Assembly (NCBI GenBank): GCA_963971425.1
Contig: OZ020525.1
Coordinates: 17,366,187 to 17,430,186 of the forward strand
Length of the DNA: 64,000 nt
Source: Bryoerythrophyllum caledonicum
Taxonomy: Eukaryota; Streptophyta; Bryopsida; Pottiales; Pottiaceae
Reading direction: 5' to 3'
Shown here: positions 1 to 64,000 of the stretch, in pieces
How the letters are laid out: every line of letters starts with the position of its first letter
How positions within the stretch are numbered: the first letter of the stretch is position 1
Program-made: the position numbers and the translations under genes
The notes under the pieces: model-generated
Database searches by the model: none
What the model saw: the letters and a program-made list of their open reading frames with translations, nothing else
Told to the model about the DNA's origin: nothing

Positions 1-1035
1 ATTTTCATTAAAAATATTTTCATCAACCCTATCCTCATCAACCTTGCTTCTCTCCTTGAACTCTGACTGAAGAGAACCCACACTGTACAAATTCTCCATT
101 CTCTCAAAGCTTTGAACCCTACAAGCGGAAACAATAAAACCCTAAATCAAAGGACAGGCAGGGAGTGTTGCGAAGTGGCGACTCAAGTTCTTCACGGTGA
201 CTGAACCCTAAACGGCGAAGAGGCGCTACCAAGGGCAGCAGTTCAAGGGTTTTTCCTGTGGAGCAACGTGAACTCAAAATGGTTTAAGCAGATTAAGACC
301 GCAGCGTACAAGCATAAACAGGTTGACATGAACAGACAAGTTGGCGTGAACAGTTGACGTGCACAGACAGGTTGCCGTGAACAGATTGTAGACGTTGTTG
401 CACGTCTATACGCAAGGATGAAGGGTGTTTAAAAAATAAAAATAAAATTTTGTTAATTGACAGTATACACGCAATTAAGCAATTATGCACTTGGCCATTT
501 AAAAGTGCACTTGGGTACAACGGCGGCCATTGCGAACAAAAGTTGCAAAATTGGAAAAAAAAAAAACAAAGAAAAAAAATGTTTTCCAAAGGAAAAAAAA
601 ATTGAGCTTCTGCAACAATATTACGTACAATCATGGTTGTTCATATTCGAAGCAATTTTCTTGGCATTTTCAACTAATTTGTGGTGGATCCTCGTTAATA
701 CTAGATAAATGTGTATTTAATATAGTTTCACAATATTTCAAAGATAGATTTCAAGGATTGTAGTACATAAACAGGCGTAATTACAAAAAAACATACTTTT
801 TGCAAGGGTTGGCAGTTGATTAAAAAATATTCTACGTAGTACAGAATGCATACAATGGTGAAAACTAAATATAGATGCTTCAACAATTGAACTTAGCACC
901 AATAGTAAACACAGCTTTACTCTAAAGGATTAATGACATAACGTCTTACATCACCCTTAGAATATACTACTCTTACACATACACTATATATCAATTACCA
1001 TACACAACTAGTATACCCTCTAAAAAGCACACTAT
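1..1035. other. no gene seen; short degenerate repeats
   Basis: I see no convincing coding region. Positions 315-390 hold three or four degenerate copies of a unit resembling CAGGTTGACATGAACAGA. A purine-rich, A-run segment follows at about 545-605. The open frames here are low-complexity Phe/Lys runs caused by A and T tracts. Confidence 0.5.
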
Positions 1036-4000
1036 CTACTCCATAGAATTTAGGGCTGCTTGCAAACGGTCGTCATCGATAGCTTCGGTTTGCATTGCAA
1101 TATATTGTAGGATGTGAGCCTTCGCCGATTGAAGAATGCGAATCCTACTTTCAACCTGCACTCCAAATACGTTGCGCTTTCTCCACCCGCTGGCCCCGGA
1201 CATGGTTCTTTCCAATGTGTCTACCCAAGAAAAAATGCATGGATCTTTCTCTACCCAACTATGGCTCTCCCCAGATGGCTCCCAGAATGAATCCATGCAA
1301 TTTGCATATCGTTGTGCAGAAGACCCATGTCCATCAGTAACCCCCCTTTGAATGATGGGCCAATACCAGCAAACCTTCATCTTAAGTCTCCATCGGTTTT
1401 TTCCTTCCTCAATCATTTTTCCCACATAGAATGGTACACCACCTTCTATCTCTGCTCGATCAACACTCAAGGCTACAAACTGTCCACAACGGATATCAGA
1501 TTGTGGATTAAATGGTGGAAATGGGTCGTGATTACCTTCATACATTTCTCCTTCTTCGGCGCGTTCCTCAACATAGTTGCGCTCTGTGTGTTGTACCCTA
1601 CGCACTGCTTGATTAGAGGGTCTTCCTCTACGAGGACCAAAGTATCCTCGAGCCTCGGCATTGGAAGCATCGCCACTACCTGCTCTACGACATCTATCTC
1701 GCGATTTTCTTCACTTGTACCATCCATTACATCCAAAGATGTAGTCTCTGTAGGTACGGTGTTGCAGAACTCTGAAGGCCAAAACGGTGAGGAACGATGC
1801 TCATTGCTACGATCTTTGTGTGGAAATTGAGCTAAATAGAGTTTCAATCTTTCAGCCTCTACTTTTGCCTCACGATTCTTGTCCTCATGCTGCAACCTTT
1901 GAATGCACCTTTGTTTATATACAATGAAGTCATCCAACGCCTTCAACTCCCGTTCGTCCGCTCCAAATACTTCCGCAAACGATGGTCGCTCATCCCTACT
2001 TGGCAACGACCTCAAAGTTTTCGTTCCTCCCTCCGGTCCCCATGGATCCTTGCAATAATGCTTGTGTTATACTCGTACTTCACGAGTCCCTTCTCGATTG
2101 TCCATATAGAATCGCATGTGGTGCGGAAATGTTATGCCCACCAATGAATCTTGACCTGTCAGTAAGTGAGGAGTTATGAACAATTTCCAATCCCATACAT
2201 TCTCTAACAGCCGGGCGCTAACAAATGCCTCCGTAGGAGATGTTCCTCGTTCTATAAGACTCATCATTTCCTTCAACGAATCCACGTCCGACCTCTTCAA
2301 CGTATTTGATATACAATTGAAGCGTTGATCAATATCTTCATGTGTATGGCCCACTACAAGAAAAGATAGTTCCACCTCCTGGAAAAACCCCAATCCCACC
2401 AATGTAGCACATAGAGCAAACATATAAATGTTTTTGTTCTCGCGTGTGCAGTTGTCCGCCTGGATTCGCAATGTTGGTGGCAAAAAGCCCTTCCTCCGCA
2501 GCACATCTCCTATCACGTACAACAATGTACTCACGACTTGGTTGCTATCGTGTTTGTGGTGAGCTCCAAACCACACGTCGCAATATAAACCAATACCATG
2601 TACAAGAGCACCACACAGATGGGTCTTCACAAACCGGTGTTCAATGTTCTTCACAGTCTGCCGCATCCTCGGTACCATGGTCGTATTTTGGTCCATGCCA
2701 TCTACTATGATGCACATATACAGCTCAGGGCTAATATAACACGACCTCTTGAATATCCAATAATGCCTACGTTCTTCCATCTGGTTGCGTAGATGCAACA
2801 TAAACAACTCTTTTATCTTTATTCTTGCATCCGCATTGGTGGTTCCCTCCATGGCACATTTATACTCCCAACAATGATAACACTTTGAGAATCTCGAGAA
2901 TGGAGGTACCTGAACGTGGGGATACTTAATGCGCCACATCCTGCGGAACAAACTCATAGAAATGGTTTCACCATTACAAATTCTCTTGACCTCCTCGTTC
3001 ACGTAATTGAATACATCAAATTTGGCTGTATTCATAGGAAGGAGAATGAGAGGCACCACTTCGTTGTCACTCTTACGGCGAATACAACGATGAGGTTGAG
3101 GACAACCAGCTTCATCGACAAACGATTTAAAGCAAGCCTCTGCCGCAGACATCCTAGTGCTCTCTCTGATTGGATCTGAAAGGATATTGCCGTGAATTGA
3201 TGTCACTCTTCCATATATTAAACAGTCCATCTTCAATTGCTTAAAGCGCCTCTGTGAATATCCAACCCCAAGAGCGTAGTAGGCATTGCAAACTTCTTTC
3301 CCATCTAACTTTGTTACAAACTTGTCTCGTCGAGTTCCTTTCGTCCTTGTGTAAAAAGAAACCAGCATATGTCTCATCCACGTACTTCGTACTGAAAACT
3401 CATTACCCCATGCATTATATCGCATGTCCAATAGATACCGTGCTGGAACGTCCCTCAAACAATTGCGTTTGCATCCTCCTTGTTCCATTGCAATTTGTAC
3501 GCTTCTAAGCGATACCTTAGCTGGTGCAGCTTCCGTCAATGATGGCTCTCTTGAATCTCTCCTTCTCCTATTCTGCATAGAATATGGACGACGTGTTGGT
3601 CTAACATAAGCAAATCCATCTACATGGGGCAAATCTTGGATGTTTGAGGGAGTAGATTGAGAAAATGGTGAATTCTCATCTATGGCGTTTGATGCATGAC
3701 TACTGCGTCGAGACCTCTCCGTGGATCCTGGTGTGTTGATGAACACAGAAAAATCAAATTCTGGGGCCATCACTTGTGTAGGCGATATCTGTGATCCATT
3801 GTCACCATGGACACCTATGATATCAGGTTCTATTGCCACTACACGTAGCAAAGATCGATGCCAACGAATGATCAAGCCCACACACATGCCAAGGCGTTCT
3901 CCTACAATCTCTCCGGTCCAATGCAATGCATCATCTACCCTAGTGATACGCACCGCCACCTCGAATGGGAACAACTTCGACCCATTCAATTCCATGCCAC

Positions 4001-4169
4001 TTTTGAATGCATGCTCCCTGGTTGCTAAGCCCACCACATCCCCTGTTTCAGAAAGCAATTCTACTGCCCTTTCCAATTTAGATGTCATGATCCCATCAGA
4101 TCTCTGTTGAATTTGCCTTGCACGTGCTGCTCGTACTAATTGGGCCCCCACAGAGCTATTGGAATGCAT
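1036..4169 (-). pseudogene. DUF7869-type transposase-like gene, broken
   Basis: A 700-residue minus-strand frame (4169-2067) carries the hallmarks of the DUF7869 family: VDGMDQ near residue 489, QADNC..ENKN near 570 and VGHTHEDIDQ near 605. The spaced acidic residues suggest an RNase H-like DDE fold; that is inference. Reading continues in the same frame past an in-frame TAA at 2067-2069 (downstream residues include HYCKDPWGPEGG and a Pro-Arg-rich segment), so the stop looks like a nonsense mutation rather than the true end. Around 1690-1715 the frame shifts by one base. The last segment, ending at 1036, has a QFVAL...VCWYWP module like the C-terminal region of such proteins. The CxxC pair in the FSKCYHCWEYKC segment suggests zinc binding. 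Intact, the product would be about 1,040 residues. It is a dead or dying mobile-element gene; I did not find its terminal repeats. Confidence 0.75.
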
Positions 4170-4189
4170 ATTATCCCTTTAGATGTGTG

Positions 4190-7100
4190 GCCGTATCGAA
4201 GGAGTTTGAATCGTGTGGCTCTCCATTATCATTATTGAAAAAATAGGAACATTTTGGTTGCACACTAGTCAAAATACATGTACTAATTGTTAACCTTAAA
4301 AGCACCATTCATCTGATAAAAGATATGTTTCTAAACACATATTTACTGTTCAAAATATGATGATGATATTGGACCTTTTGATAAAACAACTTTAAAATGG
4401 AAAAAATTAAGAATTTGTAGAGCATGAACTCCTTGCACGGGTCTTTAACCCTGAAGGTACAATGACAGTGTTACACCCAAAACACTTCAAAATTCATGGA
4501 TTCTAGTGCAATGAACAAAACAGGAAATGAAAACTATTATTTTTAGTTTTGACCATAGGATCTCGATTAAGACTTATTAAGTAATATATATACATAAGTT
4601 TCATAATCTTTGACCGTACGGATTGAAAGATAATAGTATTTGAAGTTAAACATATGGTTCATATCCTTCCCTGCGTGCTGTGGATCAGCAGACTTTGACT
4701 TCACTTGGTATCTAATTTTGACACTACAGAAGGTCGAAATCCATAACCATCTTGTTAAAGATGATGTTAGTTCCTTCTACACCAATTTTTAGAGGTAGAG
4801 AACGGGTTTAGCATATTCAAAACAACTGTACAAGGAGTGGAAGTTCCGAATTTGTTAATTCTAGCTGTAATTTTTTGTGAACTTAATATGTTTGAGATTG
4901 GTAGTCCAAATGGTCAATAAAAAGGTTTACACCACATATTGTTGTGGAAAAAATAAAAAGTGAAAAATAAAAAGATATCTAGGTTTTATTTGGAAAACAA
5001 GAAGTTTTTTTGGTACCTTGCCCAACAAAGAGTGACAATGTGTGAAAATGTTTGACTTAGATTGATATGTTATTTTTCACTAAAGACAAGAACTTACTTT
5101 GACATCATTAAGAAAAATAATATTACTTGCGAGTACTGAAAATCTCACATTCAACAGAGTGTCCTAGCAATAGATTTTGGACGTGCTCGACTTGCCTGCT
5201 CTCCCCATTTGAAATTCAAAACTCTACATTTTTTTAACAAATGTCCAAATTAGGTAATAATTGTATTCCCACTAAAGTCTTTGTAATACCTTTCTATAGT
5301 GTAATTTTCAAAGATGAATGTTAGAAATTGACACCATAGGAACCTGACCGAACTTTCAAGAAGCCCATTTTTGACACTTGATCCTTTAGGGGTTAAATAT
5401 GCTACACCCGTTTTGCATCCCTAAACATTGGTATAAAATAGAACTAATATCATTTCTGACAAGATGATGATAAATCTAGATCATGTGTGATGCAATCTTT
5501 TGAAGCCAAGTGAACTTAACCCCTAAGGTACCGTGACAGTTTTATACCAAAAACACTTCAAAATTAATGGATTCTAGTGCAATGAACAAAGAGGGTAACA
5601 AAAACTTTGATTTTTAGTTCTGATCGTAGGATCTCAATTAAGACTTATTAAGTAATACAAGTACAAAATTTCATAAACTTTGACTGCATGGATTGAAAGA
5701 TTATAGTGTTTGAAGTCAAGCAAATGGTTCATTTTCTTCCCTGTGTTTAGTGGATCAGCAGACTTTGACTTCAGTTGGTGTCAAAAAAATTCACTACACA
5801 AGGTCTAAATCTATTACCATCTTGTTAAGCATGATGTTAGCTCCTTACACACCAATTTTTAGAGGTAGAGACGGGGTGTAGCATAAGAAGGTTTACATTA
5901 CATATTGTTGTGGCAAAAATAAAAAATGAGAAATACGAAGATCTCTAGGTTTTATGTGGAAAAGAAGAAGTTTTTTTGGTACCTTGTCCGACAATGAGTG
6001 ACAATGTGTGAAAATGTTTGACTTGGGTTGGTATGCTATTTTTCACTAAAGACAAGAACTATTTTTTGACAACCTGAAGGGAAATAATATTACTTGCGAG
6101 TACTGAAAATCACACTTTCAATAGAGTGTCCCAGCAAAAGTTTTTGGAGGTGCCCGAGGTGCCCGCCCTCCCCATTCAAAATTCAAAACCCTATAATTTT
6201 TTCATCAAATGTCCAATTTAGGAAAAATTTGTTTTTCCACTGAGCTCTTGGTAATGTCTTTCTATAGTAAAAACTTCAAAGTAGAATGTTCGAAATTGAC
6301 ACCATAGGAACCTGACCGAACTTTCAAGAAGCCCTTTTTGGACACTTGGTCCTTTAAGGGTTAAACGAAGGGAATCCAATGAACCTAGGAAAGCAAATGA
6401 ACCATGTTGTCTACTTGCTATTATTGACACCATTGGAACTTGTTACAATCGCTAATAAAAGAAAGGACTTGTACATTCTACAAACAACATAGAACAGAAG
6501 CTCAATCAACACATAATATTAAAGTTGTATAAAAATAAATGTTTACCTCAAAATACGTTGCAGGTGTTAGTGGTACACGCACTTGTGCTTGATGGCGTTC
6601 AACATTTAGTCACCATTCCATCGTTGTTGTTGAACATGTTTTTCAACTCTTCTCACTTTACCTGCAACACATGCATAAAATTTATATGGTAAACTATGTG
6701 ATACAATCTCCTAATTATCTTCGTATTACATATAGCCCAAAATTATAATATTATATGTAAAATTATAATATTAAGTAATATATAAACAAAATTTCATAAA
6801 CTTTAACCGCACGGATTGAAAGATTATAGTGTTTGAAGTCAAGCATATGGTTCATTTACTTCCCTGCGTGCATTGGATCAGCAGACTTTGACTTCACTTG
6901 GTGTATAATTTTGCACTACAAAAGGTCTAAATCCACAACCATCTTGTTAAGCATGATGTTCGTTCCTTGTACACCAATTTTTAGAGGTAGAGAACGGGTG
7001 GAGTATATTCAAAACAACTGTGCAAGGAGTGGAAGTTCGGAATTTTTCAATTCACACTATGATTTTATGTGAACTTAATATGTTTTACATTGGTAGTCCA

Positions 7101-8130
7101 AATGGTCAATAAAAAGGTTTACACCACATATTGTTGTGGAACAAATAAAAAGTGAAAAATAAAAGGATATCTAGGTTTTATTTGGAAAACAAGAGGTTTT
7201 TTTGGTACCTTGCCCAACAATGAGTGACAATGTGTGAAAATGTTTGACTTAGGTTGATATGTTATTTTTCACTAAAGACAAGAACTATTTTGACAACATC
7301 AAGGAAAATAATATTACTTGCGAGTACTGAAAATCTCACATTCAACAGAGTGTCTAGCTAGAGATTTTGGATGTGCCCGACTTGCTCGCTCTCCCCATTT
7401 GAAATTCAAAACCCTAAAACTTTTTGATCACATGTCCAATTTAGGTGAAAATTGTATTCCCACTAAAGTCTTGGTAATGCCTTTCTGTAGTAAATTTTTC
7501 AAAGATGAATTTTAGAAATTGACACCATAAGAACCTGACCGAACTTTCAAGAAGCCCATTTTTGACACTTGATCCTTTAGGGGTTAAATATGCTACACCC
7601 CTTTTGCATCCCTAAACATTGGTATAAAATAGAACTAATATCATTTCTGACATGATGATAATAAATCTAGATCATGTGTGATGCAATCTTTTGAATCCAA
7701 GTGAACTGAAACGAAGGGAATCCAATGAACCTAGGGAATAAAATGAACCATGTTCTCTACTTGGTATTACTGACACTATTGGAACTTGTTACAATCACTA
7801 ATAAAAGAAAGGGGTTGTACATCCACATAAAGGTTATTCTACAAACAACATAGTACAGAAGCTCAATCAACACATAATATTAAAGTTGTATAAAAAACAA
7901 AATTTACCTCAAGATACGTTGCAGGTGTTAGTGGTATACGCACTGTTGTTTGATGGTGTCCAACATTAAATCACCATTCCGTTGTTGTTGAACATGTTTT
8001 TCAACTCTTCGTACTTTACCTGCAACACATGCATAAAATTCATATGGTAAACTATAAGTTAAAAACTTCTAAGTATCTTCATACTACATATAGCTCGAAA
8101 TTTTAATATTATATGTAAAAAGCGGGAACC
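4190..8130. repeat. diverged composite repeats, about 1-1.3 kb units
   Basis: Three long units repeat in direct orientation, starting near 4460, 5528 and 6780. Anchors recur in order: CACCAATTTTTAGAGGTAGAG (4780, 5848, 6975), a block on fast TGTGTGAAAATGTTTGACTT (5040, 6003, 7231) and GGAACCTGACCGAACTTTCA (5339, 6307, 7530). A second module, beginning GGGAATCCAATGAACCTAGG, follows units two and three at 6367 and 7714 and ends near 6720 and 8110. No long frame is conserved between units. These are non-coding repeats, probably remnants of a non-autonomous element or nested duplications. Confidence 0.75.
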
Positions 8131-8700
8131 TAAGGAGAAACAAAGCAAAAGGTCCAAAGACCAAAGTCAAATTTCCTCTAGTAAACTTGAGGCACAAGAT
8201 TCCAACATGGATATAAGGTTTTCATGCAAATGTAGAGGTCATTTCTTTTCCCAGTTTCTAAGGTGAGCTCTCTTGCAATTGAAACCTCAAGGCAATGTAA
8301 TATTTACTTCATTGACTAATTCGTGTGAACTTTGTATTCTGTGTAGATTGGAGGAAATTTGCACATCAAGGAGATTTTTGAAACTCTGGTAAGCTTTTGA
8401 GTTTGTTTCAATTCTGAAAATGAGGGAACTCCAAGGTTAGGTTCTTGATGCTTGAAGTTCAGTGAGAGTTATGATAATGTTAGGTGAGTACAAATATTTT
8501 AGAACACAAATGAGGACACCAACTTGAGTGCGTACAAAATTGCAAATTCAACAAAGTTCAGTGAATACACATGTAACAGTCAACAACTCGTGAGTTGAGC
8601 CTTCGTTCAACTGAAACTATTACACCAAAACCACACAGAATTGAAGTCGAGAGAGTAGCTAGCATTATGGTAGTAGATCCTCAGTATGGCACATTAACTC
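8130..8700. other. no gene seen
   Basis: AT-rich, non-repetitive sequence between the composite repeats and the CCCTAGCCGCC minisatellite. No coding or structural signal recognised. Confidence 0.4.
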
Positions 8701-8701
8701 A

Positions 8702-8850
8702 TTGCCTTAAACCCTAGCCGCCACACCCAGGCACCCAAACCCTAGCCGCCGCACCGAAGACCTAGCCGCCACACCCAAACCCTAGCTGCCGCACCCAAGA
8801 CCTAGCCGCCACACCCAAACCCTAGCTGCCACACCCAAACCCTAGCCGCC
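8702..8850. repeat. minisatellite, AAACCCTAGCCGCC type
   Basis: Seven or eight tandem units of about 20 bp with consensus near CACCCAAACCCTAGCCGCCG. Each contains AAACCCTA, the plant telomere-like word, but spacing and GC content rule out a telomere array. Confidence 0.8.
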
Positions 8851-9018
8851 GTTTCCATGGAGTTCGCACGACACCTCATGGAGTACCCGTAGACTGGAGG
8901 TGTGCGCGCGCACACCCCCAACTGCTGGTGTTCCTCCATCAATCCAAAAACAACCTGGCCTTCGTAAGTTTCCGCCGCGTGCCACCTCTTGACGACAATT
9001 GAAGAGCTTTATGAGTTC

Positions 9019-9218
9019 NNNNNNNNNNNNNNNNNNNNNNNNNNNNNNNNNNNNNNNNNNNNNNNNNNNNNNNNNNNNNNNNNNNNNNNNNNNNNNNNNN
9101 NNNNNNNNNNNNNNNNNNNNNNNNNNNNNNNNNNNNNNNNNNNNNNNNNNNNNNNNNNNNNNNNNNNNNNNNNNNNNNNNNNNNNNNNNNNNNNNNNNNN
9201 NNNNNNNNNNNNNNNNNN
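9019..9218. other. assembly gap, exactly 200 N
   Basis: Two hundred consecutive N. The round number suggests a placeholder of unknown true length. The right flank is GC-rich tandem repeat, the probable cause of the gap. Confidence 0.98.
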
Positions 9219-9340
9219 CGCCCGGCCCTAATTGGAACGCGCCCGGCCCTTCATGAACGCGCCCGGTCCAGATTGGTACGCGCCCGGCCCCAAATGCTGC
9301 GCGCGCGGTCCGAAGGCACGCGCCCGCCCCTTGATGTGAC
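9219..9340. repeat. GC-rich tandem repeat flanking the gap
   Basis: Five or six units of about 20-24 bp built on ACGCGCCCGGCCC, separated by AT-richer spacers such as CTAATTGGA and AGATTGGT. The array probably continues into the gap. Confidence 0.8.
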
Positions 9341-9427
9341 GTGGAAAGCCGTCTGACGTGTCGTGCACACGTGTTTTACCAGGGGGTAAGTTGAAAATTT
9401 GATTTAGGGTTCGTAATTTTTTTTTAC

Positions 9428-9515
9428 ACGCAACTGTCCGCCAAAAAGTGCTGTCCGTCCTGTCCGTCCGTCCTACTGTCCGTCCGTCCGCTGTCTTTGG
9501 GCCCCTGTCCGTCTA
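9428..9515. repeat. CTGTCCGTCC microsatellite-like tract
   Basis: Irregular runs of CTGTCCGTCC. The tract begins exactly where the MULE reading frame on the minus strand stops, so it may mark an indel breakpoint that removed the end of the transposase. Confidence 0.7.
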
Positions 9516-12500
9516 TGTAGACAACCCTGAGAATGGCTGTCGAGCTTTCCAGTCAGCATAGTTTGTCTTGAAGGAACCACAGGAACAATGCGGGTTTGTG
9601 CTCACTGAAACGGTATACCTTGATGTGTCGGGAGGAACACCGGAGTCAAGGGTGATTGAGCACCCAAAACCGGGAGGTGGAACATAAGTCACGTCGCGAA
9701 TAGAAGCGACAAGACACTGAGCAGACCCGTAACTACGCCTTTGCAACTCATTGGCGGTAGAGGAAGTGCGTTTAACACACTTTCCATCCCGTAGAGTAGG
9801 GTAGTAGTCAGGATCCACTCCCTCGGGTATAGCAAAAAGACTCAACTCTGGCGGCGTTGTAGAGAACAGACGCCGTGGAGAAATCTGCTGCTTATGTGGA
9901 AGTTGGAAGCCGGCATCTTGGAGATCCGTTATTTCGCGGCGGGTGAGATTAGTGCCTACCATAACGGGCCACACGTCCGGGATAGTTGGCCTCTCTTGAT
10001 CCCTTGAGTCAGGAATAACGAACTTGCGCCGCGTCCCTTTCACACAACGTTCAATGTCGTCGTTGCAGAAGAAGAAATCCATGGGCTCCACTACCCTCTT
10101 GCGAACAAAGTAAAAAGTACCATGGTAGCAAGGCGCAGCAGTAGCCTTTTTGCGTCTGACAATGAGCTCCTCACATTTTGTCTTCGTAACCGCTCTTTGT
10201 GCAAAACATTTCTTAGCCGAGGTCTTAGGGAGTCGAGCAATATGCCACTCGGTTGGAATAGCATTGGTCTCTTGCACAGCTGTAACCGAACGAATTCTCA
10301 CACCTCCAACAGGGGATGCTGTTGGAATAGGCAATGACGGTGCTAGTGGGACGTTCTCGGCTACCGTGGCGTCCTCCTCGTTGATAACAGGCAAGGGGTC
10401 AATGTCATTTCTGAGACGCCTAAAGGAACGTCGAGGACGAGAGAAGTTCACCCTATCTGGACGGTGCGATTCGCCTTCGGCACCAAGTGGAACGTTTGCT
10501 TTCCGCTTGAGAGTTCCAAAAACCTCCTCGCCGGGATTGTAAGCATTACGGGTGCAAAACTCCTTCCCACCTGGCATGGCTATCATGGGTTTGTTGAGAT
10601 ATTGTGGATCACCAGTCTTCCGGGTTCTTCGTTCAGCTGCTCGGAGCCTCAATTCGTCCTTGTTTGGACCCTTGCCACCGTAGTCACCCTTGAGGAATTG
10701 GTAGTAATTCACCACCTGGAGGAATGCTCGAGTATAGTCATCCACGATAGCGGCAAATAGATCACCACCAGTTTTTCCGGAAGCTTGCATCCACTTGTTG
10801 TGGACAGACTCAGCAAGGTTACAAGAAGGCATCTCCGCCAGGTCCGCGTCATTTAGTTTCTAGTGCAATAGACAAACAATGAAGATTGTCAAATGACGAG
10901 TACGACGCTTACCACTTCAAAACTGAGGGTATAGGGTTGTAAAATTAGCTAATGGAAAAATGCAATCATTGAGACACTAAATTGACATAAAGCGGGATAT
11001 TAAAATCAAAAAGATAGTATTGGAAGGATGGAGTACCTCGGTCATGAACCCACCCCATTGACGAAACCGGAAGTGCCAGAACGCTATCCACTGGTCTAGA
11101 TGCCGAAATCCAGATTCGGAAACCGCTTGTGAGGTTATCCACCACGATCTTATGGATGCATGAAGTCGGTCGGCCTCTGCTAGAGAGGTAGCTTTACGAT
11201 ACTGGTGACACATAGCCTTATGTTGTTCACGTAACTTCCCTTCCATGACGTACTTGTCGGCATATTTCTTCATTGATTGTGCCCAATGAAAGAGACAAGT
11301 CCGCTCTCTATCCACCATCTCATTATCCGGGTTTCCGTCGCCGTAAACAATCCGCACCGCCATCCAATTAGCCTGAGCACTATCTGCCATGAATCCTTAA
11401 ATTGAACTGGGGCTCGAGAACGTCGTGGCGGGCCATCACTGCGTTGAGGTTCTCCCAGAACAATACTTGTGCCTTGTGATCCTCGGATTGCATGTCACAA
11501 GAGGCAATCGTCATCACGCGACAATACACAGCATCGTAAACATGGCATGCCATGGTTGTCCACTTGTCGACTCGTTTGACATGATCAAACATCATCCAAG
11601 CAAGCTCCAAATCTTCCCCGGCCTGCATCCGTTTAACAAGATCCACTCCCGAACCAGGCCCGACCTCGGACATCTTAAACACAAAGACTTTATCTCCATT
11701 GTCACCTTGAGAGGGGAACATATTCTTCTGCACAAAAGCCCAATTACTTTGGCCCCAAAGTTTCATGATACTGTCTATGGTGCCGAACTGCCTACGGGAT
11801 CGGAAAGAGACGACCCTATTTCGAATGCTACGAGATCCCAAGTCTTTGCATTGGTCCAACATTGGAGCTAATTCCTCAATAGTAAAGATCTTTTGAGGTT
11901 CTTTCTCTTCACGCAATAACATCTCACCCACTAATTCCTTGCTGGCCTCTAGTACTATTGAGCTTCTAGTGGCCTTGGGAGTCCTCTCAACCTGGTCACC
12001 GATGAGGGAGTTTACCCTCTCCTTGACAGCGCGATAATCACCAATTTTATAAGGGTGGTTGTGTCTACCTAGGTGAATGCAAGCACGGGACGTGTTGAAC
12101 TTGCTATGAACATAGTACACTACAGCGCCACATGTTGAAACGCACGAAGGAGGCTTGTTGCAAATTTTGCAATACAAAGAAGAGCCATGAGGAGCCTCCT
12201 CACCTGGAATGAAAGGTTGAGCCGTAGTGCCCTCGAATTCGCGCTCGTTCTTGTCTGAGAGGCGATTGGGTCGCATTAGGTAGTCACAATTTGTGTTTCA
12301 CATCGCAGGTGGCCAACACACCTTGAGGTCCGAACCTTTAGGCTGTCGTCGTTTTGGATATTGGTGGTGATAGTCTTCGTCCACACGTGGCCATCGTAAC
12401 GTTTGTCCATACCCACCATAGATCGCGCCTGGAGAGAGGATGCGGCCAACGGGGCAGGAGGAAGCTCAAACAAGATGTCGCCATTAAAGTCGTGGGGAAG

Positions 12501-13241
12501 GTGATTCACTTCAACATGGGGAATTTTGTCGTAGTCCAGGGTCTTCAGCTGACTCTTAGAACCGTGACGTTTCTTCAACTTCTTTAAACAGGGTACAATA
12601 CTAACTACACCAGAGGTCCTAGAGGCCTTTGGAGGGCAAGACATTGGGTGTCTAGGGATTAGCGGACTGGATGTGGGGGAGGCAATCCTAGGAGGGCAGG
12701 ACGTCGGCGCTGTACCCCTGGTGGGCCATGATGGTGGCGTCTCATCACCAGAGGAACAAGACATAGGCATGGCAGTCATAGCACGGCGAGAGGCTAGAGG
12801 GGTTGCCTCATCATCTGATGAAAGAAGCTCTACAATTTCAGTCCCTGCTTCGATCTTCACTGACAATCTAGATGGGAGGGGTATGTGCAAGCTGCTAGAA
12901 GATGAGCGACGGGGGGTGACGACGTCTTCTGGGGCAAGGACTTGGGACTCAAGCCTGCCGTAAACTCTATTACGACATGGCGCAAGAGTCCAAACTCTTT
13001 CGGAATTGTCATTCAAACTGAAGGGCATAATTACAGTACGAATAGGCAATCTGGTATCAAAATCGTAAACCTCCTTCTCGATAGAAATGGTATGTTGTTG
13101 AAAGGAAAATCTAACACTCAGGGGCTGACAAGTAACAATTGCAAGACCGCTGCTATCAACGACATACGAGAGAGGGACACCGTCACCGTTGGCGCGTATG
13201 TAGACAATGTCATTAGGGGCACTTTCGGAAGAGGACGCCAT
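9513..13241 (-). pseudogene. Mutator-like (MULE) transposase, copy 1, frameshifted
   Basis: Four minus-strand frames form one gene. Residues 1-321 (13241-12276) are a Ser/Pro-rich leader ending in a zinc-finger-like start (CVGHLRCETQ). The next frame (12276-11380) continues it as NCDYLMRPNR, then CKICNKPPSC and CIHLGRHNH: a GCM/FLYWCH-like cysteine-histidine module. The join lacks one base near 12290. The DDE region follows: VFVFKMSE, an MMFDHV segment and MADSAQANW, interrupted by a second frameshift near 11395. RTCLFHW and RQWGGFMTE precede a good intron (11036-10860; donor GAG/GTACTC, acceptor TTGCACTAG). The last exon (10859-9513) has MPSCNLAESVHNKW and ends in CSCGSFK, the first half of a SWIM finger whose CxH half is lost at the stop. 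Two relics of the same family lie downstream. MULE transposases cut and paste DNA in the nucleus; this copy is inactive. Confidence 0.82.
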
Positions 13242-13259
13242 GGTAAAGAGATCCAGAGG

Positions 13260-14016
13260 GTAGGGAAATGTTGAACATTCTTGGATTATATGGTCCTTGT
13301 GTAATTATACAAAACAATGAATGAAAGTTGGGATGGTCGTTGACAGAATCCCATCATCTATAACGGTGAGGATGAGCCGTGAAGGATTGGTATGAATTTA
13401 GATAAACTTGTTGGAAGAGACGGCGTATCCAAGATAGGAGTGTCAGAGAATTTCTAACGTGGATAAGCATGGGAAGTAAATGTCAGGAATACGGGATAAA
13501 TAGAAATAGCTAACTAAGCCAATGGCCCAATGCAAAGGTAAAGACAAAGTAAATAAAATTCAAAATGCCTTGTTATACACGCGAGTATATGGAAAAAGGT
13601 ATGAGGTTGTAGACACAGATGTGCAGTATGGAATCTTTTTAAAAGAATGCTAAAGTCCCCAGCGCGCTAAGAATTAAAAGCGCCGGCGGAATGTAATAAA
13701 TAGAACAAATTGTTAATCTAGTGGTTACTTATAAGAGCATAATTTTGAAAATGACAGCTTATTAGAAGAGGGGGAAAATATACGGCGATTAACATAGCAT
13801 GCAAGTTGCAATCCCATATTTATAGTTTCAAAATTTCTTTAAAGTAGGGTAGTGTGCATCAACTGAAATAACTTCATTAACTAGAACGTTTTATTGAGAT
13901 TGTCTCTAGAGGCATCCGGAAACATATGAAGTAGATGCAAGACGTAGCATTCTTCTCTGTCGAGTGTTAGAACTAGTTTATAATGTGGTTTGCAAATGTG
14001 ATAGAGTACACGCATT
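13260..14016. other. no gene seen
   Basis: Sequence upstream of the MULE relic. No inverted terminal repeat pairing with the other end (about 9.4 kb) was found by eye. No coding signal. Confidence 0.4.
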
Positions 14017-14430
14017 TTGATAGAGAGGAGGTCAATATTCTTGAGGATTTTGAGAGAGGATAGTACTTTCAATCTTAAGGATCAAATGCTTGACGCAGAA
14101 GTAAGAGCTTTGTCCACCAAAGGTGCAAGAGGTAGAAGGAAGTCTGGGTTACGATTCTCTAGTAGCAAAACTATAAGATGCAATAGACTGAAGAAGACGG
14201 TGAGGCAAAATGAATGTATGGAACTTGGCGATTTCTCAAAGCAGGCTGATGTAGAGGGAATGCTTGAAGGTGATGAAGATGGGACCGGTAGAACTCAGCG
14301 ACCACTGCCAATGGACATGTCAAGCATGCTAGAGACTGTAAAGGAGTTGGAATTCGAATCAAGTGCTATCAAAAAGGACAGTGGAGATCAACCAAGCATA
14401 CTGGAAGAGGTATACTTTGTTTACCACTAA
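14017..14430 (+). CDS. hypothetical open frame, possible exon
   Basis: A 137-residue frame, basic in the first half (RRKSGLRF, NRLKKTVRQ) and acidic or neutral in the second, with no recognised domain. A possible donor, GAAGAG/GTATAC, near 14409 would make the last few residues intronic and the frame an internal or first exon. No partner exon was found. It may be chance; nothing else supports it. Confidence 0.25.
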   Translation: MIERRSIFLRILREDSTFNLKDQMLDAEVRALSTKGARGRRKSGLRFSSSKTIRCNRLKKTVRQNECMELGDFSKQADVEGMLEGDEDGTGRTQRPLPMDMSSMLETVKELEFESSAIKKDSGDQPSILEEVYFVYH

Positions 14431-14859
14431 GCTTTGTTGCATATGTAGAACTGCAATGTTTTATAAAGAGAAGTAGTTTTGCTTTTTATGAGCTTCAATC
14501 CATGCCACACATTTTTAAAAACGCGTAACTAATCTTCTTTCTCACAGAAGAAATTACAGCATGTGCAGATAAGGAATAGGGGACTGAATGAAGTAAAATA
14601 ATCTGCAAACACCAAATGGATTGATTTGTAATGCAATTGGATACCATATGCATTGACCACTTTTCTCATTAATTTTAATGTTACAAACCAACACTTCCTA
14701 GCCCATAATTTATCAATAATTTAAAATATGAATCCTGGTTCAACATGACCTCTCTATCAATAAATTAAAACTACTTCAAGCTTAATTATACTTTAGAGAC
14801 CATGAAGCTCTTCCCTATCTTTTAGCGTCAAATTGTTGGAGCGATGAATGTGGTATAGA

Positions 14860-14970
14860 TATTGACGGAAGGGCTAAAGCATTCGTCCTTGACTTGAGAG
14901 GTTGCTGCGCTGATAGGATTCGAACTGTGGTCACTCGGTTAGTTGGGTGCCCACCACTTTCCTAGCAGGA
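14860..14970 (-). repeat. tRNA-like Pol III promoter, probable SINE head
   Basis: On the minus strand an A-box-like TAGGAAAGTGG (14964-14954) is followed about 28 bases later by a B-box-like AGTTCGAATCC (14926-14916), one mismatch from the consensus. Spacing is right for an internal Pol III promoter. The flanks do not fold into a clear acceptor stem, so a tRNA-derived SINE fits better than a real tRNA gene. Confidence 0.5.
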
Positions 14971-15720
14971 CTTTTCTGTAAAGAGGTGCCAAGTTTATTC
15001 TTCATCGTTGGATGCTTGGGCGTGCTTGTATACGGTAGGATTTTGACCAGCTAATCCAAAAGGGGCATATCCAGTAAGCATCCATTCAACGCGAATAACG
15101 TGTGCAGGCCCGCTGTCTCTCATCCTCCTCGTGTTGGTTTTGAGGTGTTCCTGCCCACACATTGTGAGCTGTGTGACCTTGGGCAGTTGTGTTGTACTCG
15201 AGCATTTGCTAGGATTGCTCGCTTGTCCCCGCGGGTGGAGAAAGTAGCGTCCATTCACACTAACATTTCTACCTTCGATCCTTTGGCGTGGGCTCCGGTA
15301 CTACGGCAAACCTGGTCTGTGCGAAATACCGACTGGAGGGCTGGTCCAAGCACTCCCCGAATCGACTTAACCGGAAGTCAAGAGCTTGGTGTGTTTCGAA
15401 AGGATTCAGCTTTGCTAGTTGCATGCTTTTTATTTCCTGAAGCTCGTCATGAAGCTCTTGCAGGACCTCGGTGGCTATATCCAAAGTGACAAAGGTGAAA
15501 AGTCGACCTGGTCTGTGCGAAATACTGCAAGGTTTGCTGTGGTTTGGGCTGGACAGATGCACGTAGGAGATTATTGGTGATGTTCGTTTGCTGCACGTGC
15601 TATTGATGTCTAGGTTAAATGGTCGTTGATGTCCAGATTTTTGATGTAGATTCCGTGGTCACTAATGTCTTCCTCGCATTTTTTGTTGGTTTCAGTTAGC
15701 AAGTCTTAAGCTAATTTGCT
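14970..15720. other. no gene seen; 20-bp direct repeat
   Basis: ACCTGGTCTGTGCGAAATAC occurs near 15309 and again near 15507 in the same orientation, hinting at an old duplication of about 200 bp. No coding content recognised. Confidence 0.45.
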
Positions 15721-16490
15721 GCCGACTGGAACCGACGGTGCCGACGGCAGCCTTACGGTGATCGGGGCATGGACTCAGGGTTTCGTCTCGGGGACAGTAT
15801 AGCATCGTCGTTCAAACCCTAAAGCAGGAAAACGTTGGTGACGTATAGGTGACTTTAAAATCTACTGCGCTCTTGAGTTTAGGTTTACTGAAATCTGCTG
15901 AGTTTCTCTGAAGGTTTTGAGCACTCAACTGAAGGCGTCGGTGCCGACGCTAGCCCCCTGGAGATCCGAAGTTGGTCTCCGAGACAATGATTTCATAGTT
16001 TATAGATGGTCGCTGCAGTTCCAGTTTCGTTGACGTCTAGGTTTTTTGTAAGTTCATATCAGTCGTCTGAAACATGTATATTGGGTTTGTGTTGTCGCCT
16101 GAAGGCGTCGGTGCCGACGCTTGCTCCCTCGAGGTCCAAAGTTGGTCCTGGAGACCATGATTTCAAAGTGCTCACTGTCAACCTGGAAGCCGTCTGCGAT
16201 GTGAAGATGGTCGCGTCAGTTTCTGAGGACGTCGGCGTCTGGTTTTTTGGAAAATGTAATCGGTCTCGAATAGTATTCTGATTTTGTGTGGTCGCCTGAA
16301 GGCGTCGGTGCCGACGCTTACAAGTTAGAGATCAGATCATGGTTACGTTGATTGCCGATGCGATGATTATGAAGAAATATACTTGAAGTGCATACTCGAA
16401 ACGTCAAAGTTGTCGTTGCGGACGGCAATCAACCTGCGAGTTATTTTTGATATTTGTTGTGGTCAACTGAAGCCGTCGGTGCCGACACCT
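15720..16490. repeat. tandem units carrying GCGTCGGTGCCGACGC palindrome
   Basis: Units of about 170-197 bp start with GAAGGCGTCGGTGCCGACGC at 15931, 16101 and 16298, and with a decayed copy (GAAGCCGTCGGTGCCGACAC) at 16469. Unit bodies share words such as GTTGGTCTCCGAGAC/GTTGGTCCTGGAGAC and ATGATTTCA. A further variant, ACCGACGGTGCCGACGG, lies at 15731. The 16-mer is a dyad of two 7-base arms (GCGTCGG / CCGACGC) around TG. The array lies just upstream of the ParB-like gene. Confidence 0.85.
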
Positions 16491-16706
16491 GCACGTCAAT
16501 GACATGACTTTGGTGCTGGAGACATGGATTTTGAAGTTCTGAACCCATACATCAAAGCCGTGGGTGACGACGGCTGCGAACCTGCAAGTTTTTCCTTCTG
16601 AAATTTTATTTAAACTTGGCTTCTGAATTCTCATATGTTGACACTGCCCACGAGTTGTTTCGACAAAACGTTTTGAGATTGATTTTGTTTTTTTTAAACC
16701 AATACA

Positions 16707-16905
16707 TTTTTGCTAGCTCCTTGATCATGTGAAGCAAAACTGTGGCTGTAGTACTTTACTTAATCTTTTGCCAAGTTCAATGTATATTAATTGATTTACG
16801 CACGGTTTTCATTAGTAATATTAATTTCTCTGACTTGTATTTGATTGCAGTGCAAGATGCCGAGAAACGGTTTCAATTTTTGCTAGCTCCTTGATCATGT
16901 TTTTT
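16707..16905. repeat. 24-bp direct repeat in AT-rich leader
   Basis: TTTTTGCTAGCTCCTTGATC plus four more bases occurs near 16708 and near 16880. The first copy is followed by GAAGCAAAAC, the second by a T run. Confidence 0.7.
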
Positions 16906-16991
16906 TCTTAAAATTACGATTTTGAAGATAAGCGAGGATATTTAAGCCTAAAATATTTTCTAATAAATTTTGATTTGTTTCCTTTTCTTAA

Positions 16992-17007
16992 GCGTCGGTA
17001 CCGACGC
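16992..17007. promoter_or_regulatory. perfect 16-bp palindrome GCGTCGGTACCGACGC
   Basis: The sequence equals its own reverse complement. It is the only fully symmetric member of the GCGTCGG..CCGACGC series, lying 54 bp before the first candidate exon of the ParB-like gene. A protein-binding role is inference only. Confidence 0.6.
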
Positions 17008-17060
17008 CTTTTCTTTCATATCTGCAGGGTTCTTCTAATTTGATTCATTTTGAATTTCAG

Positions 17061-20000
17061 CGCTTGGGCGATTCCCAGAAGGAAGGCGTCGGTGCCGACG
17101 ACTTGGCTGCAGAGGTTAGAAATTTCAACACTTGAATTTAAACTAGAATGTATATCACATCTTAATAAATGAAACGAAAATCTTTAAACCACTTCTTTAT
17201 GCAATTAGCCAAGAAATCGGTGTTTCCTCCTTCATTATGGATCCAAAGTCTTGTCCAAATGTAATGTCGAACTATTTAGAAAGCTAGTTCTTGGACAGAT
17301 TGTTAATTGTTTACTCATGAGTGAATATTCATTTGTTTGCAGAGCATGGCAAATATCGATCATTCAATGTCTGATTCGGAGCACCTCATGGGCTCAAGCA
17401 TGAATGTGGATCATGTGTTGCAGTCAACAGGCGATGACGATAATGAACACGTGGATGCAGAGTCACTTCTTCAACTTAATGAGCACGAGCTTCGTCAAGC
17501 GCAGAAGGTCAACTCCGTTTGTGCCATTGAGTCATTGAGAATTTCTCGAAAGGCTAGTTCACGGTTCGAGATTCCTTTGTGTAGGTTGATTTACATGCCT
17601 CTTCTTCGGCCCACCCTCGACTCAGACATTCGAAGGCTTGAGGGAGAATTTACGCATGGTTACCGGCCTGGGGCAAGTGTATTTTATGTATCAGTTTGCA
17701 ACGATGAGGGTCAGGAACGCTTTGTAAACGAAGAGGACAAGCATGGTTGGGGGCCACAGTGGAACAAGGCAAATGACGAGTTTGAGGCATCTTTGAAAGA
17801 CTCACCCCATTTGCAGATCTTGCAGTCGCGAATGTTATTCATTTGCGATGGGAATCATCGATATAAGTCATGGATGGGGAACATTGAGCGATTGCACCAA
17901 ACGGATCCAAGTTGGCATTTCTCTGTTGATTGTATCTGTCTTAACATAAAGGGAAGAGGTGGACTTGCAATGAACGCGATGCACGATATTAATAGGTAAT
18001 TTTTGCTCATTTATTATTCTTCTCTTACCATTGTCTTGCGTTTGCTTCAATCAATTTATTGCTATCATTTATTTTTCATTTGAAGGGCCACGGAGAATTC
18101 CCATGTGAAGACCAACTTGGTTCACACTCTTCACCGAATCAAAGCAACTGGGAGCCAACCTCTTGAAGCCTTCAAGGACATTCTTAGTGAGGAGGACTTC
18201 AATAAGTGCGTTTTGAATCCGCACAAAGGAAAGACATGGTACCCCCTCACAGTTGATGTCTTTATTGGCTACCTCTTTCGGGTAAGTAAATTCAGATCAA
18301 GGTCATGTTGTTTACACATTGGAATCGTGACGTATTGCTTTCTGGCTCTATTCTAAGTTGTTATTTACATTTAAATAAATAATTATTATAAAATGGTGCT
18401 TACAATCAAGTTCTGTCAAATTCTAGCAAGAGATTGCAGATGCTTCGGACGAGGCTGCAAGGATATATTATGACTCTATTCCGGAGGAGGATAGGGTGGA
18501 TGCCGAAGTCACGAAAGCGATGAGAGAAGCTGCCAAAGCCAAGGCTCAAGTTATTAAAGGCCACTGGTCCAAGTATTCATCAGTTGCCAATCCTAATCTT
18601 GGAGTTGAGTTCATGGAAGAGGTGTTTATACATGGCGTCACCCCCCTTCTCATTTTTGCATCTATTTTTTTACATTCCTTTTAGTAATGCTCATATGTTG
18701 TTTAATTTTATGATATGTAGATCACAAAGCACTGGTGCGCAAATATGAGGCCTGAGATGACTTTGGACAAGTTACAGCTCATTTCTACGACGAATGTCCC
18801 TCCTAATTTCAAGGTTCGATGGCTTCAGTGGTGGAACTCCAGTGCCGCCACCAGGGATGCTGTTCACTTTCCTCCCAAAGGGTTTACTGACAAAGATCTT
18901 GATTCTTGGTTGAACAAAGCCTCTTTCTGGGCAGGGGTAAGTTTGTTCTTCATTTCATCTTTCACGTTGTAGTGGCCTTCTTTCATTTAGTGAATAATTT
19001 TGATAGTTATATATTTCTCTTTTTGGAGTTCTATTCTTTGACATTCTATTCTACAATGTCTTATTCATCAGCTTGAAGTTGTTGTTTGCGAGGAGTTTGA
19101 GGCTATCTGCAAAGCAGACAATTTAGCCCTGAAACTGGATCTTCCAATCAAGGTACTTTCTGCTGACCAATTCGTGGAGGCTTCCAGACTCAAATTCTGG
19201 AATCATGTATTTTCGTCTTTACTTAAAGGCAAGAGCACCTTTTTGCGGTCCAAGTTATTCAAGAGCCATAAGTTTGTGGACTTGGCGGTGAAGCGAGTTC
19301 TCTGGAGGTATGTTTACTACCCGTTGAATTTCATTGCATTCTACTCTTTGCAAATTACAAAAATTTGTTTTTTATCTCCAAGTACTTTGTCAAAGAGCTT
19401 TCAGTGAAGGGCGCTATTGAAACGGATGCCCTTCCACTTTTTTTAAATTCATGGGTGGACAAGAACTCTACCTCATGCATGTATACCCCTGGCCAAATAA
19501 GGTCATGGTCAGTTGTGCATCTTATTGTTGGATGTTGGTACCTTGATTGTTCTCCCTATTTCTGCCCAGCAGAAGAGGAATCAACAAAGGCCTCGTTGGA
19601 TAGGCAAGAGGTTAGTGGTATGCCAACTAGTTCTAGTGCAAATCCAGACCATGACTGTGATGAAGATGATGCGGAAGTTTTTCCAGCTGGGTTGTCTGAG
19701 AAAGAGCGACTGAAGGTCATTGGAAGGAGGGCAAAGCAAGCTGAGAAGATGGAGATGAAGAAGACGAAGGAGAGTTCGAGGGCAATAGAAAAAGCACAGA
19801 AGGCTATAGAGGTTGCTTTCGCCAAAGCCAAGGAAGCCGAAGCCAGAGCTGCAGCATTAGCATCAGGGAGCCCGATTATGCTTGGCGAGGGTTGTGCTTG
19901 TGCAGATGTTACAATCTCTAACTCTCCACGTAATTTGAGCTTCAAGCGCGATGCTTCTTATGCAGGACTCTCCATGTCGAGGTTGCAACTCGTGCCATCT

Positions 20001-21621
20001 CCAGCTCAAAAAGAAGCTGCACACGATTCTCAACCAGTTGATGAGTTCATTTGCAATGCTTCTTTGCAAACAATGGATGCCTATTACTCTGCACATGGAG
20101 CTTTTCCAAATACTTGGGTGGACCTGCAAGCCTTCATTGAAAAGGTAACTTCTCTATTCATTTAAATTTTTGTTCTCTTCTATTATTCCATCAAATTCGT
20201 AATGTAATCTCCTTGTTTTGGGTTTTCAGCACAAGATGGATCGGCCCCGCAAGTTTATTGAGAACTCAAGAAAGAACTTTGGAGTCGACCTTATGATCGT
20301 TGATATTCCGGAGGGCTTGCCTGTCCCTGTGATATCCACGTCCATTCCCTTGTGGAATGCTTTGGCTGACAATTTTCTTGATTCCGTTTTTGACTTTGCT
20401 AGTCACCATGTTCATGATGATGCTGCATTGCTGCTTTTTCATGCCGAGGATGCTCAATTCAATTCCAAGCTCAGAGGATTTATGAGGGCTTATAAGTTCA
20501 AGGTTTTTAAAGAATGGATGGGCATCAACCGCATGCGCTTGACAAATGCCAAGGATCAATCTATAACGGTATTTTTTCATTGTAATTGGTGGCATAAAGT
20601 TTCATATCTTATAATCAAATAGTCATTCCTCGTATTTTACCTTATTTTGTTTTTGCAGACCTTGCGATTCTGTATCAAAGTCCTTGTGCGCAACATTCCA
20701 ACAGCTCCCGTTTCGTCATTTTTCTTGAGATCTGTTGCGGAGTTAGAAGCAGTGGGGATTGACATTGGGGCACATGATGTGCTTCACAACTTTGTCACGA
20801 AGGATTCTCAACACATGAGGGGTGAAATTCCATGGAGGGGTGCTAGAGAGAAGGACCCTATTTTCATGCAGATGTTAATTGAAGCTACCACTTCAGTTGG
20901 TGATATTGTTCTTGATTGTACAGCATCCACTGGTATTATTCTCAGTCTTGCTTCTGCGTGTAATAATTCTGAGGTTGCTCACATTTTCTTAGTTTTTACT
21001 AAATGCACTACTCTCGTAATATGCAGGTGCTTCAATTATTGCTTGCCGAAAGGCTGCTCGGCATATTGTTGCAATGGAGGATGACGAAGAGATTTTTATG
21101 GCCATCCTTCAACCCCTTATTGTATCTGCTGCTAATGAGGGCTTGAAGAAGCAACGCCTTGATTTACCCGCTTCTAGTGACGAGGATGAAGATGATAAAG
21201 ATGAACCTGTGGCGGAAGTCGTGCGTCGCAATTGTTTCTGTACGTAAGTCCTGCTTTTTTGAATTCTAAATCTCTTGATGTTACCTTAGACTTCAATTTG
21301 CATCTAACTTGGTATTGGTTCTCTTGCACTTGAATCTGCAGCTCAGCCTTGACTTCAAATGTTCAACATCAAGTCCGGCAATCAAGTTTGTGCTTTTCTC
21401 CCGAGCAGCCGTTCGTTTTACCAGTTTATGCTGAGGCAGTTGCTCAAGCTTCTCTTCTTTCTTCTCCAATTCGTGTTGCTTCTTTTTGTTATTCTGGTAA
21501 TCCCAGGGTTTTGCAGTTTCTAGATGTGTGTGCTTTTGAGGAGGCTCTTACTCCTGCTTCTCACTTACCTAGTAGGGATGATCCTTCTGGATCCTCTAGT
21601 TCAGACTCCTCTCTACACTGA
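17061..21621 (+). CDS. ParB-like domain + beta-class DNA methyltransferase-like fusion protein
   Basis: Exons read here: 17061-17114 (uncertain), 17343-17995, 18086-18281, 18427-18621, 18721-18936, 19072-19307, 19383-20144, 20230-20568, 20659-20932, 21027-21243 and 21342-21621. The first in-frame ATG in the main exon is 17346; an upstream start exon may exist. From it the product is about 1,120 residues. Residues about 85-230 resemble a ParB N-terminal domain, with FICDGNHRYKSW (DGNHR at 168-172) and DINRATENSHVKTN. Residues about 580-640 form a charged Ala/Lys/Glu helix, likely coiled coil. The C-terminal part follows beta-class N4/N6 methyltransferase order: a motif IV position reading VDIPE instead of DPPY (near 777), then DPIFMQMLIEA, GDIVLDCTASTG (motif I, near 950) and IVAMEDDEE. 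All intron phases agree except 19307/19383. The architecture matches phage and bacterial ParB-methylase fusions. Catalysis is doubtful; function is unknown. Confidence 0.72.
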
Positions 21622-22163
21622 CATAGTTCTATCAGGGATTCCGGTCAAGCTTTTCAGAGCTCCGCATTCGTAAAACACTAGTGTCGTATTCTTGCAACTA
21701 CATTTTTGTAATTCTAAACTTCTTCCATATATCCTATAATTTTGTGGTATAAGTTCTGTGAACCTTTGGTGATAGTATTGAGTCTTCTTGAATGTGTCCA
21801 TTGAATATCTTTATTACATATGTCCATTGAATATATTATAGTTCTTTTATGAATTCAGAGCATGAAAATGCTATAGTGTTAGATTGAATCTTGAATTTAT
21901 TTCCCTACCTAAAATTTTATGCGCTTGGGATTATTCTAAATTCCACTACTATTTTGAACTCAAATATGTGGTGATACTTTACAATTTGAACTTGCACTGC
22001 ATTACTATATTTTTTTTATATTACTGTAGTATGAAATTCATGTTGCATTGCCACGGTAACAGAATGTATTTTACTTTTGGCAATAGGAGATTCCGGTTTC
22101 AAAACATGTTGCGTACCATTTTCCTATAAGTGTAGTTTATTTCTTAAAAAATTCAACGCTAAA
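21622..22163. other. 3' flank of the ParB-like gene, no gene seen
   Basis: AT-rich sequence after the stop codon at 21619-21621, presumably 3' UTR then intergenic. No clear polyadenylation signal was singled out. Confidence 0.4.
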
Positions 22164-22796
22164 CCACGGTAATAGGGGCACTTTTGGGTGCCACCACATG
22201 TTGAGTTGGTTGATTTTTTTCCTAGAAAAATCTGCTCTCTACTCTCCGCTCTCCGCTCACTGCTCAGATATGAGCATTTCCCCATTCAGGCCCACTTCGT
22301 AGAAGCATGTCGTCTCTACTCAAAGTCCTAGCAGCTCCACGCGCCAATGGAGGATGCCCGCCTCCGCACCCTCCCACTACAACAACTCACCGTCTTGGAG
22401 CTTGGGCGACTTCGTGATGCAATGCAGGACGACCGCAACAGGGAGATCAAGGTTGTTCGTGGAGATCTGCTGCCGTTGCGTGCAAACGAGGTGTGGGTGA
22501 CTCCCGCCCTACGCATGCAGAGTACACACGTTCTAGGTGGTCCTCCCCATCTCCTCCATGTTTTTGTCCCTATTCGTGGTTTTTTTGGTTCTTCCATATT
22601 CTAGTTCCTGTTGTACGGACCAAGCTATTTTGCGTGCCTAATTTTGCGAGCTGCGAGCTACGAGCCTAGGATCGCGAGCCTCGTTGCCAAAATTTGAGTT
22701 CTTAATTTGGAAAAGGCATTGAAAAGTAAAAGTTTTAAGGTTTTTTTAGAATGACATTGGTTAAATGCATTAAATTAATGGACCTATTACCGTGGA
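22164..22796. mobile_element. TIR element with a possible captured exon
   Basis: Bounded by a perfect 13-bp inverted repeat, CCACGGTAATAGG at 22164 and CCTATTACCGTGG at 22784-22796. Inside lie a GCTC-rich stretch (CTCCGCTCTCCGCTCACTGC near 22236), an exon-like frame (22347-22490) and a GCGAGC-rich stretch with CCTAGG (22630-22690). The right half recurs in inverted orientation at 30439-30650, so this is a family. No transposase is inside; it is non-autonomous. I could not identify a target-site duplication. Confidence 0.6.
22347..22490 (+). pseudogene. exon-like fragment inside TIR element
   Basis: Forty-eight codons from an ATG to a possible donor AACGAG/GTGTGG, phase 0. The product is charged and helix-prone (LELGRLRDAMQDDRNREI). 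I do not recognise the parent gene. Its place between the GCTC-rich and GCGAGC-rich blocks mirrors the GTP cyclohydrolase fragment at 32205, suggesting capture of a first exon by the element. Confidence 0.35.
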
Positions 22797-22799
22797 AGA

Positions 22800-23710
22800 G
22801 GGTGGAAAAATTGTATGCAGGAAGGATCTCAAAAATGACAATATTGTTGATTTTCTTATGAAAAAAAGAACTTATGACCGTAGAGTCTAGGGTTATACCG
22901 AAGGGAAGATAGGATTTCTAAAGTTATAAAGCTTTGGAGCATGATTTAGGATATAAAAAGGGAGAGTGAGAGGGGGAGAGAGGAGTCAGAGAGGAAAGAG
23001 TTGTGGAGAGGAAGGTTTCAGAATTTGGAGTGGTAGTGGTTAGAGGAATCCGGAGACCTTAGGAAGTGGGATTAGTGCAATTTAAGGAGATGTCAAGTAG
23101 AGTACATAAGATTTTAGAGAGGGAGCATTTAGGACAGTGAGAGTGACTCACCCAAAAATATTGGTTGAATTTAGGGTACTGTAGAACAAAAGATTTAGAG
23201 TTAGAATTAGCGGCCTAGAAGGCTTGGGAGATTCTGATAGCAAGAGGGAAGATTTGGAGATAGACGACTAAATTTGGTGGAAGATGACCCAAGACATGGT
23301 AAATTTGGGAGATTTAAAATGTGTATGGGCGATAAAGCTAGTGGGACAAAGAGCAAATGATTTAGAATATGGAACTATTGGTAAAGGACAAATAATAAGT
23401 GTTTAGAACTAAAGATAAGGGAGAAAAGTGAAGAGATATGAATGATAGTTTGTGGACAATTGACGTCCCAACAATGTAGTTTTTGGAACTGGAAAAATTA
23501 GAAAGAGTCTTGGAATGGGACATTGGATGAGTGAGATATTAAACTCGACTTCTAGATACTTGCAAGGGAAGTGTAAATCTCCAATCTCAGTCTCCTTCTG
23601 TCCCATTATAGTCACTAAGTGTAGACTTGCGAGTGATGGACAAAAACTAGTACAAACGATAGAAGTGGCCCTTTTAGTCTCACCGCCTTCTATATAGAAT
23701 TTAGAGTGAT
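22800..23710. other. purine-rich intergenic sequence, no gene seen
   Basis: Long purine-rich plus strand (for example GGGAGAGTGAGAGGGGGAGA near 22970). No coding signal. Confidence 0.4.
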
Positions 23711-23711
23711 A

Positions 23712-25930
23712 CTATACAAGGTCAAAATAGTATAAATGATAGCTATGCACTATAGTGTTTAAACAGAAAAATCTATAAATTTTGCTAAATAATTTCCAGC
23801 AGAAACTAGATGTGTGAATGAACACAGATACCTCAAGATGTAAACCACAGACAACTTTGAAGATGTAATAGAGGTAGAAATAATAAGCCAATACACTTCT
23901 TTTGCCGAGTGACTTCTTAGACATCTTTGTAAACGTTGGGCAATTGCAGTTTAGAAACTTGTTGATCGTCATCAAACACCTAGAAACCTTGGATATGTTT
24001 CAAGACTCGAAAGTCACAATACAACCTAAGCTTGGAGGCGGTATAATTAGAATCATGCGGATTTGCCCAATCACGGAAAGAACAGATGCACAACTGTTAC
24101 AGTGTATAGTAAATGAAGCGGACAAAATTCTTTCCAAATTTTTTTGTTGGGTGCTCTACAGGGTTAAAAAGGGCAAGATAGTCATTGATGTTCACGGGTA
24201 TGCTTTCTCCAATAAACCTTTGAGGGGACAACGCCTCACACTCAATCTGACGGAACTCGACATGTTTGAGGGCGAAAATCTCCATCCTATTCTACTTTGA
24301 TATCATTTCAATTGGTCAGAAGTCTGGGATATGTTGCATAGATTGAAATTACCGTTGCAGTGTGCCTATAATACAACTATGAATGTTGTTGCAAAAGAAG
24401 AATTGCATTCTTTCCATTCTCATTTTCTTGAGATTGTTCATTAGCCCCGTGTATGTTGAGGCAGATGTACTTCTTCCATGCTGCAGAATCTTGCCCACAT
24501 ACTACTTCCTTATACCGACCTATAGAGCAAAGCATGCTTTATTGGATGTCTTTGGAAGCCTTCCAGTGTGCTATAGCTTCTCATCACTGATAGATTCATG
24601 CACAACTTTGAGGTGCTCATTCCGGAAATAAATTGCAATTGAAATCGATGGAAGTACTTCAGTTGCTTCAGGAGAGCAAGTGCAGTGCGGTGGCCTCTCT
24701 ACAATTATAAGGTTAGCAATTATTGGATCAATACAAAAAGACTTTATCTTTAAGCATGAGGCCGTTATTTTGTCAAGGTGATGCTAGTCTAATTCTAATC
24801 TTGGAGAGGAAACCGTTTTTTTTCCAGAGATACAGAAACTTCCTCACCTTGTAGGTTAAGATTGCGAGTACGAAACTTGTCTGCATCGAGCATATTGGCG
24901 AGTGCGGCATGTTTTCCAAAGCATTGAACGATGCGATAGGCAATCCAAAGTGTGAGTTAATCCTTCCCATGATCGTTGCCTAGTTCTTTTGCCTTTCAAA
25001 TATTGGTAATAGACAACAATCCGGATGCATACCTAGACCATATCATCCACAGCCGCAACATGCATGTCATAATTTTTTGTTTGAATATTGGAACCACTTG
25101 TTGTCCACCAATTCCGTCAAATATATGATGACATCTTAACATGTTTGAACAGCTTCCGATAGATTATTTGATGACTAATTATGGTTAGTACAACGTTTGG
25201 CATGGCAAAGTGATAGAAGAACTTAGTATACAAAATGTCACTAGTAGCGGCATAAGGTAGTATATTAGATAAGTATGACAACCACCAAAAGAAAGTACGG
25301 ATGTCGGCAGTCCTTCGACAGTGACCTCTAGCAATGAATAATATAGTACTAACGGTTGGATGCCCAAATCCACTCTACTCTAAAGTAATATTGTTTTTTG
25401 CATCTCGCTGCTAAATCATAATGTCGAGCATTAATTCTTTGAGATTTGGATTTGAATTGTCATGCCTAATTGAAAGCTCATTGCATCATCTCCAGAACAC
25501 TTGCTAAAATACCACATTTTAGAGTACATATCAAAAGTCACAATTGTCAACACGGGACGGTAAATAGAGTTGTACACATAGGCAGCTATAGTGGTCTAAG
25601 ACTAAACACTTCTGACATGGTTAAACATCATCCGCGCATCCTCTAAATCATCTCTAAGTTGCATAATCTTAATTAAATCAACCCTGATCTTAAGTTCTAT
25701 CTCTGCCATTTTGAAGATCAAAAAAATATCGACTACTATCGCTTGTCCTGGGAAATGCTTCTTCTAAAAAAATGTCCAATTATTAAAGCTTGTTAGTTTA
25801 GTAATGCCATCCATTAGTCCAAAAGAACGCATATATCTAAAAGCGGTTATCTCATTTTAAATACTAGGGTAAGACATTTGCTTGAACTTGACCAAGACAA
25901 AGACAACATCCTTATATGCAAGGGTCTTGT
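23712..25930 (-). pseudogene. MULE transposase relic, copy 2
   Basis: Minus-strand remnants align in order with copy 1. Near 25,740-25,560, segments reading IRVDLIKIM, DLEDARMMFNHVRSV, TTIAAYVYNSIYRPVLTI and TFDM match copy 1's VDLVKRM, DLELAWMMFDHVKRV, TTMACHVYDAVYCRVMTI and SCDM. A relic of the conserved LKGFMADS region follows as LKELMLDI. At 23975-23712 the C-terminal SWIM region survives as NCNCPTFTKMSKKSLGKR, but the CxH half has become YFY. Many stops and frameshifts separate the pieces. The plus-strand frame at 23902-24300 is the antisense of this relic and is not annotated. Confidence 0.7.
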
Positions 25931-26770
25931 GAAGAATACTTTTTGGTCATAAAAATAATGTCTGAGGTAAATTTTGCACGCTCCAACCACTAAAGAGGTG
26001 CCGACATCGGCACCCTTTTACAGAACCTCTCCTATATTTAGAAAGAAACCTCTTAAGGGGTTGCGGACATCGGCTCTTTACAAGAGAATTCATTCTACAT
26101 ATGAAAAAAAAACCTTCTAAAGAGGATGCCGACATCGGCATCAAACTAGAAGGTCATTTGAATCTCTAGAAAAAAACACCTTGATATGGAATGCTGCCAT
26201 CAGCACCTTCTAAAACACCTTTCCTATGTTTTGAAAAAAGAACCTTTAGGGAAGGTACAAACATTGGCACTCCATTAGAATTTAGAAGGCCCTTCATATT
26301 TTTAAATAGACAACCTCAAATGGGGTTGCCGACATCGACACTCCTTTGAAGGATCCTTCTTATGTTTAAAAACAAAACCTCCAAAGTTGACCCCATTATC
26401 GACATTCCTCTAAATATCCCCTCCTATAATTAGAAAAGAGACCCCCAAAGGTAATGCCGACATCGGCACTCGTTTAAAGAAGCCTTCTCAATTAAAAAAT
26501 CAATCTTTACAAGAGTGTCGACAATGGCATTCCTCTAGAGGGTCCTTTATATCTTTGAAAAGGAAATGTGAGACGTCTAAGGGAGGTGCCGACATCGGCA
26601 CCCCTAGGACGCCCTTACATTTTTATCAAAAGAACCTCCAAAAAGAATTTTAGACATTATCATCCCACAAAAAGACCTTTTCTATTGTTAAAAAGAGAAC
26701 CTCTAAAGGTGGTGCCGACATCGGCACTCCACTAGGCACTCTTCTTTTGTTTACAATGTGAACCTCTAAA

Positions 26771-27160
26771 GAGAGTGCCGACATCAGCACTCTACAAGAA
26801 GGCCTTTCTAATCTTTGAAAATGGAACTCCCAAAAAGAAGTGCCGACATCGGCACCCTCTGAAATTTACATTCACATTCTAGAAAATTTTGAGAGAATTC
26901 TAGAATGGTATCACAATTTATCATCCAACACTCTAACAGTAAGTTATCAACGGATGAAGTCTTGGAATTTACTACTTCATCCATTGATAACTTATTCTTT
27001 GATTGTTGGATAATGAAGTGTGATACCATTTTGAAATTCTCTCAATCAATCTTAGAGCGTGAATGTAAATTTCAGAGGGTGCCGATATCGGCACTCCTTT
27101 TTAGTAGTTCCATTTTAAAAGATTGGATAGGCCTTCTTGTAAAGTGCCGATGTTAGCGCC
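26771..27160. repeat. 390-bp inverted repeat (hairpin 1)
   Basis: The arms pair over about 180 bp: the palindrome unit at 26773 pairs with 27141-27160, CTACAAGAAGGCC near 26792 with GGCCTTCTTGTAAA, the second palindrome near 26840 with the one at 27080, and GAAATTTACATTCAC (26861) with GTGAATGTAAATTTC (27058). The inner arms carry TGGTATCACA and TGTGATACCA. The loop is near GGAATTTACTACTTC. A transcript would fold into a long double-stranded RNA. The structure is foldback/MITE-like. Confidence 0.85.
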
Positions 27161-27400
27161 CCCTAGAATTTACACTCACACTCTAGAAAATTTTAAGAGA
27201 ATTCCAAAATGGTATCACACTTTGTCATCTAATGCTCCAAGAATAAGTTATCTTTGGATGAAGTCTTGGAATTTATTACTTCATCCGTAGATAACTTATT
27301 CTCTGAGTGTTGGATGATGAAGTGTGATACCATTTTGGAATTCCTTGAAAAATTTCTAAAGCATGAATATGAATTTTAGGGGGTTGCCGATGTCGGCATC
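27144..27400. repeat. inverted repeat (hairpin 2), paralogue of hairpin 1
   Basis: Same layout as hairpin 1: a palindrome unit at each end, CTAGAATTTACACTCACACT paired with the ATGAATATGAATTTTAG side, ATGGTATCACAC paired with GTGTGATACCAT, and a centre near GAATTTATTACTTCATCC. It shares its left palindrome with the right end of hairpin 1, so the two overlap by about 17 bp. Confidence 0.8.
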
Positions 27401-27599
27401 CCCTTTAGAGGATTTCTTTTTAAACATAGAAAGGGCCCTCTTGTGGATTGTCGATATCGGCACTCTCTCTGGAGATTTTTTTTAACAGACAGGAAGGACC
27501 ATTTAGATGAGTGTCAATGTGTCCCTCCCTTAAAGATTCTCTCAAAGAATAAGGGAAGAGCGTCCTTAGGAGTGTCGATGTCGGCACCATTTTTACAAG

Positions 27600-27918
27600 T
27601 ATGATGATTATGGAGAATATTGCATGATATTATATTGAATCTTATGAAATCTAATCAATCAATTACGCGATTTATTTAAATTCAAATCCTTAACAACTCA
27701 AATTTGATTCAAATATGCACTCGCAAATGTCTTGCTTGTCTCTATTTCCTTTGTCCAAAATCAAAGGTGCAAGTGCTTATGATTGTCAAAGTATTGCTTG
27801 TAGTTATCTTTTCCACCAATATTGAAGGTCATGATCATTGATCAATGGCAATTCACATGGCAATTCTCTAATTTTGAATGAGCGTTAATGATCGAGATTA
27901 TTGTAGGCTTCAGCGACC
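27600..27918. other. no gene seen
   Basis: AT-rich sequence without recognised content between the palindrome array and the next relic. Confidence 0.4.
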
Positions 27919-28215
27919 TCACTCCATACTTAATGCATGCATTAAAGAGTTCATCAAAATAGTCATCAATATCTTCCTGAAAACTCTATTAGTGTTTTTT
28001 GCAACTCGCCTAGTCCAATCAAAGTATATACCATTAAGAACATACAACAGCACATTGAACAGCTTTAGACCGTCCATGGAAGCAATTTTTTCCCCCATCT
28101 TGTGCTTCACCATTGCTCTATATACCGACAAATACATTGAGAGAACTAGCTTTCGTGCCTTCACTGATTCTACAATTATATGAAATGATACACTTATAAT
28201 ATCTCCAAGCTCCAA
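27919..28215 (-). pseudogene. unidentified coding relic, copy A
   Basis: The minus frame includes LKLFNVLLYVLNGIYFD, then VFRKILMTILMNSLMHALSME. The same pattern recurs, ungapped apart from substitutions, in copy B at 29291-29644 (LKWFMVILYILGRIYFD, FWKAVDMLFDELFVACLKYE). Two related frames 1.4 kb apart on the same strand argue that both descend from a real protein. I do not recognise the family. It could be part of a mobile element. Confidence 0.45.
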
Positions 28216-29290
28216 TTACATGAGGACCTTGTAATTTCACTAAAATGGAAGCTTTCAAATATTTTACCTCCCCATGTTAATTTGCTCTAAGATGTCCAAA
28301 TTTAGCGCGGAGTTTTCTATCATGTCTCCTTCATCTTCAATTCTATTCTATGACTATATTCAAATCTCAAGTGCCAATAATTACAGTAGCTATTAGATAC
28401 TGAAACCACAACTCTCACAGCCTCCTCAATACTCTCATCTCTGGCATTGATCCATAGCCAATCTTAAGACTCTAAAATTCAAAAAGACAAAGATCTATTG
28501 AAAGAGACTAAGAACCTGAACTAACCGTATGATCTAGTCTCTCTCAATTCTCCTTTTTTTTTATTAAAGCCGTCTAATTCTATAAGAATAGGACCACTAC
28601 GTTTGCAATTCATTTTAGTGTTTATTTCTCAATATTGAGTAGATCAACCTAACATTTGCAATTCACAAAGCTCATCAATTGGAATGCCCCTTATCACCGG
28701 CTCTATTGAGGTGCTTTTTGAATTGATCATTAATAATTATTGATTTTCTGCATTTGTTTTGTTTGATGGACGCCCTTGAGAGGCTTTGTTTCATTTAGAT
28801 TTGATGTCTTCTTTGACGTCTTCTTTAAGATTGAACAATCGCTCCACTTGTTGATTCTTTCATGTTTATGTATTTTGTTGATTCTTTTATATTTATGGTC
28901 TACCTGGCATCTTCTTCATGAACGAACAATCCGCAAAGTTTCGAAGAAAACTGGATTGATTAAGTTAGTTGGAGTTCTTATTACTTCCTCAAACATCATT
29001 CCTTGTTTCTTTATTTGACAAAAATTAATATGACTTCATCGGGCTAATGACGGAGCATATCTCTCCCGATTGAGACTTTGCCATGGCACCGTGGAATGTT
29101 GCAATTGCATATGATATCAATTGCCCGTGTTTTTAAACAAAACCCATATCCTCACAGACTTTGTTTTAAAACGTGGGTGTAAAACCACTACCAGTATCCA
29201 TTCACTTTGTCGACCTTGACAAGTAGTACTGAACTTAATGCTTCATGTAGCTCTTCGAAATCCGCATTCTATTCGAGTTCATGGTCATCA
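28216..29290. other. no gene seen
   Basis: AT-rich DNA between the two copies of the unidentified relic. No supported feature. Confidence 0.35.
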
Positions 29291-29644
29291 TCATACTTTG
29301 GCACCAATACACATTGCAGTTGCACGCGTCAAATGGTCATTCATTCTGGCAATGACTGTGGCCTCCAGTGCCCGTGCTTCATACTTTAAACATGCAACAA
29401 ATAGCTCATCAAATAGCATATCAACCGCTTTCCAAAAATCTAGCGGCGTAATCAACAACTCAACGGGTCCATCAAAGTAAATCCGTCCAAGAATATACAA
29501 GATCACCATGAACCACTTCAGTTTTTTAGTTGTAATGTTCAGCACATCAACCTCCGAAGAGATTGCTTCCCTCATATTATTCTTGAATATTATTTCAAGT
29601 ACTTGAGAGTTCATCAAAATGACATAGTTATATGCCTTCATCAA
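29291..29644 (-). pseudogene. unidentified coding relic, copy B
   Basis: The better preserved of the two copies: 117 open codons with LKWFMVILYILGRIYFDGP, LDFWKAVDMLFDELFVACLK, and YEARALEATVIARMNDHL. Amphipathic and helix-rich, no cofactor motif visible. Not recognised. It ends at two adjacent stop codons, so it is probably a fragment. Confidence 0.45.
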
Positions 29645-29649
29645 ATTAC

Positions 29650-30435
29650 CAACCGCATTAAGGTGATGTCAATGTTATCATCCACTTCCAGTTCCATTCA
29701 AAATCATAGTGTAGTAAAAAATGTAGCTTTGAATTTTCACCATTTCTCAAACAAATGAGCTTTGTGATGCCTACATTCAGACTTTTTTGCTCCATCTTCG
29801 TCACCTCTACTTGATTTCTACTAAATCAAAATGATTCTATCACTCAAGCACACCCATATCAATTAAACAAAACTTCTAAGACTCTGTGAACTACTTGCCT
29901 AACTCTAAGAACTTCAAAAATAAATGTCATGAATACCTACTGCCCTCTCCACCCTTTTAAACTCATTACTTCCAATTGCATCAATTTGAAGGCTACAATT
30001 TCTAAGTCCAACAATATGACCCTAAACCAGAACATAACTTGAATTGTCAAGCCTCTCAAGAATTTCTCTACAGAGTTCAATACAAGGTAGCTTTGAATAA
30101 TGATGCCGACCATTCTACTTAAGAGTCCATCCTATTGCCCAAGTCTATCTATGACAAACGTGTGGGGAAAAATCTACCGAAGGCTATCTATATTATGTGT
30201 GTGAGGAAATCTTTATGTTAAATTACTCTTATAATAGTTTATGTGGAGTATGATATAATGATTATAAACCTATGGTATATCCAAATATTTACCAATTTAT
30301 TTTGAATCAAGGTTCAGACACCCACGGTTATAGGATGCCTAAACCATTTTAGCAGTCAAGATCAACGCCAAAGCCCAAAGCCCAAAGCCCTAATACGAAA
30401 TGACTACATTAATATAAACGCCAACGGTTCATCAA
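29650..30435. other. no gene seen; one CCACGGTTATAGG end motif
   Basis: AT-rich sequence. CCACGGTTATAGG near 30334 resembles the terminal repeat of the 22.2-kb element, but no partner is close. Confidence 0.4.
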
Positions 30436-30438
30436 TTT

Positions 30439-30655
30439 CCACGGCTATAGGGCCCCTTCTCTTGAACTTTTACTTTTAACTTCATTTTTTTTTCCTAACT
30501 TTTTTTTTCAAATTATATTTTTCCTAACTTTATACTTCATTTTCACTTTCACTTTTCTCAATAATACAATTTTTTTCTATTTCTAGACTCGCAATCCTAG
30601 GCTCGCGGCTCGCGGCTCGCAAAGTTGGGCACGCAAAATAGCAATCCCCCTTGTT
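30439..30655 (-). mobile_element. inverted partial copy of the 22.2-kb TIR element
   Basis: Read on the minus strand it matches the right half of 22164-22796: GCTATTTTGCGTGCCCAACT, the GCGAGCC repeats with CCTAGG, the AAAAGTTTTAAGG-like block, and an end resembling CCTATAGCCGTGG. The other half of this copy was not found, so it is truncated. Confidence 0.6.
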
Positions 30656-31265
30656 GTACTAGTGTTTAGTGTGCAAACCTGAAGGATGTCTTATATCTTA
30701 AGGCACACTGTGACAGGCATGTGTGCTGCTTCGTTCGGCTCAAGGAACTAGAGACTTGAGGGTGGTTTTTGGAGAAGTTGAAACTGTATCACAATAGTGT
30801 TTGGGAAACACTTTGGTGGTTGATCGTAGGAGCCAATGAGGACAGAACCTCGGCCATTTCTAGTACTTTGGTGTGTGTGTTTTCTGATTTTTCGTTATCA
30901 ATGTTTGCCTTGTCTTGTTCTGATTAGCCTTGTCTTGTCTTGAATGGAAATTGTCTTCAATGCACTGTCTTTGTGAACAGGTTAGCCAATTCTTGAATGT
31001 TTTCATTAGTCCACTCTTTGCACTAGTTATTTGTTATGACAGTAAAGCACATACTGCATAATCGAATTTGATGCCATTTATTGGTGGTAAATGAAAATTT
31101 TATAATGAAATTAGAGTATAGTTTATTCCATTGAATTTGTAAATATAAATATTGAAGGGTAGCCAAAATGAAGGAAATTAGAATTTTTTGTACTTATAGG
31201 GTGCTATAAAAATTAAAAAATATGGTAAATAGCCTACAATAAAATATGGCTTGTTCGCACGTGTT
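30656..31265. other. no gene seen
   Basis: Sequence inside or beyond the truncated TIR copy. No coding or RNA feature recognised. Confidence 0.35.
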
Positions 31266-31269
31266 CCTT

Positions 31270-31519
31270 TGTTCCATACTAGGTGCCCTCCCCGAGTTCG
31301 CAGCTCTCTGCATGCACCTGCCCAAGTTTCAAGGAGATGGCGACAAAAGCAATTGGAAAGCGTGGTCAGTGGGCCAATTGTAAGCACCTCTATTATGTAT
31401 TTACAGTCATTTTTGGTTTGGATTCAGAGTCCGATACATTCATGCACGCAGCTAGTTTTAGCTTCAATGAAGTGAAGCGAGTTCTAGAGAGTGGATTGTT
31501 GAACCACCTACACTCGTAG
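31270..31519 (+). pseudogene. MULE transposase relic, copy 3 (SWIM finger)
   Basis: A plus-strand frame ends at a stop at 31517-31519 and contains a complete SWIM zinc finger: CTCPSFK, then about 17 residues later CKHLYYVF. It aligns without gaps to copy 2 across about 55 residues (GKR, LYY.F, GL..E, F.H..SF). No DDE region was found upstream on this strand, so only the C-terminal part remains. Confidence 0.7.
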
Positions 31520-31835
31520 ATTTGACAGTTTCTACAATGAAACCCTTGTAACCAGCTCTTGATTTAATTATTCAGTAGTGAGACTAAAAGGGCCACTACC
31601 AGTTTTGCAGTATCTCCTTTCTTCTGTTTTTTAGAGAATCAATCAAATTACTCCTCATAATCTTTACTACCTTAAATTTCTTACAATGCATCGCGCTAAA
31701 TAAATCTAAAAGACAAGACATTGCCTTTCACAGAATCTGCCAGGATAGTTGCAGTTTTACTCATTTTACTAACTTATGCCATTTTTATTCATCTTGAAAA
31801 CGAATTTTCAACGGTTACTGTGAATAAATGTTTCA
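31520..31835. other. no gene seen
   Basis: AT-rich spacer between the SWIM relic and the next element end. Confidence 0.35.
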
Positions 31836-31990
31836 CGGTTATAGGTCTCAAATCTTACTATAAATAATTTAAAAATTGAAAATTTATGATTATTTAAATC
31901 TTCATTTAAGTCTGAACTATTTTTGCTCTTAAATATCCAAATCTTATAGCTCACCGCTCACCGCTCACTGCTCACCGCTCACACGATAGC
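31836..31990 (+). mobile_element. left end of a third TIR-family element
   Basis: CACGGTTATAGGT near 31838 resembles the CCACGGTAATAGG terminus. About 100 bp later comes GCTCACCGCTCACCGCTCAC and its continuation (about 31951-31983), matching the GCTC-rich block of the 22.2-kb element in the same order and orientation. The right end was not found; later insertions may have displaced it. Confidence 0.45.
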
Positions 31991-32204
31991 CTCGTCCTGA
32001 GGACTAGTGTCACTTTCTATGAGATGCCAGATGCGTTCTTCGCGTAGAGTCATTCCAACCCTAAAAGACCAACGCGTGTAGTTGTTGGCGCCCTGCAGCT
32101 TCGTTGTTTCTTGAAGTTCTCTGCTTGTTAGCGCTGACTCCATAATGGTTGCGGTTGATATGTCCTGAAAGAATGGTATCGGCTCTTATTGACACAAGAA
32201 ATGC

Positions 32205-32397
32205 ATGAGGACTCACGAATCGTATCACAACGATAGTTCAGACATCACATCTGATTCCAACGGTGACAATAAGGTGCAGGTAAGATGCAATCTTTCCAAT
32301 ATGATTGTCGCTGTGACGACGATGTTGGAAGGTCTGGGTGAAGACGCAACTCGTGATGGCCTCCTCAGAACGCCCCTCAGAGTTGCCAAAGCCTTCC
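32205..32397 (+). pseudogene. GTP cyclohydrolase I fragment, first-exon-like
   Basis: Sixty-four codons contain MIVAVTTMLEGLGEDATRDG followed by RTPLRVAKAF, the conserved start of GTP cyclohydrolase I (EC 3.5.4.16, first step of pterin and folate synthesis). The family's later zinc and catalytic motifs (the CEHH region) are absent here and I did not find them in the next several kilobases. The frame then runs into unrelated sequence after CGG/GTGCTAGG, a weak possible donor. Its position just downstream of a TIR-family end, like the fragment at 22347, suggests exon capture rather than a functional gene. A gene whose other exons lie beyond later insertions is the alternative. Confidence 0.6.
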
Positions 32398-32436
32398 GGG
32401 TGCTAGGCACTTTAAGAAAACCATGTTTTTGGTGTC

Positions 32437-34465
32437 ATCAAGGCTGTTACGTGTTGTATTTTCTATGACGTCACGTGTTAGTTGAAAAATTGCTACGGTA
32501 CCTTGTATTTAGTTTGACGTTGCATCAAACGTGTTTCTGTTAAAGACAAAACGCGTTGATGTCACCGTAGACATGCACGTTTTTGGTGACGTCAAAAGAA
32601 ACGTGGCCACGTCAGACTGTAATGTCATAGAAAATACGGAATGTCCACGTCAGCCATAGTTGCATTTAATTTCACTGTAGAATGACTGCAGCCCGCTGCC
32701 CAAAAGCAAAAAACTGAGGAAATGGGCAGCTTTCATCCGTAGTGGATGAAATATGTCGCAAGGAAGGAAGAGCCGAAGGGCAACTTACACAAAAGCAACC
32801 TCCATATCATCTACCCGTTACTTTTGGGAGTGTGGGTGAGAGCAAACTGAACTAAGGTGATAGAAGTGGGAGGTGGGGAACGGCGAAGCTCACTACAATG
32901 CTAAGAGGAGGGAGATTAGGAGAACAAGGAGTAGAAAGAGGCAACTTGAAGGTGTTGGAGCAAAGCAACGGCGGCTATGGCGGCAGCTATGGCGGGAGCC
33001 ATGGAGCGGTGACGACGGAGCCAGATGGGAGCAAGGAAGGCGATCTCCGGCAGGTCAAGACGGCAAGGGGAGAACTGAAAGGGAAGAAGAACGATGGCAG
33101 GGGGAGCGTTGGCCATAGCCGGCTAATCCCAGCCATAGCTAACCTCAGCCATGGCTAGGAAACCCTAGCCAAAACCAAGTTCAGTGTTTGCCACTGTGGA
33201 GAGGCTGCTGCAGCAGCAAGGGAGAGCTCAAGAATTTGCAAGTTTACACATTAGTACCTCCTCCCGTATATTTTTTTATGCTCACAAAGGAGTTATTGAC
33301 ATCTTTCTTTGATGTGACGGCGTCAACATGGTGGGTGAAGCGAACACAACGGAGGTGGAGGTTGTTGAATTTTTCTCTGGCAGCCTTTCAGAGCCCCTGG
33401 TACGCATGACATCCCTAAATCCTTTATTTGACAAGTGTACTTCCTCAAAACCGCCAGAGTTGATATAGTTTGCGACTTCTAACCGTTCAAGAGGACAACC
33501 TCCCGTCAATCCTGACGTCATTTTGACATCACAGATGATAGTTTGTAACGTCAGTGACAACGGAGGAGTACATATGATTTACCTTATGGGTGAGAGTAGC
33601 CTCCAGATGCGTTTGTTTTTCACAAGGAGGTCCTATTATTTTCATGTCTGGATGTTAGATGTTGTTTTCCATGTTATTGGAAATGTGAAGTCGTTGAGCT
33701 TTGGTAAGAATACCAATTTAGTCATCTAATGTGTCAAACGCAAGTGTTGAGGTAGAAATGTGCTAAATCCACAAAACAATGCTCTTCTAGAATGGAGTAG
33801 CTGATTCACAAACTAACGCTATGAGGATGGCTCTTTTAATTGTGCTCAGTGGGAGTGGCAAGAAAGTTGAAGGCATTTAGAGAATGTGAGGGGCGGCAGT
33901 GTTGTCAAAATTGATGTCAAGGCAATCGGCAAGTGTTTTTTTTTATGTTTTAAACAACAACTGTCCTTTTTTATTGCGTTAGATTAGATAGGTTTCGTAT
34001 GTCATATTTGGATTGGTAGAATAGAAGAATATATAGGATGCTTTGTGTTGTTGTAGGCAACAAATGTAGCAACGGTGTTCCACGCTTGACCACCGTCTAT
34101 GTTACTTGGAATGAGAAAGCCACGTTGATGGCATGTTCATCCTCAAGACACGGCTGGCAATGTTGCATGTCTTCACTAACATTGTCACACGTTCATCCCA
34201 CATTAAAGAGAATATCACATAGAATAGCAGTTTTTTAAAAGCATATTTAGAAAAACGTCTACAAAAATATGCTAGATGTTCAAGTGAACATGAACTCCAG
34301 CATCAAAAAGGTCAATGACAATATATAGGCAAAACGCGCCAACGTTAGAATCGATGTCATGAACAACACGAGCATGTCAAAACGAACGTCAAAAGTAACA
34401 GCCTTGTGTGGACGAATTATGCTCTAAAAGCATGACGTCAGCTGACGTGGGTTGTCCACGTCATA
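32437..34465. mobile_element. possible inserted element rich in TGACGT words
   Basis: CAAGGCTGTTAC near 32439 reappears inverted as GTAACAGCCTTG near 34398, about 2 kb apart. Both flanks are dense in TGACGTCA- and ACGTGT-type words, and TGACGTGGGTTGTCCACGTCA near 34443 folds on itself. Subterminal word repeats of this sort are typical of some DNA transposons. No transposase or target-site duplication was found, so this is tentative. The Gly/Arg-rich open frames at 32.87-33.16 kb are low complexity. Confidence 0.3.
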
Positions 34466-35056
34466 ATTCTTCGGGTCCAAGTCAACAATTATTAAATTCC
34501 ACATCACTGCCCGCTCAAAATAGAGTTGGATGAAAAAAATCTCGCATTGCCCTGCCCAAAGGAAAACATAGCTGATGTGGACATGGCCCCCTCCATGTAG
34601 AGCCCTTTCCCACACATTTGAGGCCACGTTCAGTTGGATGTCATGAGATTGACAATCATGTTGTGACAAATTTTTCAACGTTTTTGGCCTGTTCATCTAG
34701 ACGTATATTAGGTGACATCAACATTGACGCAACAGCATGTTATTTTTGGCTTTCAGGCATGTTTTTCAACGCATTTCATAAAACTCGGCTTTCTTATAGT
34801 GGGGAGAACTTCAGATCAATTCTATTCAGCAAATACCATGATTAATATGTACAAGATGCAAACTATGTTAGACTCAGCTGGTGGCGGTGGAACCTGCCGT
34901 TAAGCTTTGTCAAGTGAGTGTGTGCAGAGGAGTAGCTGAGGCAGTAGAACCAGCCATTTAGCTTCTCGGTGTGAGTAGGATCACTAGTGATAGGCAGTGT
35001 AGCCATGATGGGCAGTAGTATCACTCAGATGAGTGATTGTGAACAATCAGAGGTTT
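34466..35056. other. probable leader remnant of an LTR element, no gene seen
   Basis: Leads up to the primer-binding site at 35057. CACTCAGATGAGTG near 35024 and similar words repeat here and inside the adjacent LTR. No gag or pol coding trace. Confidence 0.3.
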
Positions 35057-35286
35057 GCTCTGATACCGTGTGTGAATAACACTCTGATGAGTGTATTAGC
35101 AGTGAGAGAGTTGCAATGAGCAAAAGGAGCTCATATATATATATATGAGTGACTGAGTGGCTATTGTACTAAAGGAGGCGATCCAATGGGAACCGAGAAT
35201 GGAACAGTGACGGATGTACATACAGACCGATAATACCAACGGTTTGTACATACAGACCGATAATACCAACGGTTTGTACTACATCA
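35057..35286 (-). mobile_element. truncated copia-like LTR with primer-binding site
   Basis: On the minus strand GGTATCAGAGC (35067-35057) matches the initiator-Met tRNA primer-binding site of plant copia elements. Immediately upstream, the interval 35286-35069 starts TGATGTAG and ends TTCACACA, as an LTR should (TG..CA), and includes a TATA-rich stretch near 35135. Two perfect 30-bp tandem copies (35215-35274) sit inside it. The internal region is missing beyond the leader. Confidence 0.45.
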
Positions 35287-35289
35287 GGA

Positions 35290-35545
35290 AAACACCCTCT
35301 TATACGCGAGTACTGCCATAGTACTGCATAATTTCAACTGCTTTGCAATACTATAACAATATCTTTGCAGTACTGCCGGAATACCATAAAGGTGCATTAC
35401 TGCATGTAGTACTTTAGCATTATGGCATTCATTTAGTATTGCCCTGGTGGTAGCTATTGCGACAGTACTACCCAATTGCCGCATCTCGTAACTAGTACTG
35501 CAAGAGTTTTGCCGCAGTATTCAAATGAATACCACTATACTAAAA
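35290..35545. repeat. cluster of AGTACTGC-type words
   Basis: AGTACTGC or a one-mismatch form (GCAGTACT, AGTACTGCC, CAGTATTC) occurs about ten times in 250 bp. The same words cluster again at 38740-39085, on the far side of the unidentified gene. Confidence 0.55.
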
Positions 35546-35631
35546 TTGAGAATGAATGCCACCACCGTCGCCACCAATTCCCAACCCCTGTGCTCTCCTC
35601 TCTTCCCTCCTCGTAGGATCCAACACCTACC

Positions 35632-38451
35632 ATGGCTAGGGAGCGTTGCCAAGTACAAGCTCCAGCAATAGCGTGCCCGACGACTCCGACTACGTCTTCA
35701 ACGTCGCCGCCAAGTAAGTCGCCACCTACTGCGGTCTATGAGAGTTGAAGAGTCCAATGTTTGATGGGAGAGGTTTGGGGTTTGGGATTTGAGGTTTGGA
35801 GAGATCTGAGGAGTGTGGGGTTCGGAGAGGGGAAGTTCCGTTGTAGTCGAGGTAGGACAAAGTTATATAAACTCACCTCCCACCGGTTTAACTCCCAGAC
35901 CAAAGAGCCTGGTGGATCCAGTACCACTCTAGTTGATGGTTGCAGCGATATAACATACATCATAAGGCGAGTGGAGTTTGATGGAGGATTTGGTTTTGGA
36001 CAAGTTTTGCTGGAGCCTGGAGGAGTTGAAAGGGGATTGATATTGAAGTGTTTGGATTTGGGAGTGAGAATTGGCTTGAACTAGTCGTGGTGGTGTTGTT
36101 AAATATAGTGAGCTATGGAGTGTTAGCTCAGCAATATGAGCAATATTTGCTGGTTTAGATTTCCCTATACGCGAAGGATTTCGTCGCAAAGATGGAATGA
36201 GTATAATGCAGGCGCGGTCGGCGATCAGTTGCAACTGCGACTCGTTCAGAGCGGCAACTATTCCGAAGGTAATGAGGTTATTTTCAGTCATTTGCTAGAT
36301 GAGACAAGTGATGTTTAGATTCACCACCACCACGAAGGTTTTTGGCTAAAGTTTACTAGGAATACACGGTGGTCTGTCTGTATCCTTGGTGGCGACGTCG
36401 GTGAAGCTACTGGATCCTATATTTTGGTAGTCTTACCAAAACAATCTGATACTCTCCAACAGATTTGAGCGACAATCACATTCAAAAGAAGATAACGATA
36501 CTAAAGGAATCTCTTGGAAAGTAGTATGGGTGCTTCTTCGGAAGATGATGGACTCTCAATGGCTATAATTGGTACCCCTTCTTATGTGGTTGCTTGCCCT
36601 AGTTGCTTCAGTCTCCACCCTGGGTTTTTCCTTTTAGACGAAGAAACTTGTGTTTTTTTGGAGCTAATTTGAGTTTTCTTCTTTGGTTTCTTTTCACAGG
36701 GTCTCTTAGATATCTTCTTCCAACGCGTGGACGAACCGTTTGTCAAGATGGAAATGGAGGTTTGTGCATATCTATTATATATGCTTTTATATCTCAAGAG
36801 AATGTACTGAAGTTTCTACTGCGAGCAAAAGCACTGGAGTCCTCTATTAGATGATCTTGTGACATTACTTGGTGGAACTGGGTTTGTAGCTTCCATTTAC
36901 ACGATTTATTCATAATTGTAAGCATTGCAGATGTAATGGACGATTTTCTATTTTTTGGAATATGCTCAGGGGACAAAAGACCAAAGCGGTGGGCACATGG
37001 AAAAGTGGCAGCGAGTGGAGGTTTTGGAGCATCTTAAACGAGCCATCGTTCAACAGACTTCGTCTTCCTAAGCAACTTTCACTGTCGTATGGCCTTCTTA
37101 CTCACCTTGTTGTAGTATATTAGTGCTAATACTTGCAAGTTGATCAATATCTCTGTTTGTTGTTAGTATTCTTTGTGTTGAGGGTGCTTCAGATGAACTG
37201 ATTTTTTCAGGATGAAATACTCGAACATCCTTGTTCAATCATGAACCCGAACCACTGAAATTGTCTTTGTATTTGTGATGTAGATGGTGAGCAGCTGCTT
37301 GACTTTTCATTTGAGCGATGTGATCGAAAGGCAGAGGCCATGTCCTTGTGCAGTAAGCTTCTATCTGTTGAACTTCCTCCTCCATGAGCATCTACTGTAT
37401 TTACTTGGACATAATCTTTTCAGCGAACCATCATATTACATGCTTTTGTACCTGGACTGTTGTTCAACAATGTGGAGCCTGTCCAGAGAATTTCCTCGCT
37501 AAATGATCTCAATGTATGATTTAGAGTGGAAGCTAAACCGTTGACGGGACCTATTGTACTTAACTGAACTTGTCTTAACAAGGGTAGGCCATTTATGCAA
37601 CAGATAATGATAAAAGGGTCCAAAGACGGGGTCTAAGAGCAAGTGGTCAAGGATTCTTTCCGACTTCCACTCTGGTTCCAGGAAGACCTGATCCATTTGG
37701 AAGCTTCGTTCTTATGTCTGTTGTTCTTTGAAAGAGCACAATTCTCTTGCATCACCAAATTTTTCACTTGCAGAAGAAAACCGACGAATGAGATCAGGTA
37801 TGCAATAAAGCGCGAACCTTCATTGTTGACATACCGCACACTTCTGAAAACCTTCATTTTTTGGTGCTTGATGAATCTATGTTTTATTATTGGCAGGTGA
37901 CTTTTACTCTCTTGGTAGCGATAGAAGGGAGAAACTTGGCTCAATCTCTCGTAGACAAGATGTAGTTAGACCCGCACATGAGTTATCAAAAGATAGCGTC
38001 CATGAAGACACTGTAGATACCACAATAATGGAGCTGGGTGACCTTCTTCGACGAACAATGAGCAGCGCTGTCTCGCAAGCTGCAGATGACCCTGATGTTT
38101 GGTCTCTACATCCTGCACTCATTCTGGCTTCACAATCAAAAGATCGATTAGGAACCCCACACGAACTGGCTATGACTGTGGAGCAGTACGAGGAGGTAAT
38201 GACCAAGCAATTTTGTTGTTGTTTCTTTGCTCTCTACACGCTTGCTTGTGTGGGGACCTTTTATTATACATATTGTGGCTTTGGGCACTACTAAGCTTTT
38301 AAACTTATATGTAAATAGTGATCATTTCTTTCATATGCGTTTGCAGGTTCTTTCCAAGCAGGTTTCCACTCCAGGGCACATATTTTTGGCGGAATATTTT
38401 GGTGACAATCCGCTTCTCATTGCTTGTATAGATAGTTGTGCTCGCAGATGA
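35632..38451 (+). CDS. unidentified multi-exon gene (one or two genes)
   Basis: Exons in consistent phase: 35632-35713 (ATG in good context), 36159-36268, 36319-36426, 36470-36520, 36700-36759 and 36970-37071, giving a 170-residue product that stops at TAA 37069. Its clearest stretches are EGFWLKFTRNTRWSV and GLLDIFFQRVDEPFVKMEME. More exon-like blocks follow: about 37284-37366 (DGEQLLDFSFERCDRKAEAM), 37424-37513 (RTIILHAFVPGLLFNNVEPV), 37583-37630, about 37780-37799, 37897-38193 and 38347-38451, with the last reading HIFLAEYFGDNPLLI before a stop. Whether both halves are one gene broken by a stop, or two genes, is unclear. I do not recognise a domain; there is no signal peptide or membrane segment. 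Composition and splice sites argue for real coding history. Confidence 0.45.
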
Positions 38452-38739
38452 AGATGGGGATGATGATGATGAGGAGAGTGAGTATGAGAGGGTTGGTTTA
38501 TAAAGAGCCCTTTTTAATTTATTGATATGCATAGAAATACATGGGCATGGAGTAGTAAGGATGGTAAATGTACATCGTTCCACATTTAATATCTATGGAT
38601 TTCTAGTTTATTGAGCTTCACCGTATGTACATACAAATCGCATGAATTCATAGATAACAATGTCCTCCAATGTACAGATACCTGAAACTCGAAATCTACG
38701 TAATTGATGATTTTTGAAACAATTGGGTGCCAACTACGA

Positions 38740-39085
38740 AAACTGAAGCAGTACTCCCAAAGTATAGAAACCGTACTCCACCTATGTATATAATTGCTAT
38801 ACTTCGGCAGTATTGTATCAGTACTTGTGATTGGAACCCAATACATATTGCGGCAATATGTATTGTTATACTGTGCTGAGACAACAATTATTTTGAAGAC
38901 ATTTCGGCGACAGTACCCCACCATGACTGAGCAAAGTCTCAATCCTTTGTACTGAATTGAATACTCTCATAGTACAGTGTGCAGAAAGGAAATATGTTAT
39001 ACATCTGTAGTATTACAAAAGTGCTTATCTGTGCAATCTTGGCTAGCAGTACTGCAACAGTACTACAGCAGTACATTGCAATGAG
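38740..39085. repeat. second cluster of AGTACTGC-type words
   Basis: Copies such as GCAGTACTC, CAGTACTTG, GCAGTACTGCAACAGTACT and CAGCAGTACATT within 350 bp downstream of the unidentified gene. Confidence 0.5.
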
Positions 39086-39620
39086 CCATGTTTTTTCTAG
39101 ATGTCATGCTCCTGACAAGTAGTATGTCGACGGACTCTTTTTCATCACTTTGGTGTACAGTATTTAAACTCTGTGGGGCCCACGGAACAATGGTCCTGCT
39201 TTTTTAAACTTCCTAGCATGATTCTTCGCTTACAAATGGTTTGGTTCTAAAAAGGAACATGAGTGCGATGTTTGTTTGTGTGGTTGGGATGCTATTTGGC
39301 ATGCCGTTTTAAGGTTGTGATTTTTAGGTTAGGGTGACGTCAACGTCATTCATCTTGCATAAGGGACTTGGTTTCAGGATGGACAGAAGTTTGTTTTTTG
39401 TTTGGCATGTTGTGTGATGCTAAAAACGCATGGTTATGATTGTCCATGTATAGTGTTATTTTTAGGTTAGGGTGATGTCGGTGGCACTTGTGATGACTGA
39501 TTTGAGAGGGAACTGTAGAGTTTGTTTGTTTTGGATGTTATATGACATGTCATTTGTGGTGCTAAACCCATGGTTATGGTTGTCCATGTACTGTACAGTG
39601 CCATTTGGAGGCGATTCGAG
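39086..39620. other. upstream region of DRP1
   Basis: Intergenic and presumably promoter plus 5' UTR of the dynamin gene. Two related stretches containing TTTTTAGGTTAGGGTGA (near 39324 and 39458) form a direct repeat with flanking GGTTGTGA/GGTTATGA words. No TATA box was singled out. Confidence 0.4.
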
Positions 39621-42600
39621 ATGGATAACAGCTTGATTGGTCTGGTGAACCGTATTCAAAGAGTTTGTACGGCTCTTGGAGATTACGGTGGTGGAGATGC
39701 AGTCGCCAGTCTTTGGGAGTCTCTGCCATCGGTGGCGGTGGTGGGAGGCCAGGTATGAGATCATATGTGGATCATTACAAACATGTGAAATCGAGGTCGA
39801 AGTGCCTACCAGGTGGAGGAGGATGAATGAGATGATTTTTATTCACCATGGGAACGAAGGCAGCAAAGTTCAGAGCACTGTATACTACGAAATTATCGAC
39901 AATCTAGTGGATGACTGAGCTCCTGAATTTTGCATCCATTTGGTCATAAGGGGCGATGACTCATTTTTAGGGAAGAGAAACTTTTACTTCAGTGCCAATA
40001 GTAGACAGATCATGTGAGATGATTGAGTTTTTTGGTAGAGCAATAGTTTTTTGTGAGATGATTGAGTTTTTTGTCATGAAATAATGCAGAGTTGCTTTTG
40101 TGCTCTAATTGTGCTGTGCAGAGTTCTGGGAAGTCATCAGTGCTTGAAAGTATTGTTGGCCGGGACTTCCTTCCCCGAGGCTCAGGTGCGACTTTAGTCC
40201 AATTAATTTGCTGAACATTTTGACAAACATGTATTAGGACGAGAATTTGTGGTGACCAAACTCTGGTGTTTTCCAGGTATTGTGACGCGGCGGCCGCTTG
40301 TTCTGCAATTGCACAAGACCGAGGATAAGTATGAGTGGGCCGAGTTTCTTCATATGCCCAAGAGACGTTTTACTGATTTCGGTACGAGACAGCCCTCTGA
40401 AAAAAAAAATTCAACGATCACCGAGATTGGGTACACGTGTGTGGGGATGGTTAGAGTACAATGGCTTGGACTTCTGTTGTGATTTTGTGATTTAGAGCGC
40501 AAGTACCGACATATGGTTGTTTTGCAGCTGCTGTGCGGAAGGAGATTTCAGACGAGACAGACCGTATCACAGGGCGGTGGAAGCAGATATCTCCTGTGCC
40601 TATTCATCTGAATGTCTATTCCCCGAATGGTGAGCACACCTCCGTGATTGGAAGGGGTTACTTGCATTTGCGCATAGTACAGTGCACTAGAGATGTGAAC
40701 GTTTAGATGGATAGGTTTCTGGTGTGGTTCAATTGTACCACGGAGTGCTGATCTGAGAATGTTGTTGCAGTGGTTAACCTTACCCTTATCGATCTGCCGG
40801 GTCTGACGAAAATTGCTGTTGGTGAGTTATATGGCGGCTTCTTAGATTTTGAACATGATGTTTTGGTTGCGCAAAACATGTGAAGGCATGGCTCGGGTAC
40901 CTAGAGAAGAGTTTGTTCTTTTCTCCAGATCACTAGGTTTGCTAGTGTCGCATGTGTGTGCGTGTTTGGTTCAGTTACTTCACCCGGATCGAAATTGGCA
41001 GCTTTGCGGTTTTGTCATCTGATATAAGAATTTTGCGTTTGTTCAGAGGGTCAATCTGACAGCATAGTTGCTGATATTGAGAACATGGTCCGATCATACG
41101 TTGAAAAGGTATTATGGTTGGTGTGTGAGTTCTTTACTTAGTCGTTTATGAATGGAAGGGTTATGTACATACATGGATGACTCTTAATTTCGTGTTTAAT
41201 GGGTGGAGTTCTAGACGCTGGTTTTCTGACCTTTCTAACATTTTTCCATTGCAGCCAAACTGTATCATCCTTGCTGTATCTCCAGCCGACCAGGATATTG
41301 CAACTTCAGATGCTATTAAGATAGCTAGAGAAGTTGACCCACAAGGTGATTAACAATTTTTGGCCTGGCTTTCGACTGGTTGCCTAATGATGTCCATTGC
41401 CATAGTCTGATTTTGTTCTGTTATGAACGGCTCAACATTACAGTAGCAGGGGCATAATGCTTCTTGTTCCTCCTGCCGCAACTGATAATTGTATAAGCTT
41501 CTCATGCAATATTGGATGTTGAAGTGTCCTGGGCACCAGTTTTGAAGGAAACTGTTCTGTTATGCAGGAGAAAGAACTTTTGGTGTTCTCACCAAGCTGG
41601 ATCTGATGGACAAGGGTACAAATGCAGTTGATGTAAGTTTACGGTGTGCTTGGGATGGTTGCAAGTCTTAAATTGTAGTGAGGTTTAAAAACCATCACTT
41701 AATGCACATGAGATACTGATGAGACTCATGCGTTTGTTTTAGTAGCTGTCGTCCATTCTCTTCAAGTGATGTTTTTATGGAACGTGGATGTTCTAGAAAA
41801 CGCAACAGTACAGTGTTTAACTTAAAAGCTTTCAAGTTTGTGTTTGGTGCTTGGGAGTTTTTGAAACCCTTCGAACGAGTGGTATTCCTCTAGCGTTTGC
41901 ATGGTGATGGGTACTCTGGAGCTTTTCAGACATGCTCCTTTGGTGGGACCGCAGGTTTTGGAAGGCAGGTCCTACAAATTGATGCATCCATGGATAGGAG
42001 TCGTGAATCGTTCTCAGCAGGACATCAACAAGAATGTGGACATGATTGCTGCAAGGCGCAGGGAGCGCGAGTATTTCCAGACGAGTCCTGATTACGGCCA
42101 TCTTCAGAGCAAGATGGGTTCGGAGTATCTTGGCAAGGTTCTTTCCAAGGTACAAGTCTCGTCTTGAGATGTGGATTATGACTACTATTTGTGGAGCATG
42201 CGAATGCATTGGCTTGGTGCATTATCAAGGCTGTGAAAGTTGTTCATTTGATTCTGTCAAATTGTGCGATTACGTATGAATGTGTGACTTTCTGCAATAT
42301 GGTGTGAGTAAGGGTTGTTTTGTGTTCGTACTGTATTGTGTTTCAGCACTTGGAAACTGTGATCCGGTCACGGATTCCTAGTATAGCGGCGATGATCAAC
42401 AAAACGATCGATGACATCGAGGCAGAGCTGAACCAGATTGGAAGGCCATTAGCAAACGATGCTGGGGTAAGTAGTTTAGTCGGTTCCATCAAATGCGTTT
42501 TTAAGGAATTTGAGGTTGCCCGAACTTCTGCAGATTGTTGAAATTTCAGGTGGATGTAAAACATTTCCCATTGCCTTCCTCGGATTGAACTCATCGTGAA

Positions 42601-44332
42601 GTGTCTGTGGTGTTCAGGCGCAACTGTACACGATTCTGGAGCTTTGCAGAGCCTTCGATCGCATCTTTAAAGAGCATTTGGATGGACAGTAAGTTGTTCG
42701 GGTTTAATTCTTGCGTGGTCTAAAAAATGGCATGGTTATAGAGAAATAGCTGCAGATGCGTGTAGAATTTCATATGATAAGCCATTGTTGTATTTCAGAC
42801 GACCCGGTGGAGAGAAGATCTACAATGTGTTTGACAACCAGTTGCCGGCCGCTATGAAAAAACTCCCCTTCGAGAAACACCTGTCTATGCAGAATGTGCG
42901 GAAGATTGTGTCTGAAGCAGATGGGTACCAGCCGCATCTGATTGCACCCGAGCAGGGTTACAGACGGTTGATCGAGAGTTCCCTTGTTTACTTCCGAGGG
43001 CCTGCTGAAGCTGTAGTTGATGCGGTGCGTGACTATTTTTTTTTGCTAGGGCTGCATGCTGGGGGAATTGCGCATAGTCACTCATTTTGGACCATGGGCG
43101 ATTGGAAAAGTCGAAATTTGAAGGTGATAAGGTGCTAAAATGTTCAATCTTGATTGTGCAGACGCATTTTAACCTGAGGGACCTCGTTAGAAAGTCGATT
43201 GGCGAGTGCACAGTAAGACACAACTTGCTAATTCTTTTTGCACTACTTGTGGTTGTGATTGATTGCGTGGGAATTGTTTGACACGTGAAATTACGCACGT
43301 CTTCTAGTTTTTGTGCACTGATTTTAATTTGCAGCTCCGAAATCTAGCTAAGGAGCAAAATACTCCGGCACATGTTGTGTGTGAGGCGGGCTGCTGGAAT
43401 CGCTCTACAGGCCCTTTCTTTCAGTAAGTGGTGAATATGTGGGAGTTGTGCTTGGCAGGAATTGAAACGGTTCCCAAGCCTTCAAGCAGAGATTGGTCAA
43501 GCAGCAATTGAGTCTCTGGAAAGGATGAGAGCTGATAGCAAGAAGACATCTTTGAGGTTAGTGGATATGGAGGCCAGCTATTTGACGGTGGACTTCTTCC
43601 GGAAGCTCCCTCAAGAGATAGAGAAGGGAGGAAACCCATCCGCGTCAACAATGGATCGCTACACTGATGGTCACTTACGACGAATCGGTGAGTGGTCGAA
43701 GTTCAAATTCTTGATTGGATGCTGATACACTGTTGTCCTGGTTGCTTTTGGATGGAGAGCGTGAAAGTTCGAAGTAGTGCATTCTCAACGACCTTAATGC
43801 CAGCGGTGCATCGCATGCCAATGAGAATGGCTTAGTGGATGTGGCATTTTCTCTTTCTGGTGGAGCCCTGAATTATTTGAGTTTGACCTGATCGTAGTTG
43901 TTCGTGGTTATTGCAGGTACGAACGTATCTTCATACATCAACATGGTGGGCGATACGCTGAGAAAAACCCTTCCGAAGGCAGCTGTGCACTGCCAAGTTC
44001 GTGAGGCGAAGCGGTCTCTGTTGGACCATTTCTACACTCAGATCGGCAAGCGAGAGGTACGAATCCATGCAATTCTTCTTTTAAGAACCATCTTCATTTC
44101 AAAGAATTTTCAAGGTTTCATTTTCTTAACATCGGAATTATCTGTAAATATTCAATGATTGTTTTATAGGTTGTAATGGTGGTGGTGATTTGATTTTGCA
44201 CAGGGAAAGCAGCTGTCGCAGATGTTGGACGAGGACCCGGCGTTGATGGAACGCAGAGTGCAGCTGACAAAGAGGCTGGAGCTGTTCAAGCAAGCCCGGG
44301 ATGAGATCGATGCTGTGGCATGGGCAAAGTAA
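39621..44332 (+). CDS. DRP1: dynamin-related GTPase, plant DRP1 (phragmoplastin) class
   Basis: Sixteen exons: 39621-39752, 40122-40185, 40277-40381, 40528-40629, 40771-40821, 41047-41108, 41255-41345, 41568-41632, 41955-42149, 42347-42466, 42618-42688, 42799-43024, 43162-43212, 43459-43687, 43917-44056 and 44204-44332. They sum to 1833 nt, all GT-AG and in phase, giving 610 residues, the usual DRP1 length. GTPase motifs: GGQSSGKSS (42-50, split by intron 1), the switch-I threonine in GIVTRRP (69), DLPG (142-145) and TKLD (211-214). The stalk includes [12 protein letters not shown] and [12 protein letters not shown]; the C-terminal GED ends in [10 protein letters not shown]. There is no PH or proline-rich domain, as expected for plant DRP1. 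The family assembles on cell-plate and plasma-membrane tubules and acts in cytokinesis and clathrin endocytosis. This is the only clearly intact known gene in the window. Confidence 0.96.
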
Positions 44333-46130
44333 AGCCTAAACCTACATATGAATGCAACTTCTGCAATTTAGGAGGAAGAGCATGAGTGCATCGAGCAGAG
44401 ATTATAGTATATGTATGGTGAGTTTAGCGAAGGTATTTGTCCTCGTTCTTGCACCAGGCGTTTTGTAAAGTGGTAGGTTAGAGGGGTGGGTAGTGATTTC
44501 CTCTCTTAGCGGTCGCCCTTTTCCCAATCTCGATGACCTTTTGTTCGAGTGGTTTTGAAAAATACATTGTTGATAATTTGCCAGTTATTGAGGTTGCGTT
44601 TTAACTCTTTCCTGGATTCGACTAATGCTGTCTGAAGGCCTGATGATTATATACAGATGCGCATTTTTTTAGATCTGAATCATTCGTGTTTTCCTGGATT
44701 TAGAAGATTTTCCTTCTGCTGGTTTCTGGTTTGACGTTGCTTCACTGGAGTTATTCCTAAAGTGAGGCAAAGGTATCATGAGTTACGACCTCTTTTCTTA
44801 ATTTATAAGTTTAGAATCAGTCCTAAGTATCTCTTAAAAATTTTGTTAAGCCTCTCAAAGAGGTAAAAAGCGCATAGGATTCTCAGTACAACATGACCTC
44901 TTTTTCTTCCTTTTGATTTTAGAGATCACCAAGGTCTTCCAACCTTAATCCTTTAACGCCATGAGAGCTTGGGAGAATCTACTTTAAGTGAGGCAAAACA
45001 TCATCTATACAATTGGATTTCAGCACAACCCAAGTTCATGGAACTCACTGTAGTTTGTTAATGCTTGCATGGATTGAAGATTCATTTGTTCCCTTTGAAG
45101 GGTATTCACTAATTCTAGACATGTGACCAAAAAAATGCATCTAATTGATATACAACAAGCTATACCCATAAATACACCTATATTAGTTGAATAAAGGTGA
45201 CCAGCTTGGTGCTACAAGGTTAGTAAGGATATATCACCAAGCTCCTCAAAATCTAATCGCTATCAAGAGTGAACAAATAATAGTATTATTATAAAAAGAG
45301 GGGTATTTGTCTACGTGGAGACTTCAAAAACTATTTGTGTACCGAATTGACGCTAGAATGGTTGCCCACTCCCATCCCGCCATGTGTCATGACATTGTGT
45401 CTTGTCTATTCCTGACATGTGCAACGTCTCTTCGTTATCCCTAGCTACACCGTTCCGTGAATATAGTGTAGACCAGACTATTTGAAATTTCCTACACTAA
45501 TTGAAAATTTACATGCAATTGTTGACTGACTGGCTTGTAGTGGATAGAGCCCAAGAATATTGATTGCCATTGTTGCTCTTCCGTTTGATTGGTAGTAAGA
45601 GAACATGGGAATCTCTCACACTCTATTTCTTCTTGTAAGTAAATCTCACCCTCTCTGTCATTGCTTTTTCTTTCATCTTGTAGAAAGGCATTCAGAATAC
45701 ATCACCCTGAAGTCTTCCCCTTCCAGTAAGACTTTTAGGATAACTCTACTGTTGTCAGTGTTGTGGGTAATTAGAGGAATCCAATGGAGAATGGACGGCA
45801 GGTTATGAGGAATCTGGAGGAATGATGCTCCCAGAGACTGACTTATTGGTGTCAAAAAGAGACTTCTGAGAGACTTGGCTTCCAAAATCACAGTGATTGA
45901 ACAACCGATACTTGCACATTGCAAAAGTGGTGCCAATGATCACGCATCATTGATTGTGTTACTCGGACGCTAATTCTGCAGATTTTGCGTTGTCATCACG
46001 TTTCCGAATGGGCACATCAAGATGACTACTGTGTAAAAAGTTGAGTTTAATATTCACCCTTTAAGGTCGATGGCTTTTCTACAATCTACAAGTGTTCTAG
46101 ATCATGCATAATGCATCTATGCACAAAATC
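44333..46130. other. 3' flank of DRP1 and intergenic DNA
   Basis: Presumed 3' UTR followed by AT-rich DNA. A word like AAGTGAGGCAAA occurs twice (near 44759 and 44987). No other gene supported. Confidence 0.4.
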
Positions 46131-46565
46131 TAAAGAAGAAGAAGAAGAAGAACTCCAGTCCTAGAAAGAGGGGGTGTGAATAAAGTGTTTGTTTGTTCCA
46201 CCACAGAGTCCATGTCCACCGGATATGGGTTAGCAGTATGGAACTACTTCTCTCTCTCGAGGATAGACACTACGTACCACGTAACAAGTAACCGAGAACT
46301 GAGAATCAATGACGCCAAGGGGCTTTATGCAGTGAGGTGTTAGTAGATTTTCTTGGGGGGTCTGGAGTGTCCGGGATGGGTTGGTTGTTTTTGAGTTTCC
46401 TTTTATGCAGAAGTATGGACATAGCATGTTGGATTGCGATAGTGTTAACATTTGTAAAGGTGGCTTTGATTGAGGACATGGGAATTTTGAATGTTTCTTT
46501 AAGGGTTGTCATTGAAGGAATAAAGGTGGTGGCTTGAGCACCCTCGGTGATGACAATGAGGGGGT

Positions 46566-48214
46566 CTACTTTCCATCCTAGTGCTTGAATTTCATTGAGG
46601 AGTGGTTGGTATTTGTTAGTTTTGTTGGCAATAGCTTCCGGGGAGAATCTATCATTACAATATTTGATTTCAATAAATTGAATAGTAATATTCGGGTTGA
46701 TGTAGGTTGGCCGGGGGTCTTTGTATCGTAGCCCTTAACATTTAACTGGTCGGGTTTAAATCTCGTGGTACAATGACATCTTTGTATACCGCATGTGCAT
46801 GGTAATAACCATGGGGGAACCGTGTTTTCCTGCGGAGTGTCATTAAAGGTTCCAACTTCCGACATTCATATGGATGAATCAACGAGATTTGTTTGATGAC
46901 ACACTTAGTTTACGGATTTTCCACACCGCTTTGTTGTGGCGTTTAATGATTAGAGCGTATTTATGAGGGTTATTGCATTTGAGTAAAACGTCTAGCCATG
47001 TGTCCGGGTCCGTAGTGTTACATATTGAACATGTTATGGACGGAAATCTTTTTATGCCAAAGAAGAGTTGTTTACATGCGTTTCTCATATATTGTCCGGT
47101 GCGGAATTTGACTACGCATGTTTTCTATGAGTCCGTGATTATGGGATTTTTCCAAAAATTTGTGGAGAGTTTGTTGTCAATGTTTGTATTACCGATCCAT
47201 TTTTCAATATTGGAAAATTTATATGTGAGGGTTTTGAGATTATTTTTTAGGTCTTGTTTTTTGAGGTATTTATCTAAGAATCTTATGGGGCCTTTGTCGG
47301 GGGTTTTGGTCGTAGAGGGCCATTCATGTTTAAGTGGCATAAGCATGTTCGCTGAGATGTTAAACATCTCCGTAGGCTTTCTCTCGACCTTCTTTTGGAA
47401 ATTTGTCGGCTTGTTCGTTGGAGACGATGTTAGCGTGGGCTCAAACTTTATGGGGTGTTGTGATTTATGTGCGGTTTTGGAGCATTTCAACCATGGATGT
47501 TAGGATAGTTTGATCTAGATGACTTTTGTGCTGAGTGGGGTGATTTATGTGTGTGTTTAGGTGGTATAATACATTTTAAATGCAATCTGTGAAAATGTAT
47601 GCCGCTTTGTTGGAATATTGCATGGTGATTATCTTGAGAATTTTGTGGATAGCCATCATTTTGGCTCTAAGGATAGTTTGGAGTCCATGTAATCTTTTGG
47701 CAAGTTTAGTTCATTCGGCGAGGATTTATATTCCATAGCCGTCTTTTTCCCGATTTGAGTGGCTCGGACTGACTTCAGTTGGATCTTTGAAGAATCCTTC
47801 TATGTAAAAACTAAAGTTGGGGTCAAATTTTAGAGGGGTGTGAGTTTGGTATGTCAAAAGTAAGGGAATTTGGGGGGTTGGTGGTGTGAAGTTGTTTATA
47901 GATGGGGTCTTGGACCATTTTTTATTTTGGTTTACACGGGTTAGCGTGGGTGTCAATAGAGCAACTACGGTGTATACATTATTGATGTTGAGATTTCTTG
48001 CAATTAGTGTAAGTTGAGCGAGGTGTGCTAATGTTCCAATTGCTCGGTTTTGATGATGTATATATAGTATACGTAAGGTTGATGGTTCAAGTTTGTGATT
48101 CTGTATTCCTGGTGGTATAGTAGGTTCTATACATGCCATTGAATCCGTTTCAAATAGTGCTACAATATAGGAGTGTGGGAATGGGCCAAGTATAGATTGC
48201 AATTTTGGTACCAA
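46566..48214 (-). pseudogene. LINE RNase H and zinc-knuckle tail
   Basis: Minus frame 48214-47726 ends with FYIEGFFKDPTEVSPSH then DGYGI; in intact relatives this is the start of RNase H, where DGS carries the first catalytic Asp, here decayed to EGF. Downstream frames hold CSICNTTDPDTWLDVLLKC and a CTCGIQRCHC cluster, likely zinc-binding, shared by LINE C-termini. Confidence 0.6.
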
Positions 48215-49313
48215 TTAGTGTCGGGTGTGATAATAATAATAGTGGTGATATCGTTGGCGTTGTTTTTTGCGGCTAGGCGCGCCCAATGTATTGCTTGGTT
48301 GTGTTTCTTCGTCATTGTGGAGGTGTGCGAGGCCTATTCCATTCCATTGATTGTCAAATGTTTTTCCAAGTGAGCCAAATATTTTGTCCCATTCGAATGG
48401 AGATTAAAACTTTGAAATTTTTGTGGAGCATGTAACGGGGGATGAAAAGTATGATTGTGTTATATGAAAGGATGTGATAAGAGGGTCTAGTATATGGGCG
48501 GATAATGTGCAGTGTGCATGTCTAAGAGGATTATTTTTTGGTATGCAATATTTATATCTTTGGTATAGCCAAACAATTTCAGTTTCAAATGGTTGAGGTG
48601 AGGGTTCAATGTTTATGGAGGTTTGAAATGCGACATGGTATTGGTTCTACAACCATTTTAGTCTAGCGATCAGAATAGTAATTAGGTGTCTACCATTTTC
48701 CTTCATATAAAGAGGCATTGTCTAGTTGTATCTTTATTGTGTTCATTTGTGTATTGAGAAGGTCAATTCTGGGGTTACATTCGGTCGTGAAGATGTTAAG
48801 GAGGGGGATGATGATGGGCGGTGTAACAAATCTTGTGTCTCTAAGTTGTACTTGTGGGTTATCTAGTTTTCTGAATTCCAGATAGAAGTTGTTTTGGGTG
48901 TTATGGTAGTATTGTTAAGGATTAGGAGTTTGTGTTGAGTACCATAGAAGGTTTTGTAGTTTATTTCATCCAAAAGGTGTGTTCCGTTTGGTAGTGTAAT
49001 TTGTTTTAGAGCGGTGATGCTTACAAAGAATAGTTTTTGTGATAGTTTAGAGGATAATTGTCGGTTGAGCCTAGGGAGGTTATAGATTTTGTTTAACCAA
49101 CTTTATTCTTGTGGCGTGGGGCCGAATAGAAAATTTTGGAGTGTACTTTTTAGAAATGTTTGGCCTTCAAATTTGAGTAAAGAGAGTGTGCATGTAATAG
49201 GTGACCGTATGCAATCAGATTTTCTAAGTCGTTGGAGTTTGTTAGCACTCCCATAATTAAAGAGAATGTGGCGCATAAGTCCTTTGTAAATTTTACCGAG
49301 TCTTCTCTTGTCG

Positions 49314-50368
49314 TTAAGGGCGTTTTGAAGTTGTTCCCCTATGCAACGGAGATAGGCGTTTTTTTAGAGAGAATGCTCCTAATCCAAATAAACCGTGGAG
49401 AAGTTGTGTAACGATATTGAGTGTACATTTGGGAAGTCCACATACCTTCTTTTGAATGGCTATGATTTTTTTGTCAATTTTGTTAATGGCGGGCATCAAG
49501 TACGGGACGGCATTAAAACTATATGAAATTCCCGGCCTTATGACGGTATCAATGACTTTTGTTGCATTGTAGCCGGACACATCGTCGATTCTTTGCATTG
49601 ATTATTGACTTTTGTAGTAGTTATTTGGATTTGTAATTGCCATTTTAGTGACATGACAAGATTTATTCCAAGGTATATGTAGGGTTGGTTTTGATGTAGA
49701 ACCAAGATTGGTTGGTTTTGGTTATTGATGTTGGTGGGCTTGAATTAGGGCTTTGAAGGTGGTCCGGTTCATTTTGGCTTTGTGAGGGCATCTGGCTACG
49801 ACTCATTTTGAACCCCAAGTTCCATACCGGCCCATAGGCAAAACTTGTCTATTTTGTCCAATTGGGTTTGGTGTGATTTAAGGCGCCCGACGAGGGCAGC
49901 TAGGCCGTCGGCGTATGCGGCCAAATTTATAGTAATTTTTGAGGTGCCAAATGTATAATCGTTGTTACCTTTTTGAAGCCAACGTAGTAGGGATTCTAGA
50001 AAAATAATGAAAAGATAGGGGCTCAATGTATCACCTTCGATGGTGCCATGTTGTATAGGGATAGGTCGGGTTTTATTGAAGTTTTCTCCAACATATGAGG
50101 TGGTAGATTGGGAGTAAATATTTCTAATCAATGTAACCGTGTCTTCTGGAAATCCTAAATCACTCATGATGGCAATGAGTTGTGGATGGTCAATAGACCC
50201 AAAGACGTTTTTAAAGTCAATGTAGAGAACATAGATGTCTTGATTGGTAAGTTTTGCGTCCTCAAGAGCAAAAATAAGGGTTTGGAGTTTCTCCGTGGTA
50301 CTTTGTTTGGCTTTGAACCTTTCTTGGCTATCATGTAATATTTGATGTTTTTCACCATATGCTGACAC
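49314..50368 (-). pseudogene. LINE reverse transcriptase domain
   Basis: Frame 50368-49796 carries RT motifs in order: FKAKQSTTEKL, YIDFKNVFGSIDH (motif A), GTIEGDTLSPYLF (motif B) and AYADGLAAL (motif C). Motif C should read YADD; here the second catalytic aspartate is glycine, which alone should abolish polymerisation. After an interruption, frame 49598-49314 continues with VIDTVIRPGISYSFNAVPY and CGLPKC, the thumb and connection region. Confidence 0.88.
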
Positions 50369-50944
50369 TATAGATGTTAGTGTGCTAGTGTATATGGATG
50401 GATTGCTTTTTTGGTAGAGTAGAATTGTTAGGCTTGTTTTCCAAGAGGTGGGTGTAGATTTTTGTTTTTAACAATGAGAGAAGAATGACGATAGCATGTT
50501 GTGAAATCTTAGGGGCATGTTTTTAAAAATTGAGTTAGGTATGTGGTAAAGACCATGGACTTTGTTGTCTTCAAACTGTCATATGTGCCTCTATTGTAGT
50601 AGGTATGAAGTGGGATGGTAGGTTTTCTTCTTTTGTTTAAAGTAAATCCATCTAAGTCATGCCAGGGATATTGTCGTACTCCGCATGTGCATGTGGCCAT
50701 ATGGTGCGGTTGGTAATGACATGGGGGGTAGTTGGTCTATTGTTTATGGGTTGTTGAAAGTGAATTTTGTTTGCAATATCCTCCGAGCTAGTTAGAAAAT
50801 TGTTGTTTTGGTCCGATATGCACTCTAGAGGTAGGTTTGCACTATTTTTGAAGACTTTCCTATTAATCCTTTTGGGGCTTGATTCATATAGTTGACGGTA
50901 CTTAGAGATGGCTTTTTTGATGCATTCTCTTGTTTACTTTGTAG

Positions 50945-51850
50945 TCATTTTCCGGGCTTGTTAATTGGCATTTTTGCAATGGTTGCAATCTCAGTTAGCC
51001 ATTCTTTGTGTGGGGCATTAGGTGATGGTATTTGTGGAACTTGGGTGTGGCAAAGGTTTTGTGATTTGGAAAGGATAGGGTGAGTATGCCAGTTGGAATT
51101 GGTTTTCATGATATAGATTGTTTTTTGTATGGTGTGGTATGGAGCGAGATTTTGTTTCCAAGTTTTGGCTAGTTTTTGGGGGAGATATCTCCCTTGTTGT
51201 GAGGTCATGGGCGTGAGTTGTCGTAGAGGAGGCGCTTTGCAGGTTTTCTCTAATGTTTTAGAGATTGAGTTAATTAGACTATCAAGGGTGGTGCAAGCTT
51301 CTTGCCATTGTGGTAGTGTAAGGTGTTCATGATTGAAAAGGATCTTTGTAAGGTTGTCAATTTGTATTGAATTTTCTTCAAAAAATGTGGTGTAAAAGTC
51401 TTGTATGTTTTCTTTAGGAATGGGGTTAGGTATTTTAATGTCATTCAAATTTGTGGTTGTGAGGGATCTAGTGAGGAGGATGTTAAGGGATATGTTGAGT
51501 TGGATGGGGAAGTGATCCGAGTTTAAATTGGTCGTAGTATTGGTATTTGACGTATATTGGGTGGGGTTTGGTGTTTTGATGTAGAAGCCATCGATTAGGC
51601 TAGTGTGTGTGTCGTTTTGCCCACCTTGTCTAGAGTATTGGGTATCGGTCGAGATATAGGATAATTCTAGGTTGTCTTAGTAATTGCGCCATTGGTAGTC
51701 CATTTTGAGTGGAGGGGAAATAACGAGGCCGTTTAGTCTTTGGATGAAGGCAATATCACAGTTGAAGTCTCCGCAAAGTATTATTGTATGAGTAGTGTAT
51801 GAGTAGTGTATGAGTTTATGTAAGTGGTGGTACAATTTTGAATATTAGAG
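50945..51850 (-). pseudogene. LINE AP-endonuclease region and linker
   Basis: Minus-strand reading near 51785-51720 gives IILCGDFNCDIAFIQRLNGL, with the GDFN motif of AP endonucleases, and near 51530-51500 gives SDHFPI, the catalytic SDH motif. A 167-codon frame (51448-50945) follows and joins toward the reverse transcriptase, as in LINE ORF2. Confidence 0.7.
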
Positions 51851-52227
51851 ATGGGTTGAGAGTCGTCTAGGTGGGAGGGCATGTACTAATGTAGAATGAG
51901 CCATGGTTGGAGTGCTCGATTAGTAATTTCAAATATGCAGGTATGGCAATATATTAATCGGAGTAGGGATTTTGGTAATATTTTCGGGGAAAGCGTAGGA
52001 TTGGTGTATGAGCATGACATTTGTTGTTGCATACATTGTGTAAGTGTGTGGGTGTTGTCAAATATGAGTTTATAATCGGGAAATATTTTATATATATATT
52101 TAATAGATTTTGTAACAGTTTGTTCAGTTTCTTGTATGGTGATTACAGCGGGGGGGTGTGTTAGCCTGAGAAACTAGGTTGTGTATGCATGGTAGAGCGG
52201 TATTTAACATAGAGGCATTCCATGTTG

Positions 52228-54341
52228 TTATATATGTGGTTCTATCCGCCATGTCTGAGTTACGAGGTGAGGGGGGGTGTAATTAGGTAGTGGGGGATGT
52301 GAATATGCATCAATGGATTCAAAGCATCTAAGAGTCTCTAAGATAAGATTATTAGGGAAGAAGGGAAATTTTAATTGTATTGTGTAAGGGGTAGGAGGTG
52401 GAGTTTGATTGTGGATATAGTTACATAAGTCATTATGGAGGGAGTTTTTATGTTTTAGGGTGTGTTGGTTTTCTTCCAAAAATTTGGTGTATAGATGTTG
52501 TGTTTCAATATGTATTTTAGGGTGGTTTTGTAGGGATGTGAGGGTGTTTAGTAATCGGTTTGTCCAGTGTACAGGGTTAGCATTAGTAGAGAGTTGACTG
52601 GTGATGTTTTTGCATTTGTCTATTGAGGGATGAAGGGTGGTGATTAGAGCGTATAAGATGTGTGATGGTGGATAGTTGTTTTTTTGTTGTATGTATTGGA
52701 AGATGTGGGGATACAATATAGCGTATGTTTGGTGGAGTACGTGAGTATTTTGTAATAGTGGTGCAAAGGTTGAGCTAGGTTGAGACTATTGTGCTAGGGA
52801 TAAAATATGTATTAGCCATTTTCTTGTGTGTTTTTGGGTGATTGCGGAGGATGATATGGATTGGGCTAGGGTTAGTTTCGATTTCACCACACATTATTAG
52901 TAGCAGTTTGCAGTGGATAATGGCTCCATTCAGTAATATTGAGTGTATGGGGTTTAAGGGTATGAAGATGTGTTTGATGTGCTTTTTTTTATTATGGTTT
53001 CTATTGTTGTTGCTATGTCGTTTATAAGGTTGCTATTGGACTTTGATGATAAGGGTTCTATGTGTTATATTTGTGGTGGTATTCATTTGTTATGGTTGAG
53101 GAAGAAGTAGAGGTAATGTTTGGGGTTTGAATTACAATTCTAACGAGGGGTGTGATTGAAGGTAAGTTTATTGGTAGCGGTGGTGATTTATAAGAAAGTA
53201 TGGTAAGTGATATTTTGAGTGGGGGTTGGTTTTATGGAGTATGGTGATATGGTAGTACAAGTGGTTTATACCATACGAGCAGAGTTGTGAATTTTGCATT
53301 TTTGCTCTAATTTCTATGATGGTGACTATTTTTAATATGTTTATGGGGGTTATGTGGTAGTGATTGGATCTTTGGTTTTGAATGTTCCATTATGTAGGTG
53401 TGATTTTATTATACTAAATGTGATGAAGGGCCTTAGTGATTGTTCGATTGCCGATGGATTTGGTATGATATGATTATAGTTGGTGGCGATTGTGTTTGTG
53501 CTGATTTGGATGCTCGTGGTTTTAAAGAGTGGTTTAGTATCGGTTTTTCTATTCATGGTTGTGGATGTGGATGTGGTTGGTTTTATTGTGTCATTTGGTT
53601 TCATTGTGTCATTTGGTTTCATAGTTATTTTAGAATTAAGGGATTTTGGTGTATGTTTTTTCACGTGTATAGGTGTATTAATATCTATTCTGTTTATTTG
53701 GGCTATGGAGGATATTATTGAACTTGTGTTTGAGATGATAAGTGTGTTTATGGTATTGTGACTATGTGGGTGTGTAATTTTACTAGCAGTTGTAGCAATA
53801 TTGGCAGTGTTAAAGTATGATGTTGCAATTGTATTGATGTTTGTGGTTGTGGTATGAAGTTGTGGGGTATTGGCGTAGGGTAATTTTGCAGACGTGTGTG
53901 AGGTTGTGGATGTTTTGTAGGTTTTTTTGTAGTTGTGTGGAAGGGAGAGTGGTTGGGTTGTACGTGTGCGAGGTTGTGGATGTTTTGTAGGTGTTTTTGT
54001 AGTTGTGTGGAAGGGAGAGTGGTTGGGTTGTGTGTGTGTGTGTTGAGTGTCGTGGTTTGCAATTTTGTGTGTATTTGAGTTGCTGTAGGGGATTGGTGAG
54101 GTGAACTTTGTTGAGAAGGTATCAGGGTTTTGTGTAGTGCAAATGTGTGTTGGGAGGTGCAAGTGTTGATTTGAGCTAGAGATGTGTATGGTGGTGAGGC
54201 TTGTAGTGTGTGAATATGGAGTGTTTTGGTGTGTATGTTGTGAAGTGTTTGAGGTTTGTTGTATGTTAGTAGTATATGGCGGAAGGTTGTTCTGGTAGTG
54301 ATTGTATTCAAAGGCCTTTGATGTTGGTCAGAGGGTCGCAT
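52228..54341 (-). pseudogene. LINE 5' part, A/C-rich ORF1-like frames
   Basis: Frames 52716-52228, 54162-53350 and 54341-53748 encode Thr/His/Pro/Asn-rich, low-complexity protein. A near-perfect tandem of about 68 bp (53903-53970 and 53971-54040) repeats the peptide PNHSPFHTTTK. No RNA-binding motif was recognised. These frames probably represent ORF1 or leader; the composition may reflect strand bias more than selection. Confidence 0.4.
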
Positions 54342-54349
54342 GTTGTTTG

Positions 54350-57300
54350 TATATTGGTGTATGTGTGTATTAGATGAGGAGAGTTCTCCAAAGAGTGATG
54401 GTATTCCAATGCCATTGACATTGTTGAGTAAAGTGTCTAATAGTAAAGTGGCATTGGATACAATATATTGTCACATGAATATGAGTAGAACATGGAATGT
54501 CTAGCAACCACTTCACGAGTCTATCCTCAAATATGTGATAAATGTAAGTGGGCAAATACTTAGAGAGAGAAATATCAAGTGAAAGAAGAGTGAGGGGATG
54601 TAGGAGAACTATAGAGGATTATGAGGATGAGAAGGAAACAAGAGTGTGTATCCAGTGGGAGTAAAAATATTATCAAACTATAATATGGAGAGAAACTTGA
54701 GAGAAATTAAAGAGATGAAAGGCAATGGAGGAAAGAGGTATGTTGAGGCAAGATAAAGAGAGAGAAGATAGGCTAAAGAGGAGGAAGCCGGTTGAGCACC
54801 TAGTTGGTGAAGCATTCGTGGGTGGTCCGTGGTCAATCCACATTTGACGGACCATCTGGAGGTGGGAAAGATATCACCGAGCCGCTTCCGTTAATACCTT
54901 GCATCACCGAGAGAGCATTCAACATTAGTTGCTCAACATTGAAGAGTTTCAATTTTACCTCATCGGTTTGGGCGTCGGTGTATTCTCTTCTCACAAATAA
55001 TGCCATTCGTGAAGGAGGAGAGCTCCAAGTGGAGTTGCTTGTGGCCTTCCTCTACAATTGCGGTCATCTCCGCACGTAAAGTGTTGTTGAGGGTGGCAGT
55101 GGTCCTCATGGAGGCCACGGTGTTTGCGAACGCCATGTTGATGTCATTGAATCTCCGCTTTGCCACTAGGGCGGCGGATGGGGAGCCAATGCCATCTAGG
55201 CTCCTTCGGTACGGTCGAACCTCCACTTGGTGAAGCTTGATAGTGAAGATTTTGTTGAGGTTCTGCCTGTAGACAATGGGGTCAGTAACTTAAACATTGG
55301 CGGAGCCGTTATGCTTGCCATCTCCTTGCCGATGGAACCAATTGGTGATCGTGTTCTTGGCCTCAAGAACCTGGATAATGGGGACTGTTATGTTCGCCAC
55401 ACTCATGAGGATGAACAATTGAGACAACGTGAGTGTTAGTGCATCCTTTTAGGCTCTGTCGGTGATGGAAAAAACAATAGAGTTGTTGGCCTTGACCGGG
55501 AGAATCTCTTTGAAGGTGGTGACTTTAGGGCCTAAAATCATGGATTTTTATCAAATAAGGTAGTTGATTTTTATTTTGTAATCCTATAATTGGGGGACGA
55601 TATTTACATTATTAAGGAATTACAAATATTGGTAGTGTAGTGTATTATCCTATTACCGTGGAATTAAACGTCATGAAAGTTTGATAAGTGCAATAAAAAT
55701 CCTTACAATGATAAGTACCATGAGAGAGGGTGATAAATGACGCCTAATACCGTGGATATATACATATGGATGAAGTTGAATAGGGAGTGCATTACTTATT
55801 TTGCCTTGACAAATGATAGAGGACATTGACATGTTTAGATATTTTGTGACGAGATGCCATGGTAGGGTCGTCGTAACTAGCACCCTCTAGGGGGTATTTT
55901 AAAAAACAAATACCAACTCATATTATTTGGACATTTCATTATTATCCCACGCTCTTATTTTCATTCACAAACATCCGTTCCTATATGTTGATAAGAATGA
56001 AAGTAAGAATCTTTTAAGTGTGAGTCTAGACACTATTTACATTACTTTCTATTTTTCCTTTATCTTTTTATATCCTACAACTTATTTTACTTTATGTGGT
56101 CAAAATAAAATATCAATAAATGAAAACTTTAATTTTAGCTACTCTGTGGTGAACACCTTTTGATTGTTTTAGAGTTTCAAACTTCCAAACGATAAAGGGT
56201 TGTCACCCCTAGGTTGTTAGAATAATTGTAGTTCCTACCAAGCTGTGTCTATTCTTGCTCTACATACATGACTTGGTTATCCTAGACCTAGAATGCCAGA
56301 CATTAACAATGTCAAACATACCAAGATAAATACAAACCGCCAATACTAAAGGAAAATTTAATTCATATTTACAACCAATCACCAATAAAAACATATGTAT
56401 GGGATATATCTTTGCCATAAATCAAAATCTAGGCTAGAAAATCTCAATACCGTATATGAAGCCAATGAATGAAGAATAAAATATATATAAATAAGAGAGA
56501 GGAACAATACTTGCAAAATCAAAGCCACACAAATCACAACAACTACAACAAAAAATCTAAGTTGAATTTTTACTGCCCTCTATTGCTACCACATATACAA
56601 ACTGATTGATGCCAGTGTTGAAACTACGGCGCCTGTGAATTGACGGTGGAAAATGTGTTGTAGCTAAGGGGTATGCAATAGTCTCGGCATATGTCGGAAG
56701 TGTAAATGACTTTAGAGGAGACATGGCGGAGGCCATCAATTTGTCAAAGAATAGGTAATGTTAGTAAAGATAAATTAAAATGATTTTAGCTTAAAGATGG
56801 CAAAATCATAAAAAGAATGAACTTACTTACTTAAACGGTTGCGCTTTGACAAATTGGAACCTCAATTTCACCAAAGACATTATATGATCCGACTGGAATT
56901 GTCAAAATCGTTGCATCTTTTTGAAGAGAAGAAAGAAGAGTCTAAAAATGAGTGGATTGACTTCAAAACCAATATCACGTTGATCTAGCTTCTTTTTTGC
57001 ATAGACAATAGCTCTTGAACCTAAAAAAATGAGATTTAGAAACAATTAAACAAAAATTGAGTGCATAAAAAGCCACTTTTAATAAGTAATACTTGCATCA
57101 GTGGCAGCAATGGCGTCGTTAGGCTGGCCATATCTCCCTTTACAAAATCAAAAGAAGTTAGCAATTAACCACTACGGTCACTTCTCCATCCAAAGCCTAC
57201 CAAAGGACCGTGGTTGTAGCTAAGATCAACATAGCCCATGCTTCCAAATGGATGGCATATTTGTCGAGAGATGCATATGAGCACGTTTCTTGAGCATCCG

Positions 57301-57480
57301 TAAGGTGATGATATCTTGCCTCACGAGATCAATAACCCGATTTTTAAACCCTATTCGTAGACGAAGAATTAAAAACTTGATGAATGTTGCTTCCATCGCT
57401 AAATGTGAACTTTCTCTGCTATCAACTATAGATTTAGATTACAAAAGACTAGAGGCTCGATAGGCTGTGTTTACATGGAT
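54350..57480. other. gene-poor region, weak coding hints
   Basis: A minus frame at 55226-54960 (RRFNDINMAFANTVASMRTT then TLRAEMTAIVEEGHKQLHLEL) looks protein-like but has no known domain. CCTATTACCGTGG near 55649 and CCTAATACCGTGG near 55751 match the 22.2-kb TIR in reverse orientation, 100 bp apart. Otherwise AT-rich, no supported gene. Confidence 0.4.
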
Positions 57481-57499
57481 TACATACTTATTACAAATC

Positions 57500-58085
57500 C
57501 CATGATTGCACCAGAAGCCTCCATTTCGGCACTGGCAGCCTCTACATTGGCACCGGCAGCCCCATGCCGGCACCAACAATCTCGGTCGGCAAGCAACAAA
57601 AACACTAAGAATTCAAGCGGATATAAACTTGGAGTTGTCAGATATTGAACTGACAACCAAATGAAAGATGTTACTTGAAGAACCGTTAATCCAAAGGCAA
57701 GTGCCATAAAGTTTCTTGTAGGCACTTCCAAAAGACTGCCGGTGTCGGCGGCCTCCTAGAGCACACTCTTGAGAATTTGATGCGATTTCTAAAATGGTGT
57801 GGCACATTAACAATGGAGCTCGGATGAGAGAGTTATGCATGAATGAAGTTTTGTGTTGATATACTTCATCTGCACATAATACACTCTATGAAGCTCAATT
57901 CCTAATGTGCCACGCCATTTTAGAAAATGCGTCACAAGCTCAATTGCAAGGTTTAAACTTTGCAAGGTTTAATGGACTTATCATTCACTATCAAGGAGGT
58001 GCCGCAAATGGCACCCCTTTTGAATGTACCTTGGAGTTTCTTGTAGGCACTCTTATAGGGGTGCCGGTGTTGGCGGCTCCCTAGA
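57500..58085. repeat. dispersed palindrome units with a third hairpin
   Basis: Decayed relatives of the 26-kb palindrome recur: ATTTCGGCACTGGCAGCC, GGCACCGGCAGCCCCATGCC, GGTGCCGCAAATGGCACC (57997) and GGTGCCGGTGTTGGCGGC (58060). Between them 57779-57809 pairs with 57903-57933 in inverted orientation (27 of 31 bases, core CTAAAATGGTGTGGCACATTA-like), forming a hairpin analogous to hairpins 1 and 2. Confidence 0.7.
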
Positions 58086-58099
58086 GCACACTTATAAAC

Positions 58100-59400
58100 A
58101 TTTGAGCCCTCCATGTTCTTGTCCCTTGTTCCTTAATGTCGTCTTTCTTCTATACCAATGGCATTGCACCATCCTCTCCAATAGTTGGCAAACTCTCACC
58201 TTCATAAATCTTTAACGATAGGGCACAAGGGGTATCTCCTAAGTCATCCTCTAAGCCTTGCGTCCTCTCATCCTTGCCTTCCTCAACTACTTACTACTTG
58301 AGAAATGAAGAACCACATTTCCTTCTTCCTTCTTTTCCTCAATTATGTGAACATGTATTTAAGTAACAATTTTCTTTAAAAATCTGCAATAATCACATCT
58401 CCTATCAATCTAATTGGAATGTAATGCATATGACAAAAGATCAACCACATACCCTCATGATCGAAGTTCAACTCACCCTCTCTTCCCCCGAAGAGGATCA
58501 ATTTTTTTCGTCCCCTAGTGGAGACCAAGTCGGCCAAGGCCTAGAGAACTCGTGAAGTTTTTTGAGAGGTTAGTGAGGGTGCGGACCTAGATGTGGATGT
58601 TGATCTAACTACCGACACATACAATTCTCCAAGTCCAAAATGTATGGACAACATTATTGTCGGGCACAATCAACTTACTCGTGTTGCAAGATAGAGGAAT
58701 CCAACCGTGATGTTACCGATTCGTATATCACCCAAGTACCCAAATGTTGCTCCAATGTAGCATGTTGGGCTCTTCAAGGCCCCTCAAGGAAGCAATGCAC
58801 AATGAAGATCATCCAAAAGAAGAAAGGCTACTATGTACCTCAGATACACCGGAAAGTAGATGAACTATCACATTGGTAGAATCTAACATGGGTTCTATTT
58901 CTGCCCCGACGATGTTCACCGTTGTGTGTTGAACTCTTGCAAGAAGTCGGTTTTTACTTGCCCGACTAATGTCCCATATAACTGGCATGTTAAGAGGCAC
59001 CAATCTCAAGCGGTCGGAGATCATTGCCCTGAAGTGCGTTTGTTTCAAGCTTCCACAAAAGCAAGAAGTGTCTTTCGACCAACACTTTCAATCAACCAAT
59101 TTTGATGGTGTTGGCCTCGTTGCATATCCACTTCCACAAGACGCTAACAAGCATCTCACCTTCCGGTTCACCAAAGTGGTGAAGCGTCACTACTAGAAAT
59201 CGAGGGATAAATAACTACAACACAAATAACTAGCCAGGAAACAATAATTTAACAATAACTCTAGAACTACCGAGCTACCCGTTTCTGAATAAATAACTAC
59301 CTAAGTAATTCTGCAATTATTGAATTTTTTGCAGGCATCGGAGGGATGAAAGCCACATGACTTCTAGTATCATTTGTGTTGTCATCCCTAGGTTTTCATC
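58100..59400. other. no firm gene; weak coding-like frames
   Basis: Plus-strand stretches such as NLKRSEIIALKCVCFKLPQK (59000-59196) and RNPTVMLPIRISPKYPNVAP near 58700 look like decayed coding sequence in shifting frames. I do not recognise a family. Confidence 0.3.
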
Positions 59401-59406
59401 TAAGTA

Positions 59407-59910
59407 TTGATTGGTAGTGTTGATGTGGCAAGTATGTTGATGACATGGATTGGACCTTAGTAATTCTGTAATAATACATTTGAAAATAACTATTCAATAA
59501 CTGTACAATAACTGAGGTAGTAACATAATTTATGACTAAAAACAAACTCATGGATATTTTTACATAATTGCTGATGTGGATTGATGCCTATTTACGTCTA
59601 TTAGTGTTAATGTGTCAAATACGTGGGTGACATGGAATGTGCCTCAGTAAGTCTCTAGTAATACATTTGAGAATAACTAATCAATAATTGTAAAATAACT
59701 CGTGCAATAATATAATCTATGACTAAAAACAAACTCATGGATATTTTTACATAATAGATGACGTGGATGGCTGCCTATTTATGTCCAGTAGTATTAATGT
59801 AGCAAGTACGTTGGTGACATGGATTGTGCCTTAGTAATTATGTAGTAATTCATTTAAGAATAACTAATTAATAACTGAAAAATAACTCGTGGAATAATGG
59901 CGGCTAGGAT
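59407..59910. repeat. three tandem units of about 183 bp
   Basis: Starts near 59407, 59590 and 59773. Shared blocks: TTGATGTGGCAAGTATGTTG-like, TAATACATTTGAGAATAACT, and ACAAACTCATGGATATTTTT (59547, 59727). Non-coding; the third unit is incomplete. Confidence 0.8.
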
Positions 59911-60189
59911 TTTGGCGACTAGGGTTTGAAGGGGCTGAAGGCAAACGCCCTCATCTTCTCACTCTCTCTTGTTGAGGGGTGTGTGTGTGTAGAGAGAGAG
60001 CTAGAAGGTGGTAATGTAGAGTTGTTAGAATGGTCAAACCGGTTGTTAGGGTTAGGAAAGTGCACACTGAGTACTTTGTGAAGGTTTTGTGAAGTAATGA
60101 CACTCTTTTCAAACCCTAGTGTGTGTTTGGAGGCAAGGCCGAGTGTGTGGACATGAGACCTTGATCTTTAAGAGTGGTTTGTGTAGGAG

Positions 60190-60445
60190 ACCTTTCGGAT
60201 TGAGTAGATTGGATCTCATTTTAGTAGATCCAATCTAGATCTTGTCAATCTACCTACCATCTTTGAGACTTTCATCTCTCAGAATGACTTGGAATCATCT
60301 TCTATTGTTATTGTCATCTCCAATAGATGAGCAATTTGTTAGATGAAAGTCTCAAAGATGAGAGTTGAAAGGATCAAATCTTGGCTGGATGATCAGCCAA
60401 TGAACTATGGATGAAAATTAACAAATTTCATCCATGGTATCTTGG
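60190..60445. repeat. cluster of perfect short inverted repeats
   Basis: CATCTTTGAGACTTTCATCT (60258-60277) is matched exactly by AGATGAAAGTCTCAAAGATG (60341-60360), a 20-bp stem with a 63-nt loop. Two smaller stems flank it: GATTGGATCT/AGATCCAATC near 60210-60236, and ATGGATGAAA/TTTCATCCAT near 60410-60436. Such nested stems suit a foldback element or a small-RNA hairpin. Confidence 0.75.
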
Positions 60446-63080
60446 ATGATCTCTAGATGAGAGTTGGTTGGATGATCTCTATGTCATTTGTTTTGGATGA
60501 AGCACATCCCTTTGCACACAAAACCGTAGATTGCAAATGTGGCGGATACCTCTCGGATTCACAAGAGTTCATCTCGTTGGGTGTAAACCAAGTTGGAGTT
60601 ATCTCGCACCATCTTCTAGTCCTCGATGCAACTTCGTGTGTGTCTCAAATCCCGAATGCTCTCTGGCCAACGTACGACGATGATGCGGGAGATTTCTTGG
60701 CGACGCAGCTCAAGTGGTAACGATTCTCGAGAATGCCTATGCCAAGGTGAATCCACGGGACTTAGCAATGAGTTTGGGAAAATCTCCAACAATGCGTTTG
60801 CCGATGGAACCGTAAGTACTAGGAGCACTTCCACGAACACTAGACTGCGTCTTTGATGAAACTGAGCTCCAACCCTACACTCCTTGTAGGCGCTAGCAGC
60901 CGGTGCAATTGCACCAAGGACTTCTTCCAAGCGCAAGCCTCCCTCAATCTCAAATCCTCTTTGACCTTATGTTAGGCTCACCAAACCTTTTTTCTTTAGG
61001 TCCTTTACTACCAAGTGCTTCGTAGGCGTGGCGCCGCTCTCTAGACTCCAAGTCCGCACGGTCCACCATGATCTCACCTCAACACTCTCTCAAGTCTGCC
61101 AAATGCATGAAACCCTCCTGAGGCTTCACACTCCTACTTCCCACGTCTCGCAGCACCTACATCAACTCTCCTCTTTGAACCGTATCTATTCAATGACTAC
61201 CAAAATGATTTGGGCTCTTCCCAAGATATACTTGCGTATCCTTGATGATCTCTCTACAACAACAATGAACCATGTCCCAATCCGAATCCTCGAGAGTCTA
61301 TCTTTACAATGCTCCTCGCTCCCCGAATCACTATGTTGGGATCCGGACAAGGACTTCTTTCTCGGGATTCTCCTTTACCTCTTGCAAACTTAGCACCAGC
61401 TTAGATTGAGATTATTGTTGGCTCTCCAGATCAGGGTGTTGTGTTCCAAAGGAGGGCTCTCCTCCCGTGACTGCATGACCGACGTCGACGTACTTCTCAA
61501 TGACGCGCAAGGAGTATATGTGTCTCGCAATTGGCTTCATGTATCAACCTTCATCTTTCCTAACTATGGTTCAACGCAACAGTGAGGACGACGTGTGCCT
61601 CTTCCCTAAAATCCACTGCCAAACTGACGAGATGAGCCAACACCTGCAAAGTAAATCCTCTGTGACCCTTGAGTTTTTACCGAAATTTCCCGACGTCCCT
61701 TGTGAGCGGCCGAGACTCCGGTACAATATAAGCGCTGGTCCCTTTTGGTAAAGTTCTTGTTCTTGATGTTACCTACTAGAGGACCTCCATCCCCAAAGAA
61801 GAAGAGCAAGCCTCTGAGAGACTCGTTCTTTTTCTTCCGGCAGTTTTGCCGAATGAGCTCCTTCCAAATATAGTGGTTCTTGTCATCAAATTGCCATGTG
61901 CATGCGAACGCCGTCAACGATACCCGACTGTCGTAGACTAATAGTTTGTAATTCTCAAAGTTAACCAAAATGAACCTTAAGCAAGCCCACCTAATGAGAT
62001 CGTTTCCAGGGATTTTTATCATGTGCCAAACTCTCTAAATCTTAAAGACAACTCACACTTAATACCTCAGCCCATCCCAAAATTTGGCTTCCCCAATACC
62101 TTAGTGACCGGTAATAAGTATCCACAAGTGTTAGTTTAAACTTTGTTGAGCGTCAGAGTAGTTTTTCGGTAAGTTTTTACAGTGTCCGGAAAGTCACTGC
62201 CCTCCGTTCTCACAGTTTAGAGGCCAAAATATCCACAATCTAACTTTACACCTTGAAAGAGTTAAAAGGTTGTAGCTAGTTTATCGGCCTTTACAATCTA
62301 CCAAGAAATAGTCCCGGTAAACCGATCACGCAAAGTCGGATTCCAACTACAACCACACCCAATGAATCAAACAAAGAAGATACAAGAATCACAACAGTTT
62401 CATGCTAAGAAAATCACATAAATAAGACAACCTTCCAAGGGAATCATCAACCTCATCCACTGTAAGGGTACAAACTCCGGAATACTCCGGACTCAGGCTT
62501 AGCTAGGATATCTCCCAATGTACCATGAAGGGGGATATTACTCCTCCTCTCCACCAATCCAAACACTTCCCACTTAAGAGACGCTATCATAGATAGCCGT
62601 GGGCTTTCCGGATTCCATCCAACAAGCAACTCTTCCCAGTCCCACTAGTCAAGGGTTTGGAGTAGATCCTTGATCTTCCACCACCATCTAGTCTAGATAT
62701 TATCCTACATCCTTCGGAAGCCTAAACTCACATTCAACCACATAACATTCAACAAGCCACGACTTCGCATATCCTAGCAAAGACTCACTAGGAGGACTCA
62801 ACCCTCTCCTCCTCCACTTACACAAGCTCAACAAAACTCTAGACACAAGTAATGAAGGCAAGACACAACCAAAAAAACAAAAAGAAGAGTACTTAAACCA
62901 AAATCCCAAGGCTCTTTAGGTAGACAAACGCTACTAGCTACCCTCCAAAACTAGATCCACAAAAGGTGGAAATGGCATCTAGCTCCTAGAGAGTGCACAA
63001 AAGTCAATAGCTACCCTCCAAAAACCAGATCTACAAAAAATCAAAATGATATTTAGATCCTAAAATCAAGAGCACCCTAC
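60446..63080. other. no firm gene; short repeat near 62.94-63.08 kb
   Basis: Mixed frames near 60520-60720 (plus) and 62022-61606 (minus) are protein-like in places but match no family I know. A diverged tandem pair, CTAGCTACCCTCCAAAACTAG (62935) and ATAGCTACCCTCCAAAAACCAG (63008), precedes the terminal gene fragment. Confidence 0.35.
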
Positions 63081-63317
63081 TCACCAGCGGATTACCGGTA
63101 GATTAGTAAACCCGAAGACTCCCGGTTCGAGACCGATAAAACATTCTCTAATAAAAGTAAGTAGCCGAAGAAATCACTCTGGTGGTAGTGACCGGGTGCG
63201 CAATGGGGCCTCATTGACATCACTACTCTCACCCTAGTGTTTAAATCTAGTAATTTTAAAAACATTCTATCAACCAATAGGATAAATCAACAATAACACA
63301 TAACATATAACAAAGGC

Positions 63318-64000
63318 TCAAGCGGAAGACTCATTCGAATGAGTGGAGTTATCTTCCGGTTGATCCATAGGGGGATTGACAAAAAGATTAGGAGTACCTA
63401 CGGGTACATGGTCAAGAGAATCCACCGAAAGGTTGGAAGTCTCAACCGGGAGGTCTACCGGTAGATTGGGAGTATCCACTGGTAGATTCGATGTATCGAA
63501 TGATACATCATGAGTCTCCATTAGATCAACAAGCATGGCTACTAAAGACTCAACCAAAGAATCTGGTGGTGAGAAAGAGAGGTCAACCGGTTCCTTCCAG
63601 ATAGATTTTATCGGGAGGCCTCGTTTCCTATTGTAGACCTTCACACCCGATTCCTTGGAGGATGGAGAATCCGCTCGACTTACTTAACATTGAGTGGATG
63701 GATCATCCTCCTCTGAAGAAAGAGAACTGTCATAGACAAATCTTCTCTTCTTCCGCGGCGGGCTCCGGGTATGCAATGGCATGGTGGCACTGGTTTGTCC
63801 GGCAAGTAACTTGGTCACTGCCACCTTGGTTTCTTGAGCCTTGACCTTCGTGTCAAGATGTTCTTTCTGAGATGACCGGAGATCTTTCTTCACCTTGGTC
63901 AGTTGTTTCCGGTCTTCCCGGACCGCAGCCAAGATGTCTCCGTTGTTCTCTTCTACAAATACCTTCCAGAGCCCTATGAAGACTTTTTGCCTCCTGAAGC
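63318..64000 (-). CDS. hypothetical coding fragment, runs off the right edge
   Basis: A minus-strand frame enters from the window edge and encodes a charged helical segment (ILAAVREDRKQLTKVKKDL, then HLDTKVKAQETKVAVTKLL), a basic patch PPRKKRRF and an acidic SLSSEEDD. It stops at 63684; the same frame resumes to 63318 with KSIWKEPVDLSF and a degenerate peptide repeat (LPVDTPNLPVDLPVETSNL). A possible donor, TTAA/GTAAGT, at the stop could make it an exon end. Nuclear-type composition, possibly a retroelement gag or a plant hypothetical protein. Not recognised. Confidence 0.35.

Follow-up and report, generated by a model that had tools for sequence, protein, structure and literature searches.

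A ParB-methyltransferase gene on a Mutator-like transposon of the moss Bryoerythrophyllum caledonicum, and the palindromes that accompany it

The gene and its carrier transposon

The window, the whole 64,000-nucleotide stretch of moss DNA analysed here, contains on its forward strand a gene of ten coding exons and nine introns (17346-21621) whose product carries a ParB-fold domain and, C-terminal to it, a beta-class N6/N4 methyltransferase domain. Coding exon 1 (17346-17995) encodes the ParB-fold domain (about residues 75-216, the fold being predicted on an aligned relative) and includes, at 17847-17861, the residues DGNHR, where ParB has its nucleotide-pocket motif. Exons 2-6 (18086-20144; individually 18086-18281, 18427-18621, 18721-18936, 19072-19287 or 19307, and 19383-20144) supply the middle part of the protein, exon 7 (20230-20568) the methyltransferase motif IV region, which reads DIPE, exons 8 and 9 (20659-20932 and 21027-21243) the motif X/I region (GDIVLDCTASTG), where the match to PF01555 lies below the cut-off, and exon 10 (21342-21621) the C-terminal tail and stop codon. 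The reading frame amounts to 1114 residues, given use of a weak donor at 19288; the acceptor of intron 5 is altered in the window copy, and in the C11, C9 and C4 copies this intron is apparently spliced at a donor near 19308 instead. Splicing of the window copy through the downstream donor was rejected because it results in a frameshift, the acceptor being different in other copies. The start at 17061 given by the initial annotation has no ATG, and a 5′ exon is possible.

All ten exons lie in the same order in the C11 and C9 copies; they are likewise in order in the C8 copy, where exon 6 is partly deleted, while exon 10 is interrupted in the C4 copy, and exons 1-5 are present in most other loci. 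Since the same exons recur in the same order, the ten-exon model is not a product of chance, and the nine or ten spliceosomal introns anticipated by the initial annotation number nine in this model. Database searches, with about 8000 candidates scored in each, returned two relatives, both from Ceratodon purpureus, one of them designated P0001.

The gene is the accessory (second) gene of a DNA transposon of 11-13 kb with 9-bp target duplications. The genome holds at least 33 loci, plus three more distant subfamilies. The suspected connection with mobile elements is borne out, and the idea of one resident or domesticated gene of the host gives way to that of a repeated transposon. Copies on C14, C11 and C8 are 97.6-98.9% identical to the window in aligned blocks and have non-matching flanks; those on C11 (12.8 kb) and C8 (12.3 kb) have inverted termini (91% identity over 34 bp between the C11 right end and the inverted C8 left end) and target duplications CCCCGTACT and GATCCAAGG, respectively. 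Among the three copies read at both ends, the 9-bp duplication is exact in two and matches at eight of nine positions in the third. Mutator-like (MULE) elements, to which the VANDAL elements of Arabidopsis belong, have target duplications of 9-11 bp.

Aligned to the C11 and C8 copies, the copy in the window occupies 9528-22283 and ends in a right terminal inverted repeat (22240-22283) shared with the C14, C11 and C8 copies. It is damaged, its left end missing and its transposase frame broken: no counterpart of the leftmost 573 bp of the C11 element was found left of 9528 in the window or in the 10 kb before it. The transposase remnant lies on the reverse strand (9528-13304), its first exon split over three open frames; in C11 the exons are open, at 774 and 509 residues. 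Read by eye, the transposase has a D, D and CxxH pattern and a CxC...CxH tail; Pfam gave no MULE transposase match, and SWIM (PF04434) scored only E 0.13. In the copies read of subfamilies A, B and C it stands on the opposite strand, head to head with the ParB-methyltransferase gene. Judged from these sequence features, the carrier is probably a Mutator-like DNA transposon with a divergent transposase. Locus L041 was rejected as a further close subfamily ('D') and placed in C, since its exon 1 shares 93-95% identity with that of the C copies. The dN/dS ratio is 0.055-0.063 at dS of about 2.4 in the three of twelve B-versus-C pairs with computable dS (L043 grouped with C), and 0.16-0.39 within subfamilies.

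The two domains

The fusion of a ParB domain to a beta-class methyltransferase, as initially annotated, is upheld by the predicted fold and the invariant DGNHR on one side and by PF01555 matches above cut-off in relatives on the other. The predicted structure of an aligned relative gives the N-terminal domain a ParB/sulfiredoxin (ParB-CTPase) fold, and the D, G, N, H and R are invariant in all 14 aligned rows, including the arginine of the nucleotide-pocket motif; in the proteins of PMC12704722, changing this arginine to alanine abolishes NTP binding. Of the two profiles originally named for checking, PF02195 found no match in the window protein, in P0001 or in subfamily E, nor anywhere genome-wide, and Pfam, PHROGs and PDB profile searches likewise detected no ParB by sequence; PF01555 did match. 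No helix-turn-helix was identified in the predicted structure, in which the residues after the ParB domain were modelled at low confidence. When viral structures were searched with the predicted structure, the match ranked sixth was a DNA methylase from Mycobacterium phage Vincenzo. An AlphaFold2 model built from P0001 and 41 rows, mostly exon fragments, was discarded (mean pLDDT 46.5, fragments scattered in the alignment).

The PF01555 match in the window protein (residues 927-974, E 6e-4, 20.3 bits) falls below the cut-off of 26.7 bits, whereas P0001 (E 4.9e-7, 30.4 bits) and subfamily E (L050:8748-9194, E 3.4e-7, 30.9 bits) exceed it. In a tblastn search of phages with P0001, the methylase part alone was covered among the 15 of 264 matches listed. 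The proposed beta-class order, motif IV then X/I, is correct; its motif IV, however, reads D-I-P-E rather than D-x-P-Y/F, a glutamate replacing the catalytic aromatic residue. Motif IV was read in five subfamilies, four of which have lost its catalytic form, with DIPE or DVPE in the copies read (one each of A, B and G, two of C). The fifth, E, keeps it, with DQPF in the single copy read; the Ceratodon proteins have DTPF and DQPY. Motif I reads DxxASTG, which differs from the usual methyltransferase form.

Palindromes within and between subfamilies

Between the transposase and ParB-methyltransferase genes lies a repeated palindrome of 14-16 bp, GCGTCGGYRCCGACGC. Five sites occur in the window: 15936-15949 (core CGTCGGYRCCGACG), 16106-16119, 16303-16316, 16993-17006 (a perfect palindrome centred on GTAC) and 17087-17100, just 5′ of the coding start. 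A degenerate site at 16474-16487 (two mismatches in 18), at a period of about 170 bp, belongs to repeat family D1, whose spacings are 170, 197 and 171. Genome-wide there are 98 GCGTCGGYRCCGACGC sites against one for the reversed control, and the 50 listed form 24 clusters, of which 21 have the gene within a few kilobases, one is a truncated copy and two are unexplained. At least one core is present in each of the 26 loci with an upstream region (L003-L028, window copy included). Across 35 non-redundant sites, selected at two mismatches or fewer and so biased towards the core and not the flanks, conservation drops to near zero beyond about 16 bp. Subfamilies A-C have this motif unchanged, with 48% identity between the transposases of A and B and 48-78% (about 62% length-weighted) between exons of the ParB gene. 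The initial annotation mentions neither the palindrome array between the genes nor the loss of the catalytic aromatic residue.

In one locus each of the three distant subfamilies E, F and G, there is a repeated palindrome particular to that subfamily, GTTCKGYRCMGAAC, TCCTCGGYRCCGAGGA and CGCCGGYRCCGGCG, respectively, with 16, 6 and 13 dyad matches against shuffle means of 0.18, 0.03 and 0.01. All four palindromes share the centre GYRC and differ in their arms, and the motif of another subfamily was absent from all 15 stretches scored, even allowing one mismatch. Some palindromes of subfamily E lie inside an intron. The F motif occurs 214 times genome-wide against none for its control; among the 50 sites listed, 33 are more than about 10 kb from any listed gene locus, and those sampled stand in short tandem arrays with units of 88-98 bp. 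F sites also occur singly, about 14 kb apart, flanking two gene loci.

Proposed role, alternatives and known systems

Arms that vary with the protein branch are what one would expect if the protein bound DNA at these sites, and with four branches and four different repeated palindromes, self-recognition becomes directly testable. Branch-specific palindromes suggest, from the sequences compared, that the protein recognises its own element. We consider it fairly probable that the Mutator-like element encodes a self-recognition protein that binds its own palindromes and acts against silencing in the manner of VANC, by means of a ParB-type fold. Such a protein would dimerise and bind the palindromes of its own subfamily through its ParB-derived part, which would limit its action to its own element; once bound, it might, less surely and by analogy with VANC, hold the element's central promoter region open in the face of silencing by the host. 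The subfamily E protein, with its catalytic aromatic residue, may also methylate its own element, while those of A, B, C and G probably act by binding alone. If so, self-specific recognition has arisen at least twice in plant transposons, once on VANC domains and once on a fold used by bacteria in chromosome segregation, and selection has preserved a methyltransferase fold that no longer has its catalytic residue.

The sites could instead belong to the transposase, as it and the ParB gene travel together and differ only modestly in how far they have diverged. Binding by the transposase, or a function of the palindromes as internal transposition enhancers, with another role for the ParB-methyltransferase protein, would suit the element specificity of the sites as well as the outlying F sites and short arrays, which could be terminal or non-autonomous parts; yet we judge it unlikely, given that no palindrome site lies within the terminal 70-80 bp of the A and C9 copies, that the A-C motif is unchanged despite such transposase divergence, and that canonical ParB proteins themselves bind 16-bp palindromes. 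A simple autorepressor that binds its own promoter region and limits expression of the transposase and of itself is possible, if doubtful: sites between divergent genes, one of them (17087-17100) immediately before the coding start, and the intronic sites of E would fit, but up to a dozen or more sites across 1-4 kb exceed the needs of an operator, and the retained methyltransferase domain would go unexplained.

Alternatively, the protein might mark its own element by N4-cytosine or N6-adenine methylation, as the Ectocarpus authors propose for a similar protein (PMC12477816). The intact motif IV of the E copy and of Ceratodon speaks for such activity, which nevertheless seems improbable in view of D-I/V-P-E in the copies read of A, B, C and G and of the unusual motif I. 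A domesticated host chromatin or defence gene would be in keeping with the introns and purifying selection, but is very improbable, as near-identical copies flanked by target duplications are dispersed in the genome and several contain stops. A more elaborate version of self-recognition, which we put forward tentatively and think rather unlikely, is a clamp like that of ParB-parS in a plant nucleus, loading under nucleotide control at its own palindromes, spreading along the element and shielding it from silencing, with a methyltransferase fold that in most branches has become a binder instead of a writer; the four protein branches, paired with palindrome arms round a fixed GYRC, would then amount to a natural code by which self-specific recognition of DNA could be re-targeted. 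The moss system resembles bacterial ParB-parS in its fold, its nucleotide-pocket arginine and its palindromic sites near the gene, of a length like that of parS; it differs in having no identified helix-turn-helix and in not being a segregation system.

Transposons of algae are already known from the literature to carry ParB-methylase proteins: Sola1-1_Ec32 of Ectocarpus (1104 aa) is a ParB-methyltransferase accessory protein of a transposon, with others in green and red algae, and has been suggested to bind the element that carries it and to modify that element (PMC12477816). The two proteins are likened here by description; the Ectocarpus carrier is a Sola-1 element and the moss carrier Mutator-like, and the catalytic motif is lost in A, B, C and G of the moss family and kept in E. 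The word 'palindrome' is absent from the main text of that article, whose proposal, in the portion drawn on here, names no binding site; works that it cites may describe palindromes beside such genes. Judged against the open-licence PMC papers searched, three features appear to be new: a Mutator-like carrier in a moss, palindromes matched to the protein branches, and loss of the catalytic residue.

VANC, the anti-silencing protein of Arabidopsis VANDAL elements, is a sequence-specific accessory protein whose motifs recur in non-coding stretches of the element that encodes it and change in step with the protein (PMC5735166; PMC10398659), and the moss element similarly repeats, in its own non-coding regions, a motif that differs between families. 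VANC has DUF1985/DUF287 domains and 8-9-bp motifs, with no ParB or methyltransferase domain described in the portion of the article consulted (PMC5735166), and DUF1985 had no Pfam match in the window protein, the Ceratodon relative or subfamily E. Phage fusions also join a ParB fold to PF01555 (PMC12704722), in prokaryotic hosts and not borne on transposons, unlike the moss gene. The retrotransposons of Symbiodinium and Klebsormidium that have captured C5 cytosine methyltransferases (PMC5890265) are likewise mobile elements with a DNA methyltransferase gene, differing in the type of carrier and in the class of methyltransferase.

The repeated unit and its carrier

On C14, the chromosome-scale contig of the 437-Mb genome that bears the window, positions 17346-21621 (forward strand) read as ten exons encoding a protein of 1114 aa, with an N6_N4_Mtase match at residues 927-974 that lies below the cut-off (E 6e-4) and no match to ParB in Pfam. 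The database search found two relatives only, both proteins of Ceratodon purpureus, a moss. The first, P0001 (1147 aa), shows 34% identity across 47% of the query and a match to the whole methyltransferase domain above the Pfam cut-off (E 4.9e-7); the second, P0002, is 661 aa long. The window protein gave at least 165 exon matches in the genome and, among the matches listed, at least 28 loci, one of them in the window, that contain the first coding exon, these counts being lower bounds because 41 of 5397 candidates were scored; five further loci (L041-L044 and L047) were located via the palindromes discussed below. All ten exons are present in the copies on contigs C11 and C9, while the C8 copy lacks part of exon 6 and exon 10 is interrupted in the C4 copy. 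Retention of introns in these copies suggests that the gene was duplicated as DNA.

The C11 and C8 copies align to window 9528-22283 (97.6-98.9% in aligned blocks), and the match ends beyond. They have 12-13 kb in common, terminating in inverted repeats, and are flanked by the 9-bp duplications CCCCGTACT and GATCCAAGG, respectively; the more distant C9 copy, of about 11 kb, has an identical plan with an 8/9 duplication. Given this common stretch, its ends and duplications, and the plan repeated on C9, the unit carrying the ParB-methyltransferase gene is a DNA transposon. The window copy has lost its left end, next to an assembly gap (9019-9218) and a 0.77-kb inserted element (a piece of it at window 9219-9527) with ends GGGTTGT...ACAACCC and internal short repeats. 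The same element interrupts exon 10 of the C4 copy (L040), and this insert and the window piece share 99% identity over 312 bp. An open frame to the left of the C11 copy (L031:2-1546) has the look of a gag region containing zinc knuckles; the insertion site of this copy may therefore lie within or next to a retroelement. Elsewhere, the window holds large diverged direct repeats (4445-8120; several-hundred-base units, 83-92% identical) and an inverted repeat, about 700 bp long and nearly symmetrical (26761-27477).

In loci of the close subfamilies A (window, C11 and C8), B and C, the ParB gene stands head to head with an opposite-strand gene that encodes 774 + 509 aa on C11 and 715 + 487 aa on C9 and has a broken frame in the window. 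By eye, this gene shows the pattern of Mutator-like transposases (D, D, CxxH and a C-terminal CxC...CxH); its sole Pfam match, to SWIM, is weak (E 0.13). Since the D/D/CxxH pattern occurs together with 9-bp duplications, the carrier appears to be Mutator-like, with the reservation that the SWIM match is weak and the pattern was recognised by eye. A ParB-methyltransferase protein on a transposon is of a kind already known; new, as far as searches of open-licence PMC papers show, are the apparent Mutator-like carrier in a probable land plant, palindromes matched to subfamilies, and a catalytic aromatic lost under continued selection.

Subfamilies and their palindromes

Exon 1 of the window copy is 64-70% identical to the compared B and C copies; between B and C, identity is 77-86%, with the higher figures coming from a 56-residue piece. 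By this comparison L041, considered as a separate subfamily, belongs to C. Among these close subfamilies the ParB gene is 48-78% identical by exon (about 62% when weighted by length), and the transposases are somewhat more divergent, those of A and B (C11 versus C9) being 48% identical. Searching the genome with P0001 revealed subfamily E, with at least eight loci 62-64% identical to the query, and, among the matches listed, further loci at 39-44%. The distant subfamilies E, F and G were characterised from one locus each: L050 for E and, from the 39-44% group, L051 for F and L052 for G.

Five CGTCGGYRCCGACG cores lie between transposase and ParB gene in the window, and none in its remaining 51 kb. 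At least one occurs upstream in all 26 loci whose upstream region is covered (L003-L028); L029 and L030, where the sequence stops short of that region, have none. Genome-wide, GCGTCGGYRCCGACGC has 98 sites against one for the reversed pattern. The 50 of these that were listed form 24 clusters, of which 21 adjoin a ParB gene, one is a truncated copy (L048) and two are unexplained single palindromes (L045:2289 and L046:2358) whose surroundings yielded no element. L046 has a 763-bp repeat in common with sequence outside the C9 element. Conservation is limited to about 16 bp among 35 non-redundant sites, selected at ≤2 mismatches. In A (window 15936-16487) and in B, neighbouring sites are often some 170-200 bp apart, a distance close to a nucleosome repeat length; in E the spacing is about 75 bp.

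Each distant subfamily has its own palindrome: GTTCKGYRCMGAAC in E (16 matches at ≤2 mismatches versus a shuffle mean of 0.18, the last two intronic, between coding blocks), TCCTCGGYRCCGAGGA in F (6 at ≤3 mismatches versus 0.03) and CGCCGGYRCCGGCG in G (13 at ≤2 mismatches versus 0.01). The 15 stretches scored at ≤1 mismatch held their own subfamily's motif or none, never another's.

A candidate binder, and F palindromes beyond the gene

The motif is constant across A, B and C and differs where the ParB protein is most diverged, and the most economical candidate for its binder would be the ParB-fold protein encoded alongside. The closest tested precedent is Arabidopsis VANC, an accessory protein that lifts silencing and binds motifs recurring in the non-coding regions of the element that encodes it; the motifs and the protein change in concert (PMC5735166; PMC10398659). 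By analogy, the ParB-fold protein might act at its palindromes, possibly in removing silencing as VANC does; autoregulation and a part in transposition are further possibilities.

The F motif has 214 sites genome-wide versus none reversed. Among the 50 listed, 12 are found immediately upstream of one of three F-like gene loci, five more fall within about 10 kb of these, and 33 are not near any of the gene loci listed from the P0001 search. Seven small stretches at F sites comprise three tandem arrays, with units of about 88-98 bp that include the site, and four that flank gene loci. From these locations and arrays, the motif extends beyond gene-bearing copies. The arrays may represent partners that are non-autonomous, or else a satellite exploiting the F protein. 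They are short and A/T-rich (L055, L056 and L059), with the palindrome TCCTCGGTACCGAGGA or close variants. In the flanking pairs, L053/L054 and L057/L058, F palindromes bracket two F-like gene loci at a distance of about 14 kb from each other; L053 and L057 are similar to the arrays, and the match of L054 and L058 to them is mostly confined to the palindrome.
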